Shown: positions 1 through 64,000 of the stretch, one piece after another | How positions within the stretch are numbered: the first letter of the stretch is position 1 | How the letters are laid out: every line of letters begins with the position of its first letter | Source of the DNA: Candidatus Cacconaster equi | Lineage (GTDB): Bacteria; Bacteroidota; Bacteroidia; Bacteroidales; UBA932 | Direction: 5' to 3' | DNA: 64,000 nt | NCBI GenBank assembly: GCA_018065895.1 | Contig: JAGHSK010000027.1 | Span: 62,001 to 126,000 of the forward strand | Program-made: the position numbers and the translations under genes | Notes under the pieces: generated by a model | Told to the model about the DNA's origin: nothing | Seen by the model: only the letters and a program-made list of their open reading frames with translations | Databases searched by the model: none

Positions 1-455
1 AGTGTCCGGGCAAGGTCGCAATATATGACCTCAACTCTGAATATCGCGCCCATTGTGGCCTGCACCACTTTGGAATTGAATACCTCGACCGTATCGGATG
101 ATGCGAATATCTTCTTTATCCCGAACCAGTCGGCAATGCGTATTATTGTGCCGAGATTTCCCGGATCACGGACCGAATCAAGTGCCAGTGAAAGTTCCGA
201 AGATTCCGGCTGGCTGTCAGAATCCAACGGTTTTCTGACTACGGCAAGCACCGGTGATGGAGAAGAGAGCATCGTGATACGCGACATCGCCTCCTCTCCT
301 ATCTCCTCGACACGATAAAGTTTAACAACGTCGAATGAAGATGAAAGCGCCTCCCGGACGAGTTTCTCACCCTCCACCACGAACAGACCCGACTCATCAC
401 GGAATTCCTTCTGCGACAACGACCTGATTTGCTTTATCTCATTCTTTCCCAGCAT
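1..455 (-). CDS. SpoU/TrmH-family RNA 2'-O-ribose methyltransferase, 3' end outside window
   Basis: This protein would transfer a methyl group from S-adenosylmethionine to a ribose 2'-OH in rRNA or tRNA in the cytoplasm. The first 151 codons are visible on the minus strand, from an ATG at 453-455. The N-terminal part (about residues 1-80) matches the substrate-binding region of the family (GLFVVEGEKLVREAL). It is followed by the SpoU motif 1 region (LDSVRDPGNLGTIIRIADWF) and motif 2 (NSKVVQATMGAIFRV), both well preserved. The C-terminal motif 3 lies beyond base 1. The gene starts 8 bases after the stop of rfbB and is probably co-transcribed with it. The exact RNA target cannot be decided from the sequence. 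Confidence 0.88.
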   Translation of the reverse strand, partial: MLGKNEIKQIRSLSQKEFRDESGLFVVEGEKLVREALSSSFDVVKLYRVEEIGEEAMSRITMLSSPSPVLAVVRKPLDSDSQPESSELSLALDSVRDPGNLGTIIRIADWFGIKKIFASSDTVEVFNSKVVQATMGAIFRVEVIYCDLART

Positions 456-463
456 AATGGAAT

Positions 464-1600
464 CTATCGACCCTTATACATATCGTCGTAATATTTCTCG
501 TACTCTCCGCTGGTAATGTTGTCCATCCATTCCTGGTTATCCAAGTACCAACGGACCGTCTTTTCTATTCCTTCTTCAAACTGGAGGCTCGGTTCCCATC
601 CAAGTTCCCTCTGGAGTTTGGAGGAGTCTATGGCGTAGCGCAGGTCGTGCCCGGCACGGTCAGTGACATAAGTGACAAGACCCATGTCCTCCCCCTCCCT
701 GCGGCCGAGCAAACGGTCTACCGTATTGATGAGCACCTTGATGATATCGATGTTCCTCCACTCATTGAACCCGCCGATATTATAGGTTTCCGCCACTTTT
801 CCATTATGGAAGGTGGTGTCAATTGCACGGGCGTGGTCCTCCACATAAAGCCAGTCACGCACATTCTCTCCTTTGCCATATACAGGAAGCGGTTTGCGAT
901 GACGGATATTGTTTATGAACAGAGGTATCAGCTTCTCCGGGAACTGGTACGGACCGTAATTGTTGGAGCAGTTCGTAACAATGGTAGGCATTCCGTATGT
1001 GTCGTGGAACGCTCTGACGAAGTGATCGCTGCTGGCTTTTGAAGCGCTGTACGGGCTGTGTGGCTGATATTTGAGATCCTCCGTAAAGAAAAGTTCACCG
1101 TATGCAAGATGATGCTTTCCTGAAGATGCTTTTGTTGAGAACGGCGGTTCTATTCCTTCAGGGCGGGTCATTTCAAGGGCGCCATAAACCTCATCGGTGG
1201 AGATATGGTAGAAACGCTTGCCGTCCCACTTTTCAGGAAGACTCTCCCAATAGAGCTTTGCAGCCTGCAGCATGCTCAGTGTACCCATCACGTTTGTGCG
1301 TGCAAAGGTGAAAGGATCCTTGATGCTCCTGTCAACGTGGCTCTCCGCCGCAAGGTGGATAACTCCGTCAACGTTCTCGTTACGCATAAGGGCATATATG
1401 GTGTCGAAGTCGCATATGTCAGCCTTCACGAAAGTATAGTTCGGCTTGTTCTCGACATCCTTCAGATTTGCCAGATTTCCGGCATAAGTCAGTTTGTCCA
1501 CATTAATGATGCGGTATTCAGGATACTTGTTCACGAACAGCCTGACTACGTGCGATCCTATGAACCCGGCACCACCGGTGATGATTATTGTCCTCTTCAT
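464..1600 (-). CDS. rfbB: dTDP-glucose 4,6-dehydratase
   Basis: Converts dTDP-glucose to dTDP-4-keto-6-deoxyglucose, the second step toward dTDP-L-rhamnose and other deoxysugars for surface polysaccharide. The 378-residue length is close to the usual 350-360. It is an extended short-chain dehydrogenase: the NAD-binding GGAGFIG lies at residues 9-15, the catalytic TDE triad of this family at 135-137, and the YxxxK pair at Y184/K188. The other rml genes are not in this window, so the pathway must be split or lie off the edge. A TAnnTTTG promoter element sits 23 bases upstream of the ATG, divergent from the phosphofructokinase promoter. Confidence 0.95.
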   Translation of the reverse strand: MKRTIIITGGAGFIGSHVVRLFVNKYPEYRIINVDKLTYAGNLANLKDVENKPNYTFVKADICDFDTIYALMRNENVDGVIHLAAESHVDRSIKDPFTFARTNVMGTLSMLQAAKLYWESLPEKWDGKRFYHISTDEVYGALEMTRPEGIEPPFSTKASSGKHHLAYGELFFTEDLKYQPHSPYSASKASSDHFVRAFHDTYGMPTIVTNCSNNYGPYQFPEKLIPLFINNIRHRKPLPVYGKGENVRDWLYVEDHARAIDTTFHNGKVAETYNIGGFNEWRNIDIIKVLINTVDRLLGRREGEDMGLVTYVTDRAGHDLRYAIDSSKLQRELGWEPSLQFEEGIEKTVRWYLDNQEWMDNITSGEYEKYYDDMYKGR

Positions 1601-1622
1601 AAAATACGGGTATTATATCTTA

Positions 1623-1630
1623 CAAATATA
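1623..1630 (-). promoter_or_regulatory. -7 promoter element of rfbB
   Basis: TATATTTG on the minus strand fits the Bacteroidota consensus TAnnTTTG and lies 23 bases before the rfbB start. I find no TTTG at the usual -33 distance, so this is a half-supported promoter. Confidence 0.55.
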
Positions 1631-1651
1631 ACATTTATTGTCAAAAAATAG

Positions 1652-1659
1652 TATTTTTG
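1652..1659 (+). promoter_or_regulatory. -7 promoter element of the phosphofructokinase-amylase operon
   Basis: TATTTTTG on the plus strand fits TAnnTTTG and lies 22 bases before the ATG at 1682. It is divergent from the rfbB element 22 bases away. No clear -33 element is visible. Confidence 0.55.
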
Positions 1660-1681
1660 CAGGGCTAAAAAATCGATAGAA

Positions 1682-2911
1682 ATGAAATATTCCATTATCA
1701 TTTTGACAGGTGGCGGTCCTGCTCCCGGAATGAATACCGTCGTAGGCTCTCTGACAAAAGCATTCATTGCAAACGGATATAGAGTTCTCGGTCTTCACGG
1801 AGGTTATTCAGGACTTTTTTCAGCCACTCCAAAATACGAAGAGCTTGATTTCTTCAAAGCTGACACCATATTCAACAGAGGCGGATCGTATCTGATGATG
1901 AGCCGTTTCAAACCGACAAACGAAGATTTCGAAAAGAATTTCAATCTCAAGCTTTTCCAGGACAACAATATCAAGCTTCTCATAACGGTCGGTGGCGACG
2001 ACACCGCTTCTACAGCCAATAGAATAGCCAAGTTCCTCGAATCAAAGAAATACCCTATCCGGAACATTCACGTTCCTAAGACCATCGACAACGACCTTCC
2101 TCTTCCTGACAATGCTCCTACATTCGGTTTCAACTCTGCAAAGGACGAAGGAGCCCATATAGCGAGAACAGCCTATGAGGACGCCCGCACATCAGGCAAC
2201 TGGCTTCTCATCTCCGCTATGGGACGCAGTGCCGGTCACCTTGCATTAGGCATCGGTGAGGCTACTCATTGCCCGATGACAATCATCCCCGAGATGTTCA
2301 ACAAAACCAGAATCAACGTTGACAAAATAATAAAGCTGACTCTCTCAGCCATCATCAAAAGGAAGATTCTCGGCATACCTTATGGCACTGTTGTAGTTGC
2401 CGAAGGCGTATTTCACGATCTTGATGCCGAAGACCTCAAGGCTACCGGAGTGCATATGTCATACGACGAGCACGGGCATCCTGAACTCGGCAAGATTTCA
2501 AAGGCAGTTCTCTTCAATGACATACTCGAAAAGGAACTCAACAAGTACGGTCTGAAGGTAAAGACCCGTCCGATTGAAATCGGATATGACGTACGTTGCC
2601 AGGATCCTATAGCTTACGACCTCACATACTGCTCCGAGCTTGCGATGGGCGCATATGAACTCTTCGCCAAAGGTGAGACAGGATGTATGGTTTACGTTGA
2701 TCACAAGGGCAATGCCCATCCTCTGTATCTGCATGAACTGCAGAATTCCGAAGGAAAGATTCCGCCTCGCCGCGTGGACATTGATGGTGGCACCGCCCGG
2801 AACTATTACAGCCACATATGCCACTTCATAACTCCAGCCGACTATGATGCGGCCAGGAAGTATGTCCCTAACCCTGAAGAATACGACTTCAAGAAGATTC
2901 TGAATTGGTAA
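1682..2911 (+). CDS. PPi-dependent 6-phosphofructokinase (diphosphate-fructose-6-phosphate 1-phosphotransferase type)
   Basis: Phosphorylates fructose 6-phosphate to fructose 1,6-bisphosphate in cytoplasmic glycolysis, most likely with pyrophosphate as donor and reversibly. The donor is inferred from two positions: GGDDT at residues 104-108, where ATP enzymes have GGDGS, and PKTIDND at 132-138 with lysine K133, where ATP enzymes have PGTIDND. Both substitutions are the known signature of PPi-linked enzymes. The N-terminal glycine loop (GGGPAPGMN, 10-18) is intact and the 409-residue length suits the short PPi-PFK group. The last codons overlap the start of the amylase gene, so the two are probably translated together. 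Confidence 0.9.
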   Translation: MKYSIIILTGGGPAPGMNTVVGSLTKAFIANGYRVLGLHGGYSGLFSATPKYEELDFFKADTIFNRGGSYLMMSRFKPTNEDFEKNFNLKLFQDNNIKLLITVGGDDTASTANRIAKFLESKKYPIRNIHVPKTIDNDLPLPDNAPTFGFNSAKDEGAHIARTAYEDARTSGNWLLISAMGRSAGHLALGIGEATHCPMTIIPEMFNKTRINVDKIIKLTLSAIIKRKILGIPYGTVVVAEGVFHDLDAEDLKATGVHMSYDEHGHPELGKISKAVLFNDILEKELNKYGLKVKTRPIEIGYDVRCQDPIAYDLTYCSELAMGAYELFAKGETGCMVYVDHKGNAHPLYLHELQNSEGKIPPRRVDIDGGTARNYYSHICHFITPADYDAARKYVPNPEEYDFKKILNW

Positions 2912-4389
2912 AAACAATAATATATCAATTGCTTGTAAGAGCTTTCGGCACGCGAGACTGTGTTCCCGGAAGCTCTTACGGCGTAAATGGCTCCGGAAAG
3001 TTCTCCGACATAACCGACGAGTACCTAAGAAAGCTCAAACAGCTCTCCATAGGAGCGGTGTGGTACACAGGAGTGATATCACATGCCACAAAAACTCATT
3101 TCAGAGGCATTCCTGACTGCAACAGTTCAATTGTCAAGGGAGAAGCCGGTTCACCATACGCCATACGCAACTATTTCGACGTTGATCCGGCACTTGCCCG
3201 CAACGTTGACAACAGGATGGCGGAATTTCAGGCTCTTGTCGACAGAACCCACAAGGCCGGAATGAAGGTCATCATCGATTTCGTTCCGAATCACGTATTC
3301 CGTGAATATAATACATATTTCACAAAAGAGAATTTCTACATTCTGAACGAGCCCCTGCACCTTCCCGGTGAGTTGTGCAGCAACTACATCGAGAATCCGG
3401 CCAAAGCCACTGGAAACGATGTATTCAGCGCATATCCTTCCGTCAGCGACTGGTATGAGACAGCGAAGTTGAATTACGGCAGCCATTCCACGTGGGAGAA
3501 AATGCTGGACATCCTGAAATTCTGGGCCAGCAAAGGTGTCGACGGCTTCCGCTGCGATATGGTGGAGATGGTTCCGGCCGACTTTTTCAAATGGGCCTTC
3601 AGCGAAGTACGCAAGTCCTTCCCTTCAATGATGTTTATCGCTGAAGTCTACCAGAAATCCAATTACCAGAACTATGCTTCTGCCGGATTCGACCTGTTGT
3701 ACGATAAATCAGGTTTTTACGACGCACTCAGAGGCATCATTGCCGGAGCGCGTCCTGCCAGTGACCTCACGAGGGAGTGGCAGGATATCGGGGATCTTCA
3801 GCCGAAAATGCTCAATTTTCTGGAAAATCACGATGAACAGCGTGTGGCGTCTGATTTCTTTGCAGGAAGCGGAAGATCGGCATTCCCGGCACTTGCCGTT
3901 TCCCTCCTGTTCAACACTGCCCCTTTCATGATCTATTTCGGACAGGAATTCGGAGAAAGAGGGATGGAAGCGGAAGGTTTCAGCGGGAGGGATGGCCGTA
4001 CATCCATATATGACTACTGCATAGTGCCGTCCATCAAGCGTTTCCTGCTTGACAGACTTTCTCTCGAAGAATCGCTCATATACAAGGAGTACTGCAGACT
4101 GATGCGCATTGCGACGGCCGATTCGATTTTCTCAAAAGGAAAGACGTTCGACCTTATGTACGCCAATCCCGCTTCAAGCCGTTTCAACCCACAGAAGCAG
4201 TTCGTTTGGATGAGGGGATATGCCGGGGCCGCAATGGTCATTGTCGCGAATTTCGATTCCACCCCAGTAGAGGTTGACGTCTGCATCCCGCAGGAAGCCT
4301 TTGACTATTTCGGTATCGAACGCAAAGCCACCGTCATACATACCCGCGTCAACGCCCGTGACTATATGCGGGTGGATATCTCAGAATAG
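2905..4389 (+). CDS. GH13 alpha-amylase-family glycoside hydrolase, cytoplasmic
   Basis: Hydrolyses or rearranges alpha-1,4 glucans. The (beta/alpha)8 barrel begins at once, with no signal peptide, so it should act inside the cell on glycogen or imported maltodextrin. The three catalytic acids are visible: nucleophile D218 in GFRCDMV, general acid E247 in FIAEVYQ and D310 in ENHDEQ. The only start that keeps the first barrel strand (VKTIIYQLLVRAF) is a TTG at 2905, which overlaps the phosphofructokinase stop by 7 bases; this suggests translational coupling and a link between glucan breakdown and glycolysis. The precise specificity (amylase, neopullulanase or transferase) cannot be told. The gene ends one base from the convergent GH3 gene. 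Confidence 0.88.
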   Translation: MVKTIIYQLLVRAFGTRDCVPGSSYGVNGSGKFSDITDEYLRKLKQLSIGAVWYTGVISHATKTHFRGIPDCNSSIVKGEAGSPYAIRNYFDVDPALARNVDNRMAEFQALVDRTHKAGMKVIIDFVPNHVFREYNTYFTKENFYILNEPLHLPGELCSNYIENPAKATGNDVFSAYPSVSDWYETAKLNYGSHSTWEKMLDILKFWASKGVDGFRCDMVEMVPADFFKWAFSEVRKSFPSMMFIAEVYQKSNYQNYASAGFDLLYDKSGFYDALRGIIAGARPASDLTREWQDIGDLQPKMLNFLENHDEQRVASDFFAGSGRSAFPALAVSLLFNTAPFMIYFGQEFGERGMEAEGFSGRDGRTSIYDYCIVPSIKRFLLDRLSLEESLIYKEYCRLMRIATADSIFSKGKTFDLMYANPASSRFNPQKQFVWMRGYAGAAMVIVANFDSTPVEVDVCIPQEAFDYFGIERKATVIHTRVNARDYMRVDISE

Positions 4390-4390
4390 T

Positions 4391-5647
4391 CTAATCCCGG
4401 CCTCTGTCGAGTATCAAGGTTCCATCTTGCTTTTCACTCTTGGCAGAAGTCGTGTCAACCTCCGCAAGTGCGGCGTTCATCCTTTCGATAAGTTCAAAAT
4501 CGCGTATTCTCGCCTGTTCTATCTTTTCAGGTATGTTCTTCACCCGTGGAGAGTAACATCTGTCCAGGAGGCCCGCTTTCGCCTTCATGGTCAAAACCTT
4601 ACGGACTTTCGAATCCAATTCGTCAATGGATAGTTCCCCACTTTCCACCATAGAGGCTATGGCCTCTATGCCGGCAATCGGAATATCGGGCATAAGAAGC
4701 ATATCCACGCCAGCCTTATAGGCCGAAACCATCACTTCAACAGGAGTGCGTCCGTTCGCCACGCCACCCATTCTCAAGGCATCAGTCACAACAATTCCCT
4801 TGAATCCCATCTCGTTCTTGAGAAGATCCGTCACACACTTCCTGGAGATGGACATCGGAACCATTGCGGAATCTATTGAAGGGATGCAGTGATGCCCCAT
4901 CATCATGAATTCAACCCCGTCATCGACCAGGCGTTGGAATGGAACCAGATATGCCGAATCCATCTGGGCACGGGTGTAACCGAATACCGGCATCTCGACG
5001 TGGGAATCAATCATAACGTTGCCGTGACCTGGGAAATGTTTGCCGCAGGCATACACGCCGCCATCCTGAAGTCCGCGCATATATGCTGAACAATAATTGG
5101 CAATCAGTTCTATTCCAGGACCGAAACGGCGGAAATGATAATTGTCATCACCCTCTTCAGCAACATCCGCCACCGGCGCAAAATTCACCAGAATATTCAA
5201 GTCTCGCAACTCCCTGGCAACATTCAGTCCCATCTCATAGAGGAGAGGTTCGGCATCGGGAATATTTGTCAGCTGTGACTGATACGGATAGTCTGGATAT
5301 TCGTAGAAACGCATTGCAGCGCCCCATTCGGCGTCAGTGCAGACAATCAGCGGAATCTTGCTTTTCGACTGCAGGTCGTTCGCTCTGTTCATGAAAGGCA
5401 CTACCGGCCCGCGCATTATGATGATACCACCCAATCCCATTTCGACCAAAGAATCCTGTTCCGCACGTTCAGCCTCATTGTTGTTTCGGTCGATCTGTAC
5501 AACTACCAGTTGGGCCACCTTGTCCCTGACGGACATTCTCTTCATTGTGGCATCCACCTTTCTGGCGATGCCCTTTTCAGAATTGCACACACAAGAGGAG
5601 GCCACGTACAGGAGAGCCGCCAAAGAAATAATAACCAGTTTCTTCAT
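4391..5647 (-). CDS. GH3 beta-N-acetylglucosaminidase-like lipoprotein (NagZ family)
   Basis: Likely removes terminal GlcNAc from muropeptides or other GlcNAc glycans. The N-terminus is a lipoprotein signal with acceptor C19 (VASSC), so the enzyme should be membrane-anchored outside the cytoplasm, unlike cytoplasmic E. coli NagZ. The family signature KHFPGHGN lies at 203-210, followed by the D214/H216 dyad that acts as acid/base in NagZ enzymes, and the nucleophile D289 in VVTDALRMGG. The 418-residue length equals a single catalytic domain without the extra beta-sandwich of larger GH3 enzymes. It starts 13 bases after the M64/S66/EEP fusion gene and is surely its operon partner, which points to a shared role in murein or glycan breakdown. 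Confidence 0.88.
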   Translation of the reverse strand: MKKLVIISLAALLYVASSCVCNSEKGIARKVDATMKRMSVRDKVAQLVVVQIDRNNNEAERAEQDSLVEMGLGGIIIMRGPVVPFMNRANDLQSKSKIPLIVCTDAEWGAAMRFYEYPDYPYQSQLTNIPDAEPLLYEMGLNVARELRDLNILVNFAPVADVAEEGDDNYHFRRFGPGIELIANYCSAYMRGLQDGGVYACGKHFPGHGNVMIDSHVEMPVFGYTRAQMDSAYLVPFQRLVDDGVEFMMMGHHCIPSIDSAMVPMSISRKCVTDLLKNEMGFKGIVVTDALRMGGVANGRTPVEVMVSAYKAGVDMLLMPDIPIAGIEAIASMVESGELSIDELDSKVRKVLTMKAKAGLLDRCYSPRVKNIPEKIEQARIRDFELIERMNAALAEVDTTSAKSEKQDGTLILDRGRD

Positions 5648-5660
5648 CGGTCAAATTAAT

Positions 5661-8654
5661 CTAAAATTCAAATATTGTCATTACAGGAAAATGGTCTGAA
5701 GCGTATGTCGCACCATATTTGGATGTTACGGTCTCATACCTGAGCGGGATGGCATTCCTGCAGAAAAGATGGTCAATCACATTTCCACCTGAATTGACGG
5801 CAATGTCCCCCCACTCGTTATAAGTATTCATAAAATCCGTTTCCGGAGCACTGAGACGTGACATGTCCAGATATTTTAAAAGAGGCTTGAGAATATGGTC
5901 GTCATAGTTTGCGTTGAAATCTCCCGTGAGGAATACCGGATCGCCATCCGGAACAATCTCCTTGATTTTCCCGACTATCAGCTTTCCCTCCTCCTTACGT
6001 GCCTTTTTTCCGATATGGTCAAAATGGGTGTTGAAGAAATACACGTCGCGGCCATCGGCTTCATTGTCAAGAAAATGGCCCCAGACCACAACTCTCTTGT
6101 AGGCAGCATCCCATCCGAGAGATTCAGTTCCGGGTGTTTCACTGAGCCAGAAGGTGCCGCACTCGACAGGAGAATAGCGGTCCTTGCGCCAAAATATGGC
6201 ATTCGCCTCACCGCTCGCGTCATTGCCTTCGTGGCCGGCCCCATACCGGCCATAATCCGGAAGATTCTTCTCAATGAAATTCACCTGGTCAAAAAGTCCC
6301 TCCTGGATACCGAACAAATCCGGCTGACGGTCATTCATCAAGGCAATCACCGCATCCCTGCGGTACTTCCAATTGTTGTCGCCGTCAAAATCTTCCGTGG
6401 GACAGATGCGGATATTGAAACTCATCACATTTGTCCTCACCGGTTTCCGTGAGCGATCAACGGCATCAGGATATTCCAGTACAGCCGAATTGCCGTCAAC
6501 CTTCAGTCTTACTTTCGCGCCCTCTATCAAAGGCATATTCTTGCGGGCATGCCCGGCAGGAAAGCCGTAACATACCGGTATGTCAAGATTCTTCAAAGAC
6601 TCGGAGAGCATCTCCTCCACTCTCGAGTAACGGAGATCGTCGCCACAACCCACAAAATCACCGACAACAACTCCCTTGATACGGTCACGATGATGCAGCA
6701 GAATGGCGCTGAGCTGGCGGTCGATGCAGTGCATGCTCTCTCCGACCTCTTCGATGAAGAGAATACAATCGTGTCCGGCAAAGCAGTCATACGGCGTGCC
6801 GAGAAGAGGCACAATGTTGGTCATGTTTCCGCCTACGAGAATGCCTTCGGCTTCACCCTTCTCATTGAGAGGGTCCGCAGGAATCTCGTATCGTGGCAAT
6901 TTCCCGCCGAGAATGTCAAGCATTGCCGCATTTCCCTCATCATCAAGACCTTTTGTTGCAAGAGCAATGCACATATTGCCGTGAATACTCATACTTCCGG
7001 CAGCCACGGCAGGCATCAGCAGCGATGTGATGTCGCTGCAACCCACAAACCACTTCGGATAGCAGCGGAATGCGTCCATAACCTCATCAGAGAGGGTGTG
7101 GATAGCCCCGTACCCTCCGGTAAGACATATGATTCCTTTGATGCTTGTGTCCCGCAAAGCCCACAAAAGGTCCTCCTGCCGTTCTTGAGGAGTCCCGGCG
7201 AAGCGGCTTCCCTCTCCTTCCGTAAGCGGATATCTTTTGAGTGCATTTTTTCCAAGAACGGGTTGATATCCCATAGAGGAAAGCATTCCGGCTGACAGCT
7301 TCACGAGAGAATCTTCCATTGCATATGCCGGTGCTATCATCGCAATCCTGTCACCTTTTTTCAGGAAAGATGGCATCTTCGGCAGAAATTCTCTGTCAAG
7401 GCGGCAGAATCTTCCATCCTGATCCTGCTCCGTATTGAAAAGAATCATCTGTTCAACAGCTCTTTGGCACACTTTGCAGAAGGCTTCGGCCTTGTTGGTC
7501 CGCATCCGGCAATCTTCTTCGGAGCGCCATACTCCTTTTGGCTGATAGCCTGCTCCCTCCACCAGCCCGACACCCTTTTCCCCCGAATCGATCATATCTT
7601 TCCATTTGGAGGTGAAATCCGTCTTGGTGGTAATGTTCTTTTCCCACGGTTCAATATCACTGAAATAGAAAGGATCGCCCTCGTACCCATTGTCGACGTA
7701 TTCATCGGCAAGAGCCCCGAACGAATGGCCGAATTCGTGTACGACCACGGGACGGAAAAGATTGTGGTGCGCTGTAGTCAGTGTATATGAATTATAGATT
7801 CCCCCGCCACCGTAAGTATCGGTATTGGCCAGAATAATAATGTGCTCGTATGGCAGCCCGTCAAGTATGTCGTGGAGTCGGAATATGTTTTCCGTTGTGA
7901 GATAACGGTCCATATACATCGAATTGAAATGCGACCCTACTGCAGTATTTTTCCAGATGCCTTTGCCAGGCTCGCTCACGCCACTCTCCCCGGACTCCGC
8001 AGCCACGGCCAGAATGTTGAAATTCCTGCGGTATCTGCCGAACGGTTCGTGATCGAAAAGCGATTCCACAGCTTCTCCCGCATCTTTGTAGAAAAGTTCT
8101 CTCTCCTCCGCAGTATATCCTTCGGCCAGTATCACCACGTCGATTTTCTCGTGCGGATCACCGGACTTGTATATATACCTCTTCTCAACGTCGGACTTCC
8201 TTCTCTTCTCCACCAGGATATCATCTGGATTCACAGGATGGGAATATTCGCAGACGACATGCCTCCTATTGTCGAATAGCCTCACATATACGGTAGCCTT
8301 GGATTGGGGCATGGGAAGGAGAAAAGTGTTTTCATACGACTTAACGACATTCCTGGCCTCGTCCGACGTGAGCCACTCCTGAAACAGTGTTGAAAAAGAG
8401 TTTGCATAAAGGATTTCTCCGGAGACGTCGTCCACCATTCGGATATCGCCGTTTCCCTCCACAGGAACTCTGTCCATGTTCACGGTACGGCCGTACCACC
8501 CGTCAGTACAACTCATTCCGGAAAGGGCCACGTTTACCGTAGAGCGCCCGCCTATGAATTCATAATCAATTCTCAATGTCTTGTCGAAGGCATGAACCGC
8601 AATGGCACTGGCTAGAATCGCGACAAGAACGGCAAATGTTCTGAAAAGTTTCAT
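5661..8654 (-). CDS. Exported fusion: M64 peptidase, S66 LD-carboxypeptidase and EEP-family domain in one chain
   Basis: One uninterrupted 997-residue reading frame joins three enzyme families. Residues 1-20 are a signal peptide; I start at the ATG at 8652-8654 because the upstream 17 codons would bury it. About 20-415 is an IgA-peptidase M64 type metalloprotease with its N-terminal domain and zinc motif H306-E307-F-G-H310 followed by ADEY. About 425-735 is an S66 muramoyl-tetrapeptide LD-carboxypeptidase with the triad S540 (GCSD), E635 (IEEVGE) and H702 (PAGHARKN). About 740-997 is an endonuclease/exonuclease/phosphatase domain with E785, GDFN (D912) and SDHFP (H988). All active sites look intact. 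The GH3 gene follows by 13 bases. A TAnnTTTG-like box with one mismatch lies at 8675-8682. Confidence 0.9.
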   Translation of the reverse strand: MKLFRTFAVLVAILASAIAVHAFDKTLRIDYEFIGGRSTVNVALSGMSCTDGWYGRTVNMDRVPVEGNGDIRMVDDVSGEILYANSFSTLFQEWLTSDEARNVVKSYENTFLLPMPQSKATVYVRLFDNRRHVVCEYSHPVNPDDILVEKRRKSDVEKRYIYKSGDPHEKIDVVILAEGYTAEERELFYKDAGEAVESLFDHEPFGRYRRNFNILAVAAESGESGVSEPGKGIWKNTAVGSHFNSMYMDRYLTTENIFRLHDILDGLPYEHIIILANTDTYGGGGIYNSYTLTTAHHNLFRPVVVHEFGHSFGALADEYVDNGYEGDPFYFSDIEPWEKNITTKTDFTSKWKDMIDSGEKGVGLVEGAGYQPKGVWRSEEDCRMRTNKAEAFCKVCQRAVEQMILFNTEQDQDGRFCRLDREFLPKMPSFLKKGDRIAMIAPAYAMEDSLVKLSAGMLSSMGYQPVLGKNALKRYPLTEGEGSRFAGTPQERQEDLLWALRDTSIKGIICLTGGYGAIHTLSDEVMDAFRCYPKWFVGCSDITSLLMPAVAAGSMSIHGNMCIALATKGLDDEGNAAMLDILGGKLPRYEIPADPLNEKGEAEGILVGGNMTNIVPLLGTPYDCFAGHDCILFIEEVGESMHCIDRQLSAILLHHRDRIKGVVVGDFVGCGDDLRYSRVEEMLSESLKNLDIPVCYGFPAGHARKNMPLIEGAKVRLKVDGNSAVLEYPDAVDRSRKPVRTNVMSFNIRICPTEDFDGDNNWKYRRDAVIALMNDRQPDLFGIQEGLFDQVNFIEKNLPDYGRYGAGHEGNDASGEANAIFWRKDRYSPVECGTFWLSETPGTESLGWDAAYKRVVVWGHFLDNEADGRDVYFFNTHFDHIGKKARKEEGKLIVGKIKEIVPDGDPVFLTGDFNANYDDHILKPLLKYLDMSRLSAPETDFMNTYNEWGDIAVNSGGNVIDHLFCRNAIPLRYETVTSKYGATYASDHFPVMTIFEF

Positions 8655-8720
8655 ACAAGGTCGAATATGCAGTGCGAATTTAATAATAAAGAAGCGTGAA
8701 AACAATAATTGAATTTTTGC

Positions 8721-8728
8721 TAAATTTG
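8721..8728 (+). promoter_or_regulatory. -7 promoter element of the ligA operon
   Basis: TAAATTTG fits TAnnTTTG and lies 16 bases before the ATG at 8745. This position puts the expected transcript start near 8735 and argues for the ATG at 8745 rather than the in-frame TTG at 8736. Confidence 0.6.
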
Positions 8729-8744
8729 CAGATTATTGTCTATT

Positions 8745-10778
8745 ATGGCTAAGATTTCGAAGACATCGGCAAAAGAGCGGATCGAGTTCCTTTCAAAGGA
8801 GCTGGAAAGACATAACCGCAACTATTATGTCATGAATGCCCCGACCATCAGCGATTTCGAATTCGACCTGCTGATGAGCGAGCTGCAGACCCTCGAGAAG
8901 ATGTTCCCGGAGTTCGCTTCACAACAGAGTCCGACACGCCACGTAGGCAGTGACCTTGAGACGTCAAAAGCCAGAAACGGGATGGAGTTTGAGCAGGTGG
9001 CTCACCGCTATCCGATGTTGTCGCTCGGCAACACCTACAGCAAGGAGGAGATGTACGAATTCTTCAACCGCATAACCAGAACGGTCACCCAAAAGATCAC
9101 ATTCTCCTGCGAACTGAAGTTCGACGGCACGGCGATATGTCTGACCTACCGCAACGGAAAGCTGGTCCATGCCCTCACCCGCGGTGACGGGACAAAAGGT
9201 GATGACGTCTCACGCAATGTTGCCAATATCAAAAGCATACCTACAGAACTTCACGGGAAGAACATTCCAGAAGAGTTTGAAATACGCGGGGAGATATTCA
9301 TGCCGTTCGATGCATTCGAACGTCTGAATGCTGAAAAGAGAGAGAAGGGAGAGGAACCGTTCGCCAATCCGCGCAACGCCGCATCGGGCTCACTCAAATT
9401 GCAGAATCCGCAGGAAATGAAGGAACGCGGGCTTGACTGCGTACTCTATCATATGCTCGGGGAGAATCTTCCATTCGCCACGCATAGTGAAGCTATTGCA
9501 GCCGCCGGGAGCTGGGGGCTTCCGACGTCAGTCTACAGTGAGACTCTCGACACAATCGAAGCTGCGCTCGAATACATCGGAAAGTGGGACGTCAAGCGGA
9601 AAAGCCTTCCGTTCGCAACTGATGGAATCGTAATCAAGGTCAATGAGCTGAATGTCCAGAGGCAACTTGGAATGACAGCCAAATCGCCACGGTGGGCGAC
9701 TGCCTACAAGTTCAAACCCGAGCAGGCTCTGACTCCCCTGCTGTCCATTGACTATCAGGTGGGTCGTACCGGAGCCATCACTCCGGTTGCAAATCTTGAA
9801 CCCGTCCAGCTTTCCGGCACGGTGGTCAAAAGAGCATCCCTGCACAATCTTGACCAGATGCAACTGCTCGACATACATATAGGCGATTACGTATATGTGG
9901 AGAAAGGTGGCGAAATCATACCGAAAATAACCGGAGTCGAAAAGAGCAGAAGGCCGGATTCCGCCACTCTTCCCGATTTCCCCGCAAAGTGTCCCGACTG
10001 CGGAGCTTTTCTGGTGCGTGACGAGGATGAAGCGAAGCACTACTGTCCTAATTCAGACGGATGTCCGACACAGATCAAGGGAAGGTTCATCCATTTCGCA
10101 AGCCGCAAGGCTATGGACATACTGGCCGGAGACGCGACAATGGAACAACTGTTCGACAAAGGGTATATCCGGCATCTTCAGGACATATACCGCCTGAACA
10201 AAGAGCAGCTGATGACCCTCGACGGATGGCAGGAAAAGTCTGCCGACAACTTCCTTGAGAGCCTCGAAAAGAGCAAGGAGGTCCCTTTTGAAAGAGTGCT
10301 TTTCGCAATCGGAATACGTCACATAGGCGAGCAGAATGCAAAGATGCTGGCAACCCACTACGGAAGCATCGACGCACTGATGGACGCCCCCCGCGAAGAT
10401 CTGCTTCAAATCGACGGCATAGGCGACGCGATGGCCGACTCGATCATGGCATTCTTTGACAACCCCGAAAATATGGCGACAATAGACGAGCTAAGGACAA
10501 GAGGGCTGAAGTTCGAGATTGAAGAGGATCGCGTTAGGAGGATATCCGACAAACTGGCCGGATGCACTGTGGTGATATCGGGCAACTACTCCATTTCGCG
10601 TGAAGCGATGAAGGCCCTCATTGAGGCGCATGGAGGAAAGAACTCGGGATCTGTAAGCGGCAAGACCACTTATCTGCTCGCCGGAGAAAAGAGCGGTCCT
10701 GAGAAATTGAAGAAAGCACAGACACTTGGAGTAAAGGTGATCAGTGAAGAGGACCTTTACAGAATGCTGGAGGAATAG
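8745..10778 (+). CDS. ligA: NAD-dependent DNA ligase
   Basis: Seals nicks in duplex DNA during replication and repair using NAD+. At 677 residues it is full length. The adenylated lysine is K125 in ELKFDG; the adenylation and OB domains follow, then a four-cysteine zinc finger (CPDCGAF ... CPNSDGCP), helix-hairpin-helix repeats and a C-terminal BRCT domain from about residue 600. I chose the ATG at 8745 because the TAnnTTTG element lies directly upstream and an earlier TTG would leave almost no leader. It is the first gene of a tight operon reaching to ispG. Confidence 0.97.
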   Translation: MAKISKTSAKERIEFLSKELERHNRNYYVMNAPTISDFEFDLLMSELQTLEKMFPEFASQQSPTRHVGSDLETSKARNGMEFEQVAHRYPMLSLGNTYSKEEMYEFFNRITRTVTQKITFSCELKFDGTAICLTYRNGKLVHALTRGDGTKGDDVSRNVANIKSIPTELHGKNIPEEFEIRGEIFMPFDAFERLNAEKREKGEEPFANPRNAASGSLKLQNPQEMKERGLDCVLYHMLGENLPFATHSEAIAAAGSWGLPTSVYSETLDTIEAALEYIGKWDVKRKSLPFATDGIVIKVNELNVQRQLGMTAKSPRWATAYKFKPEQALTPLLSIDYQVGRTGAITPVANLEPVQLSGTVVKRASLHNLDQMQLLDIHIGDYVYVEKGGEIIPKITGVEKSRRPDSATLPDFPAKCPDCGAFLVRDEDEAKHYCPNSDGCPTQIKGRFIHFASRKAMDILAGDATMEQLFDKGYIRHLQDIYRLNKEQLMTLDGWQEKSADNFLESLEKSKEVPFERVLFAIGIRHIGEQNAKMLATHYGSIDALMDAPREDLLQIDGIGDAMADSIMAFFDNPENMATIDELRTRGLKFEIEEDRVRRISDKLAGCTVVISGNYSISREAMKALIEAHGGKNSGSVSGKTTYLLAGEKSGPEKLKKAQTLGVKVISEEDLYRMLEE

Positions 10779-10779
10779 T

Positions 10780-11775
10780 ATGCAGAGGCTCATTGCACAA
10801 ATATCAAGTTTCATAGTGAACACCGTCAATTTCTTTGTCCACGACCTCTGGACATTGGATTTCAATGACCTTTCAACCTACAAACGGGCACTGGCCAGGA
10901 GATATCAGGAAATAGTCCTGTCAATCAAAGGCTTCACCAAGAACAGGATAGGCCGTGAGGCGGTTGCGCTGAGTTTCTTCACCACAATGGCGACAGTGCC
11001 GATGGTTGCGGCAATCCTCTTCGTTTCAAATGGGTTCGGCCTGACACAACTGCTTTCGGATATGCTGTACCAGTCATTTCCAACCAGTACCGATCTGATC
11101 GGCTTCATAATGAACATGGCGAACAACATCGTAGCCGCCACCGAAAAGGGCGCATTCGGATGGATTTCGTTCATATCGTTCATCTGGTTGGTGTTCTGGC
11201 TGATGATAAACATAGAGATAGCCTTCAACAGGATATGGAAGGTGGAGCACCAGCGGAAAATATGGAAGAGAGTGGCTGTATATATGACAATTCTCCTGAT
11301 GACACCATTCGTGCTTCTGCTGTTCCTCTTCGGATGGGGCTATTATGCAAAGTTCATCGGAATACTGGAGGGCAGGCTGGGTGTGTTCACTTTCGTCACC
11401 AAGAACATATTCTGGCTGATATTCTATGTCGTGGCAGTGTTCGCACTTTCCATGATGTACAAGTTCATCCCGCACGCAAAGATCAGCTATCGTTCGGCAT
11501 TATACGCCTCTCTTGCGTCCGGCGCCGCATTCGTTGTAATACAGTATCTCTATATGGGGACGCAGTTGATGGTTACGCGAATCAGCGCGGTATACGGAGT
11601 ATTGGCATTCATCCCGTTGTTCATGGTGTGGATAAACATCTGCTGGCAGATCATTCTGTTCGGCGCCGAACTTTCCAGGGCATCCCAGCTTCTCAAGGAG
11701 TGGGAAGAGGCGGAAAACAGCGATGAACATCCGGAAATAGAGAAGAAGAAAAAGTATCTTGAGGCTCAACAATAA
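10780..11775 (+). CDS. YihY/BrkB-family inner-membrane protein
   Basis: A 331-residue integral membrane protein of the YihY family (UPF0761), formerly and probably wrongly called ribonuclease BN; its function is unknown. About six transmembrane segments can be read, beginning with the stretch near residues 70-95 after a hydrophilic N-terminus, and the family core (REAVALSFFTTMATVPM) is present. The C-terminus is charged and lysine/glutamate rich. The ATG lies one base after the ligA stop, so it is translated from the same message. I chose it over an upstream start inside ligA because the intervening codons are in the ligA overlap and add no membrane segment. Confidence 0.85.
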   Translation: MQRLIAQISSFIVNTVNFFVHDLWTLDFNDLSTYKRALARRYQEIVLSIKGFTKNRIGREAVALSFFTTMATVPMVAAILFVSNGFGLTQLLSDMLYQSFPTSTDLIGFIMNMANNIVAATEKGAFGWISFISFIWLVFWLMINIEIAFNRIWKVEHQRKIWKRVAVYMTILLMTPFVLLLFLFGWGYYAKFIGILEGRLGVFTFVTKNIFWLIFYVVAVFALSMMYKFIPHAKISYRSALYASLASGAAFVVIQYLYMGTQLMVTRISAVYGVLAFIPLFMVWINICWQIILFGAELSRASQLLKEWEEAENSDEHPEIEKKKKYLEAQQ

Positions 11776-11784
11776 GATTGGATT

Positions 11785-14016
11785 ATGTTCACTGAGGAAG
11801 ATTATAAACTGATTGAGAAGGAGTTCGACGGACTTCGCGTCGCAAGTAAGCGGCGTTGCGCCGACGAGGAGCAGTACCAGCTGGTGCTGAAGGCCTTTGA
11901 CTTTGCAAATGAGGCCCATAATGGAGTAAGGCGCCGTTCGGGAGAACCGTATATTCTTCATCCCATCGCAGTGGCGAAGATAGTGGTGGATGAAATCGGG
12001 CTCGGCTGCAAATCGATATGCGCCGCACTGCTGCACGATGTCGTGGAGGATACCGACTACACTGTCGAAGATATTCAGAGACTGTTCGGCGAAAAGATAG
12101 CCTCACTTGTTGACGGTCTAACAAAGATAAAAATAGCCCTTGACGACAATTCACACACGGTATCATCGCTTCAGGCGGAGAACTTCAAGAGAATCCTCCT
12201 CACTCTGAATGACGATGTGCGGATTGTGCTTATAAAGCTTGCCGACAGGCTGCACAATCTTCGCACAATCCAGTTCATGCCGGAGTACAAGCGTGACAAG
12301 ATTCTCAGCGAAACGATGTATATCTTCATCCCCCTTGCCCACCGACTCGGACTCTACAGCATAAAGTCTGAGATGGAGAATATATGGCTGCAGTATCGCG
12401 AACCCGAAGCGTACAAAGCCATATCGGACAAGCTCAACAGCGTAATGCTCGAAAGAGGGGAATCCATCGACAACTTCATAGAGCCTGTCAAGGCCGACCT
12501 CGACAAAGCCGGATACAAATACACTATACTCAAACGCCTGAAGACACCTTATTCCATCTGGAAGAAGATGTACACCAAGAATATTCCTTTTGAGGAGATA
12601 TTCGACATATATGCAGTGAGAATCATCTTCGAAGCCAGGCCGGAATTCAGCGAGAGAGAGCAGTGCTGGTACATCTTCTCAATGATTACAAATCTCTACC
12701 AGTACAAGCCTGACAGAACCCGTGACTGGGTGAAGGAGCCTAAATCAAATGGTTATGAAGCATTGCACGTCACGGTGATGGGACCAGGAGGAAATTGGAT
12801 TGAAGTGCAGATCAGAAGCGAAAGGATGAACTCCATAGCGGAACGCGGTGTCGCCGCCCACTGGCTCTACAAGAAAGAGAATACCGGAGAAGCCGCAGAA
12901 AATGATACGGAAATTGACCGCTGGCTCAAGCAGGTGCGGGAGATACTTGAAAATCCCGACGCCAATGCGCTCCAGTTCCTTGATGACATTCACAAGGAAC
13001 TCGTCAATTCGGACATTTACGTCTTTACCCCGAAAGGAAAGCAGATCAAATTGCCAAAAGGCTCCACCGCACTTGACTTTGCCTATGAGATACACACTGA
13101 AGTGGGGCATCACGCCATTGCGGCCAAAGTCAGCCAGAAGTTGCAGCCTCTGAGCTATGTCCTCAAAAATGGGGATCAGGTGGAGATCATCACCTCCGAA
13201 AATGGCTCACCGAAGCGGGAATGGCTCAGTTTTCTCCGTACCAGCAGAGCCAAGGATATGGTTACTGACGCCATCAAGGATTCTTCAAGAGACAACTGCA
13301 AGGTTGGTATGGAGATTCTCCGACAGAAACTTGAAGAGCGCGGCATAACCATACAGAGCCGTGTATTGAAGAAACTCATCGCTTACTACAACATCATCGG
13401 AGGCAAAGAGGCGCTCTACACCAAGATAGGAATCGGAATAATTGATTTGAGCGACCTCGACAAAGCCTTGAAGACAAATGAGGAACGCAGGAATGTGCAG
13501 ATGTGGGGGGTCAAGCTGCTCAACCCGCTGCGCAATATCGGGAAAATAGACAAGAAACAGGACTACATCCTGGAAGAGGATATTGATGACGGCACGATTT
13601 CATTCAATATCGCGGAGTGCTGCTCTCCTATCCCAGGAGACAGCGTTGTCGGATTTGTAGATGAAAACGGCTGCGTGACCATTCACAAGAAGAGCTGCCC
13701 GGTTGCCACCAACCTCGAATCCACGGAAGGGCACAGAATCGTTTCCGTCAAATGGAGCAAGAACTTCAAGATGTCATATCTCACACGCATCAGCATCAAT
13801 GGCATCGACAGAATGGGCATTCTCAACGACATCACCAGAACAATTTCGCTGCTGCTTAACGTGAATATCAGAAAGCTTCTGATAGAAACTCACGACGAGA
13901 TATTCGAGGGCACCATTGACCTGTATGTGCACAACACGGAAGACCTCGACAGACTTATAAAGACTCTTGGCAAGATAAAGGGTGTCGAGAGCGTGAAACG
14001 AATAGAACTAAAGTGA
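11785..14016 (+). CDS. Bifunctional (p)ppGpp synthetase/hydrolase, RelA/SpoT family
   Basis: Makes and degrades the stringent-response alarmones ppGpp and pppGpp. In order: an HD hydrolase domain with H84-D85 in LLHDVVED, so hydrolysis should be active; the synthetase domain at about 230-370 (PKSNGYEALHVTV, EVQIRSERM); a TGS domain at about 400-460 (DIYVFTPKGKQIKLPKGST); a zinc-finger/helical part with CC (AECCSPIPGD); and a C-terminal ACT domain. The 743-residue length is normal for a long Rel. It lies 9 bases after yihY in the ligA operon. Bacteroidota often encode more than one such protein, so I do not choose between relA and spoT as a symbol. Confidence 0.94.
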   Translation: MFTEEDYKLIEKEFDGLRVASKRRCADEEQYQLVLKAFDFANEAHNGVRRRSGEPYILHPIAVAKIVVDEIGLGCKSICAALLHDVVEDTDYTVEDIQRLFGEKIASLVDGLTKIKIALDDNSHTVSSLQAENFKRILLTLNDDVRIVLIKLADRLHNLRTIQFMPEYKRDKILSETMYIFIPLAHRLGLYSIKSEMENIWLQYREPEAYKAISDKLNSVMLERGESIDNFIEPVKADLDKAGYKYTILKRLKTPYSIWKKMYTKNIPFEEIFDIYAVRIIFEARPEFSEREQCWYIFSMITNLYQYKPDRTRDWVKEPKSNGYEALHVTVMGPGGNWIEVQIRSERMNSIAERGVAAHWLYKKENTGEAAENDTEIDRWLKQVREILENPDANALQFLDDIHKELVNSDIYVFTPKGKQIKLPKGSTALDFAYEIHTEVGHHAIAAKVSQKLQPLSYVLKNGDQVEIITSENGSPKREWLSFLRTSRAKDMVTDAIKDSSRDNCKVGMEILRQKLEERGITIQSRVLKKLIAYYNIIGGKEALYTKIGIGIIDLSDLDKALKTNEERRNVQMWGVKLLNPLRNIGKIDKKQDYILEEDIDDGTISFNIAECCSPIPGDSVVGFVDENGCVTIHKKSCPVATNLESTEGHRIVSVKWSKNFKMSYLTRISINGIDRMGILNDITRTISLLLNVNIRKLLIETHDEIFEGTIDLYVHNTEDLDRLIKTLGKIKGVESVKRIELK

Positions 14017-15827
14017 TGATGAAAGCCAGAACCATAACCATATTCGGCATACTGGGCTTTGCCATATGCTGTATGATGAGCCATTCCTGCGCCAACACCA
14101 CAACCCCGCCGAGCGGAGGGCCCAAGGACACCATTCCACCGGTACTGCTGAACATCGTACCCGAAAACGGAACAGTCAATTTCCCGCGATTCGGAGAGAA
14201 ACTGACGCTCACGTACAATGAATACACGGTTGTGAAGGATCAAAACAGGATGACCCTCTCTCCACCCCACAGAAAGCGTCCGTCGGCCAAGGTGAAAGGC
14301 AAGAACATCGTAGTCACCTTCAACGACACTCTCAACGCCGACCAGACCTATACTCTTGATTTCGGCGATGCTCTGGCTGACAACAATGAGGGAAATATTG
14401 CCCCAAGGCTTGTCTATACATTCTCAACCGGAGAGACGATAGATTCAATGTATTTCACCGGCTCGGTAATCAGCAGTACCACGCTCGCCCCCGTAAAAAA
14501 CGCGATTGTGGCAATCTACTCCGACCTCTCCGATTCAGCTTGCCTGAAGAAGGTGCCTGACGCCGCTTTCAGAAGCGATGAATGGGGATTCTTCGTAATC
14601 AGGAACATCAAGCCGATTCCATACAGGCTCTATGCTTTCTCGGATATGGACAACGACTACATCTACAACCCGGACACTGATGAAATCGCATTCAGCGATA
14701 CTGAAATAGTGCCTTCAAAAGTTGTAAGGGACTCCATTTTCGAACTGGGATATTTCCAGATGAAAGATACTCTTCGCTGCAAGGCGAGAAAAGCCGATAT
14801 CCAGTTGACCATCTTCAAGGAGCACCAGAGCGTGCAGTATCTCCAGGACAGCAAACGCGTCACCGACAAATCCGGATATTTGAAGTTCAGCGCAGGCGAT
14901 GCAAAGATCAATTCTCTTGAATTCTGGGGACTGAAACCCGAGCAGATCATCACCCAATTCAATCAGGTGCGCGACAGCATGGATTTCTGGATTGACAGCA
15001 AATATCGTCTGCCGGACAGCCTTATGGTAAAAGTCAACTATATGAAGACCGATTCAACCGGAGTCCTTGCTGAAGCTGTCGAAGACCTTTCGCTTGCCGT
15101 AGAAAAAAAGGATGAGAATAAAACTACTTTGAATGTCCCGGGCAAGAGCGGCGCAGGCAAGGTCGTTGCCGACACAACCTTCAAGTTCACAGTCACTGTA
15201 AGCGATGAGACAGTACAGAAGGAGGGCTTCAGCCTGCTGTCAAAATGGCCGTTGCGTTCATTCTCCGTTGATTCGATCACCTTTACGGAAACCAACCCGA
15301 AAGGACAGAAAAAAAAGAAGGAATTCATATTCTCCGAGGACTCTCTTGAAATAAGAAGGTTCCTCATCACTCCGAAAGAGAGTCTGACCAAAGGATATGA
15401 CTACACCGTTGTCCTTCCTCAAGGCACATTTGTCGACATAACAGGGCTTCCGAATGAACGTGAGGAGGTTAAGTTCAAGATTCCCCAGGACGAGAAGTTG
15501 AGTTTCATCACACTTTCATTCAAGAACTGTGAGGTGGCGGGCTACATCGTGGAGATTACCGACGAAAGCGGGAAAAAGATAGTAAGGACCTATTATGTGG
15601 ACCACGACCAGGATCTTGAGCTCCAATATATGAAAGCCGGCAAATATATGATACGCATCGTACAGGATGTCAACGGCAACAGAGTTCTTGACACAGGAAA
15701 TCTCCTGCAGCATATGCAGCCTGAGAAATCAAGATACTACGAATACACGGCCGGGAATTCCGTACTGGAGGTTCCGGAATCCACCGAACTCACTCAAGAA
15801 ATAGATTTAAGGACAATGTTCAAATGA
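14016..15827 (+). CDS. Lipoprotein with N-terminal Ig-like (Big_5/SbsA-type) domain
   Basis: A 603-residue surface or periplasmic protein of a family common in Bacteroidota and without a known function. The signal peptide ends at a lipobox-like SHSC, followed by the typical proline/glycine linker PPSGGPKDTIPP. Residues of about 40-140 form an SbsA-like Ig domain (PPVLLNIVPENGTVNF ... YTLDFGDALADNNEG). The rest is beta-rich without a motif I can name. The ATG at 14016 overlaps the last base of the preceding stop codon; a GTG three bases earlier is also possible. The start and the tight coupling to the next outer-membrane gene suggest a shared cell-envelope role. Confidence 0.75.
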   Translation: MMKARTITIFGILGFAICCMMSHSCANTTTPPSGGPKDTIPPVLLNIVPENGTVNFPRFGEKLTLTYNEYTVVKDQNRMTLSPPHRKRPSAKVKGKNIVVTFNDTLNADQTYTLDFGDALADNNEGNIAPRLVYTFSTGETIDSMYFTGSVISSTTLAPVKNAIVAIYSDLSDSACLKKVPDAAFRSDEWGFFVIRNIKPIPYRLYAFSDMDNDYIYNPDTDEIAFSDTEIVPSKVVRDSIFELGYFQMKDTLRCKARKADIQLTIFKEHQSVQYLQDSKRVTDKSGYLKFSAGDAKINSLEFWGLKPEQIITQFNQVRDSMDFWIDSKYRLPDSLMVKVNYMKTDSTGVLAEAVEDLSLAVEKKDENKTTLNVPGKSGAGKVVADTTFKFTVTVSDETVQKEGFSLLSKWPLRSFSVDSITFTETNPKGQKKKKEFIFSEDSLEIRRFLITPKESLTKGYDYTVVLPQGTFVDITGLPNEREEVKFKIPQDEKLSFITLSFKNCEVAGYIVEITDESGKKIVRTYYVDHDQDLELQYMKAGKYMIRIVQDVNGNRVLDTGNLLQHMQPEKSRYYEYTAGNSVLEVPESTELTQEIDLRTMFK

Positions 15828-16510
15828 AAAAAACGGCGTTAATCATATCATTGATCCTGCTTGCGTTTTCAGCCGGAGCTCAGGATTTGGACTTCATTAC
15901 TCAACTGCCTGACGAGTTCAAGGATATCGACACCGTGCCGCGTCCTCAGCAGTACAAGAGCATACATATGCTCGGCGTCCAGTACACCTTCAACATAAGC
16001 GGAGTGAGAGCGAACCCGAGCGTAAACCAGAAGAATATCTTTACGGCCAAGAACTTTTCCGTCCTCTACACATACTATCACGCCTTGTGGGATGAGATGT
16101 TCAACTTCGGGTTTGAAGCCGGTGCAAAATTCGGCGAAGAGGGCTATGCCTCCCCTCTCTATGAATATGGAGAGAAGTGCAAAATCGTGGAGGTTCCCGT
16201 ACTGTCGCAATTCAAGATTGATTTCTCTCGATTGAGAATACTGGCCAACATCGGTCCGTACGTAGGCTACCGTCTCACGACTGACAAGCCGGAAGGATTC
16301 GACAAATACGACCAGCGCTTCGACTATGGCCTGATCGGAGGAGTGGGTCTGGGCATTGTGTTCAAACCTTTCGAAATACACATCGAAGGCAACTACAAAT
16401 GGGCTTTTGCGAGTATGTACCATACAAACAAATACAGCGACCAGTACTGGATGTTCGCCTATCCGAGCAACATCATGATAAGTGTGGGACTGTTCTACCA
16501 TCTTTGGTAA
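15824..16510 (+). CDS. PorT-like outer-membrane beta-barrel protein
   Basis: A 228-residue protein with a clear signal peptide (cleavage after SAGA, before QDLDF) and an alternating polar/hydrophobic pattern ending in an aromatic strand (MISVGLFYHLW), as expected of an outer-membrane barrel of the PF13568 class. The class includes PorT of the type IX secretion system, but I see nothing that proves this function and such barrels are numerous in the phylum. It overlaps the lipoprotein gene by 4 bases (ATGA), so the two products are made together. The ispG gene follows after 13 bases. Confidence 0.72.
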   Translation: MKKTALIISLILLAFSAGAQDLDFITQLPDEFKDIDTVPRPQQYKSIHMLGVQYTFNISGVRANPSVNQKNIFTAKNFSVLYTYYHALWDEMFNFGFEAGAKFGEEGYASPLYEYGEKCKIVEVPVLSQFKIDFSRLRILANIGPYVGYRLTTDKPEGFDKYDQRFDYGLIGGVGLGIVFKPFEIHIEGNYKWAFASMYHTNKYSDQYWMFAYPSNIMISVGLFYHLW

Positions 16511-16523
16511 GGATTCATTTGAT

Positions 16524-17870
16524 ATGGAAGCAAAGAAGATTTCATTCGACATTGCGGGGAAAGTGAGAATGGGGGGCGACGCCCCGGTTTCCGTGCAGAC
16601 AATGTGCAACACTTCGACCGATGACATTGAGGCATCGGTGCAGCAATGCCGCGAAATGGCAAAGGCGGGAGCGGACATCATCCGGCTCACCACACAAGGA
16701 TTGAAGCAGGTTGAATCGCTGAAGAAGATAAAGGAGCGGCTGCGCGCGGAGGGTATCGACACTCCGCTGGTTGCAGATATTCATTTTCTGGCAGATGCGG
16801 CAATCGCGGCGGCTCAGGTGGCAGACAAAGTGCGAATCAATCCAGGCAATTTCGCAAAAGAGCACAATGTTGCCTGCGAAAAATTCTCCCATCTCATTGA
16901 AATCTGCAAAAAAAACGGCACTGCAATCCGGATAGGACTGAACCACGGCTCGCTTGGTGAACGTATCACGAATTTATATGGCAACACCCCTCTGGCAATG
17001 AAAGAGGCTGTTATGGAATGGCTGAAAATGTGCATCGAACACCATTTTTTCAGTGTAGCGGTATCGTTGAAGGCCAGCAATACAGTAGTCATGGTGGAGG
17101 CCTACCGTCTGTTGTATGATGCTATGCGTAATGAACTGGGATACATCTTTCCCCTTCACCTGGGAGTGACTGAGGCAGGCAATGGAGATGAAGGAAGGAT
17201 CAAATCTGCCGTAGGGATAGGAACGCTTCTTGGAGAAGGTATAGGCGACACGATACGTGTATCCCTGACCGAAGACCCGGTGAATGAAATACCGGCAGGA
17301 AAAGCCATTGTCAGGGCCATTCAAGATGGTTATAGATCCGGAAGCGGACGCAGCACCGTGGAAGCGTCCGACTGGAACGACTTCATCATCAAGGCATCCT
17401 GTCTCTGGGGCCCTGCCCTCCTCGACAAAAGCATCGACACCATTGACCTTATCGGTTCCACAATTGCAGGCAATCCACTGTCTCCTGAAGAGTCGGAACA
17501 TTTTTCGAACATGCTGCTGCAAGCCTGCAGGCGCCGTTTCACGAAGCCGGAATACATAGCCTGCCCAGGTTGCGGCAGGACATTATATGATCTGCAGAGC
17601 ACTTTTGAAGAGGTCAAGAGGCGCACATCACACCTTGTCGGAGTGAAGATCGCCGTTATGGGATGCGTTGTCAACGGCCCGGGTGAGATGGCCGATGCCG
17701 ATTACGGATACGTGGGCGAAGGACGCGGCCACGTAAGCCTCTATCGCGGACGTGAAGTTGTTATGCGTTATGTACCTCAGGAAGAGGCTATCGACAAGCT
17801 TCTCGAAATGATAGAGGCGGACAAGTCTATGCCTGGTGGGCCGGGCGGAGCAGATCGTTCACGCTCTTGA
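16524..17870 (+). CDS. ispG: 4-hydroxy-3-methylbut-2-enyl diphosphate synthase, large-lineage form with shortened insert domain
   Basis: Catalyses the reductive ring opening of MEcPP to HMBPP in the MEP isoprenoid pathway with a [4Fe-4S] cluster. Cluster ligands are C347, C350 and C381, with E388 in the CVVNGPGE motif. The barrel half resembles the long plant/Bacteroidota enzymes (GTAIRIGLNHGSLG at 132-145, VSLKASNTVVMVEAYR at 180-195). Those enzymes carry a large extra domain between the barrel and the cluster domain. Here only about 90 residues separate DPVNEIP (251-257) from EYIACPGCGRT, so the insert is mostly lost. I start at the ATG at 16524. The 3' end overlaps the convergent DUF4301 gene by 44 bases. 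Confidence 0.93.
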   Translation: MEAKKISFDIAGKVRMGGDAPVSVQTMCNTSTDDIEASVQQCREMAKAGADIIRLTTQGLKQVESLKKIKERLRAEGIDTPLVADIHFLADAAIAAAQVADKVRINPGNFAKEHNVACEKFSHLIEICKKNGTAIRIGLNHGSLGERITNLYGNTPLAMKEAVMEWLKMCIEHHFFSVAVSLKASNTVVMVEAYRLLYDAMRNELGYIFPLHLGVTEAGNGDEGRIKSAVGIGTLLGEGIGDTIRVSLTEDPVNEIPAGKAIVRAIQDGYRSGSGRSTVEASDWNDFIIKASCLWGPALLDKSIDTIDLIGSTIAGNPLSPEESEHFSNMLLQACRRRFTKPEYIACPGCGRTLYDLQSTFEEVKRRTSHLVGVKIAVMGCVVNGPGEMADADYGYVGEGRGHVSLYRGREVVMRYVPQEEAIDKLLEMIEADKSMPGGPGGADRSRS

Positions 17871-19380
17871 CAGGATTGAAGGTTTCAAGTGGAACCTCCA
17901 CGAAAAGTGTGTTCCACCTGCTCATTGCACCATTCCAAAGGCCAGGAAGTTCCAAAGCCTTCAGTTCCCTTCCCTGACTGCTCTTAGTGGAGATGAATCC
18001 GGTATTCTCATCCACGAATTCCATCAGATTGAACTTTTCTCCGTTGCTGTCCTTCAGGCAGCAGACCAGATCGACGGGATTGAAATGCGTTGCGGAGGCA
18101 AGAGCCGCACAAGCCTTCTTATCGGATTTGTCAATCTGAGCGCCTTCCAGAATCTGAAGCGAGGTGCTGCCGTCTTTCTCCCGGATGATGAAAGGTCCGC
18201 CGCCAGGCTCTCCTTCATTGCGCACCATTCCGCAGACACGGATCGGACGATTGAGCTTTTTGCGCAGCTGGTCCGCCCTGTCGCGGCAATTTTTTGCAAG
18301 AGGCATCTCAATGCACAGCTCTTCGAAGAGGAAGGTCTCGATTTCATTGCACAGCTGCTGAACCTCATCCGTAGCATATACGTCTTCCTGCAGAGCCTCA
18401 TAAGCCTGCAGCATCGATGGACCGGGGTTCAAGATTTGTGATGAGGCAATCTGGTCCAATGCATAGATATATCCGAATATCCTGTCACGCAGTTTCAAAG
18501 CCTCCCCCATCAGGATTTTCTTGAATCTGGCGGTAACGGGCAGAAGCCTCTCACAAGCCACGTTGTCTATGTTCTTTATGCTTACCAGCTCAGCATTCAA
18601 TGAATTCAGATTATGGATGAGCGCTCCATGCCCGGCAGGACGGAACAGAAGGCTTCCGTCAGCATTGCGGAACGGACGGTTCTCCATATCGACGGCAATC
18701 GTATCTGTCGCCTTGTCCTGATATGTGAATGTAACTTTATACCTGACCCCATACCTTTTCTCATACTCGGACTGGACCTCCCTCAATGCCTCTTCAAAGA
18801 GATTCCGATGTTCAGGAGAGATTGTCACCACCACGTCAGCCGTACCATCGGCATTACGCATATACTCCTGGGCCTCTACCAGATGTTCGGCAATGGCCGT
18901 ACGAATCTCACCATCTGCATATTTATGGAACTTCAGCACGCCTTTAGGCTTTGCGCCATAACCCAGGCCTTCATCGGAGAGAGTCCTGCTCAGTACAGTC
19001 CTTGCATCCGCTCCTTCGAAGAGCGATGTATCATAAAAGGCGAACTTGCCGATATTGCTCACGAAAGTGCCGGCTGGAGTCCCTTCTACAGACTCCCCTG
19101 CCTTAGCCTTGTCAAGACCGGCATACAGGTCCTTGAACATTCTGGATGCGGCGCCTGATGCGGGAACGAATTTGCACCTGCCCTCTGTCTGAGCGCTGTC
19201 GCAGTATGCGATATCTTCGTCAATCTCCGCCTGTGACGGTATCTTGATGCCCTTTTCAGGTGTTGCCGGTGCCACTATTTCAAGCCAGGGAAAGCCCTTC
19301 TTGAAGTTGTCTATCTGTTTTTCCACATTCTGCACGGTAATTCCCCGCGCCTCGATCTGCCTGAGGTCTTCGTTTGTCAT
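17827..19380 (-). CDS. DUF4301-family protein, nucleotidyltransferase-like
   Basis: A 517-residue cytoplasmic protein of a family (DUF4301) almost confined to Bacteroidota, function unproven. Near the N-terminus the stretch FVPASGAASRMFKD (71-84) resembles the glycine-rich nucleotide-binding loop of sugar nucleotidyltransferases, and the later FRPAGHGALIHNLN and IKNIDNV resemble UDP-sugar pyrophosphorylase motifs. I therefore infer a nucleotidyltransferase fold, not a proven reaction. It stands alone, with a TAAATTTG box at 19457-19464 as a possible promoter and a leader of about 70 bases. Its last codons overlap ispG on the other strand. Confidence 0.78.
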   Translation of the reverse strand: MTNEDLRQIEARGITVQNVEKQIDNFKKGFPWLEIVAPATPEKGIKIPSQAEIDEDIAYCDSAQTEGRCKFVPASGAASRMFKDLYAGLDKAKAGESVEGTPAGTFVSNIGKFAFYDTSLFEGADARTVLSRTLSDEGLGYGAKPKGVLKFHKYADGEIRTAIAEHLVEAQEYMRNADGTADVVVTISPEHRNLFEEALREVQSEYEKRYGVRYKVTFTYQDKATDTIAVDMENRPFRNADGSLLFRPAGHGALIHNLNSLNAELVSIKNIDNVACERLLPVTARFKKILMGEALKLRDRIFGYIYALDQIASSQILNPGPSMLQAYEALQEDVYATDEVQQLCNEIETFLFEELCIEMPLAKNCRDRADQLRKKLNRPIRVCGMVRNEGEPGGGPFIIREKDGSTSLQILEGAQIDKSDKKACAALASATHFNPVDLVCCLKDSNGEKFNLMEFVDENTGFISTKSSQGRELKALELPGLWNGAMSRWNTLFVEVPLETFNPVKSVNDLLRPAHQA

Positions 19381-19456
19381 AATCGAGTATCGTTAAGTTG
19401 CCAATCTGCCGGGCTCTGTCGGTATCCACGACATTTGCTGTTACTTGGGAGCCATA

Positions 19457-19464
19457 CAAATTTA
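19457..19464 (-). promoter_or_regulatory. Possible -7 promoter element of the DUF4301 gene
   Basis: TAAATTTG on the minus strand fits TAnnTTTG but lies 76 bases before the start codon, giving a longer leader than usual in this window. No -33 element is evident. Confidence 0.4.
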
Positions 19465-19537
19465 AGAAAAAAACGCCATTTTGGAAACTCTTCCGACGAT
19501 TTTGTTTTTTTGTCAGGCCCCGGAGAAACATATGAAA

Positions 19538-19545
19538 TATCTTTG
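19538..19545 (+). promoter_or_regulatory. -7 promoter element of the BACON-like lipoprotein gene
   Basis: TATCTTTG fits TAnnTTTG and lies 42 bases before the ATG. A T-rich stretch ending in TTTG lies 25 bases upstream, slightly farther than the ideal -33 spacing. Confidence 0.5.
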
Positions 19546-19587
19546 GAAAAACAGAAAAAAGAATAGTCATCATCTAAAATCATCATT

Positions 19588-20388
19588 ATGAAAAAGATCA
19601 ATTCACTTCTCATCGCAGCTGCTGTTGCAGCAACAACAATATTTTCTTCTTGCAATCCTATTGACGAGCCTGCATCGCTCAATGAGATCCAGTTCAACGG
19701 TGACATCAACAGTTTCGTATCCCAAGGCTTCAATACAATGGGAACAGACGGAGGGACTCTCGAGATCAACACAAATTCACCATTCAATGTAACCATACTG
19801 AATGGAAACGGCTACAGTGTGATCAGGAACGGCAACCAATTCAAGGTAGAAATAGGCAGCAACGCAGACTCTTATACACGTGAAATTAAAATGTATATCA
19901 GAAATTTTGAAGTAAACCAGTCAGTCAAGGGCTTCGGATACTTCTACTACCCTATCGTAGTTCGCCAGCAGGGCTCAAAGGGTACAAGGTACCTCAATGC
20001 AGAAGACCTGCGTTCTCTTACACAAAAAAGTGTAAACTGGAGCAATGACTCTTACATCAAGGGCACCGTCAAAAGCGTGAGCACACCATACTCTGACAAT
20101 GGAATAAAGCGCAGCACTGGATACTACGACTTCCCTATCACAGGTCATAACTCACTGTCAACTGATCAGAGCAAGCCTTTCGACCTTGAAGCCATAGACC
20201 TCGTCGTAGAATCCGAGGGTGTGACAGTGACGGTGCAAGCTGCATATGTGAAGGCTTACAACCTGATTTCAAAGATGAATGTCAAGGTAGGTGACACCGT
20301 AGAAATCCACGCTGACAAGTCAGGTGTTCAGGATGCTTCCGACAAGGACATTATCGTCAACCCTCTTTCAGTGGTAGTGGTCAAGTAA
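19588..20388 (+). CDS. Lipoprotein with BACON/Ig-like and OB-like regions
   Basis: A 266-residue lipoprotein: signal peptide ending in FSSC, acceptor cysteine at residue 22. Residues of about 35-130 look like a BACON-type Ig domain (GGTLEINTNSPFNVTI ... PIVVRQQGS). From about 145 the pattern YIKGTVKSV ... VKVGDTVEI resembles the OB-like DUF5689-type domain of Bacteroidota surface lipoproteins. The function is not known; such domains often bind carbohydrate or mucin, but nothing here proves it. It is a single-gene unit with its own promoter and a strong hairpin terminator, and no SusC/SusD genes are adjacent. Start choice is unambiguous. Confidence 0.7.
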   Translation: MKKINSLLIAAAVAATTIFSSCNPIDEPASLNEIQFNGDINSFVSQGFNTMGTDGGTLEINTNSPFNVTILNGNGYSVIRNGNQFKVEIGSNADSYTREIKMYIRNFEVNQSVKGFGYFYYPIVVRQQGSKGTRYLNAEDLRSLTQKSVNWSNDSYIKGTVKSVSTPYSDNGIKRSTGYYDFPITGHNSLSTDQSKPFDLEAIDLVVESEGVTVTVQAAYVKAYNLISKMNVKVGDTVEIHADKSGVQDASDKDIIVNPLSVVVVK

Positions 20389-20426
20389 CTTACAAGCAAA
20401 CTTCATAAAATGGTTTGTATTTGGGG

Positions 20427-20464
20427 GATGCACTTCGTGCTGCGGCACGGGTGCATCTTTTTTT
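20427..20464 (+). terminator. Rho-independent terminator after the BACON-like lipoprotein
   Basis: A 7-bp outer stem (GATGCAC at 20427-20433 with GTGCATC at 20451-20457), an inner stem (CGTGC/GCACG around a TGCG loop) and seven T residues directly after. The remaining 175 bases up to the next gene hold no feature I can recognise. Confidence 0.85.
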
Positions 20465-20639
20465 ACATCAGGGACAACAGGAGTGCTTTCTTGCAGCATT
20501 TACTCCCGGATTGCTCAAAAATGTGAACAGTTCGCCAGCGCGAAGGAGAAGGCTTTGTGGGAGCGTGAGCAACCGCGCTCCGCAGCGCCAGAACTGGCAC
20601 CGTCGAGAAACAAACCAACGAAAGATTCTCAGACGAGCG

Positions 20640-21740
20640 CTACTTCACACGAATCGGTTCGTCGCCATAGAGAGCGAACTTCTTGGACTTGCGGAGCCAT
20701 TTCTGCTCTTCAGCCTTGATGTACTCACGAGTGGAATCCCAATCGATATTGCCCTCCACATAGCTCATAAGGGTTGCATCCTCGAGATATCTGTTAAGTG
20801 AGGAGCAGTCGAATTCGGCAAAATTGTCGTGAATGAAACGAAGCAGCTGCAAAGCGTGATTGAGGGCATGGTACGGCACTCCAGGAACGAACATCAATTG
20901 GAATCCGAAACAAGTTTCGTTCTGATAGATGCCATAGGCAGGCACGAACCTCGTCCAACGGATATTCAGAGAGGCGTTGGAAACGGGATTTTCAGGATCA
21001 TTCCACCCGGAAAAACCATTCTTGCGGTTGTATTCGAAAAGAGGCTCCAGGAAAGGTGCGCCGAACTGTTCGAACGGACGGTTGGTGCCGTGACCATAAC
21101 TAACGTTGGTCCCACGCCACAAACACTGACCACTATAGAAATGCGAAGTGAAGAGCCCCGAAAAATCACTGAACGGAGGAATTGTCCAGGCCATAAGCTC
21201 CCTGTTCACGGATTCTGCGTTTGCAGAAATGATATGAAGAGGAAACTTGGCATTGAGCTCGGTATAGAACATATTTGCAACCTCCCCCAAAGTCAGTCCG
21301 TGGCGATGCGGAAGCCCGATGATGCCCAAAGTGCCTTCAATCTGACGGCCGGAAGGGTTAAGACGGTCCAGGATGAACACGGAAAGACTGGAGTCTGTAA
21401 CTTTCAGGAACTTGAAGATATTGAACAACAACGAAGTATAGTTGCTGTAGCGCGAACCCACATCCTGAAGTTCAATGACAAGCGCGTCGATGTCGTTCAA
21501 GTCTGACGCCTCGATAGTGGAAGCGACCTCTATTGTTTCAACGCCATCGACAAGTTTACCGTAGAGCGAATGTTCAGGTGAGAAGATTTTTTTCAGGTTG
21601 CCGCGGCGAGCAAGAGTTTCAAAGAGATATTCACCCGTTTCCGGATGCCAGGCTGCCTGATTGCAAAGAACGCCGATGCGTCCCTTCCTCAACACGGAAT
21701 CTTCCTGGAGGGAGAATGGAGTAGTCCTGAATGAAAACAT
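20640..21740 (-). CDS. DUF1343 / NamZ-like exo-beta-N-acetylmuramidase (GH171 family)
   Basis: Members of this family release MurNAc from the non-reducing end of peptidoglycan fragments. The 366-residue protein shows the hallmark segments GVLCNQAAW, KIFSPEHSLYG and ALVIELQDVGSRYSNYTS. I place the start at the ATG at 21738-21740, 13 bases after the mtgA stop; the upstream in-frame stretch is arginine rich and overlaps mtgA. From this start there is no signal peptide, although characterised NamZ is exported, so this copy may act in the cytoplasm on imported fragments. It is the last gene of the glmM-mtgA-namZ operon, which supports a cell-wall role. Confidence 0.85.
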   Translation of the reverse strand: MFSFRTTPFSLQEDSVLRKGRIGVLCNQAAWHPETGEYLFETLARRGNLKKIFSPEHSLYGKLVDGVETIEVASTIEASDLNDIDALVIELQDVGSRYSNYTSLLFNIFKFLKVTDSSLSVFILDRLNPSGRQIEGTLGIIGLPHRHGLTLGEVANMFYTELNAKFPLHIISANAESVNRELMAWTIPPFSDFSGLFTSHFYSGQCLWRGTNVSYGHGTNRPFEQFGAPFLEPLFEYNRKNGFSGWNDPENPVSNASLNIRWTRFVPAYGIYQNETCFGFQLMFVPGVPYHALNHALQLLRFIHDNFAEFDCSSLNRYLEDATLMSYVEGNIDWDSTREYIKAEEQKWLRKSKKFALYGDEPIRVK

Positions 21741-21753
21741 AGGTTCGTCGTTA

Positions 21754-22485
21754 TTATTTCTTTTTTGCGCCCTGTTTCGACGCCTTATCATCCTTGGCGG
21801 TTGCCTTCAGATCCACAGGTCCGATATTGTTCATCAACTTGGATATCTGTCCCTGACGCTTGTACATATAGGCTGACGGCTTGGCCGAATTGAACTTGAT
21901 TGGATTCGGCAGGGATGCTGCAATCAACGCGCACTGATTCCAGCTCAGTTTGGAGGCAGTCGTATTGAAATGGTACTTCGCCACAGCCTCCGCTCCGTAT
22001 ATCCCCTTACCCATCTCTATCGAATTGAGATATATCTCCATTATTCTCTCCTTCCCCCACAGGAACTCTATCAGATAGGTGAAATAAACCTCCAGTCCCT
22101 TGCGGAACATTGAAGACTTGGGCCACAGGAAGACATTCTTTGCTGTCTGCTGTGATATGGTGCTGGCTCCGCGGGGACGCTTGCGCGTAAGATTTTCCTT
22201 GCGGGCCTTCTTTATCGCCTCAAAATCAAGTCCGTGATGCTTCATGAAGAGATTGTCCTCCGAAGCGATTACGGCTCTCGGCAGATTGGGAGTAATCTCC
22301 TCAATCGGAGTCCAGGTATGATGCCAGACTATATCTTCGTCCGCCTTGACCTGCTGCACGGCACGGATGCACATAAGCGGAGTCACATATACCGGAAGGA
22401 ACTTGTATGCGAAGGCTACAAGGATAGTGGAGGCAAAGAAAAATGCCAATATCCTGAAAAGCCATTTGAACAAGAACCGGAACAT
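21754..22485 (-). CDS. mtgA: Monofunctional peptidoglycan transglycosylase
   Basis: Polymerises lipid II into glycan strands (GT51). The N-terminus has one transmembrane segment (about residues 8-28), placing the catalytic domain in the periplasm. The GT51 motifs are complete: catalytic E76 in [43 protein letters not shown] and [10 protein letters not shown]. At 243 residues it lacks a transpeptidase domain. It starts 10 bases after glmM, which supplies the glucosamine-1-phosphate for the same pathway, and is followed by the NamZ-like gene. The lysine-rich tail is probably cytoplasmic or disordered. Confidence 0.93.
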
Positions 22486-22495
22486 CGCCCCGGAC

Positions 22496-23878
22496 TTATT
22501 TGCCTATGATGGCTATGACATCCTGTGCAAGGGCTTCAGCCACCGGCTCCGAAGGAGCTTCGGCATAAATGCGGATGATAGGCTCCGTGTTGGACTTTCG
22601 AAGGACGAACCACTTGCGCTCGGCTTCGAAATCGATACGGAGTCCATCCATTTTGTTGACGGCTTCCTTTGAATAGTGCTTCTCCACTTTGGCCAGAGCA
22701 GCTTCAATCTGAGCCGGATCGCTCATTTCTATCTTGTTCTTGGAAACATAGTAGTCAGGATATGTGGCGCGCAGTTGGGTTGCAGTCATCTTCTTGTGAG
22801 CCAGATTGCTCAGGAAAAGGGCCACACCTATCATCGCATCGCGGCCATAATGCAGGTCAGGCACAATCACACCTCCGTTGCCCTCTCCTCCGATAACGGC
22901 ATTCACCTCACGCATCATCGTCGTGGCATTCACCTCCCCCACCTTGCAGGCATGATACCGGCAGCCGTAAGACTCTGTCACGTCACGCAGAGCGCGGGAT
23001 GAAGAGATATTTGAAACGGTGGCTCCCTTGCGCTGGGAAAGAATATAGTCAGCAACAGCAACCAGAGTGTACTCCTCAACGAACGGCTTGCCGTTCTCGC
23101 AGATGAAGGCCAGGCGGTCGACGTCGGGATCGACAGAAATACCCAGGTCAGCCTTCTGTCTTACAACCTCTTCGCACAAACCCACCAGATTCGAAGGAAG
23201 CGGTTCAGGATTATGTGCGAAATTTCCGGTAGGCTCGGCATTTATCGCAATGCACTTTACACCGAGTCTTTCAAGAAGACGCGGCATTATTATGTTGCCT
23301 ACGGAGTTTATTGCATCAAGTACGACGGTGAAGCCCGCCTCCCTTATGGCTTTTACGTCCACAAGCGGATAATTCATTACGGCTTCGATGTGCTGGTCGG
23401 TGAAATCCTTGTATGTGATTTGCCCCAGTTTGTCAACCTCTGAAAAGTCAAATTCCTCCTTTTCAGCAATCGCCTGAAGTTCCTTTCCTTCGGCATCCGT
23501 CAGGAATTCGCCCTTCTCGTTGAGAAGCTTCAGCGCATTCCACTGTTTCGGATTATGGGAAGCGGTGAGGATGATTCCTCCGTCAGCCTTCTCAAAAAGT
23601 ACGGCCATTTCAGTGGTCGGCGTTGAAGCGAGACCGGCATTGACAACGTCAACGCCACAAGCCATCAGAGTGCCGGAAACGATGGAGTCCACCATCTTGC
23701 CGGAAATTCTGGCGTCACGTCCAACCACCACTTTATATTGATTCCTACCGGGAAATTTCTTCTTCAACTGTACAGCATAGGCTGCTACGAACTTCACGAT
23801 GTCAATCGGAGTAAGGGCATCACCGGCAGCTCCGCCTATCGTTCCTCTGATGCCTGAAATGGATTTGATCAGTGTCAT
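22496..23878 (-). CDS. glmM: Phosphoglucosamine mutase (alpha-D-phosphohexomutase family)
   Basis: Interconverts glucosamine 6- and 1-phosphate for UDP-GlcNAc synthesis. The 460-residue protein has the phosphoserine loop ILTASHNP (S107), the magnesium loop DPDVDR, the sugar-binding GGEGNGG and the C-terminal phosphate-binding [15 protein letters not shown] start at the ATG at 23876-23878, which gives the typical [13 protein letters not shown]. The family also contains phosphomannomutases and phosphoglucomutases; the operon with mtgA and a NamZ-like gene favours glmM. A TAnnTTTG element lies 22 bases upstream. Confidence 0.86.
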
Positions 23879-23899
23879 ATATGTTATTTTAATACCTCG

Positions 23900-23907
23900 C
23901 AAAAATA
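23900..23907 (-). promoter_or_regulatory. -7 promoter element of the glmM-mtgA-namZ operon
   Basis: TATTTTTG on the minus strand fits TAnnTTTG, 22 bases before the glmM ATG. The nearest TTG upstream is 15 bases away, shorter than the usual -33 spacing. Confidence 0.5.
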
Positions 23908-23956
23908 ACAATTATCCCGTTACAACGGCTCCATAAATAAGAATTCTGCCGATAAA

Positions 23957-23987
23957 TTTGCCAGTTGAAGAAAAATGACTACATTTG
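23957..23987 (+). promoter_or_regulatory. Complete Bacteroidota promoter of rpmE2
   Basis: TTTG at 23957-23960, a 19-base spacer and TACATTTG at 23980-23987 match the consensus TTTG-N19-TAnnTTTG exactly. It lies 28 bases before the rpmE2 ATG. Confidence 0.8.
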
Positions 23988-24015
23988 CGGTCCGAATAAC
24001 TAAAACCAAATAGAA

Positions 24016-24267
24016 ATGAAAAAAGGAATACATCCCGAAGCCTACCGTCTTGTAGCTTTCAAGGATATGTCAAACGACCACGTGTTCATCACCCGCTCTT
24101 GCGTCAACACAAAAGAGACCATTGATGTTAACGGTGTTGAGTTCCCGGTAGTAAAGGTCGAGATTTCAAACACTTCTCACCCATTCTACACCGGTAAGAT
24201 GAAACTTGTCGACACTGCAGGTCGCGTTGATAAATTCTACAGCAGATACGGAAAGAAGACCAAATAA
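24016..24267 (+). CDS. rpmE2: 50S ribosomal protein L31, type B
   Basis: Ribosomal large-subunit protein of 83 residues. The N-terminus MKKGIHPE and the core NTSHPFYTGKMKLVDTAGRVDKFYSRYG are typical. It lacks the CxxC pairs that bind zinc in type A L31, so this is the zinc-free form. In many bacteria such forms replace the zinc form during zinc limitation, but in Bacteroidota the type B form is often the only one, so no zinc regulation is inferred. It is a single-gene unit with a full promoter and a hairpin terminator. Confidence 0.96.
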   Translation: MKKGIHPEAYRLVAFKDMSNDHVFITRSCVNTKETIDVNGVEFPVVKVEISNTSHPFYTGKMKLVDTAGRVDKFYSRYGKKTK

Positions 24268-24290
24268 TTGTTCTTCGCTTCAAAAAGAAT

Positions 24291-24318
24291 GTCGGTCCCT
24301 TCGGAGGCCGACTTTTTT
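24291..24318 (+). terminator. Rho-independent terminator after rpmE2
   Basis: GTCGGTC at 24291-24297 pairs with GGCCGAC at 24306-24312 (one G-T pair) around a CCTTCGGA-type loop, followed by six T residues. Confidence 0.85.
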
Positions 24319-24320
24319 AT

Positions 24321-24328
24321 TATCTTTG
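24321..24328 (+). promoter_or_regulatory. -7 promoter element of the PIG-L deacetylase gene
   Basis: TATCTTTG directly after the rpmE2 terminator, 29 bases before the ATG at 24358. Terminator and promoter are packed back to back, so the -33 region falls inside the terminator hairpin. Confidence 0.55.
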
Positions 24329-24357
24329 TTGTCAGGAAAACCTAAAAAAGAAAAGAT

Positions 24358-25086
24358 ATGAGAAAAATGATGGCAATTCTGCTGATGCTCTTCACAATCA
24401 CCGCTGTCAGCGCCCAGGACCCTGTTATCGGGAAATACAAGAAAGCCCTGATCATAGGAGCCCATCCTGATGATCCGGAATCGATGTGTGGAGGCACGAT
24501 GCTGCTGCTCAAGCAACAGGGCTGCGAAGTTGTCTGCGTCTATATGACCAGAGGCGAAGGAGGCATCACAGGAAAATCAGCCGAAGAGACTGCGGCGATC
24601 CGCACACAGGAAGCGCTCAACTCCTGTGAAGTGATGGGTATCCGCCCGGTGTTCCTGACACAGATCGACGGCAATTCCGAAATCAACAAGGCCCGCTACG
24701 ATGAGATGCGCAAACTCATAGCGGACGAAAAGCCGGACGTTGTCATCACCCACTGGCCTATCGATTCCCACCGCGACCACCGCATCTGCTCAATGCTGGT
24801 ATATGATGCATGGCGTTTGCTCGGCCACAATTTCGATCTTTACTACGGAGAGGTGATGACAGGAATGCAGACCCAGATGTTCTCTCCTACTATCTACGTC
24901 AATATCGACTCCACAGTTATGCAGAAGCGCAAAGCCTACACCTGCCACGTATCGCAGGGCACCGCGGAAAACGTAGTGAAATGGCACGAGGTGATCGGAA
25001 GGATGCGCGGTCGCGAATTCCAGTGCACCCACGCGGAAGCATTCATCAAGCAACGCTGGAACTCAAGCGAAATTCTCGACAGATAG
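24358..25086 (+). CDS. Exported PIG-L/LmbE-family zinc deacetylase
   Basis: Members hydrolyse N-acetyl groups from GlcNAc-containing substrates. The 242-residue protein has a signal peptide (cleavage near SAQ at 18-20) and should act outside the cytoplasm. The zinc/catalytic motif AHPDD is at residues 35-39 and the second zinc-binding HRDH follows in the segment THWPIDSHRDHRI. The natural substrate cannot be told; secreted Bacteroidota members may act on glycans or glycan-like natural products. The downstream TIGR02757 gene begins 2 bases after its stop. Confidence 0.88.
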   Translation: MRKMMAILLMLFTITAVSAQDPVIGKYKKALIIGAHPDDPESMCGGTMLLLKQQGCEVVCVYMTRGEGGITGKSAEETAAIRTQEALNSCEVMGIRPVFLTQIDGNSEINKARYDEMRKLIADEKPDVVITHWPIDSHRDHRICSMLVYDAWRLLGHNFDLYYGEVMTGMQTQMFSPTIYVNIDSTVMQKRKAYTCHVSQGTAENVVKWHEVIGRMRGREFQCTHAEAFIKQRWNSSEILDR

Positions 25087-25088
25087 CG

Positions 25089-25784
25089 GTGGAAGAGAAA
25101 TTGAGACAATATGCGGCCGAATTCAACGACCCGCAATATTTCCTCGAAGACCCGAGCGCCTTTCCACGCCGTTTCGTAAATCTTTACAAGAAGGGTCAGG
25201 CAACCCTGCAGGACATAGAGATATCGGGGCTGCTGGCTGCGCATCTCGCATGGGGACGTCGCAGTATGATAGTGCGCGACTGCAACAGAATGTTCGACGA
25301 AATGGGCTGGAAACCCTACCGATATGTAATGTCGGGCAGATATCGCAATGACCCTGCATCACTTCACCGCACAGTGAAATGGAGCGAATTCGCCGCGATA
25401 TGCGGAAGAATGAAGGAATATTACTTGGACCACGACTCGCTCGAGGGAGCTTCTCCAGACGAGATCCGGGTAAGGATCTTCGGTCAGAAAAGCGATCCTA
25501 AAGCCGCCAATAAGAAAATCCATATGTTCAGGCGATGGATGGTGCGACAGGATGGCATAGTGGATTTCGGGCTCTGGAGGAACACCGACCCGGGAGAGCT
25601 GGTCATTCCGCTCGACACCCACGTGCACAAGCAGGCGAAGTCTCTCGGAATCACCAGCCGCAATGCAGCGGATTACAAGACCGCCAGGGAAATCACCGAC
25701 TATATGGCGAAACTGTTTCCCGGTGACCCGTGTAAAGGCGATTTCGCCCTGTTCGGCCTGGGCATTACGGGAAAGAAAAAATAA
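25089..25784 (+). CDS. TIGR02757/DUF2400-family protein
   Basis: A 231-residue protein of a family found mainly in Bacteroidota and relatives; its function is not established. Recognisable family segments are YFLEDPSAFPRRFVN, ISGLLAAHLAWGRRSMI, FRRWMVRQDGIVDFGLW and VIPLDTHVHKQAKSLG. The overall helical pattern with the last segment resembles DNA-glycosylase-like HhH folds, but this is only an impression. No ATG is available near the N-terminus; GTG at 25089, two bases after the previous stop, gives the usual VEEKLRQYAAEF beginning. Longer frames upstream only overlap the deacetylase gene. Confidence 0.82.
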   Translation: MEEKLRQYAAEFNDPQYFLEDPSAFPRRFVNLYKKGQATLQDIEISGLLAAHLAWGRRSMIVRDCNRMFDEMGWKPYRYVMSGRYRNDPASLHRTVKWSEFAAICGRMKEYYLDHDSLEGASPDEIRVRIFGQKSDPKAANKKIHMFRRWMVRQDGIVDFGLWRNTDPGELVIPLDTHVHKQAKSLGITSRNAADYKTAREITDYMAKLFPGDPCKGDFALFGLGITGKKK

Positions 25785-25789
25785 ATTCA

Positions 25790-25797
25790 TATCTTTG
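25790..25797 (+). promoter_or_regulatory. -7 promoter element of the SlyD-like gene
   Basis: TATCTTTG fits TAnnTTTG and lies 29 bases before the ATG at 25827, just after the TIGR02757 stop. Confidence 0.55.
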
Positions 25798-25826
25798 CAC
25801 ATAGAAAACAAACAACAATACACGAT

Positions 25827-26360
25827 ATGAAAATCGCATCAGAAAAGGTAGTGGCGCTGACATACTGCCTCACAGTCGACGGAAAGGTCGAGGACCAGAC
25901 AACAAAGGAAAATCCACTTGAATTCATCTTCGGGCTCGGATATCTTCTTCCGAAGTTTGAAGCCAACATAGAAGGCAAGGAACCCGGTGATTCTTTTGAA
26001 TTTACACTCGCTCCGGAAGATGGATACGGCGTATATGAGAAGGAAGCCGTAGTGGATCTGCCTAAAAACATATTCGAAATCGACGGCAAGATTCAGGACG
26101 ATCTCCTGGTAGTGGGAAACGTCATTCCTATGATGAATCAGGCAGGCGGCGTGATGCCAGGCAAAGTTCTGGAAGTGACGGAAGACAAAGTAAAGATGGA
26201 CTTCAACCATGCTCTTGCCGGCAAGACCTTGAATTTCAAAGGAGAAATCGTATCAGTACGCGATGCTACCGACAAGGAGCTCACTGACGGGCTTCACGGC
26301 GAGCGCGCAGCTCACAACTGCGGAGGAAACTGCTCAGAGTGTGGCGGCGGTTGCCACTAG
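25827..26360 (+). CDS. SlyD-like FKBP-type peptidyl-prolyl isomerase
   Basis: Folding helper that isomerises peptidyl-proline bonds; cytoplasmic, as there is no signal peptide. The FKBP core appears at residues 1-70 (LEFIFGLGYLLPKFEANIEG) with an inserted IF-type domain at about 70-130 (VVGNVIPMMNQAGGVMPGKV), then the closing FKBP strand (NHALAGKTLNFKGEIVSV). The C-terminal tail is rich in cysteine and histidine (NCGGNCSECGGGCH), like the metal-binding tail of SlyD that delivers nickel to hydrogenases. A metal role is plausible but not shown. The last 27 bases overlap the convergent FAD enzyme gene. Confidence 0.9.
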   Translation: MKIASEKVVALTYCLTVDGKVEDQTTKENPLEFIFGLGYLLPKFEANIEGKEPGDSFEFTLAPEDGYGVYEKEAVVDLPKNIFEIDGKIQDDLLVVGNVIPMMNQAGGVMPGKVLEVTEDKVKMDFNHALAGKTLNFKGEIVSVRDATDKELTDGLHGERAAHNCGGNCSECGGGCH

Positions 26361-27878
26361 TATGCCATCCACTGCGCTGGAAACGATACCGCCGGAATAT
26401 CCAGCCCCTTCTCCGCAAGGGTAAAGGCCCGGCAGACCAACAGCTGACATCGTCTCACTGTCACGCACAATGCGTACAGGGGACGATGTTCTTGATTCCG
26501 TTGCAAGAAGCAGGGCGTCGTTAGTGTAAAAACCTTTCATCTTCCTGTCGAATGCAGGGAAAGCGGCGCGAAGACGCCCGTAGACGAATTCAGGAAGCAA
26601 TTCATTCAAAGGAGCGCTGACGGTACCCGGATGATATGACGATTTCGGAAGATTCGCCGAGAGCCTCTTTCTGCAGAAATCCTGCATCCTCTGTGCGGGA
26701 GCCTTGAGAGAGGATGAGAAATCGAACATCCTGCGTTCGACGTCGCTCTGGAACTCAAGAAGGGAGAACACGCCGTATCTTTCATATCCCGGAATATCAC
26801 CCGGCTCCACTGAACATACGATTCCGGCATTGGCCCACTGCGAATTACGTTGTGAGTTGGACATTCCGTTCAACACCACGTGTCCATCGGAAGTGGCCGA
26901 CGGAACCAGAATTCCACCGGGACACATACAGAACGAGAAAACGCCCCTGCCATCTACCTGCTCCACGAGGGAGTACTCCGCTGCAGGCATCCAAGGCTGA
27001 TATTTTCCGTGATATTGTATTCTGTTGACAAGCGACTGCGGATGTTCCGCACGGACTCCGAGAGCAAAGCCCTTGGCCTCAAGAGGCCAGCCTTTTCTCG
27101 CAAAAAGTTCGTATATGTCCCAAGCCGAATGGCCCGTTGCCAGTATGACCGACTTTGCGGTATATGTGGCCCCTCCTTCGCATACTGCTTTCCATTGCAC
27201 ACTCCTGCCATCCTCAATCCGGATAAGGTCAATCAACTTTTCCGAAAAATGATATTCCCCACCATGCTCAAGAATGCAATTGCGGATATTCTCCACGATT
27301 CCGGGCAACCTGTCACTTCCGATATGAGGATGGGCATCCGTAAGAATGGTCCGGTCGGCACCGAAATTCACAAGTTGATGCAGCACTTCCCTTATATCAC
27401 CTCGTTTGTTGGAACGGGTGAAGAGTTTCCCGTCGGAAAAGGTGCCTGCACCACCCTCACCGAAACAATAGTTCGACTCCGGATTGACTATGCCGCGCTG
27501 GCTGAGATTTGCAATGTCGACCTTTCTTTCGTGAACATTCTTTCCCCTCTCAAGCACGATGGGCTTGCGTCCCTCCATCAGAAGGCGCAGAGACGCGAAC
27601 ATTCCGGCAGGCCCACCTCCCACAACAATTACAGGTTCTGCGGATGCGACATACTTGTACTCCGGCAGGACATATCTGTCAAGCGGATCGTCTCCCTGGG
27701 CTGCCGCCCCGATGCGGTATCTGTAAAGTATCTCGCCTCTGGCGTCCAATGACCGGCGGAGGATTTGTACGTCAGCCACCTTGTCGCGCTTTACACCCAA
27801 GGCCCGGGCAGCGGAGGCTTCGATCTCCTCCTTTGACGGAACGTGATTTATCGGGAAGGATATGTCAAATTCTTTCAT
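26334..27878 (-). CDS. COG2509-type FAD-dependent oxidoreductase
   Basis: A 514-residue flavoprotein of the uncharacterised COG2509 family. The FAD-binding Rossmann motif VVGGGPAGMFAS begins near residue 85, after an N-terminal domain of about 80 residues, and is followed by the family segments NYCFGEGGAGTFSDGKL and VILATGHSAWDIYEL. The C-terminus has GLYPCGEGAGYSGGI, which closes the FAD site. Substrate and physiological role are unknown. It starts 14 bases after the tsaD stop and is thus its operon partner. There is no signal peptide or membrane segment. Confidence 0.87.
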   Translation of the reverse strand: MKEFDISFPINHVPSKEEIEASAARALGVKRDKVADVQILRRSLDARGEILYRYRIGAAAQGDDPLDRYVLPEYKYVASAEPVIVVGGGPAGMFASLRLLMEGRKPIVLERGKNVHERKVDIANLSQRGIVNPESNYCFGEGGAGTFSDGKLFTRSNKRGDIREVLHQLVNFGADRTILTDAHPHIGSDRLPGIVENIRNCILEHGGEYHFSEKLIDLIRIEDGRSVQWKAVCEGGATYTAKSVILATGHSAWDIYELFARKGWPLEAKGFALGVRAEHPQSLVNRIQYHGKYQPWMPAAEYSLVEQVDGRGVFSFCMCPGGILVPSATSDGHVVLNGMSNSQRNSQWANAGIVCSVEPGDIPGYERYGVFSLLEFQSDVERRMFDFSSSLKAPAQRMQDFCRKRLSANLPKSSYHPGTVSAPLNELLPEFVYGRLRAAFPAFDRKMKGFYTNDALLLATESRTSSPVRIVRDSETMSAVGLPGLYPCGEGAGYSGGIVSSAVDGILVATAATL

Positions 27879-27892
27879 TCGGCAATCGGCTG

Positions 27893-28921
27893 TCAGTCAC
27901 CATATTCAGCGGCTCTTGAGAGCGGCGCGATGTCAAGCGGGGCGAAAAGTTTCTGCTGATACTTGAAATATCCGGTAATGGCTATCATAGCGGCATTGTC
28001 TGTCGTAAAGCGGAACTCAGGAAGGAATGTTGTCCAACCGCGTTTCTGTCCCTCTTCAACAATCCGGTTGCGGAGTCCGCTGTTTGCCGATACACCCCCG
28101 GATATGGCCACTTGTCTTATACCGGTCTGTTTGGCTGCAATGACAAGTTTCTTGAGAAGTATATCAATCAGATCTTTCTGGAAGGAGGCGCATATGTCAG
28201 CCTTGTTCTCCTCTATGAAATCGGGATTTTCCTTCAGATGGTCTCTCAGGAAATAGAGCAACGATGTCTTTATGCCACTGAAGCTGTAGTTCAAATCAGG
28301 AATGTTAGGTTTGGCGAAACGGAATTTCATAGGGTCTCCCTCTTTGGCCAGCCTGTCGACTACAGGTCCTCCCGGATAGCCGAGGCCCATATGTTTTGCG
28401 CACTTGTCAAAAGCCTCTCCTACAGCATCGTCAATGGTGTGTCCTAGAATTTCAAACTTCAAAGGAGCATCGACACGCACAATCTGGGTATGTCCTCCTG
28501 AAACGAGCAGGCACAAATATGGAAACTCAGGGCAATGATTCTCACGACCCTCCACCTTCACGAAATGCGAAAGGATATGGCCCTGCAGGTGGTTCACCTC
28601 TATCATAGGTTTGCCGCATGAGAGGGAGAGTCCCTTCGCGAAGGATGTACCGACAAGAAGTGACCCCAGCAGCCCCGGCCCACGTGTAAAGGCAATGGCA
28701 TCCACGTCATCCATCGTCACTCCGGCCTGTCTGAGTGCCTCGGAAACGACCGGAAGTATATTCTGCTGATGTGCTCTTGAGGCCAGTTCGGGAATCACTC
28801 CTCCATACTGACGGTGCACCTCCTGGGAGGCCATCACATTGGAGAGAAGATATTCATCTCTGAGAATCGCTGCGGAGGTATCGTCGCAGGAACTTTCAAT
28901 GCCCAATATCGTAACGCTCAT
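27893..28921 (-). CDS. tsaD: tRNA threonylcarbamoyladenosine biosynthesis protein TsaD
   Basis: Transfers the threonylcarbamoyl group from threonylcarbamoyl-AMP to A37 of ANN-decoding tRNAs, with TsaB and TsaE. The 342-residue protein begins with the ASKHA phosphate motif GIESSCDDT. The metal-binding HxxxH is seen in EVNHLQGHILSH, followed by LLVSGGHTQIV, the insert YPGGPVVDRLA and the C-terminal SGGVSANSGLR. It is full length. The COG2509 gene follows. A TAnnTTTG element lies 15 bases upstream, overlapping the divergent tamB promoter. Confidence 0.97.
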   Translation of the reverse strand: MSVTILGIESSCDDTSAAILRDEYLLSNVMASQEVHRQYGGVIPELASRAHQQNILPVVSEALRQAGVTMDDVDAIAFTRGPGLLGSLLVGTSFAKGLSLSCGKPMIEVNHLQGHILSHFVKVEGRENHCPEFPYLCLLVSGGHTQIVRVDAPLKFEILGHTIDDAVGEAFDKCAKHMGLGYPGGPVVDRLAKEGDPMKFRFAKPNIPDLNYSFSGIKTSLLYFLRDHLKENPDFIEENKADICASFQKDLIDILLKKLVIAAKQTGIRQVAISGGVSANSGLRNRIVEEGQKRGWTTFLPEFRFTTDNAAMIAITGYFKYQQKLFAPLDIAPLSRAAEYGD

Positions 28922-28931
28922 ACCTTATATT

Positions 28932-28965
28932 TTTGGCAAAAATAGCAAATTATTCATTATATTTG
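28932..28965 (+). promoter_or_regulatory. Promoter of the tamB operon
   Basis: TTTG at 28932-28935, a 22-base spacer and TATATTTG at 28958-28965, seven bases before the tamB ATG. The implied leader is very short or absent. The tsaD -7 element lies inside this spacer on the other strand. Confidence 0.65.
28937..28944 (-). promoter_or_regulatory. -7 promoter element of tsaD
   Basis: TATTTTTG on the minus strand fits TAnnTTTG and lies 15 bases before the tsaD ATG, interleaved with the divergent tamB promoter. Polymerase binding at one would likely exclude the other. Confidence 0.55.
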
Positions 28966-28971
28966 TTGTTT

Positions 28972-31900
28972 ATGGGCAAGGCAAGGAAAATAATATTCAC
29001 AGTTCTGACCGTGGTCATCCTGATTCCGGTGGTTCTTTCCATTGTCCTTCAGTTCCCGGGCGTTCAGACGGGGCTGCTGCGTTTTGTCAGCAACAAGATC
29101 TCCCAGAACATAGAGGGCGACATCTCCCTTGGCAGAGCCTACTACTCAATGCCGAACAGGGTCATTCTCAACGACATCTGCCTTACCCAGTCAGAAGGAC
29201 GTGACACCGTGTTCTACCTGCACAAACTACTTGTCCACGTAAACGTTCCTGCCCTTGCAAACGGTGATTTGAGAGCCAAGCGCATAGCCATCGAAGACGG
29301 AGAGTTCAACATATGGAACGTCAACGACTCCACGACGAATCTTGATCTGCTGCTCGGAGAGGAAGAGAATCCCTCCCCGAAAAAAGAACTCGATCTTCCG
29401 GATATAACGGTTGACAGGCTTTCCATAAAGAAATTCGGATTCTCAATGCTGAACCCGTTCGTTACGGTGGATTCCAGCAGTGTATCCAGTCCGAATCAAA
29501 TTGATTGGGACAACCTCATAGTGCGTGACATCAATCTGGATGCAAGAAAAATCGAAATTCAGAAGGAGATCACCCTCAATCTCGTGAATCTGGCGATGCG
29601 TGAAAGCCACGGACTTGACGTGAACACCTTCCGCGGCAAGATAAAGATAAGCAACAATCCGGGCATCAAGGGCATCTATATCGACGGCCTGCGATACGAT
29701 GACGGGCTTTCAACTCTTTCCTCAAAAACCTTCTCTCTCAGATTCAAGGACTTTTCCGACTTTTCCGACTTCTGTCAAAAGGTGGAGATGGCCGCTGATT
29801 TCGACAACACCCTTCTCGATTTCCGCACACTTGACTATTTTGCCGGACTTCACGACAATAATCTCAAACTGATTGTCAACGGCCCCGTGACAGGTACCGT
29901 AGCAAACCTCAAAAGCCCTGAGCTTTCAGTTACATCAGGCTCGGGAAGAACCGGCATCCTGTTAGGATTCAGACTATCCGGACTTCCTGAAATAGAATCG
30001 TCCATCATAAATGCCAAAATAGTCAAGGCATCCACCTATATGGCGGACCTCTCGGAGATTCTCGACGAATTTTCGCCCGGATCCACGCATGCTTCGCTCA
30101 GGGAAATAGCCAGGGGGGAGGAACTTACCTTCAAAGGCTCGATTGACGGTTTCTACGAGGATCTTGTTGCCTTCGGTGAGCTTACCACACACACTATGGG
30201 CAAAGCCAAGCTCGACATTCTTTGCCGGCAGGAGACAGAAAGCTACTCTATAACGGGTCACATTCTGACCGACATGCTGGACCTTGGCAGGATCCTGCCG
30301 AGCGAATCGCTCGGAGTCCTCACCTGCGATGCCGGTTTGTCAGCATCATTCGGCAGAAAAAATTCTGTCAGCATTGACTCCCTGTCCATAAGCCGGTTCG
30401 GACTGCTTGGCTACGACTATTCGAATCTCAAAGCGGATGGTCTGCTTACGAGCAACGATTTCAAGGGCTCGGTAACTGCCAGAGATCCGAATCTGGACCT
30501 TGATTTCGACGGCCTTGTCACCTTCAAGTTGAAGGACGACAAGGAAGATGGTGAATATGACAGGTTCAAGTTCAACCTGAGTCTGAACAATGCCAACCTT
30601 GACGAACTGAACCTTGAGGAGCGCGACTCGAAGGCCAGCCTTAAGATGGTGGCAGACCTCGACGTGTCGGAGAAAAGCATCAAGGGAGATGTGAACGTCG
30701 AGTCGATCAACGCCAGGATAGAGAGCGACAACCTGAACATCGGTGACATATCGTTGAATGCATTCATCTCCGAAAACAGGAACAGGATGACTCTGAAATC
30801 TTCCCTCGCCCAGGTTGATTATTCCGGTTCGGCGTCATTGATAGAATTCATGAATGCGATATCGAATTCAACGCTCAAAAGCCACCTTGACAATCTTTTC
30901 GGCAAGCCTGACAGCCGTGGCACCGGCAACGACTACAATCTGGAAGTGACGACAGGTGACCTTGAGCCTCTTTTCAAGATATTGGCTCCAAGTCTGAACA
31001 TATCGAAGGGCACCGATGTATCCCTCCGGATGACTCCGGACAACAAGCTGTCGGGCAAAATACTTTCAGACGGCATTTCAATAGGCAAAACTCTTCTCGG
31101 GAAGATGGAATCGGACATTTCAGGAACTTCAGAGTCCATTATGCTCGGCCTCAGATCTGAGAATATCGAACTCGGAGGCGTAACTCTGATGAATGACTCC
31201 CTGATGTTGAGGGTTAAGGACAACGTCGCCGAGATGCATCTGGGTTTCAACAATGATGATCAGGAGTACGGCAATTCACGCGCCGCATTCAACAGCAGGC
31301 TGGAAATTCCCGACCGGACACAGGAGGATTCATTCAAGGCGATTCTGGACATCCTTCCGTCAAATCTCTCCATCAGAGGAAGAAACTGGCATCTTCCGGC
31401 ATCAACCGTAAAGTTCGACGAAAAATACATCGCCCTGAATGGATTCAAGCTTCTCCGCGACGAGCAATCCCTCACTCTCGACGGAATTCTCTCGGAGAAT
31501 TTCAGCGACACATTGAATGTGAACATGCAGAATTTCGATCTGTCGCTTCTTGATCTTCTTATGCCGGAGCCTCTCGGGATAAGTGGAACAATGACAGGAA
31601 GCGGGCGGGCTTTCGGCCTTCTCGGAGAAAAATACGGACTTCTTCTCAGCCTTGACGGCAAGAATATAACAATCAGTGACGAACAGTTCGGAGACTTCAG
31701 CATCAGGTCAAGATGGAACGACGAGCATCAGCGCTTCAACCTGAGTGTCAAGAACAGCCTTGGCAACGCATCACCGCTGGAGGTCAGGGGGCACTACTAT
31801 CCTTCCACTAAGAACCTCGACGCCAGATTTGAGTTCGACAAATTCAAGATCGGTTTTGTAGCACCTCTTGCCGATGGACTCATCACTGATGTAGGCGGTG

Positions 31901-33528
31901 CAATCTCCGGAGAGATAGCGCTGGAGGGGCCTACCGACAAGCTCAAGATTTCAAGCGAAAAGTGCCGTTTCAACGACTTCGCCTTCAAACTTGATTTCAC
32001 ACAGGTACCATATACTCTCAACGGACCGTTCTCCGTCTCCGGAAAAGGTATAATATTCAACGATATCGACATAGCGGACAGTTTTGGAGCACACGGAGCG
32101 ATAAACGGAGGAGTATCCTACGATCATTTCAAGGACATCAGAATCAATGCCGGCATCCGGCTCAAGAATATGCATGGCCTCAACACCACTTCCAAGGACA
32201 ACAGCACATTCTTCGGCACGGCATTCGTTTCAGGCAACGTAAGATTGTCAGGACCAATGAAAAGGCTTGTCCTCGGGATGAACCTGACCACTGAGGCCAA
32301 ATCGTCAATCCACATCAAACTCGAGTCGTCAGGCGAACAGAAGGCAACACTGCTGACCTTCGTCGATGAGAATACAAATATCGATAACGCAGAGCAGCTG
32401 AGGAGTTTCAGAAAAGTGGTTACGGAGAAGCAGGCATTCAAACCATCATCCGAGCTGCTTGTAAACGTAAAGGTCGACGCAACCCCTGACGCCGAAGTGA
32501 TGCTGGACATCAATCCTTCAACAGGAGATGTGGTAAAGGCAAGAGGAAACGGCTTGGTGGATATCTCCCTTGGCGGTTCTGACGGCTTCACAATCAAAGG
32601 CGACTACAAGATTGAGGAGGGTAATTTCCTTTTCAACCTTATGGGAATCACATCCAAGGATTTCCTTCTGGAAAATGGCAGCACAATCTCCTTCAATGGA
32701 GACATTATGCAGTCAGAATTGGATTTGACCGCCACCTACAGGACAAAAGCTTCGCTCGGAACCTTGCTCTCATCCACCGACCGCGACAACAGCAGACGTA
32801 CAATTGACTGCAGGATTGGAGTTACTGAAAAGCTCAGCAATCCGAAGATTGCGTTCAATATCGACATCCCCGACCTTGACCCGACCACAAAGGCAAGAGT
32901 CGAGAGTATCCTCAATACTGAGGACAAACGCATGAGGCAGGTACTGGCCCTGCTTGTTTCCGGCAGTTTTGTGCCCGAATCCGAATCCGGAATCGTTAAC
33001 AACACCACAATCCTTTATTCCAACGCATCGGAGATAATGTCCAACCAGTTGAACAACATATTCCGCCAGTTGAACATACCTATTGACCTCGGCTTCAATT
33101 ATCAGCCGACCAGCGAAGGAAAGAACATGTTCGACGTGGCCCTGTCAACCAAACTGTTCAACAACAGGGTGGCCATCAACGGAAATATCGGCAACAGGCG
33201 TAACACAACCGCCTCCAAGAGCGATTTTGTCGGAGACGTGGAGGTGGAGGTCAAGATCGACCGGACGGGACGACTGAGATTGAGCGCATTCTCCCACTCT
33301 ACCGACGAATATTCCAACTTCCTTGACCAGGCGCAGAGGAACGGAGTCGGAATGAACTTCCAGGAGGATTTCGACACCTTCAAGGAGCTGTTCCGCAAGA
33401 TATTCTGGGGACGCGAAAAGATGGAGAGATATGAGCAGGAACAGGCTCAAAAGAGGAGAGAATATCTGCAGGAGATGATGCAGAAGGCAAGGGCTGAAAA
33501 GGCATTGAATGAGCAGAAAAATGAGTAG
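28972..33528 (+). CDS. TamB-like translocation and assembly module / lipid-transport protein (DUF490)
   Basis: A 1518-residue AsmA/TamB-family protein. One N-terminal transmembrane segment (about residues 6-26, IIFTVLTVVILIPVVLSIVL) anchors a very long beta-rich periplasmic rod that is thought to form a hydrophobic groove moving lipids between membranes or to help assemble outer-membrane proteins. The C-terminal DUF490 domain spans about 1150-1470 (SDGFTIKGDYKIEEGNFLF), and a charged coiled tail (KMERYEQEQAQKRREYLQEM) closes the protein. I chose the ATG at 28972, directly before the membrane anchor. No TamA/BamA gene is adjacent. Its stop overlaps the next gene by 8 bases. Confidence 0.9.
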   Translation: MGKARKIIFTVLTVVILIPVVLSIVLQFPGVQTGLLRFVSNKISQNIEGDISLGRAYYSMPNRVILNDICLTQSEGRDTVFYLHKLLVHVNVPALANGDLRAKRIAIEDGEFNIWNVNDSTTNLDLLLGEEENPSPKKELDLPDITVDRLSIKKFGFSMLNPFVTVDSSSVSSPNQIDWDNLIVRDINLDARKIEIQKEITLNLVNLAMRESHGLDVNTFRGKIKISNNPGIKGIYIDGLRYDDGLSTLSSKTFSLRFKDFSDFSDFCQKVEMAADFDNTLLDFRTLDYFAGLHDNNLKLIVNGPVTGTVANLKSPELSVTSGSGRTGILLGFRLSGLPEIESSIINAKIVKASTYMADLSEILDEFSPGSTHASLREIARGEELTFKGSIDGFYEDLVAFGELTTHTMGKAKLDILCRQETESYSITGHILTDMLDLGRILPSESLGVLTCDAGLSASFGRKNSVSIDSLSISRFGLLGYDYSNLKADGLLTSNDFKGSVTARDPNLDLDFDGLVTFKLKDDKEDGEYDRFKFNLSLNNANLDELNLEERDSKASLKMVADLDVSEKSIKGDVNVESINARIESDNLNIGDISLNAFISENRNRMTLKSSLAQVDYSGSASLIEFMNAISNSTLKSHLDNLFGKPDSRGTGNDYNLEVTTGDLEPLFKILAPSLNISKGTDVSLRMTPDNKLSGKILSDGISIGKTLLGKMESDISGTSESIMLGLRSENIELGGVTLMNDSLMLRVKDNVAEMHLGFNNDDQEYGNSRAAFNSRLEIPDRTQEDSFKAILDILPSNLSIRGRNWHLPASTVKFDEKYIALNGFKLLRDEQSLTLDGILSENFSDTLNVNMQNFDLSLLDLLMPEPLGISGTMTGSGRAFGLLGEKYGLLLSLDGKNITISDEQFGDFSIRSRWNDEHQRFNLSVKNSLGNASPLEVRGHYYPSTKNLDARFEFDKFKIGFVAPLADGLITDVGGAISGEIALEGPTDKLKISSEKCRFNDFAFKLDFTQVPYTLNGPFSVSGKGIIFNDIDIADSFGAHGAINGGVSYDHFKDIRINAGIRLKNMHGLNTTSKDNSTFFGTAFVSGNVRLSGPMKRLVLGMNLTTEAKSSIHIKLESSGEQKATLLTFVDENTNIDNAEQLRSFRKVVTEKQAFKPSSELLVNVKVDATPDAEVMLDINPSTGDVVKARGNGLVDISLGGSDGFTIKGDYKIEEGNFLFNLMGITSKDFLLENGSTISFNGDIMQSELDLTATYRTKASLGTLLSSTDRDNSRRTIDCRIGVTEKLSNPKIAFNIDIPDLDPTTKARVESILNTEDKRMRQVLALLVSGSFVPESESGIVNNTTILYSNASEIMSNQLNNIFRQLNIPIDLGFNYQPTSEGKNMFDVALSTKLFNNRVAINGNIGNRRNTTASKSDFVGDVEVEVKIDRTGRLRLSAFSHSTDEYSNFLDQAQRNGVGMNFQEDFDTFKELFRKIFWGREKMERYEQEQAQKRREYLQEMMQKARAEKALNEQKNE

Positions 33529-34222
33529 ACTTTACCTTATACCCACACCTTTGGGGGACTATCCCCCTTCTGAGGTGCTTCCAGAACCGGTGCTGGCTCT
33601 TATACCGGGCATCAGACTCTTCTTCGTCGAGGAAATCCGCACTGCGCGAAGATTCCTTTCCGCAGCGGGATTGAGAGGACATATCGAAGAGCTTGAACTG
33701 CATGAACTCAATGAGCACACCGACAGGGCAATGATTGAGTCGTACGCAACACTTCTTGAAAAGCAGGATGCTGCCATCATTTCAGAGGCGGGACTTCCGG
33801 CCGTGGCCGACCCGGGCGCATTGCTTGTTGAACTGGCGCACAAAAAAGGAGTGGAGGTGGTACCTCAAGTGGGTCCATCCTCCCTGATGCTTGCGCTGAT
33901 GTCTTCAGGTATGAACGGGCAATGCTTTGCATTTACAGGATATCTCCCGGCAAAAAAGGAGGAGAGGAAAGCGGCGATATTGGAGATTGAGAAGATATCC
34001 TCCCGTCTCAAACAGTCCCAGATAATAATAGAGACCCCATACCGTAACGACTCGCTTTTTGCGGATATGATCGCACTCTGCAAGAGGACAACAAGAATCT
34101 GCATTGCAGCGGATCTGACATTGCCGACCGCTTTCATCCACACCAAAAGTGTAGCCGAATGGAGAGAGCATCCCCCAGTAATCGGCAAACGGCCCTGCGT
34201 ATTTGTTTTGATGGGAAATTAA
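33521..34222 (+). CDS. RsmI-like SAM-dependent tetrapyrrole-methylase-fold methyltransferase
   Basis: Related to RsmI, which methylates the 2'-OH of C1402 in 16S rRNA. The 233-residue protein starts with SRLYLIPTPLGDY and has the family segments FVEEIRTARRFL, ISEAGLPAVADPGALLVELA, VGPSSLMLALMSSGMNGQ, FTGYLPAKKEER and QIIIETPYRN. It is shorter than E. coli RsmI (286) and belongs to the Bacteroidota short group, so the same target is inferred rather than shown. The ATG at 33521 overlaps the tamB stop by 8 bases. The 3' end overlaps mtaB by 4 bases. Confidence 0.82.
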   Translation: MSRLYLIPTPLGDYPPSEVLPEPVLALIPGIRLFFVEEIRTARRFLSAAGLRGHIEELELHELNEHTDRAMIESYATLLEKQDAAIISEAGLPAVADPGALLVELAHKKGVEVVPQVGPSSLMLALMSSGMNGQCFAFTGYLPAKKEERKAAILEIEKISSRLKQSQIIIETPYRNDSLFADMIALCKRTTRICIAADLTLPTAFIHTKSVAEWREHPPVIGKRPCVFVLMGN

Positions 34223-35490
34223 ATTGTCACTTCGACTATCTGTCCGATAAGAGACTTATCGAATTTCCTTGGGACCTTGACATAATTTTCGGTGTAGCCC
34301 GACATCATCCCGCCCTTCTCCGTGCTTTCAAAGAGGACTTTGGCGCTCCTTCCGGCATTCGCTGCAAGGAACTCCGTATGGAGTTTTTCACACAATGCCT
34401 GAAGGCGGGACTCACGCTCGCTTTTCACGCTTTCCTGAACCTGATCTTTTCTATCCGCCGCGAGTGTGCCAATCCTGCGGGAATAAGGAAAGATATGCAG
34501 GAATGCAGGTCGCAGTTCAGAGAGGAACCTGTAAGTCTGTTCGAAATCCTCATCCGTTTCTCCGGGAAACCCGACAATTACGTCTATGCCGAAGAAAACC
34601 TTCGTAAATCGTTCTTCCGGAGATTCCATTGCAGCGCGTATCAATGCAATTTTTTCTGCAAAGGCGGAAGTGTCGTACCTGCGGTGCATCTCCTTGAGTG
34701 TCTTGTCACACCCTGATTGCACAGGAATATGGAAATGAGGCAGGAATTTTGTGCCCGATGCTATCCACTCCACCGTCTGAGGCGTAAGCAGATTGGGTTC
34801 TATCGATGATATCCTGAATCTTTCTATTCCCTCAACATCGTTCAATGCCTTGAGCAAATCCAAAAAACTTTCGCCCGTTGTCTTTCCGAAATCCCCCGTA
34901 TTCACACCGGTAAGAACAATCTCCTTGATGCCCGCAGCAGCAATCTCCTTTGCCTGAGATACAAGAGTCGATATAGGGACGTTGCGGCTCCTGCCTCTGG
35001 CAATCGGCACGGTGCAATACGAACAGAAATAGTCGCAGCCATCCTGCACCTTCAGGAAAGAACGTGTCCTTTCTCCGGAAGAATATGCCGGGAAGACACT
35101 CTCAATGGCGTTTCTTTCACAGGAATAGACGCACTTTGAACGGTCCTTCTCCAACTCCTGAACAAGATGCAACAGGTCTCCCTTATACTCCGCACCGACT
35201 ACTATATCAACGCCTTCAACAGAAAGAATCTCCTGAGGCTTCAGCTGGGCATAGCATCCGGTTACCGCCACAATGGCCTCAGGTGAGATTTTATGCAGCC
35301 TGCGGATCAGATTCCGGCACTTCTTGTCGGCATGCTCTGTCACCGAGCAGGTGTTTATGACATATACGTCCGCCTGCTGCCTCTGGCTGACAGTCTGATA
35401 ACCGGCAGCCGAAAAGCTGCGTGCAATCGTGGACGTCTCTGCGAAATTGAGTTTGCAGCCGAGAGTGATATATGCTACGCGTTTCTGCAT
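34219..35490 (-). CDS. mtaB: tRNA t6A37 C2-methylthiotransferase MtaB
   Basis: Radical SAM enzyme that adds a methylthio group to threonylcarbamoyl-A37 of tRNA; it thus acts on the product of the TsaD pathway found elsewhere in the window. The 423-residue protein has the UPF0004 N-terminal domain (YITLGCKLNFAET, with cysteines C12, about 48 and 82), the radical SAM motif CDYFCSYC near residue 150 and a C-terminal TRAM-like region. The TLGCKxNxxE beginning separates MtaB from MiaB and RimO. It lies 11 bases after folB at the downstream end of the long minus-strand array. Confidence 0.92.
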   Translation of the reverse strand: MQKRVAYITLGCKLNFAETSTIARSFSAAGYQTVSQRQQADVYVINTCSVTEHADKKCRNLIRRLHKISPEAIVAVTGCYAQLKPQEILSVEGVDIVVGAEYKGDLLHLVQELEKDRSKCVYSCERNAIESVFPAYSSGERTRSFLKVQDGCDYFCSYCTVPIARGRSRNVPISTLVSQAKEIAAAGIKEIVLTGVNTGDFGKTTGESFLDLLKALNDVEGIERFRISSIEPNLLTPQTVEWIASGTKFLPHFHIPVQSGCDKTLKEMHRRYDTSAFAEKIALIRAAMESPEERFTKVFFGIDVIVGFPGETDEDFEQTYRFLSELRPAFLHIFPYSRRIGTLAADRKDQVQESVKSERESRLQALCEKLHTEFLAANAGRSAKVLFESTEKGGMMSGYTENYVKVPRKFDKSLIGQIVEVTI

Positions 35491-35501
35491 CAGGATTCTG
35501 T

Positions 35502-35846
35502 TTAGAAAGACATCGTTACTGATGATGATTCACAAGGCCCGCTCAACGGAGGATTGAGCTTCGATACGGTTACGGAAGCATGTTCGAGCGACGGAAAAGA
35601 TATACGGACAGCGTTCAGGATACGATACGCCACATTCTCCAGCAGATTGGAAGGGATTGCCATCTGTTCCCTGATAATCTCATATATCTCAGAATAGTTT
35701 ACGGCATGACGCAGGTCGTCGCTCTGAGCCGCCATCGTCATATCGTAATCGCACTGGAAGTCCACGCTGAAACGGTTGCCTTGGGTTCTTTCATTCTCAA
35801 GGCAACCGTGGTAGGCGTAGAATTCCATATTTGAAAGGCGCATCAT
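35502..35846 (-). CDS. folB: Dihydroneopterin aldolase
   Basis: Converts dihydroneopterin to 6-hydroxymethyl-dihydropterin in folate synthesis. The 114-residue length is normal. The family motif MEFYAYHGCLENERTQGNRF is at residues 7-26, NYSEIYEIIRE follows, then the helix LLENVAYRIL with the conserved glutamate and the C-terminal strand VTVSKLNPPL. The start has two adjacent ATG codons; either may be used. It lies 5 bases after the small lipoprotein gene and 11 before mtaB, with no functional link to either that I can see. Confidence 0.92.
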   Translation of the reverse strand: MMRLSNMEFYAYHGCLENERTQGNRFSVDFQCDYDMTMAAQSDDLRHAVNYSEIYEIIREQMAIPSNLLENVAYRILNAVRISFPSLEHASVTVSKLNPPLSGPCESSSVTMSF

Positions 35847-35851
35847 CAGGC

Positions 35852-36430
35852 CTATTCCTCAGTTTCCTCTCCCTCTACGGCAATTGTCTTGACAATCTCC
35901 ATATATCCGGGGAGGACCTTGCCAGTAGCCCTGTGAACTGCATTGATGTCTTCGGATATGGTAAGACATTCATTGTCCGGAGTTACTGTCGCATAATAAT
36001 CGATAAGGTCGAAAGGAATGTCGCCGACCTTTCCGAATGCCGTGAACTTATAGTCGTAGTATGCAACCTCGTCAAGTTTCGAACCCATCTCCTCCTTGAG
36101 AGCATGAAGTTTGAGAAGAATGACGCTGTCATTCATCAGAGTCTGCTTCTTGATATCGGCATTTACAGTATAGCCGGTTCTCACATACTTGTTGTAAAGT
36201 TCCTTGTTCTTTCTGATTTTTGTCTCGAAAGTACCTATTCTTCTGTCAACTTCAGTTCTGAAAACAGTGGAGTCGATCTTCTCAAGTTTCTGGAAGCGGA
36301 ATCTGTGCGGCTGGTCAGGATAGTTGGCCAGGGTGGTTTTCTCAATGGCCTGTGCAACAGGGTCATTTTTGTAAGGGTTGCAGGAGCAGATTGTTGCAGC
36401 TGCAGCCAGAAGAAGGATGATTTTTTTCAT
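35852..36430 (-). CDS. Uncharacterised small lipoprotein
   Basis: A 192-residue protein with a lipoprotein signal (ATICSC, acceptor C17). The rest is soluble, rich in charged residues, with a helical stretch at about 60-130 and an acidic tail (EGEETEE). I recognise no family. The conserved-looking features are YDYKFTAFGKVGDIPFDLIDYY and the spacing of lysines in the middle helix. It lies 2 bases after the PhnP-like hydrolase gene and 5 before folB, in the same transcript. No function can be assigned. Confidence 0.65.
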   Translation of the reverse strand: MKKIILLLAAAATICSCNPYKNDPVAQAIEKTTLANYPDQPHRFRFQKLEKIDSTVFRTEVDRRIGTFETKIRKNKELYNKYVRTGYTVNADIKKQTLMNDSVILLKLHALKEEMGSKLDEVAYYDYKFTAFGKVGDIPFDLIDYYATVTPDNECLTISEDINAVHRATGKVLPGYMEIVKTIAVEGEETEE

Positions 36431-36432
36431 AT

Positions 36433-37197
36433 TTAAAAATTTAACTTTAGTCCGTCATAGGCAGGTTCAATGCCGGCAGGAAGTTCTGCGGCAAAATCAT
36501 TATGCTTCGGAAGCAGATGGGACAGATGCGTAAGGAACGAACGCTCCGCCCCCACTCTCTGCGCAACCTCGACAGCTTCCGACAAAGAATAATGTGAAAT
36601 GTGTTTGCCTCTCTTAACCGTATTTATCACAAATATTTTGAGTCCCTTGAGTTTGTCGAATTCATCCTCGGGGATGTAGTTTGCATCAGTCACGTATGCG
36701 CAGTCTCCGAAGCGGAAACCGAGTACCGGAAGTTTGTAATGCATCGCCCGGATAGGGATTACCGGAATACCATCTATGTCGAAAGGCAGGCTGGTTATCG
36801 TGTGAAGGTCGTACTCGGGTGCGCCAGGGTACCTGTACTGCATAAATGCATAGTAATACTGTTTTTTGAGCGATTCCTGCACGTGCTGTTCGCAATATAT
36901 CGGGAACGGCCTGTTCTCAAGATAATTCAAGGCCCTTACATCGTCGAGGCCACCGGTATGGTCCATATGGTGATGAGTCAGGAGTATCGCGTCAAGATGC
37001 GACACTCCGGCACGCAGCATCTGCTGCCTGAAATCAGGCCCGGTGTCCACGAGAATCCGTTTTCCGCCGTAATCGACCAGAACAGAACTTCTCAGGCGCT
37101 TGTCTCTCGGATCTGACGATGTGCACACAGGGCATTTGCAACCTATCATAGGCAGCCCCTGAGATGTACCTGTTCCGAGAAAAGTGATGCTGTTCAT
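36433..37197 (-). CDS. PhnP-like metallo-beta-lactamase-fold hydrolase
   Basis: A 254-residue MBL-fold phosphodiesterase-like enzyme. The N-terminus FLGTGTSQGLPMIGC is followed by the CxCxVC zinc-binding cluster that marks the PhnP subgroup (GCKCPVCTSSDPRDKRLR), then the metal motif THHHMDHTGG and distal ligands (MHYKLPVLGF, LTHLSHLLPKH). PhnP hydrolyses cyclic ribose phosphates in phosphonate use; no other phn genes are here, so the substrate is open. A perfect TAnnTTTG box ends only 6 bases before its ATG, so the message may be leaderless. Confidence 0.87.
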   Translation of the reverse strand: MNSITFLGTGTSQGLPMIGCKCPVCTSSDPRDKRLRSSVLVDYGGKRILVDTGPDFRQQMLRAGVSHLDAILLTHHHMDHTGGLDDVRALNYLENRPFPIYCEQHVQESLKKQYYYAFMQYRYPGAPEYDLHTITSLPFDIDGIPVIPIRAMHYKLPVLGFRFGDCAYVTDANYIPEDEFDKLKGLKIFVINTVKRGKHISHYSLSEAVEVAQRVGAERSFLTHLSHLLPKHNDFAAELPAGIEPAYDGLKLNF

Positions 37198-37202
37198 AGC
37201 CG

Positions 37203-37210
37203 CAAATATA
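37203..37210 (-). promoter_or_regulatory. -7 promoter element before the PhnP-like gene
   Basis: TATATTTG on the minus strand fits TAnnTTTG and fills the 13-base gap between the rmuC stop and the hydrolase ATG. Transcription would start at or next to the ATG. Confidence 0.55.
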
Positions 37211-38533
37211 CTAATTTTCTTCGCTTGTTGTCGGCAGGGACTTCTTGGCGCTCATCCCCACTCCGAGGCTCTCCACCTTGCGGGCTGACACAGTTATACT
37301 CTGCCCGCTGTCCCGAAGCTTTCGGTCGCAGAATTCATACTGCTGGAGGGCGTCATTGAGTTTTTCGCCCATCCTGGCGTGAGCCTTCGCGAAATCCGCA
37401 ACACGTTCTATCATATCCTGCGCCGCAGCAATAATCTTCTCCTGGTTCCTGATCTGCTCGATATTGCGTTTTGTAAGGAAAATCAAATGAAGTGTCAGGA
37501 AGAGAGTCTGGTCCGACACGATATATACCTTTTTTGCATATGCATCCCTCCAGAGTGAACGGTCGTTGTCCATTGCAAGTTCAAGAGCCGGATGGTTCGG
37601 AACATACATCAGCACGTAGTCGAGAGTCTTCCGTCCTGTGGCGGGATAATATCTCGCATAGTCTTTCCTGGCAAGGATGTCAACCTGATCGCGGAGACTT
37701 CTGACATGGCGTTTGAGAGCCGCCTCTTTTGCCGCCGCATTCTCATCCGGAGTTTCCATATAGTCCACGAATGCCGTAAGCGAAACTTTCGAATCGAGTA
37801 TTATGTCCTGTTCCGGATCAACCCTGAGGATGCAATCGACTCTCAGACCCTCTCCCGTCTCTTTGTTGGTGATATGCACACCTTTCCTGTCCATCAGAAC
37901 CACCTCCCGGAAGTAGTCTGTGTCCTTTTGAAGTCCTGCAATGTCAAGAGTATTCTCCAGATGAGCTTCGCCCCAGTTGCCCTGCATCTTGTTCTGCCCT
38001 CTCAGGGCATTTGCGAGATTGTCAGCCTTGCTTCCGATATGTCTGGTCTGCTCCTCCATATTCTTTACAGCGCCTTCAAACCTCTCCTTGAGTGCCGCGG
38101 AGGTCTCAGCCTGAGTCTTCTTGTTCTCCTCGAAAGCCTTCTGCATGCTTTCTATATTCCTGCCAAGATTCCCGGATATATCGGAAAAGGTCTTCTGCGC
38201 CTTGAGAGAAAGTTCTTCCTCCCTCTGTTTGAGAATTTTTTCCGTTTCAGCTGTCATTGTGGCCTTCACTGCCTCAAGCTGGCGGTTCAACGTCTGTTCG
38301 TGGGCACGTTTTAGTTCCTCAACCGATTTCTCATGCGCCGACTGTATTTCGGCCATACGCTGTTGTGCCGTATCCAGCTTGCTTTCAAGCGACGCTATCT
38401 GCCTGTCGCGGCCAAGGGTCTCTTCCGCCAGACGGTTCTTCGAAGACAGTCTGGTGATGACAAATGTCAATACGGCTGCAATTACCGCAGATAGTGTTGC
38501 CCAAATGAGTGTCTGTGTCATCATATCATTCAT
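37211..38533 (-). CDS. rmuC: RmuC-family protein
   Basis: RmuC limits recombination at inverted repeats and is thought to be nuclease-like. The 440-residue protein has an N-terminal transmembrane helix (about residues 8-25), a long coiled coil to about 190 (rich in E, K and Q), and the RmuC core from about 195: RGQNKMQGNWGEAHLENTL, YVLMYVPNHPALELA and the helix after KVYIVSDQTLFLTL. The ATG overlaps the stop of the acyltransferase gene by 4 bases (ATGA), which supports this start over the inner methionines. It is downstream of the biosynthetic cluster but is a generic gene. Confidence 0.93.
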   Translation of the reverse strand: MNDMMTQTLIWATLSAVIAAVLTFVITRLSSKNRLAEETLGRDRQIASLESKLDTAQQRMAEIQSAHEKSVEELKRAHEQTLNRQLEAVKATMTAETEKILKQREEELSLKAQKTFSDISGNLGRNIESMQKAFEENKKTQAETSAALKERFEGAVKNMEEQTRHIGSKADNLANALRGQNKMQGNWGEAHLENTLDIAGLQKDTDYFREVVLMDRKGVHITNKETGEGLRVDCILRVDPEQDIILDSKVSLTAFVDYMETPDENAAAKEAALKRHVRSLRDQVDILARKDYARYYPATGRKTLDYVLMYVPNHPALELAMDNDRSLWRDAYAKKVYIVSDQTLFLTLHLIFLTKRNIEQIRNQEKIIAAAQDMIERVADFAKAHARMGEKLNDALQQYEFCDRKLRDSGQSITVSARKVESLGVGMSAKKSLPTTSEEN

Positions 38534-39675
38534 TTCGAAGGGGATTTGCCGTTTTCCTGCAAGATAAAAACGGGCCCCGCATAAATATTCAGGTAAATTT
38601 CTTTGAGAAGTCCTCTGTCAAGATTTCCATAATCATCAATCTGCCGCTCCATTCTGTCAAGGAATTCCTCCTTCAATTCGGGAGTGTACAGGCCGGCGAA
38701 TTCCTTACATCCCTTCAGAATGTCATACGCCACGTAGTTGGTATCCCAAAGGCGATACGCAGAGTATATCTCCCTGTCAACGAGATTTGCGGTACCAAGT
38801 ATTTCACTGCGTCCTATCCTTTCGCCCATGGCAGAGAGGTCAAGTCTTCTGCATATTGCCACACTTACGTTACCCTTGAAAGCTGCGATTCCGTTGATTA
38901 TGCTGTTCAAATCCTCTCCCGGGGCCTTGACATACGGTTTTCCGTCGCGGGAGCGGTACAGTTCCACCGCCTTCAGAATATCGCACGGCTCCCACTGGTA
39001 TGAAACCGCCACCGGAGTTATATTCAGAGCCTCAAGATCGCACCTGCCACGGAGTCCGAGCATCAGCATCCGCATAAGACCAGGTTCGGTCCTGTCCATA
39101 CCATTTTTCGTCCTGCCGTTGCGCTGGGCTATCCACACCGATTCACCATGGGTGACCACATATCTGATATAATCGGACAGATGTATGGAAGAATCCATGA
39201 ACTCCTGATAATCCTTGCTTTTTCGCACCGTCTTGAACATCTTGTTGGAAAGCCCCAAATCCGCCACGAACGGAGGGCTCATCAGATTACTTCCGAAAGT
39301 GACGTGGGATGTAGGCACCGAATTGTTTGAAAGATAATTCTGATGGAGCAAGGCATCCATAGTAATATCCCTGTGATTCGAAATGTACAGCACCCCGTTT
39401 CCCCTGTCGACGTTCTCTATCCCTTCACAGGTTAATTCCGAGATGGACCTTCTGACCGTCTCCTCAAGCGCCGGCTGCATAATCTTCCGTTGCAGTTCAT
39501 CTATGCTGGATATACTCCTGAGGAGTTTTCTCACATTCTCCGATTCGCTTTCCCAACCAAGGAACCGAAGGATCTTGTCCATCGACGGATCGGAAGCAAT
39601 GCGATCCATCGCGGCAGGAATCTCACTGTCGTAGTATGGCCTGATGTCATCAAATCTGTCTGGAAGTTGTATCAT
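38530..39675 (-). CDS. Acyltransferase of the lysophospholipid/glycerol-phosphate (PlsC-like) superfamily
   Basis: A 381-residue protein with the acyltransferase motif SNHRDITMDA near residue 97, where the family normally has NHxxxxD. A second block, VWIAQRNGRTKNGMDRTEPG, corresponds to the FPEGTR-type phosphate-binding site in divergent form. It has no signal peptide and no clear membrane helix. It follows the AMP-ligase gene without a gap and overlaps rmuC by 4 bases. It may acylate a lipid precursor of the neighbouring cluster, or simply glycerophospholipids; the sequence does not decide. Confidence 0.75.
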   Translation of the reverse strand: MIQLPDRFDDIRPYYDSEIPAAMDRIASDPSMDKILRFLGWESESENVRKLLRSISSIDELQRKIMQPALEETVRRSISELTCEGIENVDRGNGVLYISNHRDITMDALLHQNYLSNNSVPTSHVTFGSNLMSPPFVADLGLSNKMFKTVRKSKDYQEFMDSSIHLSDYIRYVVTHGESVWIAQRNGRTKNGMDRTEPGLMRMLMLGLRGRCDLEALNITPVAVSYQWEPCDILKAVELYRSRDGKPYVKAPGEDLNSIINGIAAFKGNVSVAICRRLDLSAMGERIGRSEILGTANLVDREIYSAYRLWDTNYVAYDILKGCKEFAGLYTPELKEEFLDRMERQIDDYGNLDRGLLKEIYLNIYAGPVFILQENGKSPSK

Positions 39676-40983
39676 CTATTTTTTTGGACGTAAATCCACT
39701 ACTTTTATCGGTTTGCGGCTTGTATCCCTGAAGATGTCACGGGCAAGGATATCAGCCTTTACAATTTCAATATTCGGAGCCACGCGGATCTTTGCACGGA
39801 AGGTATTCTTGAGTTCGGCGACAAAGGAAGAATCCTTCTCCGGATCCGGTTCCGGAAGGCCGAGCCGTACGGTGACATCGTCATTTCCCAGTTCATTAAG
39901 GCTCAGAATAAGCTGGTAATTGGCTATATGACGGCAGTTGTCCAGCACATCGACTATCATCGGAGGATAAAGAGTAGTGCCCTTGAACTTTATCATATTG
40001 TTCTTGCGCCCCACAAGCGGAGTAAGTCTGTAAGACCATCTTCCGCAGCGGCATTGCTCCGTGCGTTTTGCCGCCATATCGCCAGTGCGGAAGCGCAGCA
40101 GCGGCATTCCCTCAACGCCAAGCGTGGTGACCACTATTTCTCCCACTTCACCATCCTTGACAGGTCTGTCGTCCTCTCCTATTATCTCGACTATAATCAA
40201 CTCCGGATGGACGTGTCCGCCCATTCCATATTCGCATTCCGAGAAGGTTGCGCCCATCTCTGTAGATGAGTAAGTGGCATACAGCTCCACATCCCATTTC
40301 TCCTTAATCCTCTGACCGAGAAGGTTCAAATTGAACTGTTGGTCGCGCATTCCCTCGCCTATTCCAATGATCTTGCGTATGCTGCTGTTTCTGTAGTCAA
40401 TGCCATGCTCTTCCGCATACTGTATCAGACGTGGTATGAAAGAAGGCACGCACATTATAGTGTCAGGCTTGAGCCTCTGAATGGTATCCCACTGAAGTTC
40501 CGGAATGCCATTGCCCACCCTGATGATGCTGGCCCCCATTTCACGGATGCCCAGAAAATATGCCAACCCCGCCATGAAACGTTTGTCAATCGTAGTCATC
40601 AGCTGAAGGACACTGCCCGGGCGGAGCCCCGCACACGTAAAGGATTTCTTCTCATTGTATGCCAGACGCTGCAGGTCTTTCTCAGTACAGGCAAAGGTCA
40701 CCGGCTCTCCAAGAGTACCCGACGTGGTCACATAATCGACAATACGGCTCCTGTCACAGCAGAGAAAATCCCAGTTGAAGAGCTGAAGGTCCTTTTTCTC
40801 GGTGAATGGTATCTTCTGAAGGTCTTCCAGCGTCTTTATCCGCGAAATATCGATGTTCTTTTCAGAGAACATACGTGAATAATATGGCGAATGGTCCTTG
40901 AGATATGCCAGTGCAACAGCCAGTTTCTCCTCCTGAAATGCCTTGATGATTTCAGGGTTCTCATATTCGATGTCTTTTATCAT
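39676..40983 (-). CDS. PaaK-type AMP-forming acyl/aryl-CoA (or ACP) ligase
   Basis: Activates a carboxylic acid as acyl-AMP and passes it to CoA or an ACP. The 435-residue protein shows the phenylacetate-CoA-ligase architecture: the ATP loop TTSGTLGEPV near residue 85, YSSTEMGAT, the hinge FRTGDMA and the zinc-type CRCG, and the C-terminal lid GRKNNMIKFKGTTLYP. In aryl-polyene clusters such a ligase loads an aromatic starter. I prefer the ATG at 40983, 14 bases after the esterase stop; an ATG at 41025 would give 14 more residues and a 28-base overlap. Confidence 0.85.
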   Translation of the reverse strand: MIKDIEYENPEIIKAFQEEKLAVALAYLKDHSPYYSRMFSEKNIDISRIKTLEDLQKIPFTEKKDLQLFNWDFLCCDRSRIVDYVTTSGTLGEPVTFACTEKDLQRLAYNEKKSFTCAGLRPGSVLQLMTTIDKRFMAGLAYFLGIREMGASIIRVGNGIPELQWDTIQRLKPDTIMCVPSFIPRLIQYAEEHGIDYRNSSIRKIIGIGEGMRDQQFNLNLLGQRIKEKWDVELYATYSSTEMGATFSECEYGMGGHVHPELIIVEIIGEDDRPVKDGEVGEIVVTTLGVEGMPLLRFRTGDMAAKRTEQCRCGRWSYRLTPLVGRKNNMIKFKGTTLYPPMIVDVLDNCRHIANYQLILSLNELGNDDVTVRLGLPEPDPEKDSSFVAELKNTFRAKIRVAPNIEIVKADILARDIFRDTSRKPIKVVDLRPKK

Positions 40984-40997
40984 ATTGAAGATGCTTT

Positions 40998-41909
40998 CTA
41001 CAAAAATTCTGTCTCTTTCAGCCATTTTACAAACTCATTCTTCCACTCTCTGCATTCGGGCGTCCCCTTGATGTCACTCGCACCGAAGCCATGTCCTCCC
41101 GTGGGGTATTTCAAGTACTTGTGTTCAACTCCGGATTCCGAGAGAGCCTCATCAAGAATCACGGAATTATGGTAATCCACCGTAGGGTCATCCTCACAAT
41201 TCACAAGGAATACCGGTGGGCACTCTGCAGGAATGTGTCTTTCCAATGAAAGGGAGTCACGCATCGCCTCATCTGCACATCGGTCCTCGGCCAGGAGGGC
41301 CCGCCTCGAGCGTTTATGGACATATTCTCCATGCATTGTAACCACGGGATAAATAGGAGCTACAAACGATGGGCGCAGACTCTCGGTGCACTCCACGCCG
41401 GTTCCTGCCGTAAAATCTGTTTGACTGAAGCAGGCGGCTGACATGACGAGATGTCCTCCTGCCGAAAATCCCATCATTCCAACCTTTTCCTTTGAAAGGC
41501 CATATTCCCGAGCATGCTGCCGTACCCAATTGAGGGCCATCTGCGCATCCGCCAGGGCATATGGGAACCTCACTCCTCCTCCGAAGACTCTGAATCCCGT
41601 CAGGAACGCCGGAACTCCGGCCACACGGTAATAGAGCACAAATGCATTTATTCCCTGAGAATTAAGCCATTTCACCACGTCGCTCCCCTCATTCTCCCTG
41701 TCCAGCCAGAAATAACTTCCACCAGGACATACGATGACCGACACGTCGGTGCGTATGGAGTCAGGTGCCGGGAAAAGCGCCAAATCCACTTTGCCTGATG
41801 AATATACGCCCTTTACCCCATCCCAAAGTTTGACATACTGCTGCTGCGCACCGGATCTGGTCACGCAGAAAAGCAGCAGGACGGCGAAAACAAGTCTGAG
41901 TCTATTCAT
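40998..41909 (-). CDS. Exported alpha/beta-hydrolase esterase
   Basis: A 303-residue carbohydrate-esterase-like or lipase-like hydrolase with a signal peptide (cleavage near SGAQ). The oxyanion segment VIVCPGGSYFWL, the nucleophile elbow GFSAGGH (the GxSxG serine), the acid DDPTVDYHNS and the histidine in GGHGFG form a complete triad. I chose the ATG at 41907-41909, which begins the signal peptide and overlaps the MMPL gene stop by 8 bases. It is embedded between exporter and ligase genes of the cluster, so it could trim or remove an acyl group from the exported product; this is inference from position only. Confidence 0.84.
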   Translation of the reverse strand: MNRLRLVFAVLLLFCVTRSGAQQQYVKLWDGVKGVYSSGKVDLALFPAPDSIRTDVSVIVCPGGSYFWLDRENEGSDVVKWLNSQGINAFVLYYRVAGVPAFLTGFRVFGGGVRFPYALADAQMALNWVRQHAREYGLSKEKVGMMGFSAGGHLVMSAACFSQTDFTAGTGVECTESLRPSFVAPIYPVVTMHGEYVHKRSRRALLAEDRCADEAMRDSLSLERHIPAECPPVFLVNCEDDPTVDYHNSVILDEALSESGVEHKYLKYPTGGHGFGASDIKGTPECREWKNEFVKWLKETEFL

Positions 41910-44900
41910 ACCTCCCCTCCCTGAATTCAATGACACGGTCGAACTCCCCATCCGGGCGATGTTCCGTATATGTGAGATTATCTGGCAATCCGGCACAATT
42001 CTCCGCCATAAGGCAGAGCATCGGGTCATCAAAGCAGGCCGATATCCTGACATCCTTGCGGGCCAGGGCACAAATCAGAGAAGACTCCCCGTATCCCGGA
42101 TTGACGAAAAGCACATTCCCTCCCTTAGGAAGAGAATCAGCCAGTTCCCGGAAACATCCGCACTCACGCAGAGTGCGTCGCACCTCCCTGCTGACAGTCG
42201 CGCCTTTGTATATGTATGCGTGCTGCACTCTGTCCTTGTAGTACTCCACATCCTCGGTAGCACGTGCAACTTCCGCCAGTTCGGCACTCATCATCCTGCG
42301 TAAGAGCTTCGAGCGAGAGAAACTTCCAATTCCGAAGGAAGGGTCATCCGGGGATATTCTGTCAAGCACCTTGACAGTCATCCTCCCCTTTCTCAAAAGA
42401 AGGTCCTGTTTAGGCAGCACGTCGTTGAAGCCGTGCAGGATGACAGGAAGAATGTCAAGCCCGAACTTTTCAGCCATATAGAAAGCTCCTTTGTGGAAGC
42501 GGCCTATCTTTCCGTCAACGGTGCGTGTTCCCTCGGGGAAAACGAGCACGCTGTATCCGTCAGAAACAAACTTTTCCAGCCCGTTCATATCATCCGCCAT
42601 CAACTTCTCAACCGGACAGAAATCGGCATATCTGATGACAAGTCCGTAGAACGGGTTGTTCCAAACCCATTTGTTGGTGACAACCACCATCTTTGGGGTA
42701 AGCATCAGCAAAGCCATCAAATCGAGGTGGGACTGATGGTTTGCAATTATGACAGCCGGTTTTTCAAAATCTTCGCGACACTCGAGAGAAGCCTTTGTGA
42801 AAAAGACGTGATTGAACACGAATCCCGAAATGGCACTCAGCAGGCGGTGGTATAAAAGTTTGCCTTTTGCAGAATTGAATGTCAGGGTTATCAGGAAAAA
42901 GCCGGCAACGGTCAGAATAGCGGAGAATACAATCAGGAAAATGAATGCGAGCAATGTGGCCGAGAAATTCAGGAGTGTGACAGGTTCTATTCTCTTTTCC
43001 CCTTTCTTGAAGGTCAGCCATCTGAAAATCACTGGAGGCAGAATCTCAGCCATCAGTACGACGCACAGCATGCCAATCACCGTCACATATGCAAGGGACA
43101 GCATTGCAGGGTGCTTTGCAACTGCCAGAGCGCCCATTCCAACAAACATTATCAGTGCAGACAGGCAGATGGTGCGACGATAGGTGCAAAGCATCCTGCG
43201 CCCGTATGCATATTCGTACATCAGTCCTTCGGTGATGAAAATCGTGTAGTCATCGCCCATTCCGAAGATGAAGGTTGCCAGAATTATGTTTATGATGTTG
43301 AAATCCACCGAAAATATTCCCATAAGGCCCAGAATCCATATCCAACCTATGGTAAGAGGCAGAAAAGCAATGCCCGCAAGTTCAATACGGGAAAATGACA
43401 CAAGCAGAAGAGCGAAAACTATGAATGCGCATACATACAGAACCGTGTCAAAGTCCCTGGAGAGGGATTTCACCATATTGGAGCTCATCGTGGAGGCATC
43501 GAAGACAATAGCGTCCGTACCGGAGAGAGCTTCCGATACCGCCTCCGTAAGATTGTCACCACTCCCGACGGTACTCACAACGGCGCTTCTCTCCTCGCCG
43601 CAGATGGTCTTACCGACTGCCACACTTTCGAGAATCACATCGAAGGAACTGTAGGGAAGGATCTGATAGTCTGTGGAGAGCAGCTTCGAGAAGGGCTCGA
43701 AAACGCCATCCTTGAAGCCTGCCTTCTTCGCAGCTGTTGCCACCATCGCGGCGAGTGTCTCTCCATTGCGGCTCATATATTCATTCCAGCGTTCAAGCCT
43801 CTCCGCCTGAAGTGATGGACTTGGTAGAAAATCGTGAATTGCTGACACGTTTGCATCCTCACAGAGAAGGGAAAGAGAGTCAATTCTGGAAGAGCAGGCG
43901 GAATAGTTGTCCAAAGCTTCATCCAACGTATTGCCGCAGATTGCCACGTAAGTGATGCAGCGGTCACCCTGCGCAAGTTCAAGCATTCTGTCCATATTGG
44001 CCTGCTGCCGGTCAGTCATATAGTTGATGTTGTGCAGGTCACTGTCAAACTGAACTCTGTCGTCGAAAAAGGAGAAGATCAAAGTAAGCAGAACGACCAG
44101 CGGGAGCACAAACCTGTATGAAGCCGGATCGAAACCGGCGATACGGTTCCAGAATCGGGCCGGTTGTGAAATTCTGTCCGGCTGCCCTGAGAGATGTGGC
44201 AGGAATACAAGTGTGAACAATATCGTGCCTATCAGAAGCAGAGCCGAGAAGAGGCCCAGATCGTGCATTGCCGGAGAAGCGATGAACAGAAGACTCAGGA
44301 AAGCGCCCACTGTGGTTATGTTGCCGGTGGTAAGAGGCTGCACGATGTCACGAAGGGAATCCCTCGGAGAGTAGCCCTGGCTGATGTGAGTCAGATAATG
44401 GAGCGGATAATTGGCCGCTATCCCTATAATCACCGCACCCATTCCAATGACAACCAGAGAGAGGCTGTCCATCGCGATTGCAGCGAAGCCCATTGCGAGG
44501 ATGAATCCGTAAAGAAGCGAGACCCCGACCAGAAGAATGGGTTTGCCGCTGCGGAAGAAGGACACGAGCAGAAATGCTATTATCACAACTGCAATGAGTA
44601 TCGAGAGGAAACTGTCCTTCTTTATCTGAGAAGAGTTGGTATGGGCGATGAAAACACCGCCGAGCTTGTCTGCCTCAACTTTACCGTCAAAGCGGGATTC
44701 CGTCTGCGCAATGGCGTCATCCAGCAGATTTATGAACTTCCCGGCCGATTTGGTGTCACCTGGAGAGAATGACAGATCGAGAATCAACAGAGCTGAACCG
44801 TCTTTGGTGAACATATATCCGTCAACGGTGGAAAACGAATCCTGCGGGCTGAAATCCTGCAGCATCTTCAGATGGGCGGATGATAGCATCAGAGGATCCT

Positions 44901-45426
44901 TGACGGCTACCCTGCGCATCAGATAACCGGCAGGAGTTGAAATCAGCCGGCGGTCAAGCGCCAGTTCATTGTCAAAGGATCCGGAGGCTACGAGCGAATC
45001 CAATCTGGCATAGTCATCTTCGGTCATGTAATACGGAAGATGGTCCACGACAAAATCAGTCAGTTCCAGAATCTGCCCGTCATCCACTTTGTAGAGGATT
45101 CTGTCGATGAACGACTCAGGGACAGATGAAGTTATCCTGCCGGCAAGAGTGTCAACCGCCTCCATAAGGCAATATTCGTCAACATCAGACGAATTGTCAG
45201 CCTGAGAGATGGTTATTATCGCCTTGTTGGTAGAGCCCATATTTGAAAAGGCCCAGAAAACATCCTGATTCTGCTTGTCCGCCGGCAGAAAATCGGTAAT
45301 GTCCTCCTTGAACTCAATATGCAATGACGCAACGGCGAAGACGGCCAGCGTAAAGAGAAGAAGAATCCATGTAAGGTACTTCCTTCCCTGAAGAAAATCA
45401 TATATTTTCAGAAAAAAGCGCGTCAT
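41902..45426 (-). CDS. MMPL/RND-type exporter fused to a PlsC-like acyltransferase and a short Rossmann-like tail
   Basis: A 1174-residue fusion. Residues 1 to about 830 are an RND-superfamily MMPL transporter: an N-terminal helix, a large periplasmic loop, two blocks of helices (around 270-440 and 650-830). From about 860 a PlsC acyltransferase follows with NHQSHLD (H897) and FPEGTRTVDG. The last part, from about 1095 (GNVLFVNPGYGES), looks like a shortened SAM-methyltransferase-type Rossmann fold without a clear second half. Such a chain could export a lipid and esterify it. It overlaps the GT2 gene by 4 bases (ATGA). It corresponds in position to the MMPL exporter of aryl-polyene clusters. 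Confidence 0.88.
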   Translation of the reverse strand: MTRFFLKIYDFLQGRKYLTWILLLFTLAVFAVASLHIEFKEDITDFLPADKQNQDVFWAFSNMGSTNKAIITISQADNSSDVDEYCLMEAVDTLAGRITSSVPESFIDRILYKVDDGQILELTDFVVDHLPYYMTEDDYARLDSLVASGSFDNELALDRRLISTPAGYLMRRVAVKDPLMLSSAHLKMLQDFSPQDSFSTVDGYMFTKDGSALLILDLSFSPGDTKSAGKFINLLDDAIAQTESRFDGKVEADKLGGVFIAHTNSSQIKKDSFLSILIAVVIIAFLLVSFFRSGKPILLVGVSLLYGFILAMGFAAIAMDSLSLVVIGMGAVIIGIAANYPLHYLTHISQGYSPRDSLRDIVQPLTTGNITTVGAFLSLLFIASPAMHDLGLFSALLLIGTILFTLVFLPHLSGQPDRISQPARFWNRIAGFDPASYRFVLPLVVLLTLIFSFFDDRVQFDSDLHNINYMTDRQQANMDRMLELAQGDRCITYVAICGNTLDEALDNYSACSSRIDSLSLLCEDANVSAIHDFLPSPSLQAERLERWNEYMSRNGETLAAMVATAAKKAGFKDGVFEPFSKLLSTDYQILPYSSFDVILESVAVGKTICGEERSAVVSTVGSGDNLTEAVSEALSGTDAIVFDASTMSSNMVKSLSRDFDTVLYVCAFIVFALLLVSFSRIELAGIAFLPLTIGWIWILGLMGIFSVDFNIINIILATFIFGMGDDYTIFITEGLMYEYAYGRRMLCTYRRTICLSALIMFVGMGALAVAKHPAMLSLAYVTVIGMLCVVLMAEILPPVIFRWLTFKKGEKRIEPVTLLNFSATLLAFIFLIVFSAILTVAGFFLITLTFNSAKGKLLYHRLLSAISGFVFNHVFFTKASLECREDFEKPAVIIANHQSHLDLMALLMLTPKMVVVTNKWVWNNPFYGLVIRYADFCPVEKLMADDMNGLEKFVSDGYSVLVFPEGTRTVDGKIGRFHKGAFYMAEKFGLDILPVILHGFNDVLPKQDLLLRKGRMTVKVLDRISPDDPSFGIGSFSRSKLLRRMMSAELAEVARATEDVEYYKDRVQHAYIYKGATVSREVRRTLRECGCFRELADSLPKGGNVLFVNPGYGESSLICALARKDVRISACFDDPMLCLMAENCAGLPDNLTYTEHRPDGEFDRVIEFREGRYE

Positions 45427-46151
45427 CTCCCACCTCCGTACAATTTGTGAAACAAGGTGGCAGGCCAGCCATAGACGAGAGAAAGCAGCACCAGAACAGT
45501 ATTCATCAGGGATATCCGCAAAAAATCCCTGCCTTTTCTAAAATGGGACACCCTCTGGCAAGAGGGTGCATAATATACCTTGATCGGGACAGGAACGATT
45601 TTCACGCCCTTCCACGCACTTCTCACCAGCATCTCAAGTTCGGCCTCATATCTGTTTGAAAACGGCATAACGCATCCTGACAGAGGATAGGCTCTGAAGC
45701 CGGTCTGCGTGTCAGGAAGCTTCAGTCCGGTCTGCACGGTAAACCAGAAGTTTGAGAAACGGTTGGCGAACGAACTTCCCGATGGCATATTTTCCGCATC
45801 AAGAGGACGTGAACCCACATAAAGCGGACCACTATGAGCTGAAATCGCATTCAGGAAAAGGGGAATGTCGTCAGCGAAATGCTGCCCGTCCGAATCCATT
45901 GTCACTGCATAGTCGAACCCGCGTTTCTTTGCGTGGCGCAGAGCTGTTTTCAGAGCATAGCCCTTCCCGTGGTTTACAGGATAGCTTATGATGTCAATCC
46001 TTCCTCTGAACTCTTCCACGGCATCGACAGTAGCCTTGTCCGCTCCGTCACATACCACTATGACTTCAGGGCAACAGGCCAATGCAGATCCGATGACCTG
46101 GCCGATCGTGGAACTGTTGTTGTAGGTAGGTATGACGACACAGACTTTCAT
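45423..46151 (-). CDS. GT2-family glycosyltransferase (dolichyl-phosphate-mannose-synthase type)
   Basis: A 242-residue family 2 glycosyltransferase. The nucleotide-binding start VCVVIPTYNNSSTIGQVI and the metal-binding acidic motif MDSDGQHFADD are clear, and the C-terminus has a hydrophobic segment (about 215-235) that may touch the membrane. Related genes are found in aryl-polyene clusters, where the sugar or lipid head group is unknown. The first in-frame codons before the ATG at 46151 are weak TTG starts, so I use the ATG. It is one base downstream of the dehydratase gene. Confidence 0.87.
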   Translation of the reverse strand: MKVCVVIPTYNNSSTIGQVIGSALACCPEVIVVCDGADKATVDAVEEFRGRIDIISYPVNHGKGYALKTALRHAKKRGFDYAVTMDSDGQHFADDIPLFLNAISAHSGPLYVGSRPLDAENMPSGSSFANRFSNFWFTVQTGLKLPDTQTGFRAYPLSGCVMPFSNRYEAELEMLVRSAWKGVKIVPVPIKVYYAPSCQRVSHFRKGRDFLRISLMNTVLVLLSLVYGWPATLFHKLYGGGR

Positions 46152-46152
46152 T

Positions 46153-46515
46153 TCAAACAAGATCCAACTGAGCCTTTACGCACAAAGCATTTTCATCCGA
46201 TATCGTGGCCACAAGGCTGAAGCCCTCGTCCTGCGGCGACTCCGAAAGTTCACAATGAAGCATCAGCCTCCGTGTAATACGAGGGTCCACCATCTTCAGG
46301 AATTTGACGTTTCCGACACATTTCACCGACAAGTCACGCCCCGCGGAGAGCGATGCTGCCTTTCTTGTCATCTCAAGGATACAGGCGCCCGGAGTAACCG
46401 GCACGGATGGGAAATGCGCCGAATATATGACACTGGATGGGTTAAGGGCTATGACATAGTCATCGCCTTTGTTTCCGGCATCAATCTTCTCTATGGTATA
46501 GAGGTCGTCAATCAT
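46153..46515 (-). CDS. FabZ-like hot-dog 3-hydroxyacyl-ACP dehydratase
   Basis: Removes water from a 3-hydroxyacyl-ACP to give the trans-2-enoyl form. The 120-residue single hot-dog fold has the signature SAHFPSVPVTPGACILEM, with catalytic H34 and the helix glutamate E48 in the expected positions. It is one of two hot-dog proteins in the cluster, the pattern known from aryl-polyene assembly, where two act together. It overlaps the LolA-like gene by 8 bases. Confidence 0.85.
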   Translation of the reverse strand: MIDDLYTIEKIDAGNKGDDYVIALNPSSVIYSAHFPSVPVTPGACILEMTRKAASLSAGRDLSVKCVGNVKFLKMVDPRITRRLMLHCELSESPQDEGFSLVATISDENALCVKAQLDLV

Positions 46516-47110
46516 TCCTTTGCAGTTTCCAATCCGAGAAAGCGATAGTGGTTGAAACCCCTTCCGGAGTCAAATATTCAAAGCTTTCAATCAACAAATT
46601 ATTGGCATCGAACTTCATTGTCATGGAGCTGAGATGCTTTTGCATGATTTTTTTAACAGGCACAAGCTTGAGAGTGACGACTGATTTTTCCCGACTGACC
46701 GAAACAGTGAAATTGTCCCTGTCGGAGAAGGCTTTCCCTGAGTTCACGTCATCGGCAAGTTTCTGCATATCTCCCATCAGATGGTTCGATGAAACATCAA
46801 ATGTCCGATTCTTGCCTCCACCCGCAAAGATTATCTTGTCTTTCAGGATGGTAACCTGATACGGGTCAGGTGATGTGCATTTCCACACCACCGTACCGTC
46901 GTTCCTGTATTGCATCTGGCCCTTTGATACGGAAGGATCTTCCAGGAGCGGATCTTCTCTCACCTGAGTGAACGAGCAGGTAAATGACTTTATTGAGGAT
47001 GTACTGGCAGATATCTCCTTCAAAAGAGCGGAATCCTCTTCTGACAAGGTCTGGGCGAAAGCGGCAACCGCAAAGACAAACAGGAATAAAATCGTGACGA
47101 CTCGTTTCAT
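46508..47110 (-). CDS. LolA-like periplasmic lipid/lipoprotein carrier
   Basis: A 200-residue protein with a signal peptide ending in FAQ and a LolA/LolB-like half-barrel: a core of strands with TFTCSFTQVREDPLLED, SKGQMQYRNDGTVVWKC and the later DANNLLIESFEYLTPEG. Paralogues of LolA are part of aryl-polyene clusters and are thought to carry the lipid-like product through the periplasm. It lies 9 bases after the EmrE-like gene, and the ATG at 47110 gives a better signal peptide than the TTG at 47119. It is not the housekeeping LolA by context, though this cannot be proven. Confidence 0.83.
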   Translation of the reverse strand: MKRVVTILFLFVFAVAAFAQTLSEEDSALLKEISASTSSIKSFTCSFTQVREDPLLEDPSVSKGQMQYRNDGTVVWKCTSPDPYQVTILKDKIIFAGGGKNRTFDVSSNHLMGDMQKLADDVNSGKAFSDRDNFTVSVSREKSVVTLKLVPVKKIMQKHLSSMTMKFDANNLLIESFEYLTPEGVSTTIAFSDWKLQRND

Positions 47111-47119
47111 ATCTTTCAA

Positions 47120-47479
47120 TCAGTTTTTAGTCAGAAAATAACTGCCGACAAGCACCAGAAGCACACCGAGCCATTTCTGCAGCCCCACTGATTCGTGGAA
47201 TACGAATATCGCCGCAACAATACCGAAAACGTATGCTATACTGGTCAGAGGATACGCCTGGCTGAATGGAAAATGCTTGAGGATATAGAGCCACAATGCA
47301 GTTGCGGCGCCGAACGACACACCGGTGGCAAGAAACCACCAGTTGACGAGAAAAGCTCTGATGCACTCCCAGTTGAAAGAAAATTTCGGGGTCAGCGCAA
47401 GAGCAAGCTTCAGTGACACCTGCCCGCATACGAGCAGGAAACTTTGAAGTACGGAATATAGAATAAGCTGCCAGTTCAT
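47120..47479 (-). CDS. Small four-helix EmrE/ArnE-like membrane protein
   Basis: A 119-residue membrane protein with four hydrophobic segments (about 3-25, 44-62, 72-92 and 98-116), of the EamA/small-multidrug-resistance superfamily. The pattern FSQAYPLTSIAYVFGIVAAIFVFHE resembles the conserved proline-containing third helix of the ArnE/EmrE group. Those proteins work as dimers and can flip lipid-linked sugars such as undecaprenyl-phosphate-aminoarabinose. Next to a GT2 enzyme of the polyprenyl-phosphate type this suggests a flippase for a glycosylated lipid. It overlaps the ketosynthase-like gene by 4 bases (ATGA). Confidence 0.78.
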   Translation of the reverse strand: MNWQLILYSVLQSFLLVCGQVSLKLALALTPKFSFNWECIRAFLVNWWFLATGVSFGAATALWLYILKHFPFSQAYPLTSIAYVFGIVAAIFVFHESVGLQKWLGVLLVLVGSYFLTKN

Positions 47480-48300
47480 TTGCGTATAAGTATGAAAGAC
47501 ATATCTCTATTGTCGAATGTGTTTATCGTAAGCCAGGTCTTTGACACATCGGACGAATTCTGTCCCGCCAATTCGCGGCATGCGGTCTCAAGCGCAATTG
47601 CCGGTGATGTCAAAGTGCGTCTGCAAGTGATTGGGGTGAACGGTATTCCATCAGGAAGCCGGCTGTCAGAGAAAATTCTGTCTATTTGTGACAGATCAAG
47701 CGCGTTGCGTTCAAGAAACGCATCAAGCCTGTCCCCGAAATAGCTGTCATCAACTGTCCGGAAAACAGTTACATCCTCAACAGCACATAATGTCGATGAA
47801 TTCTCCTGATCACTGAGAGCAAAAGTGACGGCACAATGCCCATCAGGAAGAAATTCATCCTGGGCGCCGACAAGTGCGGTATGGATTCGCCCGAGTTCCA
47901 ACTGCATCACCGCATCGAGAAGGGCACTCTCAAAAGAGATTCCGTTATGGGAGTATGTGCAGTTATAGGAGTGACACTTAAGATACACTGCCGTCTGCGC
48001 AGCAATGGAATTGTGAGTGGAGTTGATGAAAGCTGTAGGTTGAAGCATCCTCTCCCGATTGTCTATCATCTCCTTCAGAAATTTTTCGGTGTTGTTGATG
48101 CAGCCAAGCCCGGTACCCACCACTATGGCATCAGGCATCGATATTCCGGAATCCCTCAATGCCAAAACACTCGTCACAATGGAATCCTTGAGCGAAGGTC
48201 CCATACGGCGCGCAGCCATCGGCGGAATGAACTCGGAATAGAGTTCATCCTTCTTCGCCAGATCATCCGGCAGTGAGCTTATGGCATTGACGTAAATCAT
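47476..48300 (-). CDS. Degenerate ketosynthase-like protein (Ketoacyl-synt_2 type)
   Basis: A 274-residue protein matching the beta-ketoacyl synthase N-terminal-like family PF13723 that occurs in aryl-polyene clusters. The segment TYSHNGISFESAL aligns with the active-site loop TACSSGxxAL, so the nucleophilic cysteine is serine S117. The second half with the two catalytic histidines is missing. It is therefore unlikely to condense on its own and may act as chain-length factor or partner of the adjacent intact ketosynthase, whose stop lies one base upstream. It is not a broken pseudogene: the frame is open and coupled by ATGA to the next gene. Confidence 0.8.
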   Translation of the reverse strand: MIYVNAISSLPDDLAKKDELYSEFIPPMAARRMGPSLKDSIVTSVLALRDSGISMPDAIVVGTGLGCINNTEKFLKEMIDNRERMLQPTAFINSTHNSIAAQTAVYLKCHSYNCTYSHNGISFESALLDAVMQLELGRIHTALVGAQDEFLPDGHCAVTFALSDQENSSTLCAVEDVTVFRTVDDSYFGDRLDAFLERNALDLSQIDRIFSDSRLPDGIPFTPITCRRTLTSPAIALETACRELAGQNSSDVSKTWLTINTFDNRDMSFILIRK

Positions 48301-48301
48301 T

Positions 48302-49480
48302 TCAACCGGATATTTTTGAAAAAATCATTGAGGAATCGTTCCCTCCGAAACCGAATGCGTTGTCAAGAACGTGGGTAAGCCCGCAGTCCCATGAAGCCTG
48401 TCTGACAGGCTCGAAAGAAAGATCTTCAATCCTCGTTGAAAAGCCCAGACTCTTCGGCATGAAGTCGTGAAGCAATGACAATATGCAGAATACTGCCTCA
48501 ATGCCACCCGAAGCACTCGTAGTGTGGCCGGTATATGCCTTTGTGGAGAAGACTGGAGGAACTTTCCCGCAGCCGAACACCCGCTCGAGAGCCTTCCCCT
48601 CACTCAAATCATTGTTGACGGTACCTGTACCGTGAGCATTTATGCAACTTATGTCCTGAGGCCTCAGCCCACTCATTGACAGAGCCTTCGTCATGGAAAG
48701 GAAAGCCCCGTCGCCCTGAGGGGAGGAAGCCGTCTGGTGAAATGCGTCACAGGCATTGCCATATCCTGAAAACTCACAAAGCGCAGCGGCCTTTCGGCTA
48801 CGGAGAGAACGTCCGGATTCAAGCACAAGATATCCTGCACCTTCTCCCAAGTTCAATCCGGCCCTGCCTGCATCGAAAGGACGGCAGTTATGCGAGTCAA
48901 GTATCATCAGAGAGTTGAAGCCGTTGAGATGAAACTTTGAAAGGCACTCGCTTCCACCGGCAACAACAATTTCATACCGTCCGGTCCTGATAAGGTCTGC
49001 GGCAAACATCAATGCGTTTGCGGCTGAAGAGCAGGCTGTGGAAACAGTAGTTGCGAAATCTATCTGAGGGAAAAGTCCGAGAGTCAGATCACAGGCGCAT
49101 CCACAGGTATTTATGGTGATTTCGGCTCTGTTTTGTTCAAACTTGTCCATCCCACCTACAGTGGTGCCGGAGACAAGGGCGATCCCGGAAGGAGCATTAT
49201 CCCCGAGGCCGGCCATGGAAAGAGCCTCCTTCACGGAGATGGCTTCAAGCAGAGCGGTACGAGGGATTCCCTCATCGTATTCCAGGCCCAATATCCCGCA
49301 CAACGTCCGATTGTCCGCCTTCACCTCTCCAACCGGAATCTCTCTATGTACGGAGTTCAGAACACGCATCTCCCCGACTCCGCTCCGACCCTCTTTCAAA
49401 GCCGAAAACTGGGCCTCAACGCCTGTTCCAAGCGCCGAAATAACTCCCATTCCAGAAACGTATATGGCCTTGTCCTTCAA
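48302..49480 (-). CDS. Beta-ketoacyl-ACP synthase, FabF-like
   Basis: Condenses acyl and malonyl groups during chain elongation. The 392-residue thiolase-fold protein has an intact triad: C150 in VSTACSSAANA, H283 in NAHGTGTVNND and H319 in YTGHTTSASGG. Its partner is probably the degenerate ketosynthase-like protein encoded one base downstream, similar to the KS/chain-length-factor pairs of type II polyketide and aryl-polyene systems. It starts 7 bases after an ACP gene. Substrate preference cannot be told. Confidence 0.93.
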   Translation of the reverse strand: MKDKAIYVSGMGVISALGTGVEAQFSALKEGRSGVGEMRVLNSVHREIPVGEVKADNRTLCGILGLEYDEGIPRTALLEAISVKEALSMAGLGDNAPSGIALVSGTTVGGMDKFEQNRAEITINTCGCACDLTLGLFPQIDFATTVSTACSSAANALMFAADLIRTGRYEIVVAGGSECLSKFHLNGFNSLMILDSHNCRPFDAGRAGLNLGEGAGYLVLESGRSLRSRKAAALCEFSGYGNACDAFHQTASSPQGDGAFLSMTKALSMSGLRPQDISCINAHGTGTVNNDLSEGKALERVFGCGKVPPVFSTKAYTGHTTSASGGIEAVFCILSLLHDFMPKSLGFSTRIEDLSFEPVRQASWDCGLTHVLDNAFGFGGNDSSMIFSKISG

Positions 49481-49487
49481 ATGGCGA

Positions 49488-49748
49488 CTAGAATTTTCCG
49501 TTAGCTTCTATATAAGAGACCATCGAATTGACTGACTTGAGTATATCCTTGCTCTTTGCCGGATCAGTAAGTTTGATGGCATAGTTCTTTTCCAATATCA
49601 CTATGAGTTCCAGAGCATCAATTGAGTCGAGGCCAAGCCCTTGATCACCGAAAAGAGGCACATCGCCATCTATGTCGGAAGGGGTCATTCCTTTCAGGTT
49701 GAGCGCATCAATAATCTGTTCCTTCAGCTGGTATGACAATGATTCCAT
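49488..49748 (-). CDS. Acyl carrier protein (cluster ACP 2)
   Basis: An 86-residue carrier protein with the phosphopantetheine attachment serine S42 in LGLDSIDALEL, where the aspartate before serine and hydrophobics after are standard. It differs clearly from the other cluster ACP (54.6 kb), so the two probably serve different stages, for example starter loading and elongation. It is the first gene after an internal promoter with full -33 and -7 elements. Confidence 0.93.
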   Translation of the reverse strand: MESLSYQLKEQIIDALNLKGMTPSDIDGDVPLFGDQGLGLDSIDALELIVILEKNYAIKLTDPAKSKDILKSVNSMVSYIEANGKF

Positions 49749-49767
49749 ATAATTGAGTAATAAATCT

Positions 49768-49798
49768 CAAAAATACGATTTTTAAGCCAAATTTGCAA
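49768..49798 (-). promoter_or_regulatory. Internal promoter of the biosynthetic cluster
   Basis: On the minus strand TTG at 49798-49796, a 20-base spacer and TATTTTTG at 49775-49768 match the Bacteroidota consensus. It lies 19 bases before the ACP start, in the only gap larger than 20 bases inside the cluster, and would allow the downstream half to be transcribed separately. Confidence 0.7.
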
Positions 49799-49819
49799 CG
49801 ATGCAGACAGTTACCTGCA

Positions 49820-50329
49820 TCAGATATCCCTTTCAAGAAGCATCATGCGGCACAAAGGTGTGTCGGTGAGGCATTCCGTCCAGCCACAGAGCACTTTTCG
49901 GCAGGAGGGATCGGAAAAAGCCCAGCCGGCCGCCTTGAAAAGAAAATCTTCCGAGTAAGAGGAACGCAAGTAGAAGGAGGTTTCTCCCATTATTCTGTTG
50001 CGTATCGCTATTTCCGCGCATGCGACATTTGGAAGAGTATAGACGAAAAGCGACGGGGACGGGAAGAATGACTCTTTTGAAATAGTTTTCTGGAATTCAA
50101 TGTCATCAATGGCGGACGAAGTGGAATTGACAAGAACGACAGCCATATCGGGCTTAGTTTCGTCGCTGCGTAATCCGGCGGAAAGCAGCACCCGTTCTGC
50201 CGCAAGAAGGGAGGCCTTGGACATCAGATCCATCTTGAAAAACTTCGGATACGACATTCCGAGAGAACGGTAAAGTTCGTCCACGTTTTCCGGAGATGGA
50301 ACAAAAGAATATTCAGAAAGCAGTTTCAT
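49820..50329 (-). CDS. Short ketosynthase-like protein of the cluster
   Basis: A 169-residue protein that resembles part of a thiolase-fold ketosynthase: the segments MSKASLLAAERVLLSAG, AVVLVNSTSSAIDDIEFQ and FVYTLPNVACAEIAIRN match the region around the N-terminal helices and active-site strand. No classical C-H-H triad can be assembled; a cysteine occurs in NVACAEIAIR at a place like the nucleophile, but there is no catalytic half for the histidines. It overlaps the upstream ketosynthase stop by 4 bases. It could be a non-catalytic subunit. I am not certain of the family. Confidence 0.6.
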   Translation of the reverse strand: MKLLSEYSFVPSPENVDELYRSLGMSYPKFFKMDLMSKASLLAAERVLLSAGLRSDETKPDMAVVLVNSTSSAIDDIEFQKTISKESFFPSPSLFVYTLPNVACAEIAIRNRIMGETSFYLRSSYSEDFLFKAAGWAFSDPSCRKVLCGWTECLTDTPLCRMMLLERDI

Positions 50330-51453
50330 CTGATCAGTTTATACAATGTGGCGGCGTTCACTCCCCCGAAGCCGGACATCACTTTGAGAAATCCCGTACC
50401 TGAGATTTTCCTGAAACGGTCGGAAAGAGACAATTCGTATGGAACCCCATTTTCGCCATAACCGGGTGTCGGGAAAACAACCCCTTCAAGCATGGACAAG
50501 GCGGAGACTATAGTCTCAACGACTCCCGCGGCGCCGAGGGTATGACCGAAGATACTCTTGTAACTCACTGCGGGAAGAGTATCCAGTCCACAGGTATGAA
50601 GCGCCACACTCTCCATACTGTCGTTATAAAGGGTGGCCGTGCCGTGAAGGTTCACAAATGCAAGGTCAAAGCCGGGCTTTCCTTCAAGAACGGCATTTAT
50701 GGCGGCGATCTGACCGGAAGCGGTACGTGAAGGAGCCGATATGTGGGTGGCGTCATTGCGGATGGCGCCCCCTTCAAGCGATATGCCGATGCCTGCGGTA
50801 TCTGAAGAGAGGACTATCGAAGCTACCGCCTCACTCAAATTCAGTCCTTTCCTGTGGAGAGCAAAAGGGCGGCATCGTTCAGAGGAAAGAGCCTTCAAGG
50901 ATTGGAATCCCGAAACCACAAATCTTGACAGGAAATCCGCACCCACAACAACGGCATTGCGGAACTTGCCCGAGGATATGGCCCTGAATGCAGCAATCTG
51001 GGCACAAATGCCGGAAGTGCAGGCATTTGACACACACACAGGCTCATTCGGATTTCCAAAGAAAGAGGCAAGCCTCCTGGCGCTGCTCCAGATGGACATT
51101 CTGCCATCGGGCCGTTCCATTCCGGATTCGAGAAGCTCGACATTTCCCTTTGTTGAAGATAGAACGAACAAAGTATCTTCCGCCGACGGATCTATCCCGG
51201 ACATTGCAACGGCATCAGCAGCAGACAACACCATAGCCTTTTCAAAAGCGGTCATCTGACACGTGTCAGGCAGACCGGCGAACCGTCTTTCTATTTCATC
51301 TCTCTGAACAAGCGAGGCATAGAACGGCTCAGGAAGGGCGAATCCGCTATCGTGGAGTCCAAGGTCGCTCTCCCCCGCCCTTATCCGGGAATAGACTTCG
51401 TCGCTCCCGAAGCCAAGACCGCAGAAAATGTTATGTCCGGTTATTCCCGTCAT
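50326..51453 (-). CDS. Beta-ketoacyl-ACP synthase, divergent
   Basis: A 375-residue ketosynthase with an intact triad C145 (VSNACTSGICA), H270 (VNLHGTATLYND) and H304 (IFGHTLGAAG). It lacks the usual GlyMetGly start of FabF but the fold length is complete. The ATG at 51453 overlaps the stop of the thioesterase gene (ATGA), so I prefer it to the ATG at 51480 that would add nine residues. The following short ketosynthase-like gene overlaps its stop by 4 bases, and the two may form a heterodimer. Confidence 0.88.
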   Translation of the reverse strand: MTGITGHNIFCGLGFGSDEVYSRIRAGESDLGLHDSGFALPEPFYASLVQRDEIERRFAGLPDTCQMTAFEKAMVLSAADAVAMSGIDPSAEDTLFVLSSTKGNVELLESGMERPDGRMSIWSSARRLASFFGNPNEPVCVSNACTSGICAQIAAFRAISSGKFRNAVVVGADFLSRFVVSGFQSLKALSSERCRPFALHRKGLNLSEAVASIVLSSDTAGIGISLEGGAIRNDATHISAPSRTASGQIAAINAVLEGKPGFDLAFVNLHGTATLYNDSMESVALHTCGLDTLPAVSYKSIFGHTLGAAGVVETIVSALSMLEGVVFPTPGYGENGVPYELSLSDRFRKISGTGFLKVMSGFGGVNAATLYKLIR

Positions 51454-51872
51454 AAATTCATTCCGTATTCCTTTTTCCATTTGGCATACGCCTCCGGAGA
51501 ATGAAGCATCAGATTTCTGTCCAGATCAAGAAAAGCCTGGACCGAAGAGCCGCTCAAAACAAGAAGGCCGTCAGAGGCTCTGGTAATCCGGTACGTGAAT
51601 TTCATCTTGGCACTCACACAAGGCACATATTCCGCCTCTGCAATGAATTCGTCACCATAGACAAGAGGGTTGTGATATTTCAGCTCCATCGACACGATTG
51701 GAGCGAAATAACCGTTTTCAACCATACTCAGATATCCTATGCCATATTTGTTGCCGAAAGCTTCGCGGGCATCTTCAAGATACTTCACATAGTTTCCGTG
51801 CCACACGATTCCCATGGAATCGACTTCGCTGAATCTGACCGCCATCCTTAAAGAGGCCTTCAATGTTTCCAT
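51450..51872 (-). CDS. 4HBT-type acyl thioesterase
   Basis: A 140-residue hot-dog thioesterase that releases acyl or aryl groups from CoA or ACP. The segment EVDSMGIVWHGNYVKYLEDARE holds catalytic D18 and H25 of the 4-hydroxybenzoyl-CoA thioesterase class. In aryl-polyene clusters an enzyme of this type is present and may proofread or release chains. It lies 14 bases after the ApeP-like dehydratase gene and overlaps the ketosynthase start (ATGA). Confidence 0.88.
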   Translation of the reverse strand: METLKASLRMAVRFSEVDSMGIVWHGNYVKYLEDAREAFGNKYGIGYLSMVENGYFAPIVSMELKYHNPLVYGDEFIAEAEYVPCVSAKMKFTYRITRASDGLLVLSGSSVQAFLDLDRNLMLHSPEAYAKWKKEYGMNL

Positions 51873-51886
51873 ATCAAATCTTTCTA

Positions 51887-52330
51887 TTATTTTTCAAACT
51901 CTGCCTGAATCCCTGTCAAGGAGAGGACAATCTCACCGGAAGCCCACATCCTGTCGCCTGTCCTCACTTCGGCCCGTACCTTCGAAAGGTCCAGCGCCTC
52001 AGCCATAAATTCTACCCTGGTGAGCAGAACTGTCCCCTGTGGAGGCAGCGCGCTTATGACAAGGTTTCTGACCGAACCTATTATTCCGATGCGGACATCC
52101 TTGTGATATATATACTTGTAAAGGTATCCGATTCTCGCCGCGCAACTCTGCGCTATGTTCTCCAACAGGCCCGCCTCACTCAGTACCCCGTCTCTGAGGA
52201 AAATACAATCACCGGTAACTTCGAATTCGGCGAGGGAAACCTCCATACCGAACTCGAGAAGCCTGTCTACAAATATGAAAGGAGGCTTCTGTGGAAGCAG
52301 ATCGGTTATTTCTATTGCGGAGGTGTTCAT
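51887..52330 (-). CDS. Hot-dog dehydratase-like protein (ApeP type)
   Basis: A 147-residue hot-dog protein. The N-terminal LLPQKPPFIFVDRLLEF is like the start of FabZ/FabA-type dehydratases, and the helix region SEAGLLENIAQSCAA keeps the glutamate (E57), but the catalytic HFPGxPV histidine is replaced by a sequence without histidine (FLRDGVL). This matches the ApeP group of aryl-polyene clusters, which pairs with an active dehydratase subunit. Together with the FabZ-like protein at 46.2 kb it would make a two-subunit dehydratase. It begins one base downstream of the radical SAM gene. Confidence 0.8.
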   Translation of the reverse strand: MNTSAIEITDLLPQKPPFIFVDRLLEFGMEVSLAEFEVTGDCIFLRDGVLSEAGLLENIAQSCAARIGYLYKYIYHKDVRIGIIGSVRNLVISALPPQGTVLLTRVEFMAEALDLSKVRAEVRTGDRMWASGEIVLSLTGIQAEFEK

Positions 52331-52331
52331 T

Positions 52332-53693
52332 TTACTGATATCTTAAAAATTCCCATAACGGCCCTCTCTTGTGCATTACCCGCATTCTGGAGAGCAGAGG
52401 AGATTCCTCCTCATCAGGAAACACCCATCTTGTGCCACAAGCCGAAGCCCGTTCCCTCAACCTTGCCACGTCAATGTCTTTGGAGAGATAATAAACAGGT
52501 CGTATCAAGTCGTCAGAAGGTGAAACAAAGCCTTCGGCGAGAGCGATTTCAAATAATCGCGTATTCGGATAAATCCTCATTCCCACAAAAGGGAAAAAGA
52601 GGGTGAAACCAAGTTCCCTGCTGCGTTCAAATGTTTGGTCAAGTGTACGTTCAGTCTCACCGTATCCTCCAAGAATCATAAAATGAGCATAGAATATCCC
52701 AAGGTCGGAAGCCCAGAGACTTGTAGTCTTTATTTCTTCCCACGTGAAACTTTTGCCATAAGTCTCAAGAGTGGCATCGGCAAGCGTGTCAGTACCCCAT
52801 TCTATGTGCGTCAGGCCGGCTTTCTTGTAAAGCTCCAGATCGCCTTTCCTGAGATTTTTCGGATTGAAATAGGCACCCCAGTTGATTTTCACGCGTGATT
52901 CTATGATTCGGTTGCAAAGTTCCTCGTTATACTCCCTATCGATGTTGAAAACCGAATCAGTGAAGAAAAGGTAATCGGCACCGAATTTACGGTTCATCTG
53001 CACAATGTTGTCAACTACGGCGTCAACTCCGAGATTGCGGATTTTCCTGCCGTCGATAAGAGGATACGTGCAATAGACACAGTTGAACGGACATCCCCGC
53101 TTCGTCTGGACATTGAGCATACCGCTTTTTTGAAAATAATAATCCACTTCGGATTCTTCCATTCTCAAAAGAGGGGATGTCACATAATGACTGCGGGGAT
53201 TTACGACAATCCTGCCGGCGTCGTCCCTGTAGACCAGACCATCGAGGGAATCAGGCTTGCATTCAGAAAAAATATCATTGAGAAGGCGGCACAAAGTATC
53301 CTCACCTTCGCCGCTTATGCCGAAATCAGGATTCAGTGCCTCGAAAAGCCGCGTAGGAAAAATGGAAAAGGCCGGGCCTCCTATAATCAAAGGAGCGGAC
53401 GAAGAATCGCGGATAATCTGCACTATCTTCTCATAATGGGACAGGAAGACATTTTTCTGAAAGAAATCAACGTCGTCCATATTACGGAGCGACAGAGCAA
53501 AAACGTCGAAATCAGATTCCCTGCACCATTTTCCAAACTCCTCGTATCCACCATCCAGATTGAAATCGAAAAGACTGCACGAGCAGTCGTTCATATGCGC
53601 CTTGACATAGGTGATCAAATATGACACCCCGATAGGATAGACAGGATACGGAACCTGATAGTTGTTTGCGGATATGAATGCAATCTTATTCAT
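52332..53693 (-). CDS. Radical SAM enzyme with N-terminal cobalamin-binding-like domain
   Basis: A 453-residue two-domain protein. Residues of about 1-150 resemble the B12-binding Rossmann domain (PLIIGGPAFS, ISGEGEDTL), but the axial-histidine motif DxHxxG is DFNLDG at 43-48, so cobalamin would bind without histidine ligation. The radical SAM core follows with C201, C205 and C208 (RGCPFNCVYC). As far as I recall, enzymes of this type next to lipid-synthesis genes are named after ladderane-type clusters of anammox bacteria. Here it probably methylates or rearranges the polyene chain. It overlaps the acyltransferase stop by 8 bases. Confidence 0.87.
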   Translation of the reverse strand: MNKIAFISANNYQVPYPVYPIGVSYLITYVKAHMNDCSCSLFDFNLDGGYEEFGKWCRESDFDVFALSLRNMDDVDFFQKNVFLSHYEKIVQIIRDSSSAPLIIGGPAFSIFPTRLFEALNPDFGISGEGEDTLCRLLNDIFSECKPDSLDGLVYRDDAGRIVVNPRSHYVTSPLLRMEESEVDYYFQKSGMLNVQTKRGCPFNCVYCTYPLIDGRKIRNLGVDAVVDNIVQMNRKFGADYLFFTDSVFNIDREYNEELCNRIIESRVKINWGAYFNPKNLRKGDLELYKKAGLTHIEWGTDTLADATLETYGKSFTWEEIKTTSLWASDLGIFYAHFMILGGYGETERTLDQTFERSRELGFTLFFPFVGMRIYPNTRLFEIALAEGFVSPSDDLIRPVYYLSKDIDVARLRERASACGTRWVFPDEEESPLLSRMRVMHKRGPLWEFLRYQ

Positions 53694-54606
53694 CAAGCTT
53701 CCAGAAATCGTAAAAATTGAACCACTGCCGCGGATATTTCAGCACCATCTGCTCAAGATACCTCACATAAGCCTCCGCAAGCGCTTCCGCTATCTCACCC
53801 GGGCGCTTGTCCTCACGGTCAACATCAAGCCTGCGTGTGTATACTCTATATGCTCTTTTTCCCTCCTTCATCGTGAAGATGCCAACCATATCGCAACCAG
53901 TTCTGGCAGCGAGAGTGAAAGCGCCTATCGGGAAACGGGCCGGGGCTCCGAGGAACATGGTCTGATAGTATTTCGAAGAGCCGAAGAGACGGTCACATGG
54001 CATCGAAACAACCTCCCCGACATCAAGGGCGGCCTTTATGGCGAAGAGATGCGACATATCGTCCGATACGGGAATCATCTTCACGCCGTGCGATTCCATA
54101 GCCTTGGCGCGTCTGCTCTGAAGACCCTCATTCTCCCCGCCATAGACAACGGCGTTCACTGAAATGTTGTCCATTCCCAGAAGATATCCCGTCATCTCCA
54201 TGCTGCCGACATGGGCGCCGGCCAACACACACCCCTTCTTCTGGTCAAAGTACCCAACCAGCTGGTCCGTACCGTCAATGCTTATGTCAAGTCCTTCCGC
54301 ACCTCTGTTGAAAAAACGGAAACGGTCAAACATCATATGGCCAAAGATTCTATGAGTCTGATAGGCATTTCCCAAAGCCCGTCCTTTTCCATATCCGAGC
54401 CTCTCGATAAAATATTTGTATGTGGCGGCAAAGCCCTTCATATTGAAAGGCAGATAAAAAGGCAGCGCCACATCCATCAGCAGATATGACGCTCCGACAG
54501 AGAGACGGCCAAGCAGGGAAATCAGAATTTTCTGACCCCAATCACCGCCGTTGGTACGTCCCGTCCAGGCGCGGCTACTTTCCGTTTTCCGCAGCTTTCC
54601 TTTCAA
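53686..54606 (-). CDS. LpxL/HtrB-type acyltransferase of the cluster
   Basis: A 306-residue membrane-associated acyltransferase with the HX4E catalytic pair H132/E137 in AGAHVGSMEM and the conserved tail YPRQWFNFYDFW. The N-terminal block AWTGRTNGGDWGQ is the usual start of the acyltransferases of aryl-polyene clusters, which likely attach the finished chain to a glycerol or glucosamine lipid. The gene begins 32 bases inside the preceding ACP gene; this is the only start that keeps the AWTGRT block. Confidence 0.86.
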   Translation of the reverse strand: MKGKLRKTESSRAWTGRTNGGDWGQKILISLLGRLSVGASYLLMDVALPFYLPFNMKGFAATYKYFIERLGYGKGRALGNAYQTHRIFGHMMFDRFRFFNRGAEGLDISIDGTDQLVGYFDQKKGCVLAGAHVGSMEMTGYLLGMDNISVNAVVYGGENEGLQSRRAKAMESHGVKMIPVSDDMSHLFAIKAALDVGEVVSMPCDRLFGSSKYYQTMFLGAPARFPIGAFTLAARTGCDMVGIFTMKEGKRAYRVYTRRLDVDREDKRPGEIAEALAEAYVRYLEQMVLKYPRQWFNFYDFWKLDE

Positions 54607-54829
54607 TGTAGTCGTAGAACTGGCCGAGAGTGTTCACTTCCGACATATCTTCAGCCTTTATCTTGAATTTGAAAATATTCTCAACTATTACGACGATGTC
54701 CACGAAGTCAAGGCTGTCAATGCCCAAATCACGTTTCAGCTGAGCTTCCGGCTTCAGCAACTTCGCATCAACCTCCAGATCCTCCGAAATGAACTTGTTT
54801 ACAGTTTTTATTATCTCTTCCTTAGTCAT
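54575..54829 (-). CDS. Acyl carrier protein (cluster ACP 1)
   Basis: An 84-residue carrier protein of the FabC/AcpP type with attachment serine S39 in RDLGIDSLDFVD and acidic helix II. It starts 6 bases after the upstream ketosynthase. The FKFKIKAEDM segment is typical of ACPs in these clusters. Together with ACP 2 it gives the two-ACP composition seen in aryl-polyene pathways. Confidence 0.94.
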   Translation of the reverse strand: MTKEEIIKTVNKFISEDLEVDAKLLKPEAQLKRDLGIDSLDFVDIVVIVENIFKFKIKAEDMSEVNTLGQFYDYIERKAAENGK

Positions 54830-54835
54830 ATCGAG

Positions 54836-56056
54836 TTATTTGATATTTTTTACGACCAGCGTACTGTTCGTCCCGCCGAATCCGAACGAATTCGAAAGGC
54901 AGACGTCAAGCGCAGCATCTGAAGGACTCTTCACTATGTCAAGACCTCCGGTATATTGGTCAGGTTTCTCAAAATTTATGTTTGGGGCAATGAATCCGCC
55001 CTTCATCATCAGGACTGTATATATCGTTTCGCTTGCGCCCGCCATCCAGCACTCGTGTCCGGTCATTGACTTGGTCGAACTGACGGGAACGGTATGCGGA
55101 CCGAATATACGCTGTATAGCCTCAGCCTCGGCTGCGTCCCCAAGCACTGTGGAGGTCGCATGCGCATTGATATAATCTATTTCTTTCGAAGAAACACCCG
55201 CATCGGCAAGGGCACGGAGCATTGATGCCTGAGCCCCGTCCACACACGGTTTTGATATGCTTCCCCCATTTGATGAGAAGCCGTAACCCGCAATTTCCGC
55301 ATATATCTTCGCTCCCCTCCTGACAGCATGCTCGTATTCTTCCAGGATAACGGTCGCTGCGCCTCCGCTCGGAACCAATCCGTCACGGGAAGCATCGAAC
55401 GGACGGGACGCACGGGCAGGGTCAGATATTCTGACGGAGAATGTTCCAAGACCGTCAAAACTGCTCATACTAAAAGGGTTGATTTCCTGGGCTCCACCAC
55501 AGATCAGCATATCCTGCATACCGCTTCTGATGCACATAGCCCCCAATCCGATAGCATGGGCGCCACTGGCGCAAGCGGCACTGACAGTAAGACTAATCCC
55601 CTTGAGAGAGAATATCATTGCAAGATTCATCGACACTGTGGAGTTCATCGACCTGAATATTGATGCAGAACCAACCATCTGAGTGTCACCCGCCTGCTTT
55701 ATCGTCTCATATCCCTCTATCACGGCATCCGCACAGGAGTCGTTGCCGTACAGCACCCCGACTTCATTCCCCTGCAGATACTCTTCGCTTATGAGGGCAT
55801 CGGCAAGAGCGTTTTTGGTCGCCACGTATGCGTATTTTCCCTGTTCGGCCAGATATATCCGTTTATGACGTTCCAGAACATCTTTCAGGTCAGGCACCTT
55901 CACTATTCCCGTCAAAGGAGAGCGGAACCCGCACGCTGTCCTGGCAGGATCAACTCCGATACCGGACCTGCCGGCACGGAGGGACGCCTCCACCTCGTCA
56001 AGCGTGACGCCGATGCAGGAATAAATCCCCATTCCGGTAATTACCACTCTTCTCAT
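54836..56056 (-). CDS. Beta-ketoacyl-ACP synthase, FabB/FabF-like
   Basis: A 406-residue condensing enzyme with an intact triad: C162 in VSAACASGAHA, H299 in NAHATSTVLGD and H334 in MTGHECWMAGA. The GMGIYSC N-terminus is of the standard kind. It is the second gene of the cluster, 12 bases after the ketoreductase, and with it and ACP 1 would make a complete condensation and reduction unit. By analogy to aryl-polyene pathways it could take part in starter-to-chain elongation. Confidence 0.94.
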   Translation of the reverse strand: MRRVVITGMGIYSCIGVTLDEVEASLRAGRSGIGVDPARTACGFRSPLTGIVKVPDLKDVLERHKRIYLAEQGKYAYVATKNALADALISEEYLQGNEVGVLYGNDSCADAVIEGYETIKQAGDTQMVGSASIFRSMNSTVSMNLAMIFSLKGISLTVSAACASGAHAIGLGAMCIRSGMQDMLICGGAQEINPFSMSSFDGLGTFSVRISDPARASRPFDASRDGLVPSGGAATVILEEYEHAVRRGAKIYAEIAGYGFSSNGGSISKPCVDGAQASMLRALADAGVSSKEIDYINAHATSTVLGDAAEAEAIQRIFGPHTVPVSSTKSMTGHECWMAGASETIYTVLMMKGGFIAPNINFEKPDQYTGGLDIVKSPSDAALDVCLSNSFGFGGTNSTLVVKNIK

Positions 56057-56068
56057 GCCTGAACCCGA

Positions 56069-56800
56069 CTATGTATAGAGGCCTCCGTTGACGGAAATCA
56101 CCTCACCCGTTATATACGAAGCGCCGTCTGAAACAAGGAAGCCCACCAGTGAAGCCACCTCCTCCGGTTTGCCGAAACGGCCAGCCGGAATTGCCCTGAC
56201 ATATTCATCGCGGCTGACCGATTCCGTCATATCCGTCTCAATGAATCCGGGAGCGACAGCATTGACCGTCACATTGCGCACCGCCGACTCCTGAGCCAAA
56301 GCCTTTGTCATTCCGATCAAGGCAGCCTTTGACGATGAATAGTTCGCCTGTCCCGGAAGGCCTTTTATTCCTGACAGGGAGGATATATTCACAATCCTTC
56401 CCCAACGCTTTGTAAGCATATTCTTGAGCAGCCTTCTCGTAGTATAGAAGGCGCTGTTCAGATTCGTAGCCAGGACCTTGTCCCACTGCTCGTTGTTCAT
56501 GAACACCATAAGGGTGTCCTGCCTGATTCCGGCATTGTTGACAAGAACCGAGATATACTCAGAAGGATGCTCCTCCTCCCACTTCCCGAGAGCAGCATCA
56601 ACCTGCGCGGAAGATGAGACGTCGAACGGAAGAAGCTCCGCAGTGCCGCCGTTCGCCGCTATTTCATCGGCGAGGGCCTGTGCAGAGTCCCGGCTGCTTT
56701 TATAGTTGATTATGACAGAGAATCCCTGCGAAGCAAGCTGTCTGCATATCGCAGCGCCAATGCCTCGTCCGCCTCCAGTAACCAATGCATATTTTACCAT
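56069..56800 (-). CDS. 3-oxoacyl-ACP reductase (FabG-like), first gene of the cluster
   Basis: NADPH-dependent ketoreductase of the short-chain dehydrogenase family; reduces the 3-keto group after each condensation. The 243-residue protein has the cofactor loop TGGGRGIG (8-15), NNAG (88-91), catalytic S140, Y154 and K158 in NYSSSKAA, and the VNAVAPGFIETDM substrate loop. It is the first gene of the cluster and lies just downstream of a perfect 14-bp inverted repeat and two overlapping -7 elements. Confidence 0.95.
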   Translation of the reverse strand: MVKYALVTGGGRGIGAAICRQLASQGFSVIINYKSSRDSAQALADEIAANGGTAELLPFDVSSSAQVDAALGKWEEEHPSEYISVLVNNAGIRQDTLMVFMNNEQWDKVLATNLNSAFYTTRRLLKNMLTKRWGRIVNISSLSGIKGLPGQANYSSSKAALIGMTKALAQESAVRNVTVNAVAPGFIETDMTESVSRDEYVRAIPAGRFGKPEEVASLVGFLVSDGASYITGEVISVNGGLYT

Positions 56801-56806
56801 ACGAAA

Positions 56807-56861
56807 GTACGATTATACCTGTGAGTCCACATAATACGGACAATCTAAGGTATAATCGTAC
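56807..56861. promoter_or_regulatory. Perfect 14-bp inverted repeat in the cluster promoter region
   Basis: GTACGATTATACCT at 56807-56820 and its exact complement AGGTATAATCGTAC at 56848-56861 are separated by 27 bases, with a second small pair GTCC/GGAC inside. The right arm touches the -7 element, and the left arm lies 7 bases before the fabG-like ATG. It could be a repressor or activator operator, or fold in the message leader. No T-run follows, so it is not a simple terminator. Confidence 0.75.
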
Positions 56862-56877
56862 AAATATAGCAAAAATA
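56861..56877 (-). promoter_or_regulatory. Tandem -7 elements of the biosynthetic cluster
   Basis: On the minus strand TATTTTTG (56877-56870) and TATATTTG (56868-56861) both fit TAnnTTTG and stand one base apart. They lie 61-77 bases before the ATG. No clear -33 element is seen at the ideal distance, which would be consistent with need for an activator. Confidence 0.55.
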
Positions 56878-56890
56878 CGGCTACAAAACC

Positions 56891-57616
56891 TTAATTCTTG
56901 CGATAAGAGAAGAATTTGTCGAGAAATTCCTCAGTACACTCGGCGGCATCCCCACCGTGCTTGTATTGAGGGCAATGCTTGAACGTTATGTCACATCCCT
57001 GAGCCTTGAGCTCCTCCACGTCGGCGGTAGTGTCATCTTCATCCGAAGTATTGAAGAAATATACGGGAATGGTCACCTTGTGCGGCACACTGCATGACAT
57101 AGGCATAGCCACTGCAAAGAGTTCGGGATGCATCTGAGCATAGTCCCAGGTTCCGACACCGCCGTCAGACGAACCGGCGAGATATATGCGGTTCGTGTCA
57201 ACAAGGCCCTTGTCCACGTAATCGTCGATTATCCTCTTGACATCTCCCCAGCAATCTCTCCAGTGCACCGGATGGTCCACTCCGGCCCTATGGCATACCG
57301 GGAACAGCGCAATGGCCTTGATATTCTTCTTCTGAAGATAGTTGAGTACGCTATCGTCAGCCGCGCAGCAGTCCAGATGGTTGAATTCGAAAAGATCGTG
57401 CTTGGCAACGTCGTGAACGCCTCCGTGAAGCCAGAGGAACAATATTGATTGTCCGTCCAGCTCCTGGTGGATGTTCACCACCTTGCAAGGTACGTTGTAG
57501 ATAAATTCCCCGTTAGGCATTGCGGTTTCCGGAGCCGTTTCGGAGTTTTTGCAGGATACGAGCAGTGCGGCCAATACCATCGAGGCTGTCGCGACCGCGA
57601 GAAGGTTCAGTTTCAT
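56891..57616 (-). CDS. Lipoprotein alpha/beta-hydrolase (esterase/depolymerase type)
   Basis: A 241-residue protein with a lipoprotein signal (ALLVSC, acceptor C22) and an alpha/beta-hydrolase fold of the PHB-depolymerase or dienelactone-hydrolase type. The nucleophile elbow is AGSSDGGV (GxSxG), with a hydrophobic strand before it. The segments FLWLHGGVHD and YKHGGDAAEC give the oxyanion loop and the putative catalytic histidine. It has several cysteines that may form disulfides. It ends 90 bases upstream of the cluster and has its own -7 element, so it is probably not part of it. Confidence 0.8.
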   Translation of the reverse strand: MKLNLLAVATASMVLAALLVSCKNSETAPETAMPNGEFIYNVPCKVVNIHQELDGQSILFLWLHGGVHDVAKHDLFEFNHLDCCAADDSVLNYLQKKNIKAIALFPVCHRAGVDHPVHWRDCWGDVKRIIDDYVDKGLVDTNRIYLAGSSDGGVGTWDYAQMHPELFAVAMPMSCSVPHKVTIPVYFFNTSDEDDTTADVEELKAQGCDITFKHCPQYKHGGDAAECTEEFLDKFFSYRKN

Positions 57617-57639
57617 ATCAGATTTATGTTAATTCTTTT

Positions 57640-57647
57640 CAAAGGTA
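57640..57647 (-). promoter_or_regulatory. -7 promoter element of the lipoprotein hydrolase gene
   Basis: TACCTTTG on the minus strand fits TAnnTTTG and lies 23 bases before the ATG. No -33 element is seen. Confidence 0.5.
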
Positions 57648-57683
57648 CTTTGTATTATCGGATTTTCGTTGGCTATTTTTAAC

Positions 57684-57691
57684 TATTTTTG
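57684..57691 (+). promoter_or_regulatory. -7 promoter element of the TIGR02172-like kinase gene
   Basis: TATTTTTG fits TAnnTTTG and lies 22 bases before the ATG at 57714. A TTG lies 12 bases upstream, closer than the normal spacing. Confidence 0.5.
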
Positions 57692-57713
57692 TAAAAATTA
57701 TCAACAAAGCACA

Positions 57714-58538
57714 ATGGAAGCAATCCGCATTGACCTGAACGACTTCATCCACGACGGAGAAGGAGGCATAGGAGAAAGTCTTATACACAAAACCGACAGC
57801 AGCCTGATGCTCAAACTATATAATGCCACGGCACTCAGATCCGACATTGAGAGCGAACTCGAGCTTGCCAACAAAGTATACAAACTTGGCATACCCACAC
57901 CGAAACCGGGCAAATTCGTTACCGACGGAAACGGCAGATACGGGATGCTCTTCGAGAGAATGGTCGGGAAGATATCATTTTCCAGAGCCACGGGAGAGAA
58001 CCCCGCTGAAACCGAAAAATATGCAAGACGATTCGCAAGACTCTGCAAGTCCCTCCATTCCACCGAAGTGCCGGAAGGAATGTTTCCCGACATAAAGGAA
58101 TTCTACCGCGATCTGCTCAAATCCAGGCCGGAGATCTACTCCGAAGCAGAAACAAAGCGCATCAATGAAGTGATTGACAACGCCCCGGATGGCAAAACCG
58201 CCATACACGGAGACCTTCATTTCGCCAACGCGCTGATGGTGGGAGAGAGAGATGTCTTCATCGATTTGGGAGATTTCTGCTGCGGTGCTCCGGAATTCGA
58301 CCTGGGGATGGTGCTTTTCACCTGTCTCTATGAAAACGAAGCATTCCTGCGCGACGTCTACCATATGGATTTCGACACAGCGAAGAAATTCTGGATCTTC
58401 TTCGTCAAGGAATACTACGGAGAAGACGCAGATCCCCTCCAAATTGAAAAGAATCTGCGCCCCTATGCCATGCTCAAGCTCCTGATAATCGAGCACTATT
58501 TCGGCGCGTTGCAGGAGTACCGCTGGCTCTTCAATTAA
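57714..58538 (+). CDS. Aminoglycoside-phosphotransferase-fold kinase (TIGR02172-like)
   Basis: A 274-residue protein kinase-like fold enzyme of the APH/choline kinase superfamily. The catalytic loop is H165-G-D167-L-H-F-A-N172 and the metal-binding aspartate D184 lies in FIDLGDF. The N-terminal lobe has GIGESLIHK and the later MLKLY with the presumed ATP lysine. It fits the TIGR02172 family (first noted in Fibrobacter), whose substrate is unknown. I start at the ATG at 57714. The 3' end overlaps the convergent serine hydrolase gene by 8 bases. It is unlikely to be a resistance gene, given the family's wide housekeeping occurrence. Confidence 0.8.
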   Translation: MEAIRIDLNDFIHDGEGGIGESLIHKTDSSLMLKLYNATALRSDIESELELANKVYKLGIPTPKPGKFVTDGNGRYGMLFERMVGKISFSRATGENPAETEKYARRFARLCKSLHSTEVPEGMFPDIKEFYRDLLKSRPEIYSEAETKRINEVIDNAPDGKTAIHGDLHFANALMVGERDVFIDLGDFCCGAPEFDLGMVLFTCLYENEAFLRDVYHMDFDTAKKFWIFFVKEYYGEDADPLQIEKNLRPYAMLKLLIIEHYFGALQEYRWLFN

Positions 58539-59574
58539 GCTGTTCCAAAGCCGGAAGCAGCCATTTCCAGACAATGTCAAGATATGGCTGGTAGAGGGTC
58601 GAATCAGTTGTCAGCACTATCACTGCATCGTGCTCCGGCATAACAATGATATACTGACCTTCCGAGCCGTCGGCACGTGCGCCGCCGGGACTGCACATCC
58701 ACATGAAATAGCCGTAGCCCTTCGTCCAATCAGCCCTTTTGTCATATGGCCGGTCTGTTCTGACCTGAAGGCGCATCATCTCCCCGACCCATTCGGCCGG
58801 AAGGATCTCTCTCCCCTTCCACCTGCCGGAATTCAGAAGCAGCTGGCCCATCCTGGCCATATCCTCCGTTTTGAGATAAAGCCCCCAGCCTCCGCAGTTT
58901 ATTCCCTGAGGACTCTCTTCCCACAAGGGCTTTTCAATGCGCAGAGGCTTGAACAGGCGCGGCTCAAGATAATCCACAACCTTTTCGCCCGTGACCTTCT
59001 GAAGAATTGCCGAAACCATATATGTACCCAAGGAGTTGTAAGCGAAATAGGTACCCGGTTCGTGGTCAACAGGCCAGGCCAGGAAACCTTCCACCCAATC
59101 GCCATTTCCCTCGCGTACGGATGAAGCCTCACGCGACTGTCCGCAGGTCATCGTCAGCAAATCTCTCACAGTCATTGCCGCAAGGTTTTCGCCAACCTTC
59201 TCAGGGAGCTTGTCGGGGAAGAAACTTATGACCTTGTCTTCAAGATTCAGCCTTCCCTCCGATATCGCCATGCCGGCAGCCGCCGCAACGAAAGTCTTGC
59301 TGACTGAGTGCATAATGTGGGGGATTTCCGGAGCGGCTCCATTCATCCACCTGCTGCCGACCACCTTTCCATGTTTGAGCAGCATAACGCTATGTAACAC
59401 GATGTGGTCCGGCGCTACCGGACTCATCTGCGTTGCAGCCACGAAGCTGTCGATGGCGGCCTCAATCCCGGCATTCCTGCCAGCCCGCCTGAGAGCGGCT
59501 TCGCATTCACACCATTCCGTGAAGGAGAGCAGCAGTACAACAGTCAGTGCAATTGTATTGAAAACGGATTTCAT
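58531..59574 (-). CDS. Exported serine hydrolase, class C beta-lactamase/DD-peptidase family
   Basis: A 347-residue penicillin-binding-protein-fold hydrolase with a signal peptide (about residues 1-25). The catalytic SxxK is S90-V-S-K93 in MHSVSKTF, the YxN motif is in FAYNSLG near residue 198, and the final block is the HxG-like EGQYIIVMP. Family members include esterases, D-aminopeptidases and DD-peptidases; true beta-lactamase activity is not implied. The long upstream frame belongs to the terminator and aminotransferase overlap and is not coding; the ATG at 59572-59574 starts the signal peptide. Confidence 0.86.
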   Translation of the reverse strand: MKSVFNTIALTVVLLLSFTEWCECEAALRRAGRNAGIEAAIDSFVAATQMSPVAPDHIVLHSVMLLKHGKVVGSRWMNGAAPEIPHIMHSVSKTFVAAAAGMAISEGRLNLEDKVISFFPDKLPEKVGENLAAMTVRDLLTMTCGQSREASSVREGNGDWVEGFLAWPVDHEPGTYFAYNSLGTYMVSAILQKVTGEKVVDYLEPRLFKPLRIEKPLWEESPQGINCGGWGLYLKTEDMARMGQLLLNSGRWKGREILPAEWVGEMMRLQVRTDRPYDKRADWTKGYGYFMWMCSPGGARADGSEGQYIIVMPEHDAVIVLTTDSTLYQPYLDIVWKWLLPALEQLN

Positions 59575-59589
59575 CTTGTATTGAGAATT

Positions 59590-59619
59590 AAAAAAGAAGG
59601 TGGCCGCGGAGCCACCTTC
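59590..59619 (-). terminator. Rho-independent terminator of the aminotransferase gene
   Basis: A perfect 9-bp stem (GAAGGTGGC at 59596-59604 with GCCACCTTC at 59611-59619) around a six-base loop, followed on the minus strand by six T residues. It separates the aminotransferase from the serine hydrolase gene. Confidence 0.88.
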
Positions 59620-59638
59620 CTTCAGTTTGCCTGAAAAA

Positions 59639-60838
59639 TTATTTTGTGCGGCCAGGATAAACCTTGAGGGCTTTTTCAAGACAGCGGAGAGCGGCCTTGA
59701 GATCCTCTTCCTTAAGCACGTAAGCCATACGGATCTGGGTTGTGCCCAATCCCTTGGTAGCATAGAAACCGGCCATAGGAGCAACCATTACGGTCTCGCC
59801 ATTGTCATTGAAATCTTCAAGAAGCCATTTTGCAAACTTCTCAGCATCATCTACAGGAAGTTCGGCAGCAGCATAGAATGCGCCCATAGGCTTAGGGCAG
59901 ACAACGCCTTCCATCTTGCTGAGACCTTCGATAAGAACGTCGCGACGGTGGATATACTCGTCACGTACAGCCTTGAAATATGATTTAGGAGCCTTGAGTG
60001 CGCCTTCAGCTGCAATCTGACCATATGCAGGAGAGCAGAGACGTGCCTGGGCATAACGCATTACGGCTGCCATCACCTCCTTGTTCTTTGAAACGAGATA
60101 GCCGATACGGGCACCGCAAAGGCTGTAGCGCTTTGAAACGGAGTCAAGAAGGATGACATTCTGCTCAAGACCAGGAATATGCATGCAAGAGAAGTGAGGA
60201 GCGTCTGTATAGCAGAACTCACGATAAACCTCGTCAGCATAGATGAACAGACCATACTTCTTTGCAATTTCCCCAAGTTCAAGAAGAGCTTCCTTGGTGT
60301 AAAGGCATCCTGTAGGGTTGCCAGGGTTGCAGATGATGATACCTTTTGTCTTAGGAGTGATGTTCTTCTCCACCTCACTCATCGGAGGGAGAGCGAAACC
60401 GTCCTCGATCTTGGTTGTGATAGGTTTGAGCTTGACGTCATTCTGAAGAGCGAATGAGTTGTAATTAGTATAGAAAGGCTCGAATACTATAACCTCGTCA
60501 TCAGGGTTGCAAGTTACTGAAAGTGCAATCTGAAGAGCCTCTGAACCACCATTTGTGATGTTGATGTCAGCAGGTTCGAGATCAATGCCAATGCCTTTGT
60601 AGTATCCTACAAGTCCTTCGCGGAGAGAGTCGTTTCCACCTGATTTAGGATATGCTACAACCTTGAGGTCGTTTTCCTTGACAGCGTTGAGAGCCTCTAC
60701 CGGAGATTCGATGTCCGGCTGGCCGATATTGAGGTGATATACCTTTACTCCTCTCTTCTTTGCTGCGTCTGCGAATGGAACAAGTTTGCGGATAGGTGAT
60801 GCAGGCATTGCCTGAGCCTTTTTAGAAAGTGTTAACAT
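59639..60838 (-). CDS. Class I/II PLP aminotransferase, aspartate-aminotransferase-like
   Basis: A 399-residue fold type I enzyme that probably transfers the amino group between aspartate or another amino acid and 2-oxoglutarate. The PLP lysine lies in LDSVSKRYSLCGARIGY near residue 236; the conserved NPGNPTG, the DEVYREF loop and the C-terminal arginine in GTTQIRMAYV are present. It belongs to the aspartate aminotransferase-like Ib group, whose members also include tyrosine and aromatic aminotransferases, so substrate is not certain. It lies 44 bases after dacB and ends in a strong terminator. Confidence 0.9.
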   Translation of the reverse strand: MLTLSKKAQAMPASPIRKLVPFADAAKKRGVKVYHLNIGQPDIESPVEALNAVKENDLKVVAYPKSGGNDSLREGLVGYYKGIGIDLEPADINITNGGSEALQIALSVTCNPDDEVIVFEPFYTNYNSFALQNDVKLKPITTKIEDGFALPPMSEVEKNITPKTKGIIICNPGNPTGCLYTKEALLELGEIAKKYGLFIYADEVYREFCYTDAPHFSCMHIPGLEQNVILLDSVSKRYSLCGARIGYLVSKNKEVMAAVMRYAQARLCSPAYGQIAAEGALKAPKSYFKAVRDEYIHRRDVLIEGLSKMEGVVCPKPMGAFYAAAELPVDDAEKFAKWLLEDFNDNGETVMVAPMAGFYATKGLGTTQIRMAYVLKEEDLKAALRCLEKALKVYPGRTK

Positions 60839-60882
60839 GATTTGATGTTTATTTATTATATCGTTTGTTATTGTCTGTCATA

Positions 60883-62382
60883 TCATTTGTTGGCTCCATA
60901 ATTGCCGAGAGCCTCAAGGAAGCCTTCAATCTTAGGCTGGACCTTGCCTGTAGGGCAGGAATAGTTGTTGGTAAGAATTGCAAAACGGATGAGCCCCTTC
61001 TTTTTTGAATCCACATAGCCCGCATAGCAACGTACTCCTGAAAGAGAACCGCTCTTGGCGTAAATCGTAGCCTTGACAGCAGGATCTCCGTGACGAAGGA
61101 CCGTACGGAGCGTGCCCGGACGACCAGGACCAGGGAATGAATGCATATACTCCTGGAAATCCTTGTTTTTCGACATCATGTCGTAGAATTTGGTAAAGAA
61201 GCGCGGAGAGACATAGTTCTCACGTGAAAGTCCGCTGCCGTCTCTCTGGGTGTATCCTGTAAGGGAAAGACCTTTTTCCTTGAAATATTTGTTGACAGCC
61301 ATCCTTGTCATCCAGTATGTGACGCCGGTTACTGGCTCGCCTTTCTCCTTCTCAAGAAGTACGCGGCCCACGGTCTTGAAGATGGTCTCTGCAAAGAAGT
61401 TGTTGCTGATGGTGTTGGTAACCTTCACGATTCTGCGGAGTTCCGGTGAAAATGTTTCAGCGATGTAGTTGAGTTCCTCCTGCTGAGGGACAGCCGAAGT
61501 GTATTCAAGTTGATCAACGGTTGTGAATCCTTTGCTGTCAATACCTTGGGATGCAAGGAATTTGTTGAATTCAGAAGCGCAGGTAGCAGGACCGAACTTG
61601 TTTGAGAATGCAATCGTATCGACTCTGCGGTCAACTGCATACGAACCCAGGAATTTTCCGGAAGGTGCGAGAGGAGTTGCATAGAATTCAGTGTTGTCAC
61701 CGCTCTTTGGCTCGCCTGTAACCACGTCCTTGACATCAAATGTCATCTCAGGATCCACTGCATACACTCCCTTTATGGAAACCGGATCGCCCACTTCCAA
61801 ACCCGGAGCAACCTCAAAATATGAAAGGTTCTCGCAGAAATTCAGACCTGTGGTTCCGCTGCCGTAGTCATATCCGATGTCACCGTAGCACCATGTATCA
61901 GGAATGGTCTCGTTCTCGAAGATTCTGTCATCGGCCACGATGCGCCCGTTGATTCTGCGGATGCCGGCATCCCTTATGGCCTGTGCCCAGATTCCGAAAA
62001 TTGAATCGATAGGGAAAGCGATGGTATCACGTGAAGCGAGGGTAGGATCGGCTCCGCCGACAATATAGAGATTGCCGTTGAGAACTCCGTCCTTGATCTG
62101 TCCGTCATATGCGACCTTGGTTGAGAAACGGAAGTCAGGTCCGAGGACCTCATATCCAAGTCCGGTGGTGATAGTCTTCATAGTGGAGGCCGTCAACATT
62201 GGAAGGTCGGCATTCCACGACGCAATCTCCTTACCGTTACGGTCAACAGCAAGAATACCTACAATAGCATTTTGAAGATCAGGATTCGTTTTCATCTGCG
62301 TATCTATGTACGCCTGTACTTTGTTCTGACCGAAACTGAGGGCCGAAACAAGCAATAAAGCTGCCGCTAGGAGTTTTCTCAT
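60883..62382 (-). CDS. dacB: D-alanyl-D-alanine carboxypeptidase/endopeptidase, PBP4 family (S13)
   Basis: Trims the terminal D-alanine and can cut cross-links in peptidoglycan, in the periplasm. The 499-residue protein has a signal peptide (cleavage near FGQ at 17-19), SxxK at S66-T-M-K69 in LTASTMKT, the SxN motif in TNTISNNFFAE, and the KSG triad in IYAKSGSLSG. The large insertion domain between SxxK and SxN is of the usual size. I start at the ATG at 62380-62382, which begins the signal peptide. Confidence 0.93.
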   Translation of the reverse strand: MRKLLAAALLLVSALSFGQNKVQAYIDTQMKTNPDLQNAIVGILAVDRNGKEIASWNADLPMLTASTMKTITTGLGYEVLGPDFRFSTKVAYDGQIKDGVLNGNLYIVGGADPTLASRDTIAFPIDSIFGIWAQAIRDAGIRRINGRIVADDRIFENETIPDTWCYGDIGYDYGSGTTGLNFCENLSYFEVAPGLEVGDPVSIKGVYAVDPEMTFDVKDVVTGEPKSGDNTEFYATPLAPSGKFLGSYAVDRRVDTIAFSNKFGPATCASEFNKFLASQGIDSKGFTTVDQLEYTSAVPQQEELNYIAETFSPELRRIVKVTNTISNNFFAETIFKTVGRVLLEKEKGEPVTGVTYWMTRMAVNKYFKEKGLSLTGYTQRDGSGLSRENYVSPRFFTKFYDMMSKNKDFQEYMHSFPGPGRPGTLRTVLRHGDPAVKATIYAKSGSLSGVRCYAGYVDSKKKGLIRFAILTNNYSCPTGKVQPKIEGFLEALGNYGANK

Positions 62383-62406
62383 TTGATGATTGATTTGTTT
62401 ATCTAG

Positions 62407-62414
62407 CAAAATTA
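62407..62414 (-). promoter_or_regulatory. -7 promoter element of dacB
   Basis: TAATTTTG on the minus strand fits TAnnTTTG and lies 25 bases before the dacB ATG. It is divergent from the racemase-like gene promoter. Confidence 0.5.
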
Positions 62415-62456
62415 GTAAAAATATGGGATTACTATTTAGAATCTTAAAGAATTCCG

Positions 62457-62464
62457 TATTTTTG
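62457..62464 (+). promoter_or_regulatory. -7 promoter element of the racemase-like lipoprotein gene
   Basis: TATTTTTG fits TAnnTTTG and lies 24 bases before the ATG at 62489. Confidence 0.55.
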
Positions 62465-62488
62465 TAAACAAATTATTTTGGACACACT

Positions 62489-64000
62489 ATGAAATCCGGA
62501 CATCTTTCAATCTGCCTGCTGTCACTTGCTCTTGCATCCGTAATTTTTCTGAGCGGATGCCGCAAAATTGTCGATAAAGGACACACTAATATGGCAATCG
62601 TTGACAAAGCCCTGTACGACAAGACTTCACGATTCTACGTAAACTTCCGGGCCTATCCCCAGGACATGAAGGCGCTGCCTATCGGAATATTCGATTCCGG
62701 AACGGGCGGACTTACGGTAGCCGAAAAGATCATTTCTCTCGACCACTTCGACAACATCACCGGAAGCGACCTGAACAATGATGAAATACTGGACTTCGCA
62801 GGAGAAAGCTTCATTTATCTCGCCGACCAGGCGAATATGCCTTACGGCAATTACGATAAAGAGGGAAAGAGCGAATACCTTCGCGAACTCGCGGTAAAGG
62901 ACGCCATTTTCCTGTTGGGTGACAGATATTACAAAAACGCATACGAGGCTGAACCATCGGGCATCAAGCCACGCGTGAAGATTCTGGTCATAGCTTGCAA
63001 CACAGCCACCGCATACGGCCTGAAGACCATCGAGTCTATGCTCGAGCAGAGCGGCAGCCCCGTGAAGGTGATAGGCGTCATAAATGCAGGGGTCAAGGCC
63101 ACTCTCGACCAGCTGAACATCAATGAAGACACGGATCCTATGGCAATCGGTGTCCTGGCAACTCCAGGAACGATCTCTTCCGGAGCATACGAACGTACAA
63201 TCAACGAGGAACTTGCAAAGCGCAAGGTAAAAGAGTCGAAAATCGCAGTGGTTTCGCAGAGCGGTTACGGATTCGCGGAAGCGGTCGATTGCGAGCACGA
63301 CTACGTCAATCCCGACCTGCTTGAAGCGAGAATGGGCTACAGAGGTCCTGAAATCGGCACGAACGACGAAGACATCAAACTTGACATGCTCAAGGCATAC
63401 AACTTCGACTATAGCGGCAACAACATGCTGGTCGAGAAGGGCAAAGACGGAAATTTCCTGGCTTTCCAACTCAACAACGCATCAAACTACGCACGCTTCA
63501 ACCTCGTTTCGCTTGTTGAGCGCCACCGCCAGAGCGGCATCAACTCCCCTATCCGTGCCATCATCCTCGGATGCACCCACTATCCGTTCCAGCTGGAGAC
63601 CCTGAAACAGACCATCGAGGAACTTCGCGAGTACCGCGAACCTGACGGAAACTTCCCGTACAAGAATCTGCTGGCCGACACCATAACGTTCATTGATCCC
63701 GCCGTTTACACTGCCATTGAGTGCTATCAGACCCTGCGCAACGACGGCAACCTCGCCTACAGAATCAACGAGCAGAAGATTGAGGCATACATTTCCGTGC
63801 CGAGCAGCACTCTGAGCGATGACGTGCTCACACCTGAAGGACATCTCACCTACGAGTTCAAATATGGGCGTGAACCGGGAACCGAAGACGTTTCGACCAA
63901 GCAGGTTCCATTCTCCCACACCAATATCGACACCAACAATATGGAACGCGTCAAGACGCTTCTGCCATACTCGTACGCGCTCATTGCGCCAACAATGAAA
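62489..64000 (+). CDS. Glutamate-racemase-like lipoprotein, 3' end outside window
   Basis: The first 504 residues are visible. Residues 1-24 are a lipoprotein signal ending in LSGC (acceptor C24), so the protein should be outside the cytoplasm. The rest shows every key element of MurI-type racemases: D69 in IFDSGTGGLTV, the YLADQANMPYG segment, C170 in VIACNTATA, GVINAG, and C362 in ILGCTHYPF. The spaces between these motifs are longer than in cytoplasmic MurI, by about 40 and 80 residues. It is divergent from dacB. The product could interconvert D- and L-amino acids in the envelope; no such role is proven for the family. Confidence 0.85.
   Translation, partial: MKSGHLSICLLSLALASVIFLSGCRKIVDKGHTNMAIVDKALYDKTSRFYVNFRAYPQDMKALPIGIFDSGTGGLTVAEKIISLDHFDNITGSDLNNDEILDFAGESFIYLADQANMPYGNYDKEGKSEYLRELAVKDAIFLLGDRYYKNAYEAEPSGIKPRVKILVIACNTATAYGLKTIESMLEQSGSPVKVIGVINAGVKATLDQLNINEDTDPMAIGVLATPGTISSGAYERTINEELAKRKVKESKIAVVSQSGYGFAEAVDCEHDYVNPDLLEARMGYRGPEIGTNDEDIKLDMLKAYNFDYSGNNMLVEKGKDGNFLAFQLNNASNYARFNLVSLVERHRQSGINSPIRAIILGCTHYPFQLETLKQTIEELREYREPDGNFPYKNLLADTITFIDPAVYTAIECYQTLRNDGNLAYRINEQKIEAYISVPSSTLSDDVLTPEGHLTYEFKYGREPGTEDVSTKQVPFSHTNIDTNNMERVKTLLPYSYALIAPTMK

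What the first reader, a model, noticed from the sequence alone, without database searches (positions are those of the whole stretch)
5661..8654. Three enzymes from unrelated families in one exported protein
A single open frame joins an M64 metallopeptidase, an S66 LD-carboxypeptidase and an endonuclease/exonuclease/phosphatase domain, all with intact active-site residues (H306/E307/H310; S540/E635/H702; E785/D912/H988). I do not know of a described protein with this order. Together with the NagZ-like GH3 lipoprotein 13 bases downstream it suggests an envelope machine that cleaves peptide, D-alanine and phosphate- or phospholipid-type bonds of murein- or host-derived polymers. S66 enzymes are normally cytoplasmic recycling enzymes, so an exported one is itself unusual.
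Basis: partly seen in the sequence, partly recalled or inferred. Interest (0 to 1): 0.78.

Follow-up and report, generated by a model that had tools for sequence, protein, structure and literature searches.

The report
Three exported enzymes welded into one
A gut bacterium carries one exported protein in which two different peptide-cutting enzymes and a phosphate-cutting enzyme, which its relatives make as separate proteins, are joined end to end, probably to take apart peptide- and phosphate-bearing debris outside the cytoplasm.

Summary
In detail: window 5661-8654, minus strand, 997 aa, signal peptide, then M64, S66 and endonuclease/exonuclease/phosphatase (EEP) domains with all nine named residues in place. 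The genus is that of Ca. Cacconaster (Bacteroidales). In relative G200 the three parts are separate exported proteins on three contigs. The fusion was seen in 1 of 996 genomes. With the adjacent GH3 gene it forms a ~4.3-kb insert between GH13 and ligA, which adjoin in G200, so an assembly artefact is unlikely. "Exported S66 is unusual" is wrong: 18 of 24 S66 rows fetched look exported. The M64 part resembles BF3526, an N-terminus-trimming peptidase inactive on intact IgA. The same family holds other exported fusions of these domains: S66-phosphodiesterase beside a NAGLU gene, EEP-GDPD, GH78-EEP, SASA-EEP, GH92-M64. Best reading: a periplasmic or vesicle enzyme that finishes off peptide- and phosphate-bearing debris, perhaps Gram-positive wall. 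The substrate is inferred, not shown. A new variant of multicatalytic hydrolases.

The parts
8589..8654 (-). Sec-type signal peptide, residues 1-22 (MKLFRTFAVLVAILASAIAVHA), no lipobox (read by eye)
   Evidence: sequence; same type of N terminus in the G200 M64
8253..8588 (-). M64 N-terminal domain (PF16217), residues 23-134
   Evidence: modelled with mostly high pLDDT
7419..8174 (-). M64 metallopeptidase domain (PF09471), residues 161-412, H306/E307/H310; closest solved relatives 4df9/9qdi (BF3526) and 3p1v
   Evidence: tree: sister of the G200 standalone M64, 98/95; residues 318-377 modelled poorly
7377..7418 (-). linker 1, residues 413-426; Cys419 aligns with the lipobox Cys of the G200 standalone S66 in one pairwise alignment (not with that of G027)
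   Evidence: pLDDT under 50 at 410-423
6471..7376 (-). S66 peptidase domain (PF02016+PF17676), residues 427-728, S540/E635/H702
6435..6470 (-). linker 2, residues 729-740
5664..6434 (-). EEP phosphatase domain (PF03372), residues 741-997, E785/D912/H988; relatives 3g6s, 3mpr, 4c1r (mannosyl-6-phosphatase)
4391..5647 (-). GH3 single-domain protein with a lipobox-like ASSC (by eye), 13 bases downstream of the fusion
   Evidence: 80% relative in G188 in another place
4391..8700 (.). two-gene insert (GH3 + fusion) between GH13 (2905-4389 +) and ligA (8736-10778 +), which adjoin in G200; the right border is approximate
   Evidence: (L148), sequences

Best explanation
It is a composite exported hydrolase known from one species. 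Three enzymes that relatives in the genus make as separate exported proteins (a Sec-secreted M64, an exported S66, an EEP lipoprotein) are joined in frame; one Sec signal peptide serves all three, and no lipid anchor remains. The gene sits with a GH3 lipoprotein gene between GH13 and ligA, as the probable first gene of a two-gene operon. Shown here: the fusion, intact named active-site residues, separate relatives, the empty site in a related genome. Inferred mechanism: the chain is exported to the periplasm (or to vesicles); the M64 domain takes two or three residues at a time from the N termini of already broken peptides, as BF3526 does; the S66 domain takes the C-terminal D-amino acid (or a similarly linked residue) from the other end; the EEP domain takes phosphate from attached sugar or polyol phosphate; GH3 removes an amino sugar. 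Together they finish off fragments that carry peptide, phosphate and amino sugar. The most likely such material is bacterial wall debris, including Gram-positive peptidoglycan with teichoic acid. My odds: composite exported enzyme of local origin 0.85; cooperation of the domains on one class of debris 0.45; wall debris in particular 0.3.
For: Domains and residues. Best matches of each domain lie in the genus or family: M64 67% G200, 66% G182; S66 65% G027, 64% G200; EEP 57% G154 and G194, 55% G092, 53% G200. N termini: EEP 28 of 28 rows lipoprotein-type (24 distinct genes), S66 18 of 24 rows exported-type, M64 56 of 65 (crude rule; rows under 100 bits or starting past domain residue 15 were left out). 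Empty site in G200. The whole-protein search of the own genome found only the fusion and one distant S66; one search lists five further EEP-family places, none close enough to appear. Pairing in other species of the family: S66 + type I phosphodiesterase in one lipoprotein-like chain with a NAGLU gene starting within a few bases of its stop (G1113); EEP + GDPD in two genomes (G1085, G1114); GH78 + EEP in two, SASA + EEP in one; GH92 + M64 in three. BF3526 activity: PMC12402451.
Against: One genome only, so the joined form has no conservation behind it; it could be a neutral accident. In 39 other genomes of the genus the three families do not co-occur more than chance (M64 v S66 of 40% identity or more P 0.49, M64 v EEP 0.14, the latter leaning towards avoidance, S66 v EEP 0.69), and in the loci fetched the standalone genes are not neighbours within the flanks held. 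The EEP domain is not sister to the G200 EEP (G200 and G188 pair at 97/93, own on a branch of 0.74), and within the S66 clade G200 pairs with a G027 copy (88/99) rather than with the own domain, so only the M64 part has a clear source. Six invariant EEP columns are changed, four of them in one loop (806-811), and 6 of 18 near-invariant ones, so the EEP may have lost or changed its activity. BF3526 prefers to cut after Pro, and no murein role is known for it. The nearest named EEP is a mannosyl-6-phosphatase, which points to glycans rather than teichoic acid. The GH3 link is not conserved. No substrate was tested.
Confidence: 0.45

Rival explanations
1. A general nutrient scavenger or a neutral gene fusion: three unrelated exported digestive activities (N-terminal peptide trimming, C-terminal trimming, phosphate release) became one chain without acting on a common polymer. 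(The rivals are not exclusive and the odds need not sum to one.)
For: Single genome; no co-occurrence of the parts; parts unlinked in relatives; CL-I M64 enzymes are proposed to serve peptide turnover or nutrition (PMC12402451 discussion); own M64 and EEP branches are long (0.37 v 0.16 in G200; 0.74).
Against: The named active-site residues of all three are kept; other species of the family join S66 to a phosphodiesterase and EEP to GDPD, which is more than random partners would suggest, though I fetched those by frame length and have no rate.
Confidence: 0.33
2. Remodelling or recycling of the cell's own murein in the periplasm.
For: Export without lipid anchor; the anchors of the S66 and EEP relatives show no clear surface-export motif by eye, not scored (motif from passages of PMC5080379); S66 family and a GH3 neighbour.
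Against: The genome keeps another S66 closer to LdcA; the S66 part is far below the LdcA cut-off (73.6 v 378 bits); GH3 is below the NagZ cut-off; I know of no murein role for M64 or EEP.
Confidence: 0.12
3. Breakdown of host or dietary glycoproteins (phosphorylated mannose glycans, mucin) rather than bacterial walls.
For: EEP relative 4c1r is named mannosyl-6-phosphatase; GH92-M64, GH78-EEP and SASA-EEP fusions in the family combine these domains with glycan enzymes.
Against: S66 has no role in glycoprotein breakdown that I know of; BF3526 relatives are reported not to lie in polysaccharide loci (PMC12402451); BF3526 does not cut intact IgA.
Confidence: 0.15
4. Assembly or binning chimera.
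For: Genome of 61 contigs, 84% complete, 3% contaminated; no second genome of the species was available; codon fit of the four parts is a little below that of seven window genes (-1.10 to -1.19 v -1.02 to -1.09 mean log frequency, the latter being the background themselves).
Against: Two in-frame joins near domain edges; flanking synteny intact on both sides against G200; GC like the neighbours; no shared exact stretch of 8 or more bases in the 170 bp at the two borders.
Confidence: 0.03

Closest known systems
BF3526 of Bacteroides fragilis (PDB 4df9, 9qdi), M64 cluster CL-I
   Same: M64_N + M64 over nearly the whole length (phmmer 5.9e-132, residues 23-408), signal peptide, Bacteroidales
   Different: BF3526 stands alone; here S66 and EEP follow in the same chain
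LD-carboxypeptidase LdcA of Pseudomonas aeruginosa (PDB 1zrs, 1zl0 PA5198) and cytoplasmic S66 enzymes
   Same: S66 family, Ser-Glu-His aligned
   Different: exported, welded between two other enzymes, far below the LdcA equivalog cut-off; its nearest relatives are exported S66 proteins of Bacteroidales
Bacteroides-type EEP proteins 3g6s, 3mpr and 4c1r (the last deposited as mannosyl-6-phosphatase)
   Same: EEP domain, E 7.6e-40 to 2.7e-36
   Different: the solved chains are 267-298 residues, one domain; a conserved loop (806-811) differs here
Other exported fusions in the same family: S66-phosphodiesterase (G1113), EEP-GDPD (G1085, G1114), GH78-EEP (G1090, G1121), SASA-EEP (G1109), GH92-M64 (G014, G134, G193)
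   Same: the same domain types joined to other exported hydrolases
   Different: two enzymes each, other partners; none has M64+S66+EEP
Multicatalytic exported CAZymes of Bacteroidota (recalled, no call)
   Same: several catalytic domains under one signal peptide
   Different: those pair glycan enzymes; this one has two peptidases and a phosphoesterase and no glycosidase

Membership tests
Peptidase family M64 (Pfam PF09471 + PF16217) | profile match above the gathering score over both domains | tested here: met
   210.1 v 26 bits and 120.6 v 27 bits
Peptidase family M64 (Pfam PF09471 + PF16217) | zinc motif | tested here: met
   HEFGHSFGALADE at 306-318 (HEXXHXXGXXXDE); PMC12402451 prints the motif as HEXXHXXXGXXD; 42 of 43 columns invariant in 60 relatives are kept, the one change is V148
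M64 cluster CL-I / BF3526-like N-terminus-trimming peptidase | whole-length similarity to BF3526 | tested here: met
   5.9e-132 over 23-408; the published similarity network itself was not rerun
M64 cluster CL-I / BF3526-like N-terminus-trimming peptidase | cleaves near the N termini of pre-cut peptides | not testable with these tools
   needs an assay
Peptidase family S66 | both S66 domains and the Ser-Glu-His triad | tested here: met
LdcA, muramoyltetrapeptide carboxypeptidase (NCBIfam NF008424) | equivalog cut-off 378 bits | tested here: not met
   73.6 bits; not filed as LdcA (the own-genome paralog L064, 134 bits, does not meet it either)
   61.5 v 24.5 bits; E785, D912, H988 present
Mannosyl-6-phosphatase (4c1r) | substrate and conserved loop | tested here: inconclusive
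   similar sequence but loop 806-811 differs at four columns that are invariant in 24 relatives; activity untested
NagZ beta-N-acetylglucosaminidase (GH3 neighbour) | NCBIfam PRK05337 cut-off 207 bits | tested here: not met
   139.2 bits; a KHFPGHGN...DSH motif is present in the sequence (motif recalled)
IgA protease (ThomasA type, M64 CL-V) | closer to ThomasA than to BF3526 | tested here: not met
   IgA protease chains match only at 9.9e-5 to 6.9e-4, BF3526 at 5.9e-132

The most novel reading that the evidence does not exclude
The fusion is a Rosetta stone for an unrecognised exported pathway, spread over this Bacteroidales family, that dismantles Gram-positive wall debris from several sides at once: S66 on stem peptides, M64 on attached peptides, EEP, GDPD or type I phosphodiesterase on teichoic-acid-type phosphates, and a neighbouring exported glycosidase for the amino sugar (GH3 here, NAGLU in G1113). 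Different species have welded different pairs of the same toolkit.
Probability: 0.2. Interest if true: 0.7.

Novelty: new variant of a known kind. Interest (0 to 1): 0.5.

Why it matters
Fused enzymes often act on the same substrate, so the fusion names partners for two poorly understood exported groups of gut Bacteroidales (exported S66 and EEP lipoproteins) and for the CL-I M64 peptidases, whose role is open. Together with the S66-phosphodiesterase and EEP-GDPD fusions it makes one question directly testable: whether gut Bacteroidales digest wall material of other bacteria outside the cytoplasm.

Tried and rejected
Ancestral operon: I looked for M64, S66 and EEP side by side in the loci then held (flanks mostly 1.5-6 kb); none outside the own genome. 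Apparent M64-S66 continuity in G182 (tblastn 23-492) was a chance extension past the stop; S66 gives no hit there. The 1158-aa frame around M64 in G209 is a stop-to-stop frame with a lipobox directly before M64; the frame of G114 reported as 710 aa is 468 aa in my reading, also with a lipobox before M64. Long frames around S66 in G1173, G1031, G1077 and G1052 show a signal-like N terminus directly before S66, so they are not N-terminal fusions. GH3 as a conserved partner: rejected. Phylogenetic profile in the genus: no association. Target-site duplication: none of 8 or more exact bases at the borders. A 27-nt inverted repeat around the fusion is matched or beaten in 12 of 100 shuffles: treated as chance. 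The Bacteroidales promoter pattern gave 2 matches in the window (0.9 expected), neither near the gene; the sigma-70 and terminator scans were not used, since Bacteroidales promoters differ. Full-length structure: M64 mostly and S66 confident, EEP (732-997) not modelled, as no EEP row was in the alignment; that is no evidence about EEP. Paper searches with no hit: S66+LD-carboxypeptidase+Bacteroides, mannosyl-6-phosphatase/BT3783, Peptidase_M64+fusion, GH92+M64+Bacteroidales. Searches for LD-carboxypeptidase+Bacteroidetes+lipoprotein (4 papers) and teichoic acid+Bacteroides+GDPD (352 papers by 3 of 4 terms, 10 seen in the listing) were read as listings only. So nothing is claimed about print beyond these searches.
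Full report
THE OBSERVATION. The frame is on the minus strand, ATG at 8654 to the stop ending at 5661, 997 aa. Pfam finds M64_N, M64, S66 N and C domains and EEP, all above the gathering scores. The S66 triad aligns with Pseudomonas LdcA; in chains 2aum and 2aun the aligned Ser and His are Ala, which I take to be active-site mutants. Columns invariant in relatives are kept at 42 of 43, 45 of 45 and 68 of 74 for M64, S66 and EEP (60, 18 and 24 relatives; genes fetched twice, a few named loci and rows under a score limit were left out first); near-invariant columns (95% or more) at 40 of 42 for M64 and 12 of 18 for EEP. Four of the six EEP changes fall in one loop, 806-811.

WHICH ORGANISM. The own genome, G000, has 1,646,521 bases in 61 contigs and is 84% complete. 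Same-genus genome G200 has a contig of 34,931 bases with the S66 relative; the named record with the same S66 match and length is Ca. Cacconaster merdequi E5_MB2_33, from which I infer the genus. Its authors place the genus in GTDB family UBA932 of Bacteroidales (PMC8957277, passages). The reported size of Ca. C. equi, 1.65 Mbp, equals that of G000, but I could not test whether they are the same.

HOW RARE. The whole protein was searched in 199 family, 40 genus, 393 order and 395 phylum genomes, 996 distinct handles. In the rows listed only G000 has a match spanning more than one whole domain. The S66+EEP part alone, in 398 family genomes, again gave only G000. Limits: in all but the genus search only 2-4 candidates per genome were scored and the match lists were cut; a fusion should rank at the top, but a very diverged one could be missed. 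A pattern scan of a collection of 84,980 named species gave 36 loci, each matching M64 or S66 alone; it finds close relatives only and may leave out the window's own genome. A scan of viral contigs gave none.

WHERE THE PARTS COME FROM. In G200 the parts are separate: M64 on C53 (67%), S66 on C7 (64%), EEP on C77 (53%). Trees (midpoint-rooted): own M64 is sister to that of G200 (98/95, 59 rows); own S66 falls in a clade with G200 and two G027 copies (100/100, 22 rows), inside which G200 pairs with one G027 copy (88/99); own EEP is on a long branch and is not sister to the G200 EEP, which pairs with that of G188 (97/93, 25 rows). Relatives of EEP have lipoprotein-type N termini in 28 of 28 rows (24 distinct genes), S66 in 5 of 24 with a further 13 Sec-type, M64 in 5 of 65 with 51 Sec-type (a simple pattern rule, not SignalP; rows under 100 bits or starting late in the domain were left out, and some rows are the same gene fetched twice). 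In the fusion only the Sec signal before M64 remains. Pairwise with G200, M64 is complete to its native end, the S66 homology begins near the old lipobox Cys (Cys419 aligns with it; the G027 S66 does not show this), and EEP begins just after its old lipobox.

WHERE IT SITS. Names of neighbouring genes without a Pfam call are read by eye. In G200 the order rfbB-pfk-GH13-ligA is unbroken with about 100 bp between GH13 and ligA; identities to the window are 90, 90, 81 and 80% (L148). In the window GH3 and the fusion lie between GH13 and ligA. In G188, G199, G080 and G125 pfk-GH13 adjoin ligA in another orientation, also without the two genes; in G182 the ligA context differs. The own genome's counterparts of the G200 neighbours were located with one concatenated query: the uridine-kinase-like gene is now followed by a rarA-like gene and not by S66, and the HAD gene is followed, on the other strand, by a PqqD gene and an S24-like one (22.0 bits, below the cut-off of 23.3) and not by EEP. 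The RmuC-like match (43-45%) is too diverged to be sure of that site, and because the EEP tree does not join own and G200, absence there need not mean relocation. The whole-protein search of the own genome shows only the fusion and one distant S66; it has five other EEP-family places, none close to this subfamily. At 84% completeness this is suggestive only.

WHAT THE PARTS DO. The M64 part is BF3526-like. BF3526 does not cut intact IgA; it cuts near N termini of pre-cut proteins, mainly after proline, and is thought to hold two or three residues before the cut (PMC12402451: abstract, passages, sections 7 and 11 and part 1 of 2 of the discussion). S66 LD-carboxypeptidases remove a C-terminal D-residue from murein stems (family knowledge). 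EEP's nearest solved relatives include a chain deposited as mannosyl-6-phosphatase. The GH3 is a single-domain GH3 below the NagZ cut-off.

THE FAMILY HABIT. Open frames that were too long for single domains led to other fusions in the same GTDB family. S66 + type I phosphodiesterase in one lipoprotein-like chain, followed within a few bases by a NAGLU gene (G1113, L169/L180). EEP + GDPD (G1085 L174, G1114 L175). GH78-type rhamnosidase + EEP (G1090, G1121), SASA + EEP (G1109), GLUG motif + EEP (G1037). GH92 + M64 (G014, G134, G193). I fetched these because their frames were long, so they are examples and not rates; of the ten loci six held such a fusion and four did not. S66 has thus been joined to a phosphoesterase twice, each time next to a gene for an exported glycosidase that is (NAGLU) or may be (GH3) an N-acetylglucosaminidase.

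MECHANISM. Shown: one exported chain, three sets of active-site residues in place, separate exported relatives, an insert absent from the six related genomes looked at. Inferred: a periplasmic or vesicle-borne finisher of debris that carries peptide, phosphate and amino sugar, most likely bacterial wall material. The two S66-phosphoesterase fusions and EEP-GDPD favour this over host glycoprotein; the mannosyl-phosphatase likeness of EEP, its changed loop, the Pro preference of BF3526, the glycan-enzyme partners of M64 and EEP elsewhere, and the lack of co-occurrence in the genus speak against it. The structure model shows mostly confident M64 (318-377 poor) and confident S66 and a low-confidence linker at 410-423; EEP was not modelled. 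No fold search was made.

VERDICT. Real, so far a single example, not an artefact as far as can be told, and of a known general kind (multicatalytic exported hydrolases, recalled) with a new and odd set of parts.

Noticed in passing
L169:1179-3194 and L180 (G1113:C54): S66 peptidase joined to a type I phosphodiesterase/nucleotide pyrophosphatase domain in one lipoprotein-like chain, with a NAGLU (alpha-N-acetylglucosaminidase) gene starting within a few bases of its stop.
   Followed up: partly
L174:1319-3079 (G1085:C12) and L175:252-1988 (G1114:C68): EEP joined to a glycerophosphodiester phosphodiesterase (GDPD) domain, lipobox-like N terminus, in two species.
   Followed up: partly
L056, L057, L058 (G014, G193, G134): GH92 alpha-mannosidase (N and catalytic domains) joined to M64_N+M64 in one ~1120-aa protein in three species of one genus.
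   Followed up: partly
L165, L166 (G1090, G1121) and L167 (G1109): GH78-type rhamnosidase joined to EEP in two species, and a SASA acetylesterase joined to EEP in one.
   Followed up: partly
L134:13346-19749 (G034) and L136:13953-19999 (G219): Tandem ~1000-1135-aa proteins with distant M64 similarity, 10-12 kb from a GH3 about 50% identical to the window's; the first of L134 has BACON, thioredoxin-like and M64 domains, the others were not scanned.
   Followed up: no
window 6222-6239 (residues 806-811): A loop of the EEP domain invariant in 24 relatives is changed at four columns (A806, H808, G810, N811), a possible change of specificity or loss of EEP activity.
   Followed up: no
L163:12904-14513 (G000:C18): Where G200 has the EEP gene after HAD, the own genome has a PqqD gene, an S24-like gene (below cut-off) and an unnamed gene on the other strand.
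   Followed up: no
window 5652-5678 and 8702-8728: A 27-nt imperfect inverted repeat (85%) brackets the fusion gene; 12 of 100 shuffles do as well.
   Followed up: yes
G000:C29:53949-54845 (L064): A second S66 without an evident signal, closer to LdcA than the fused one.
   Followed up: partly
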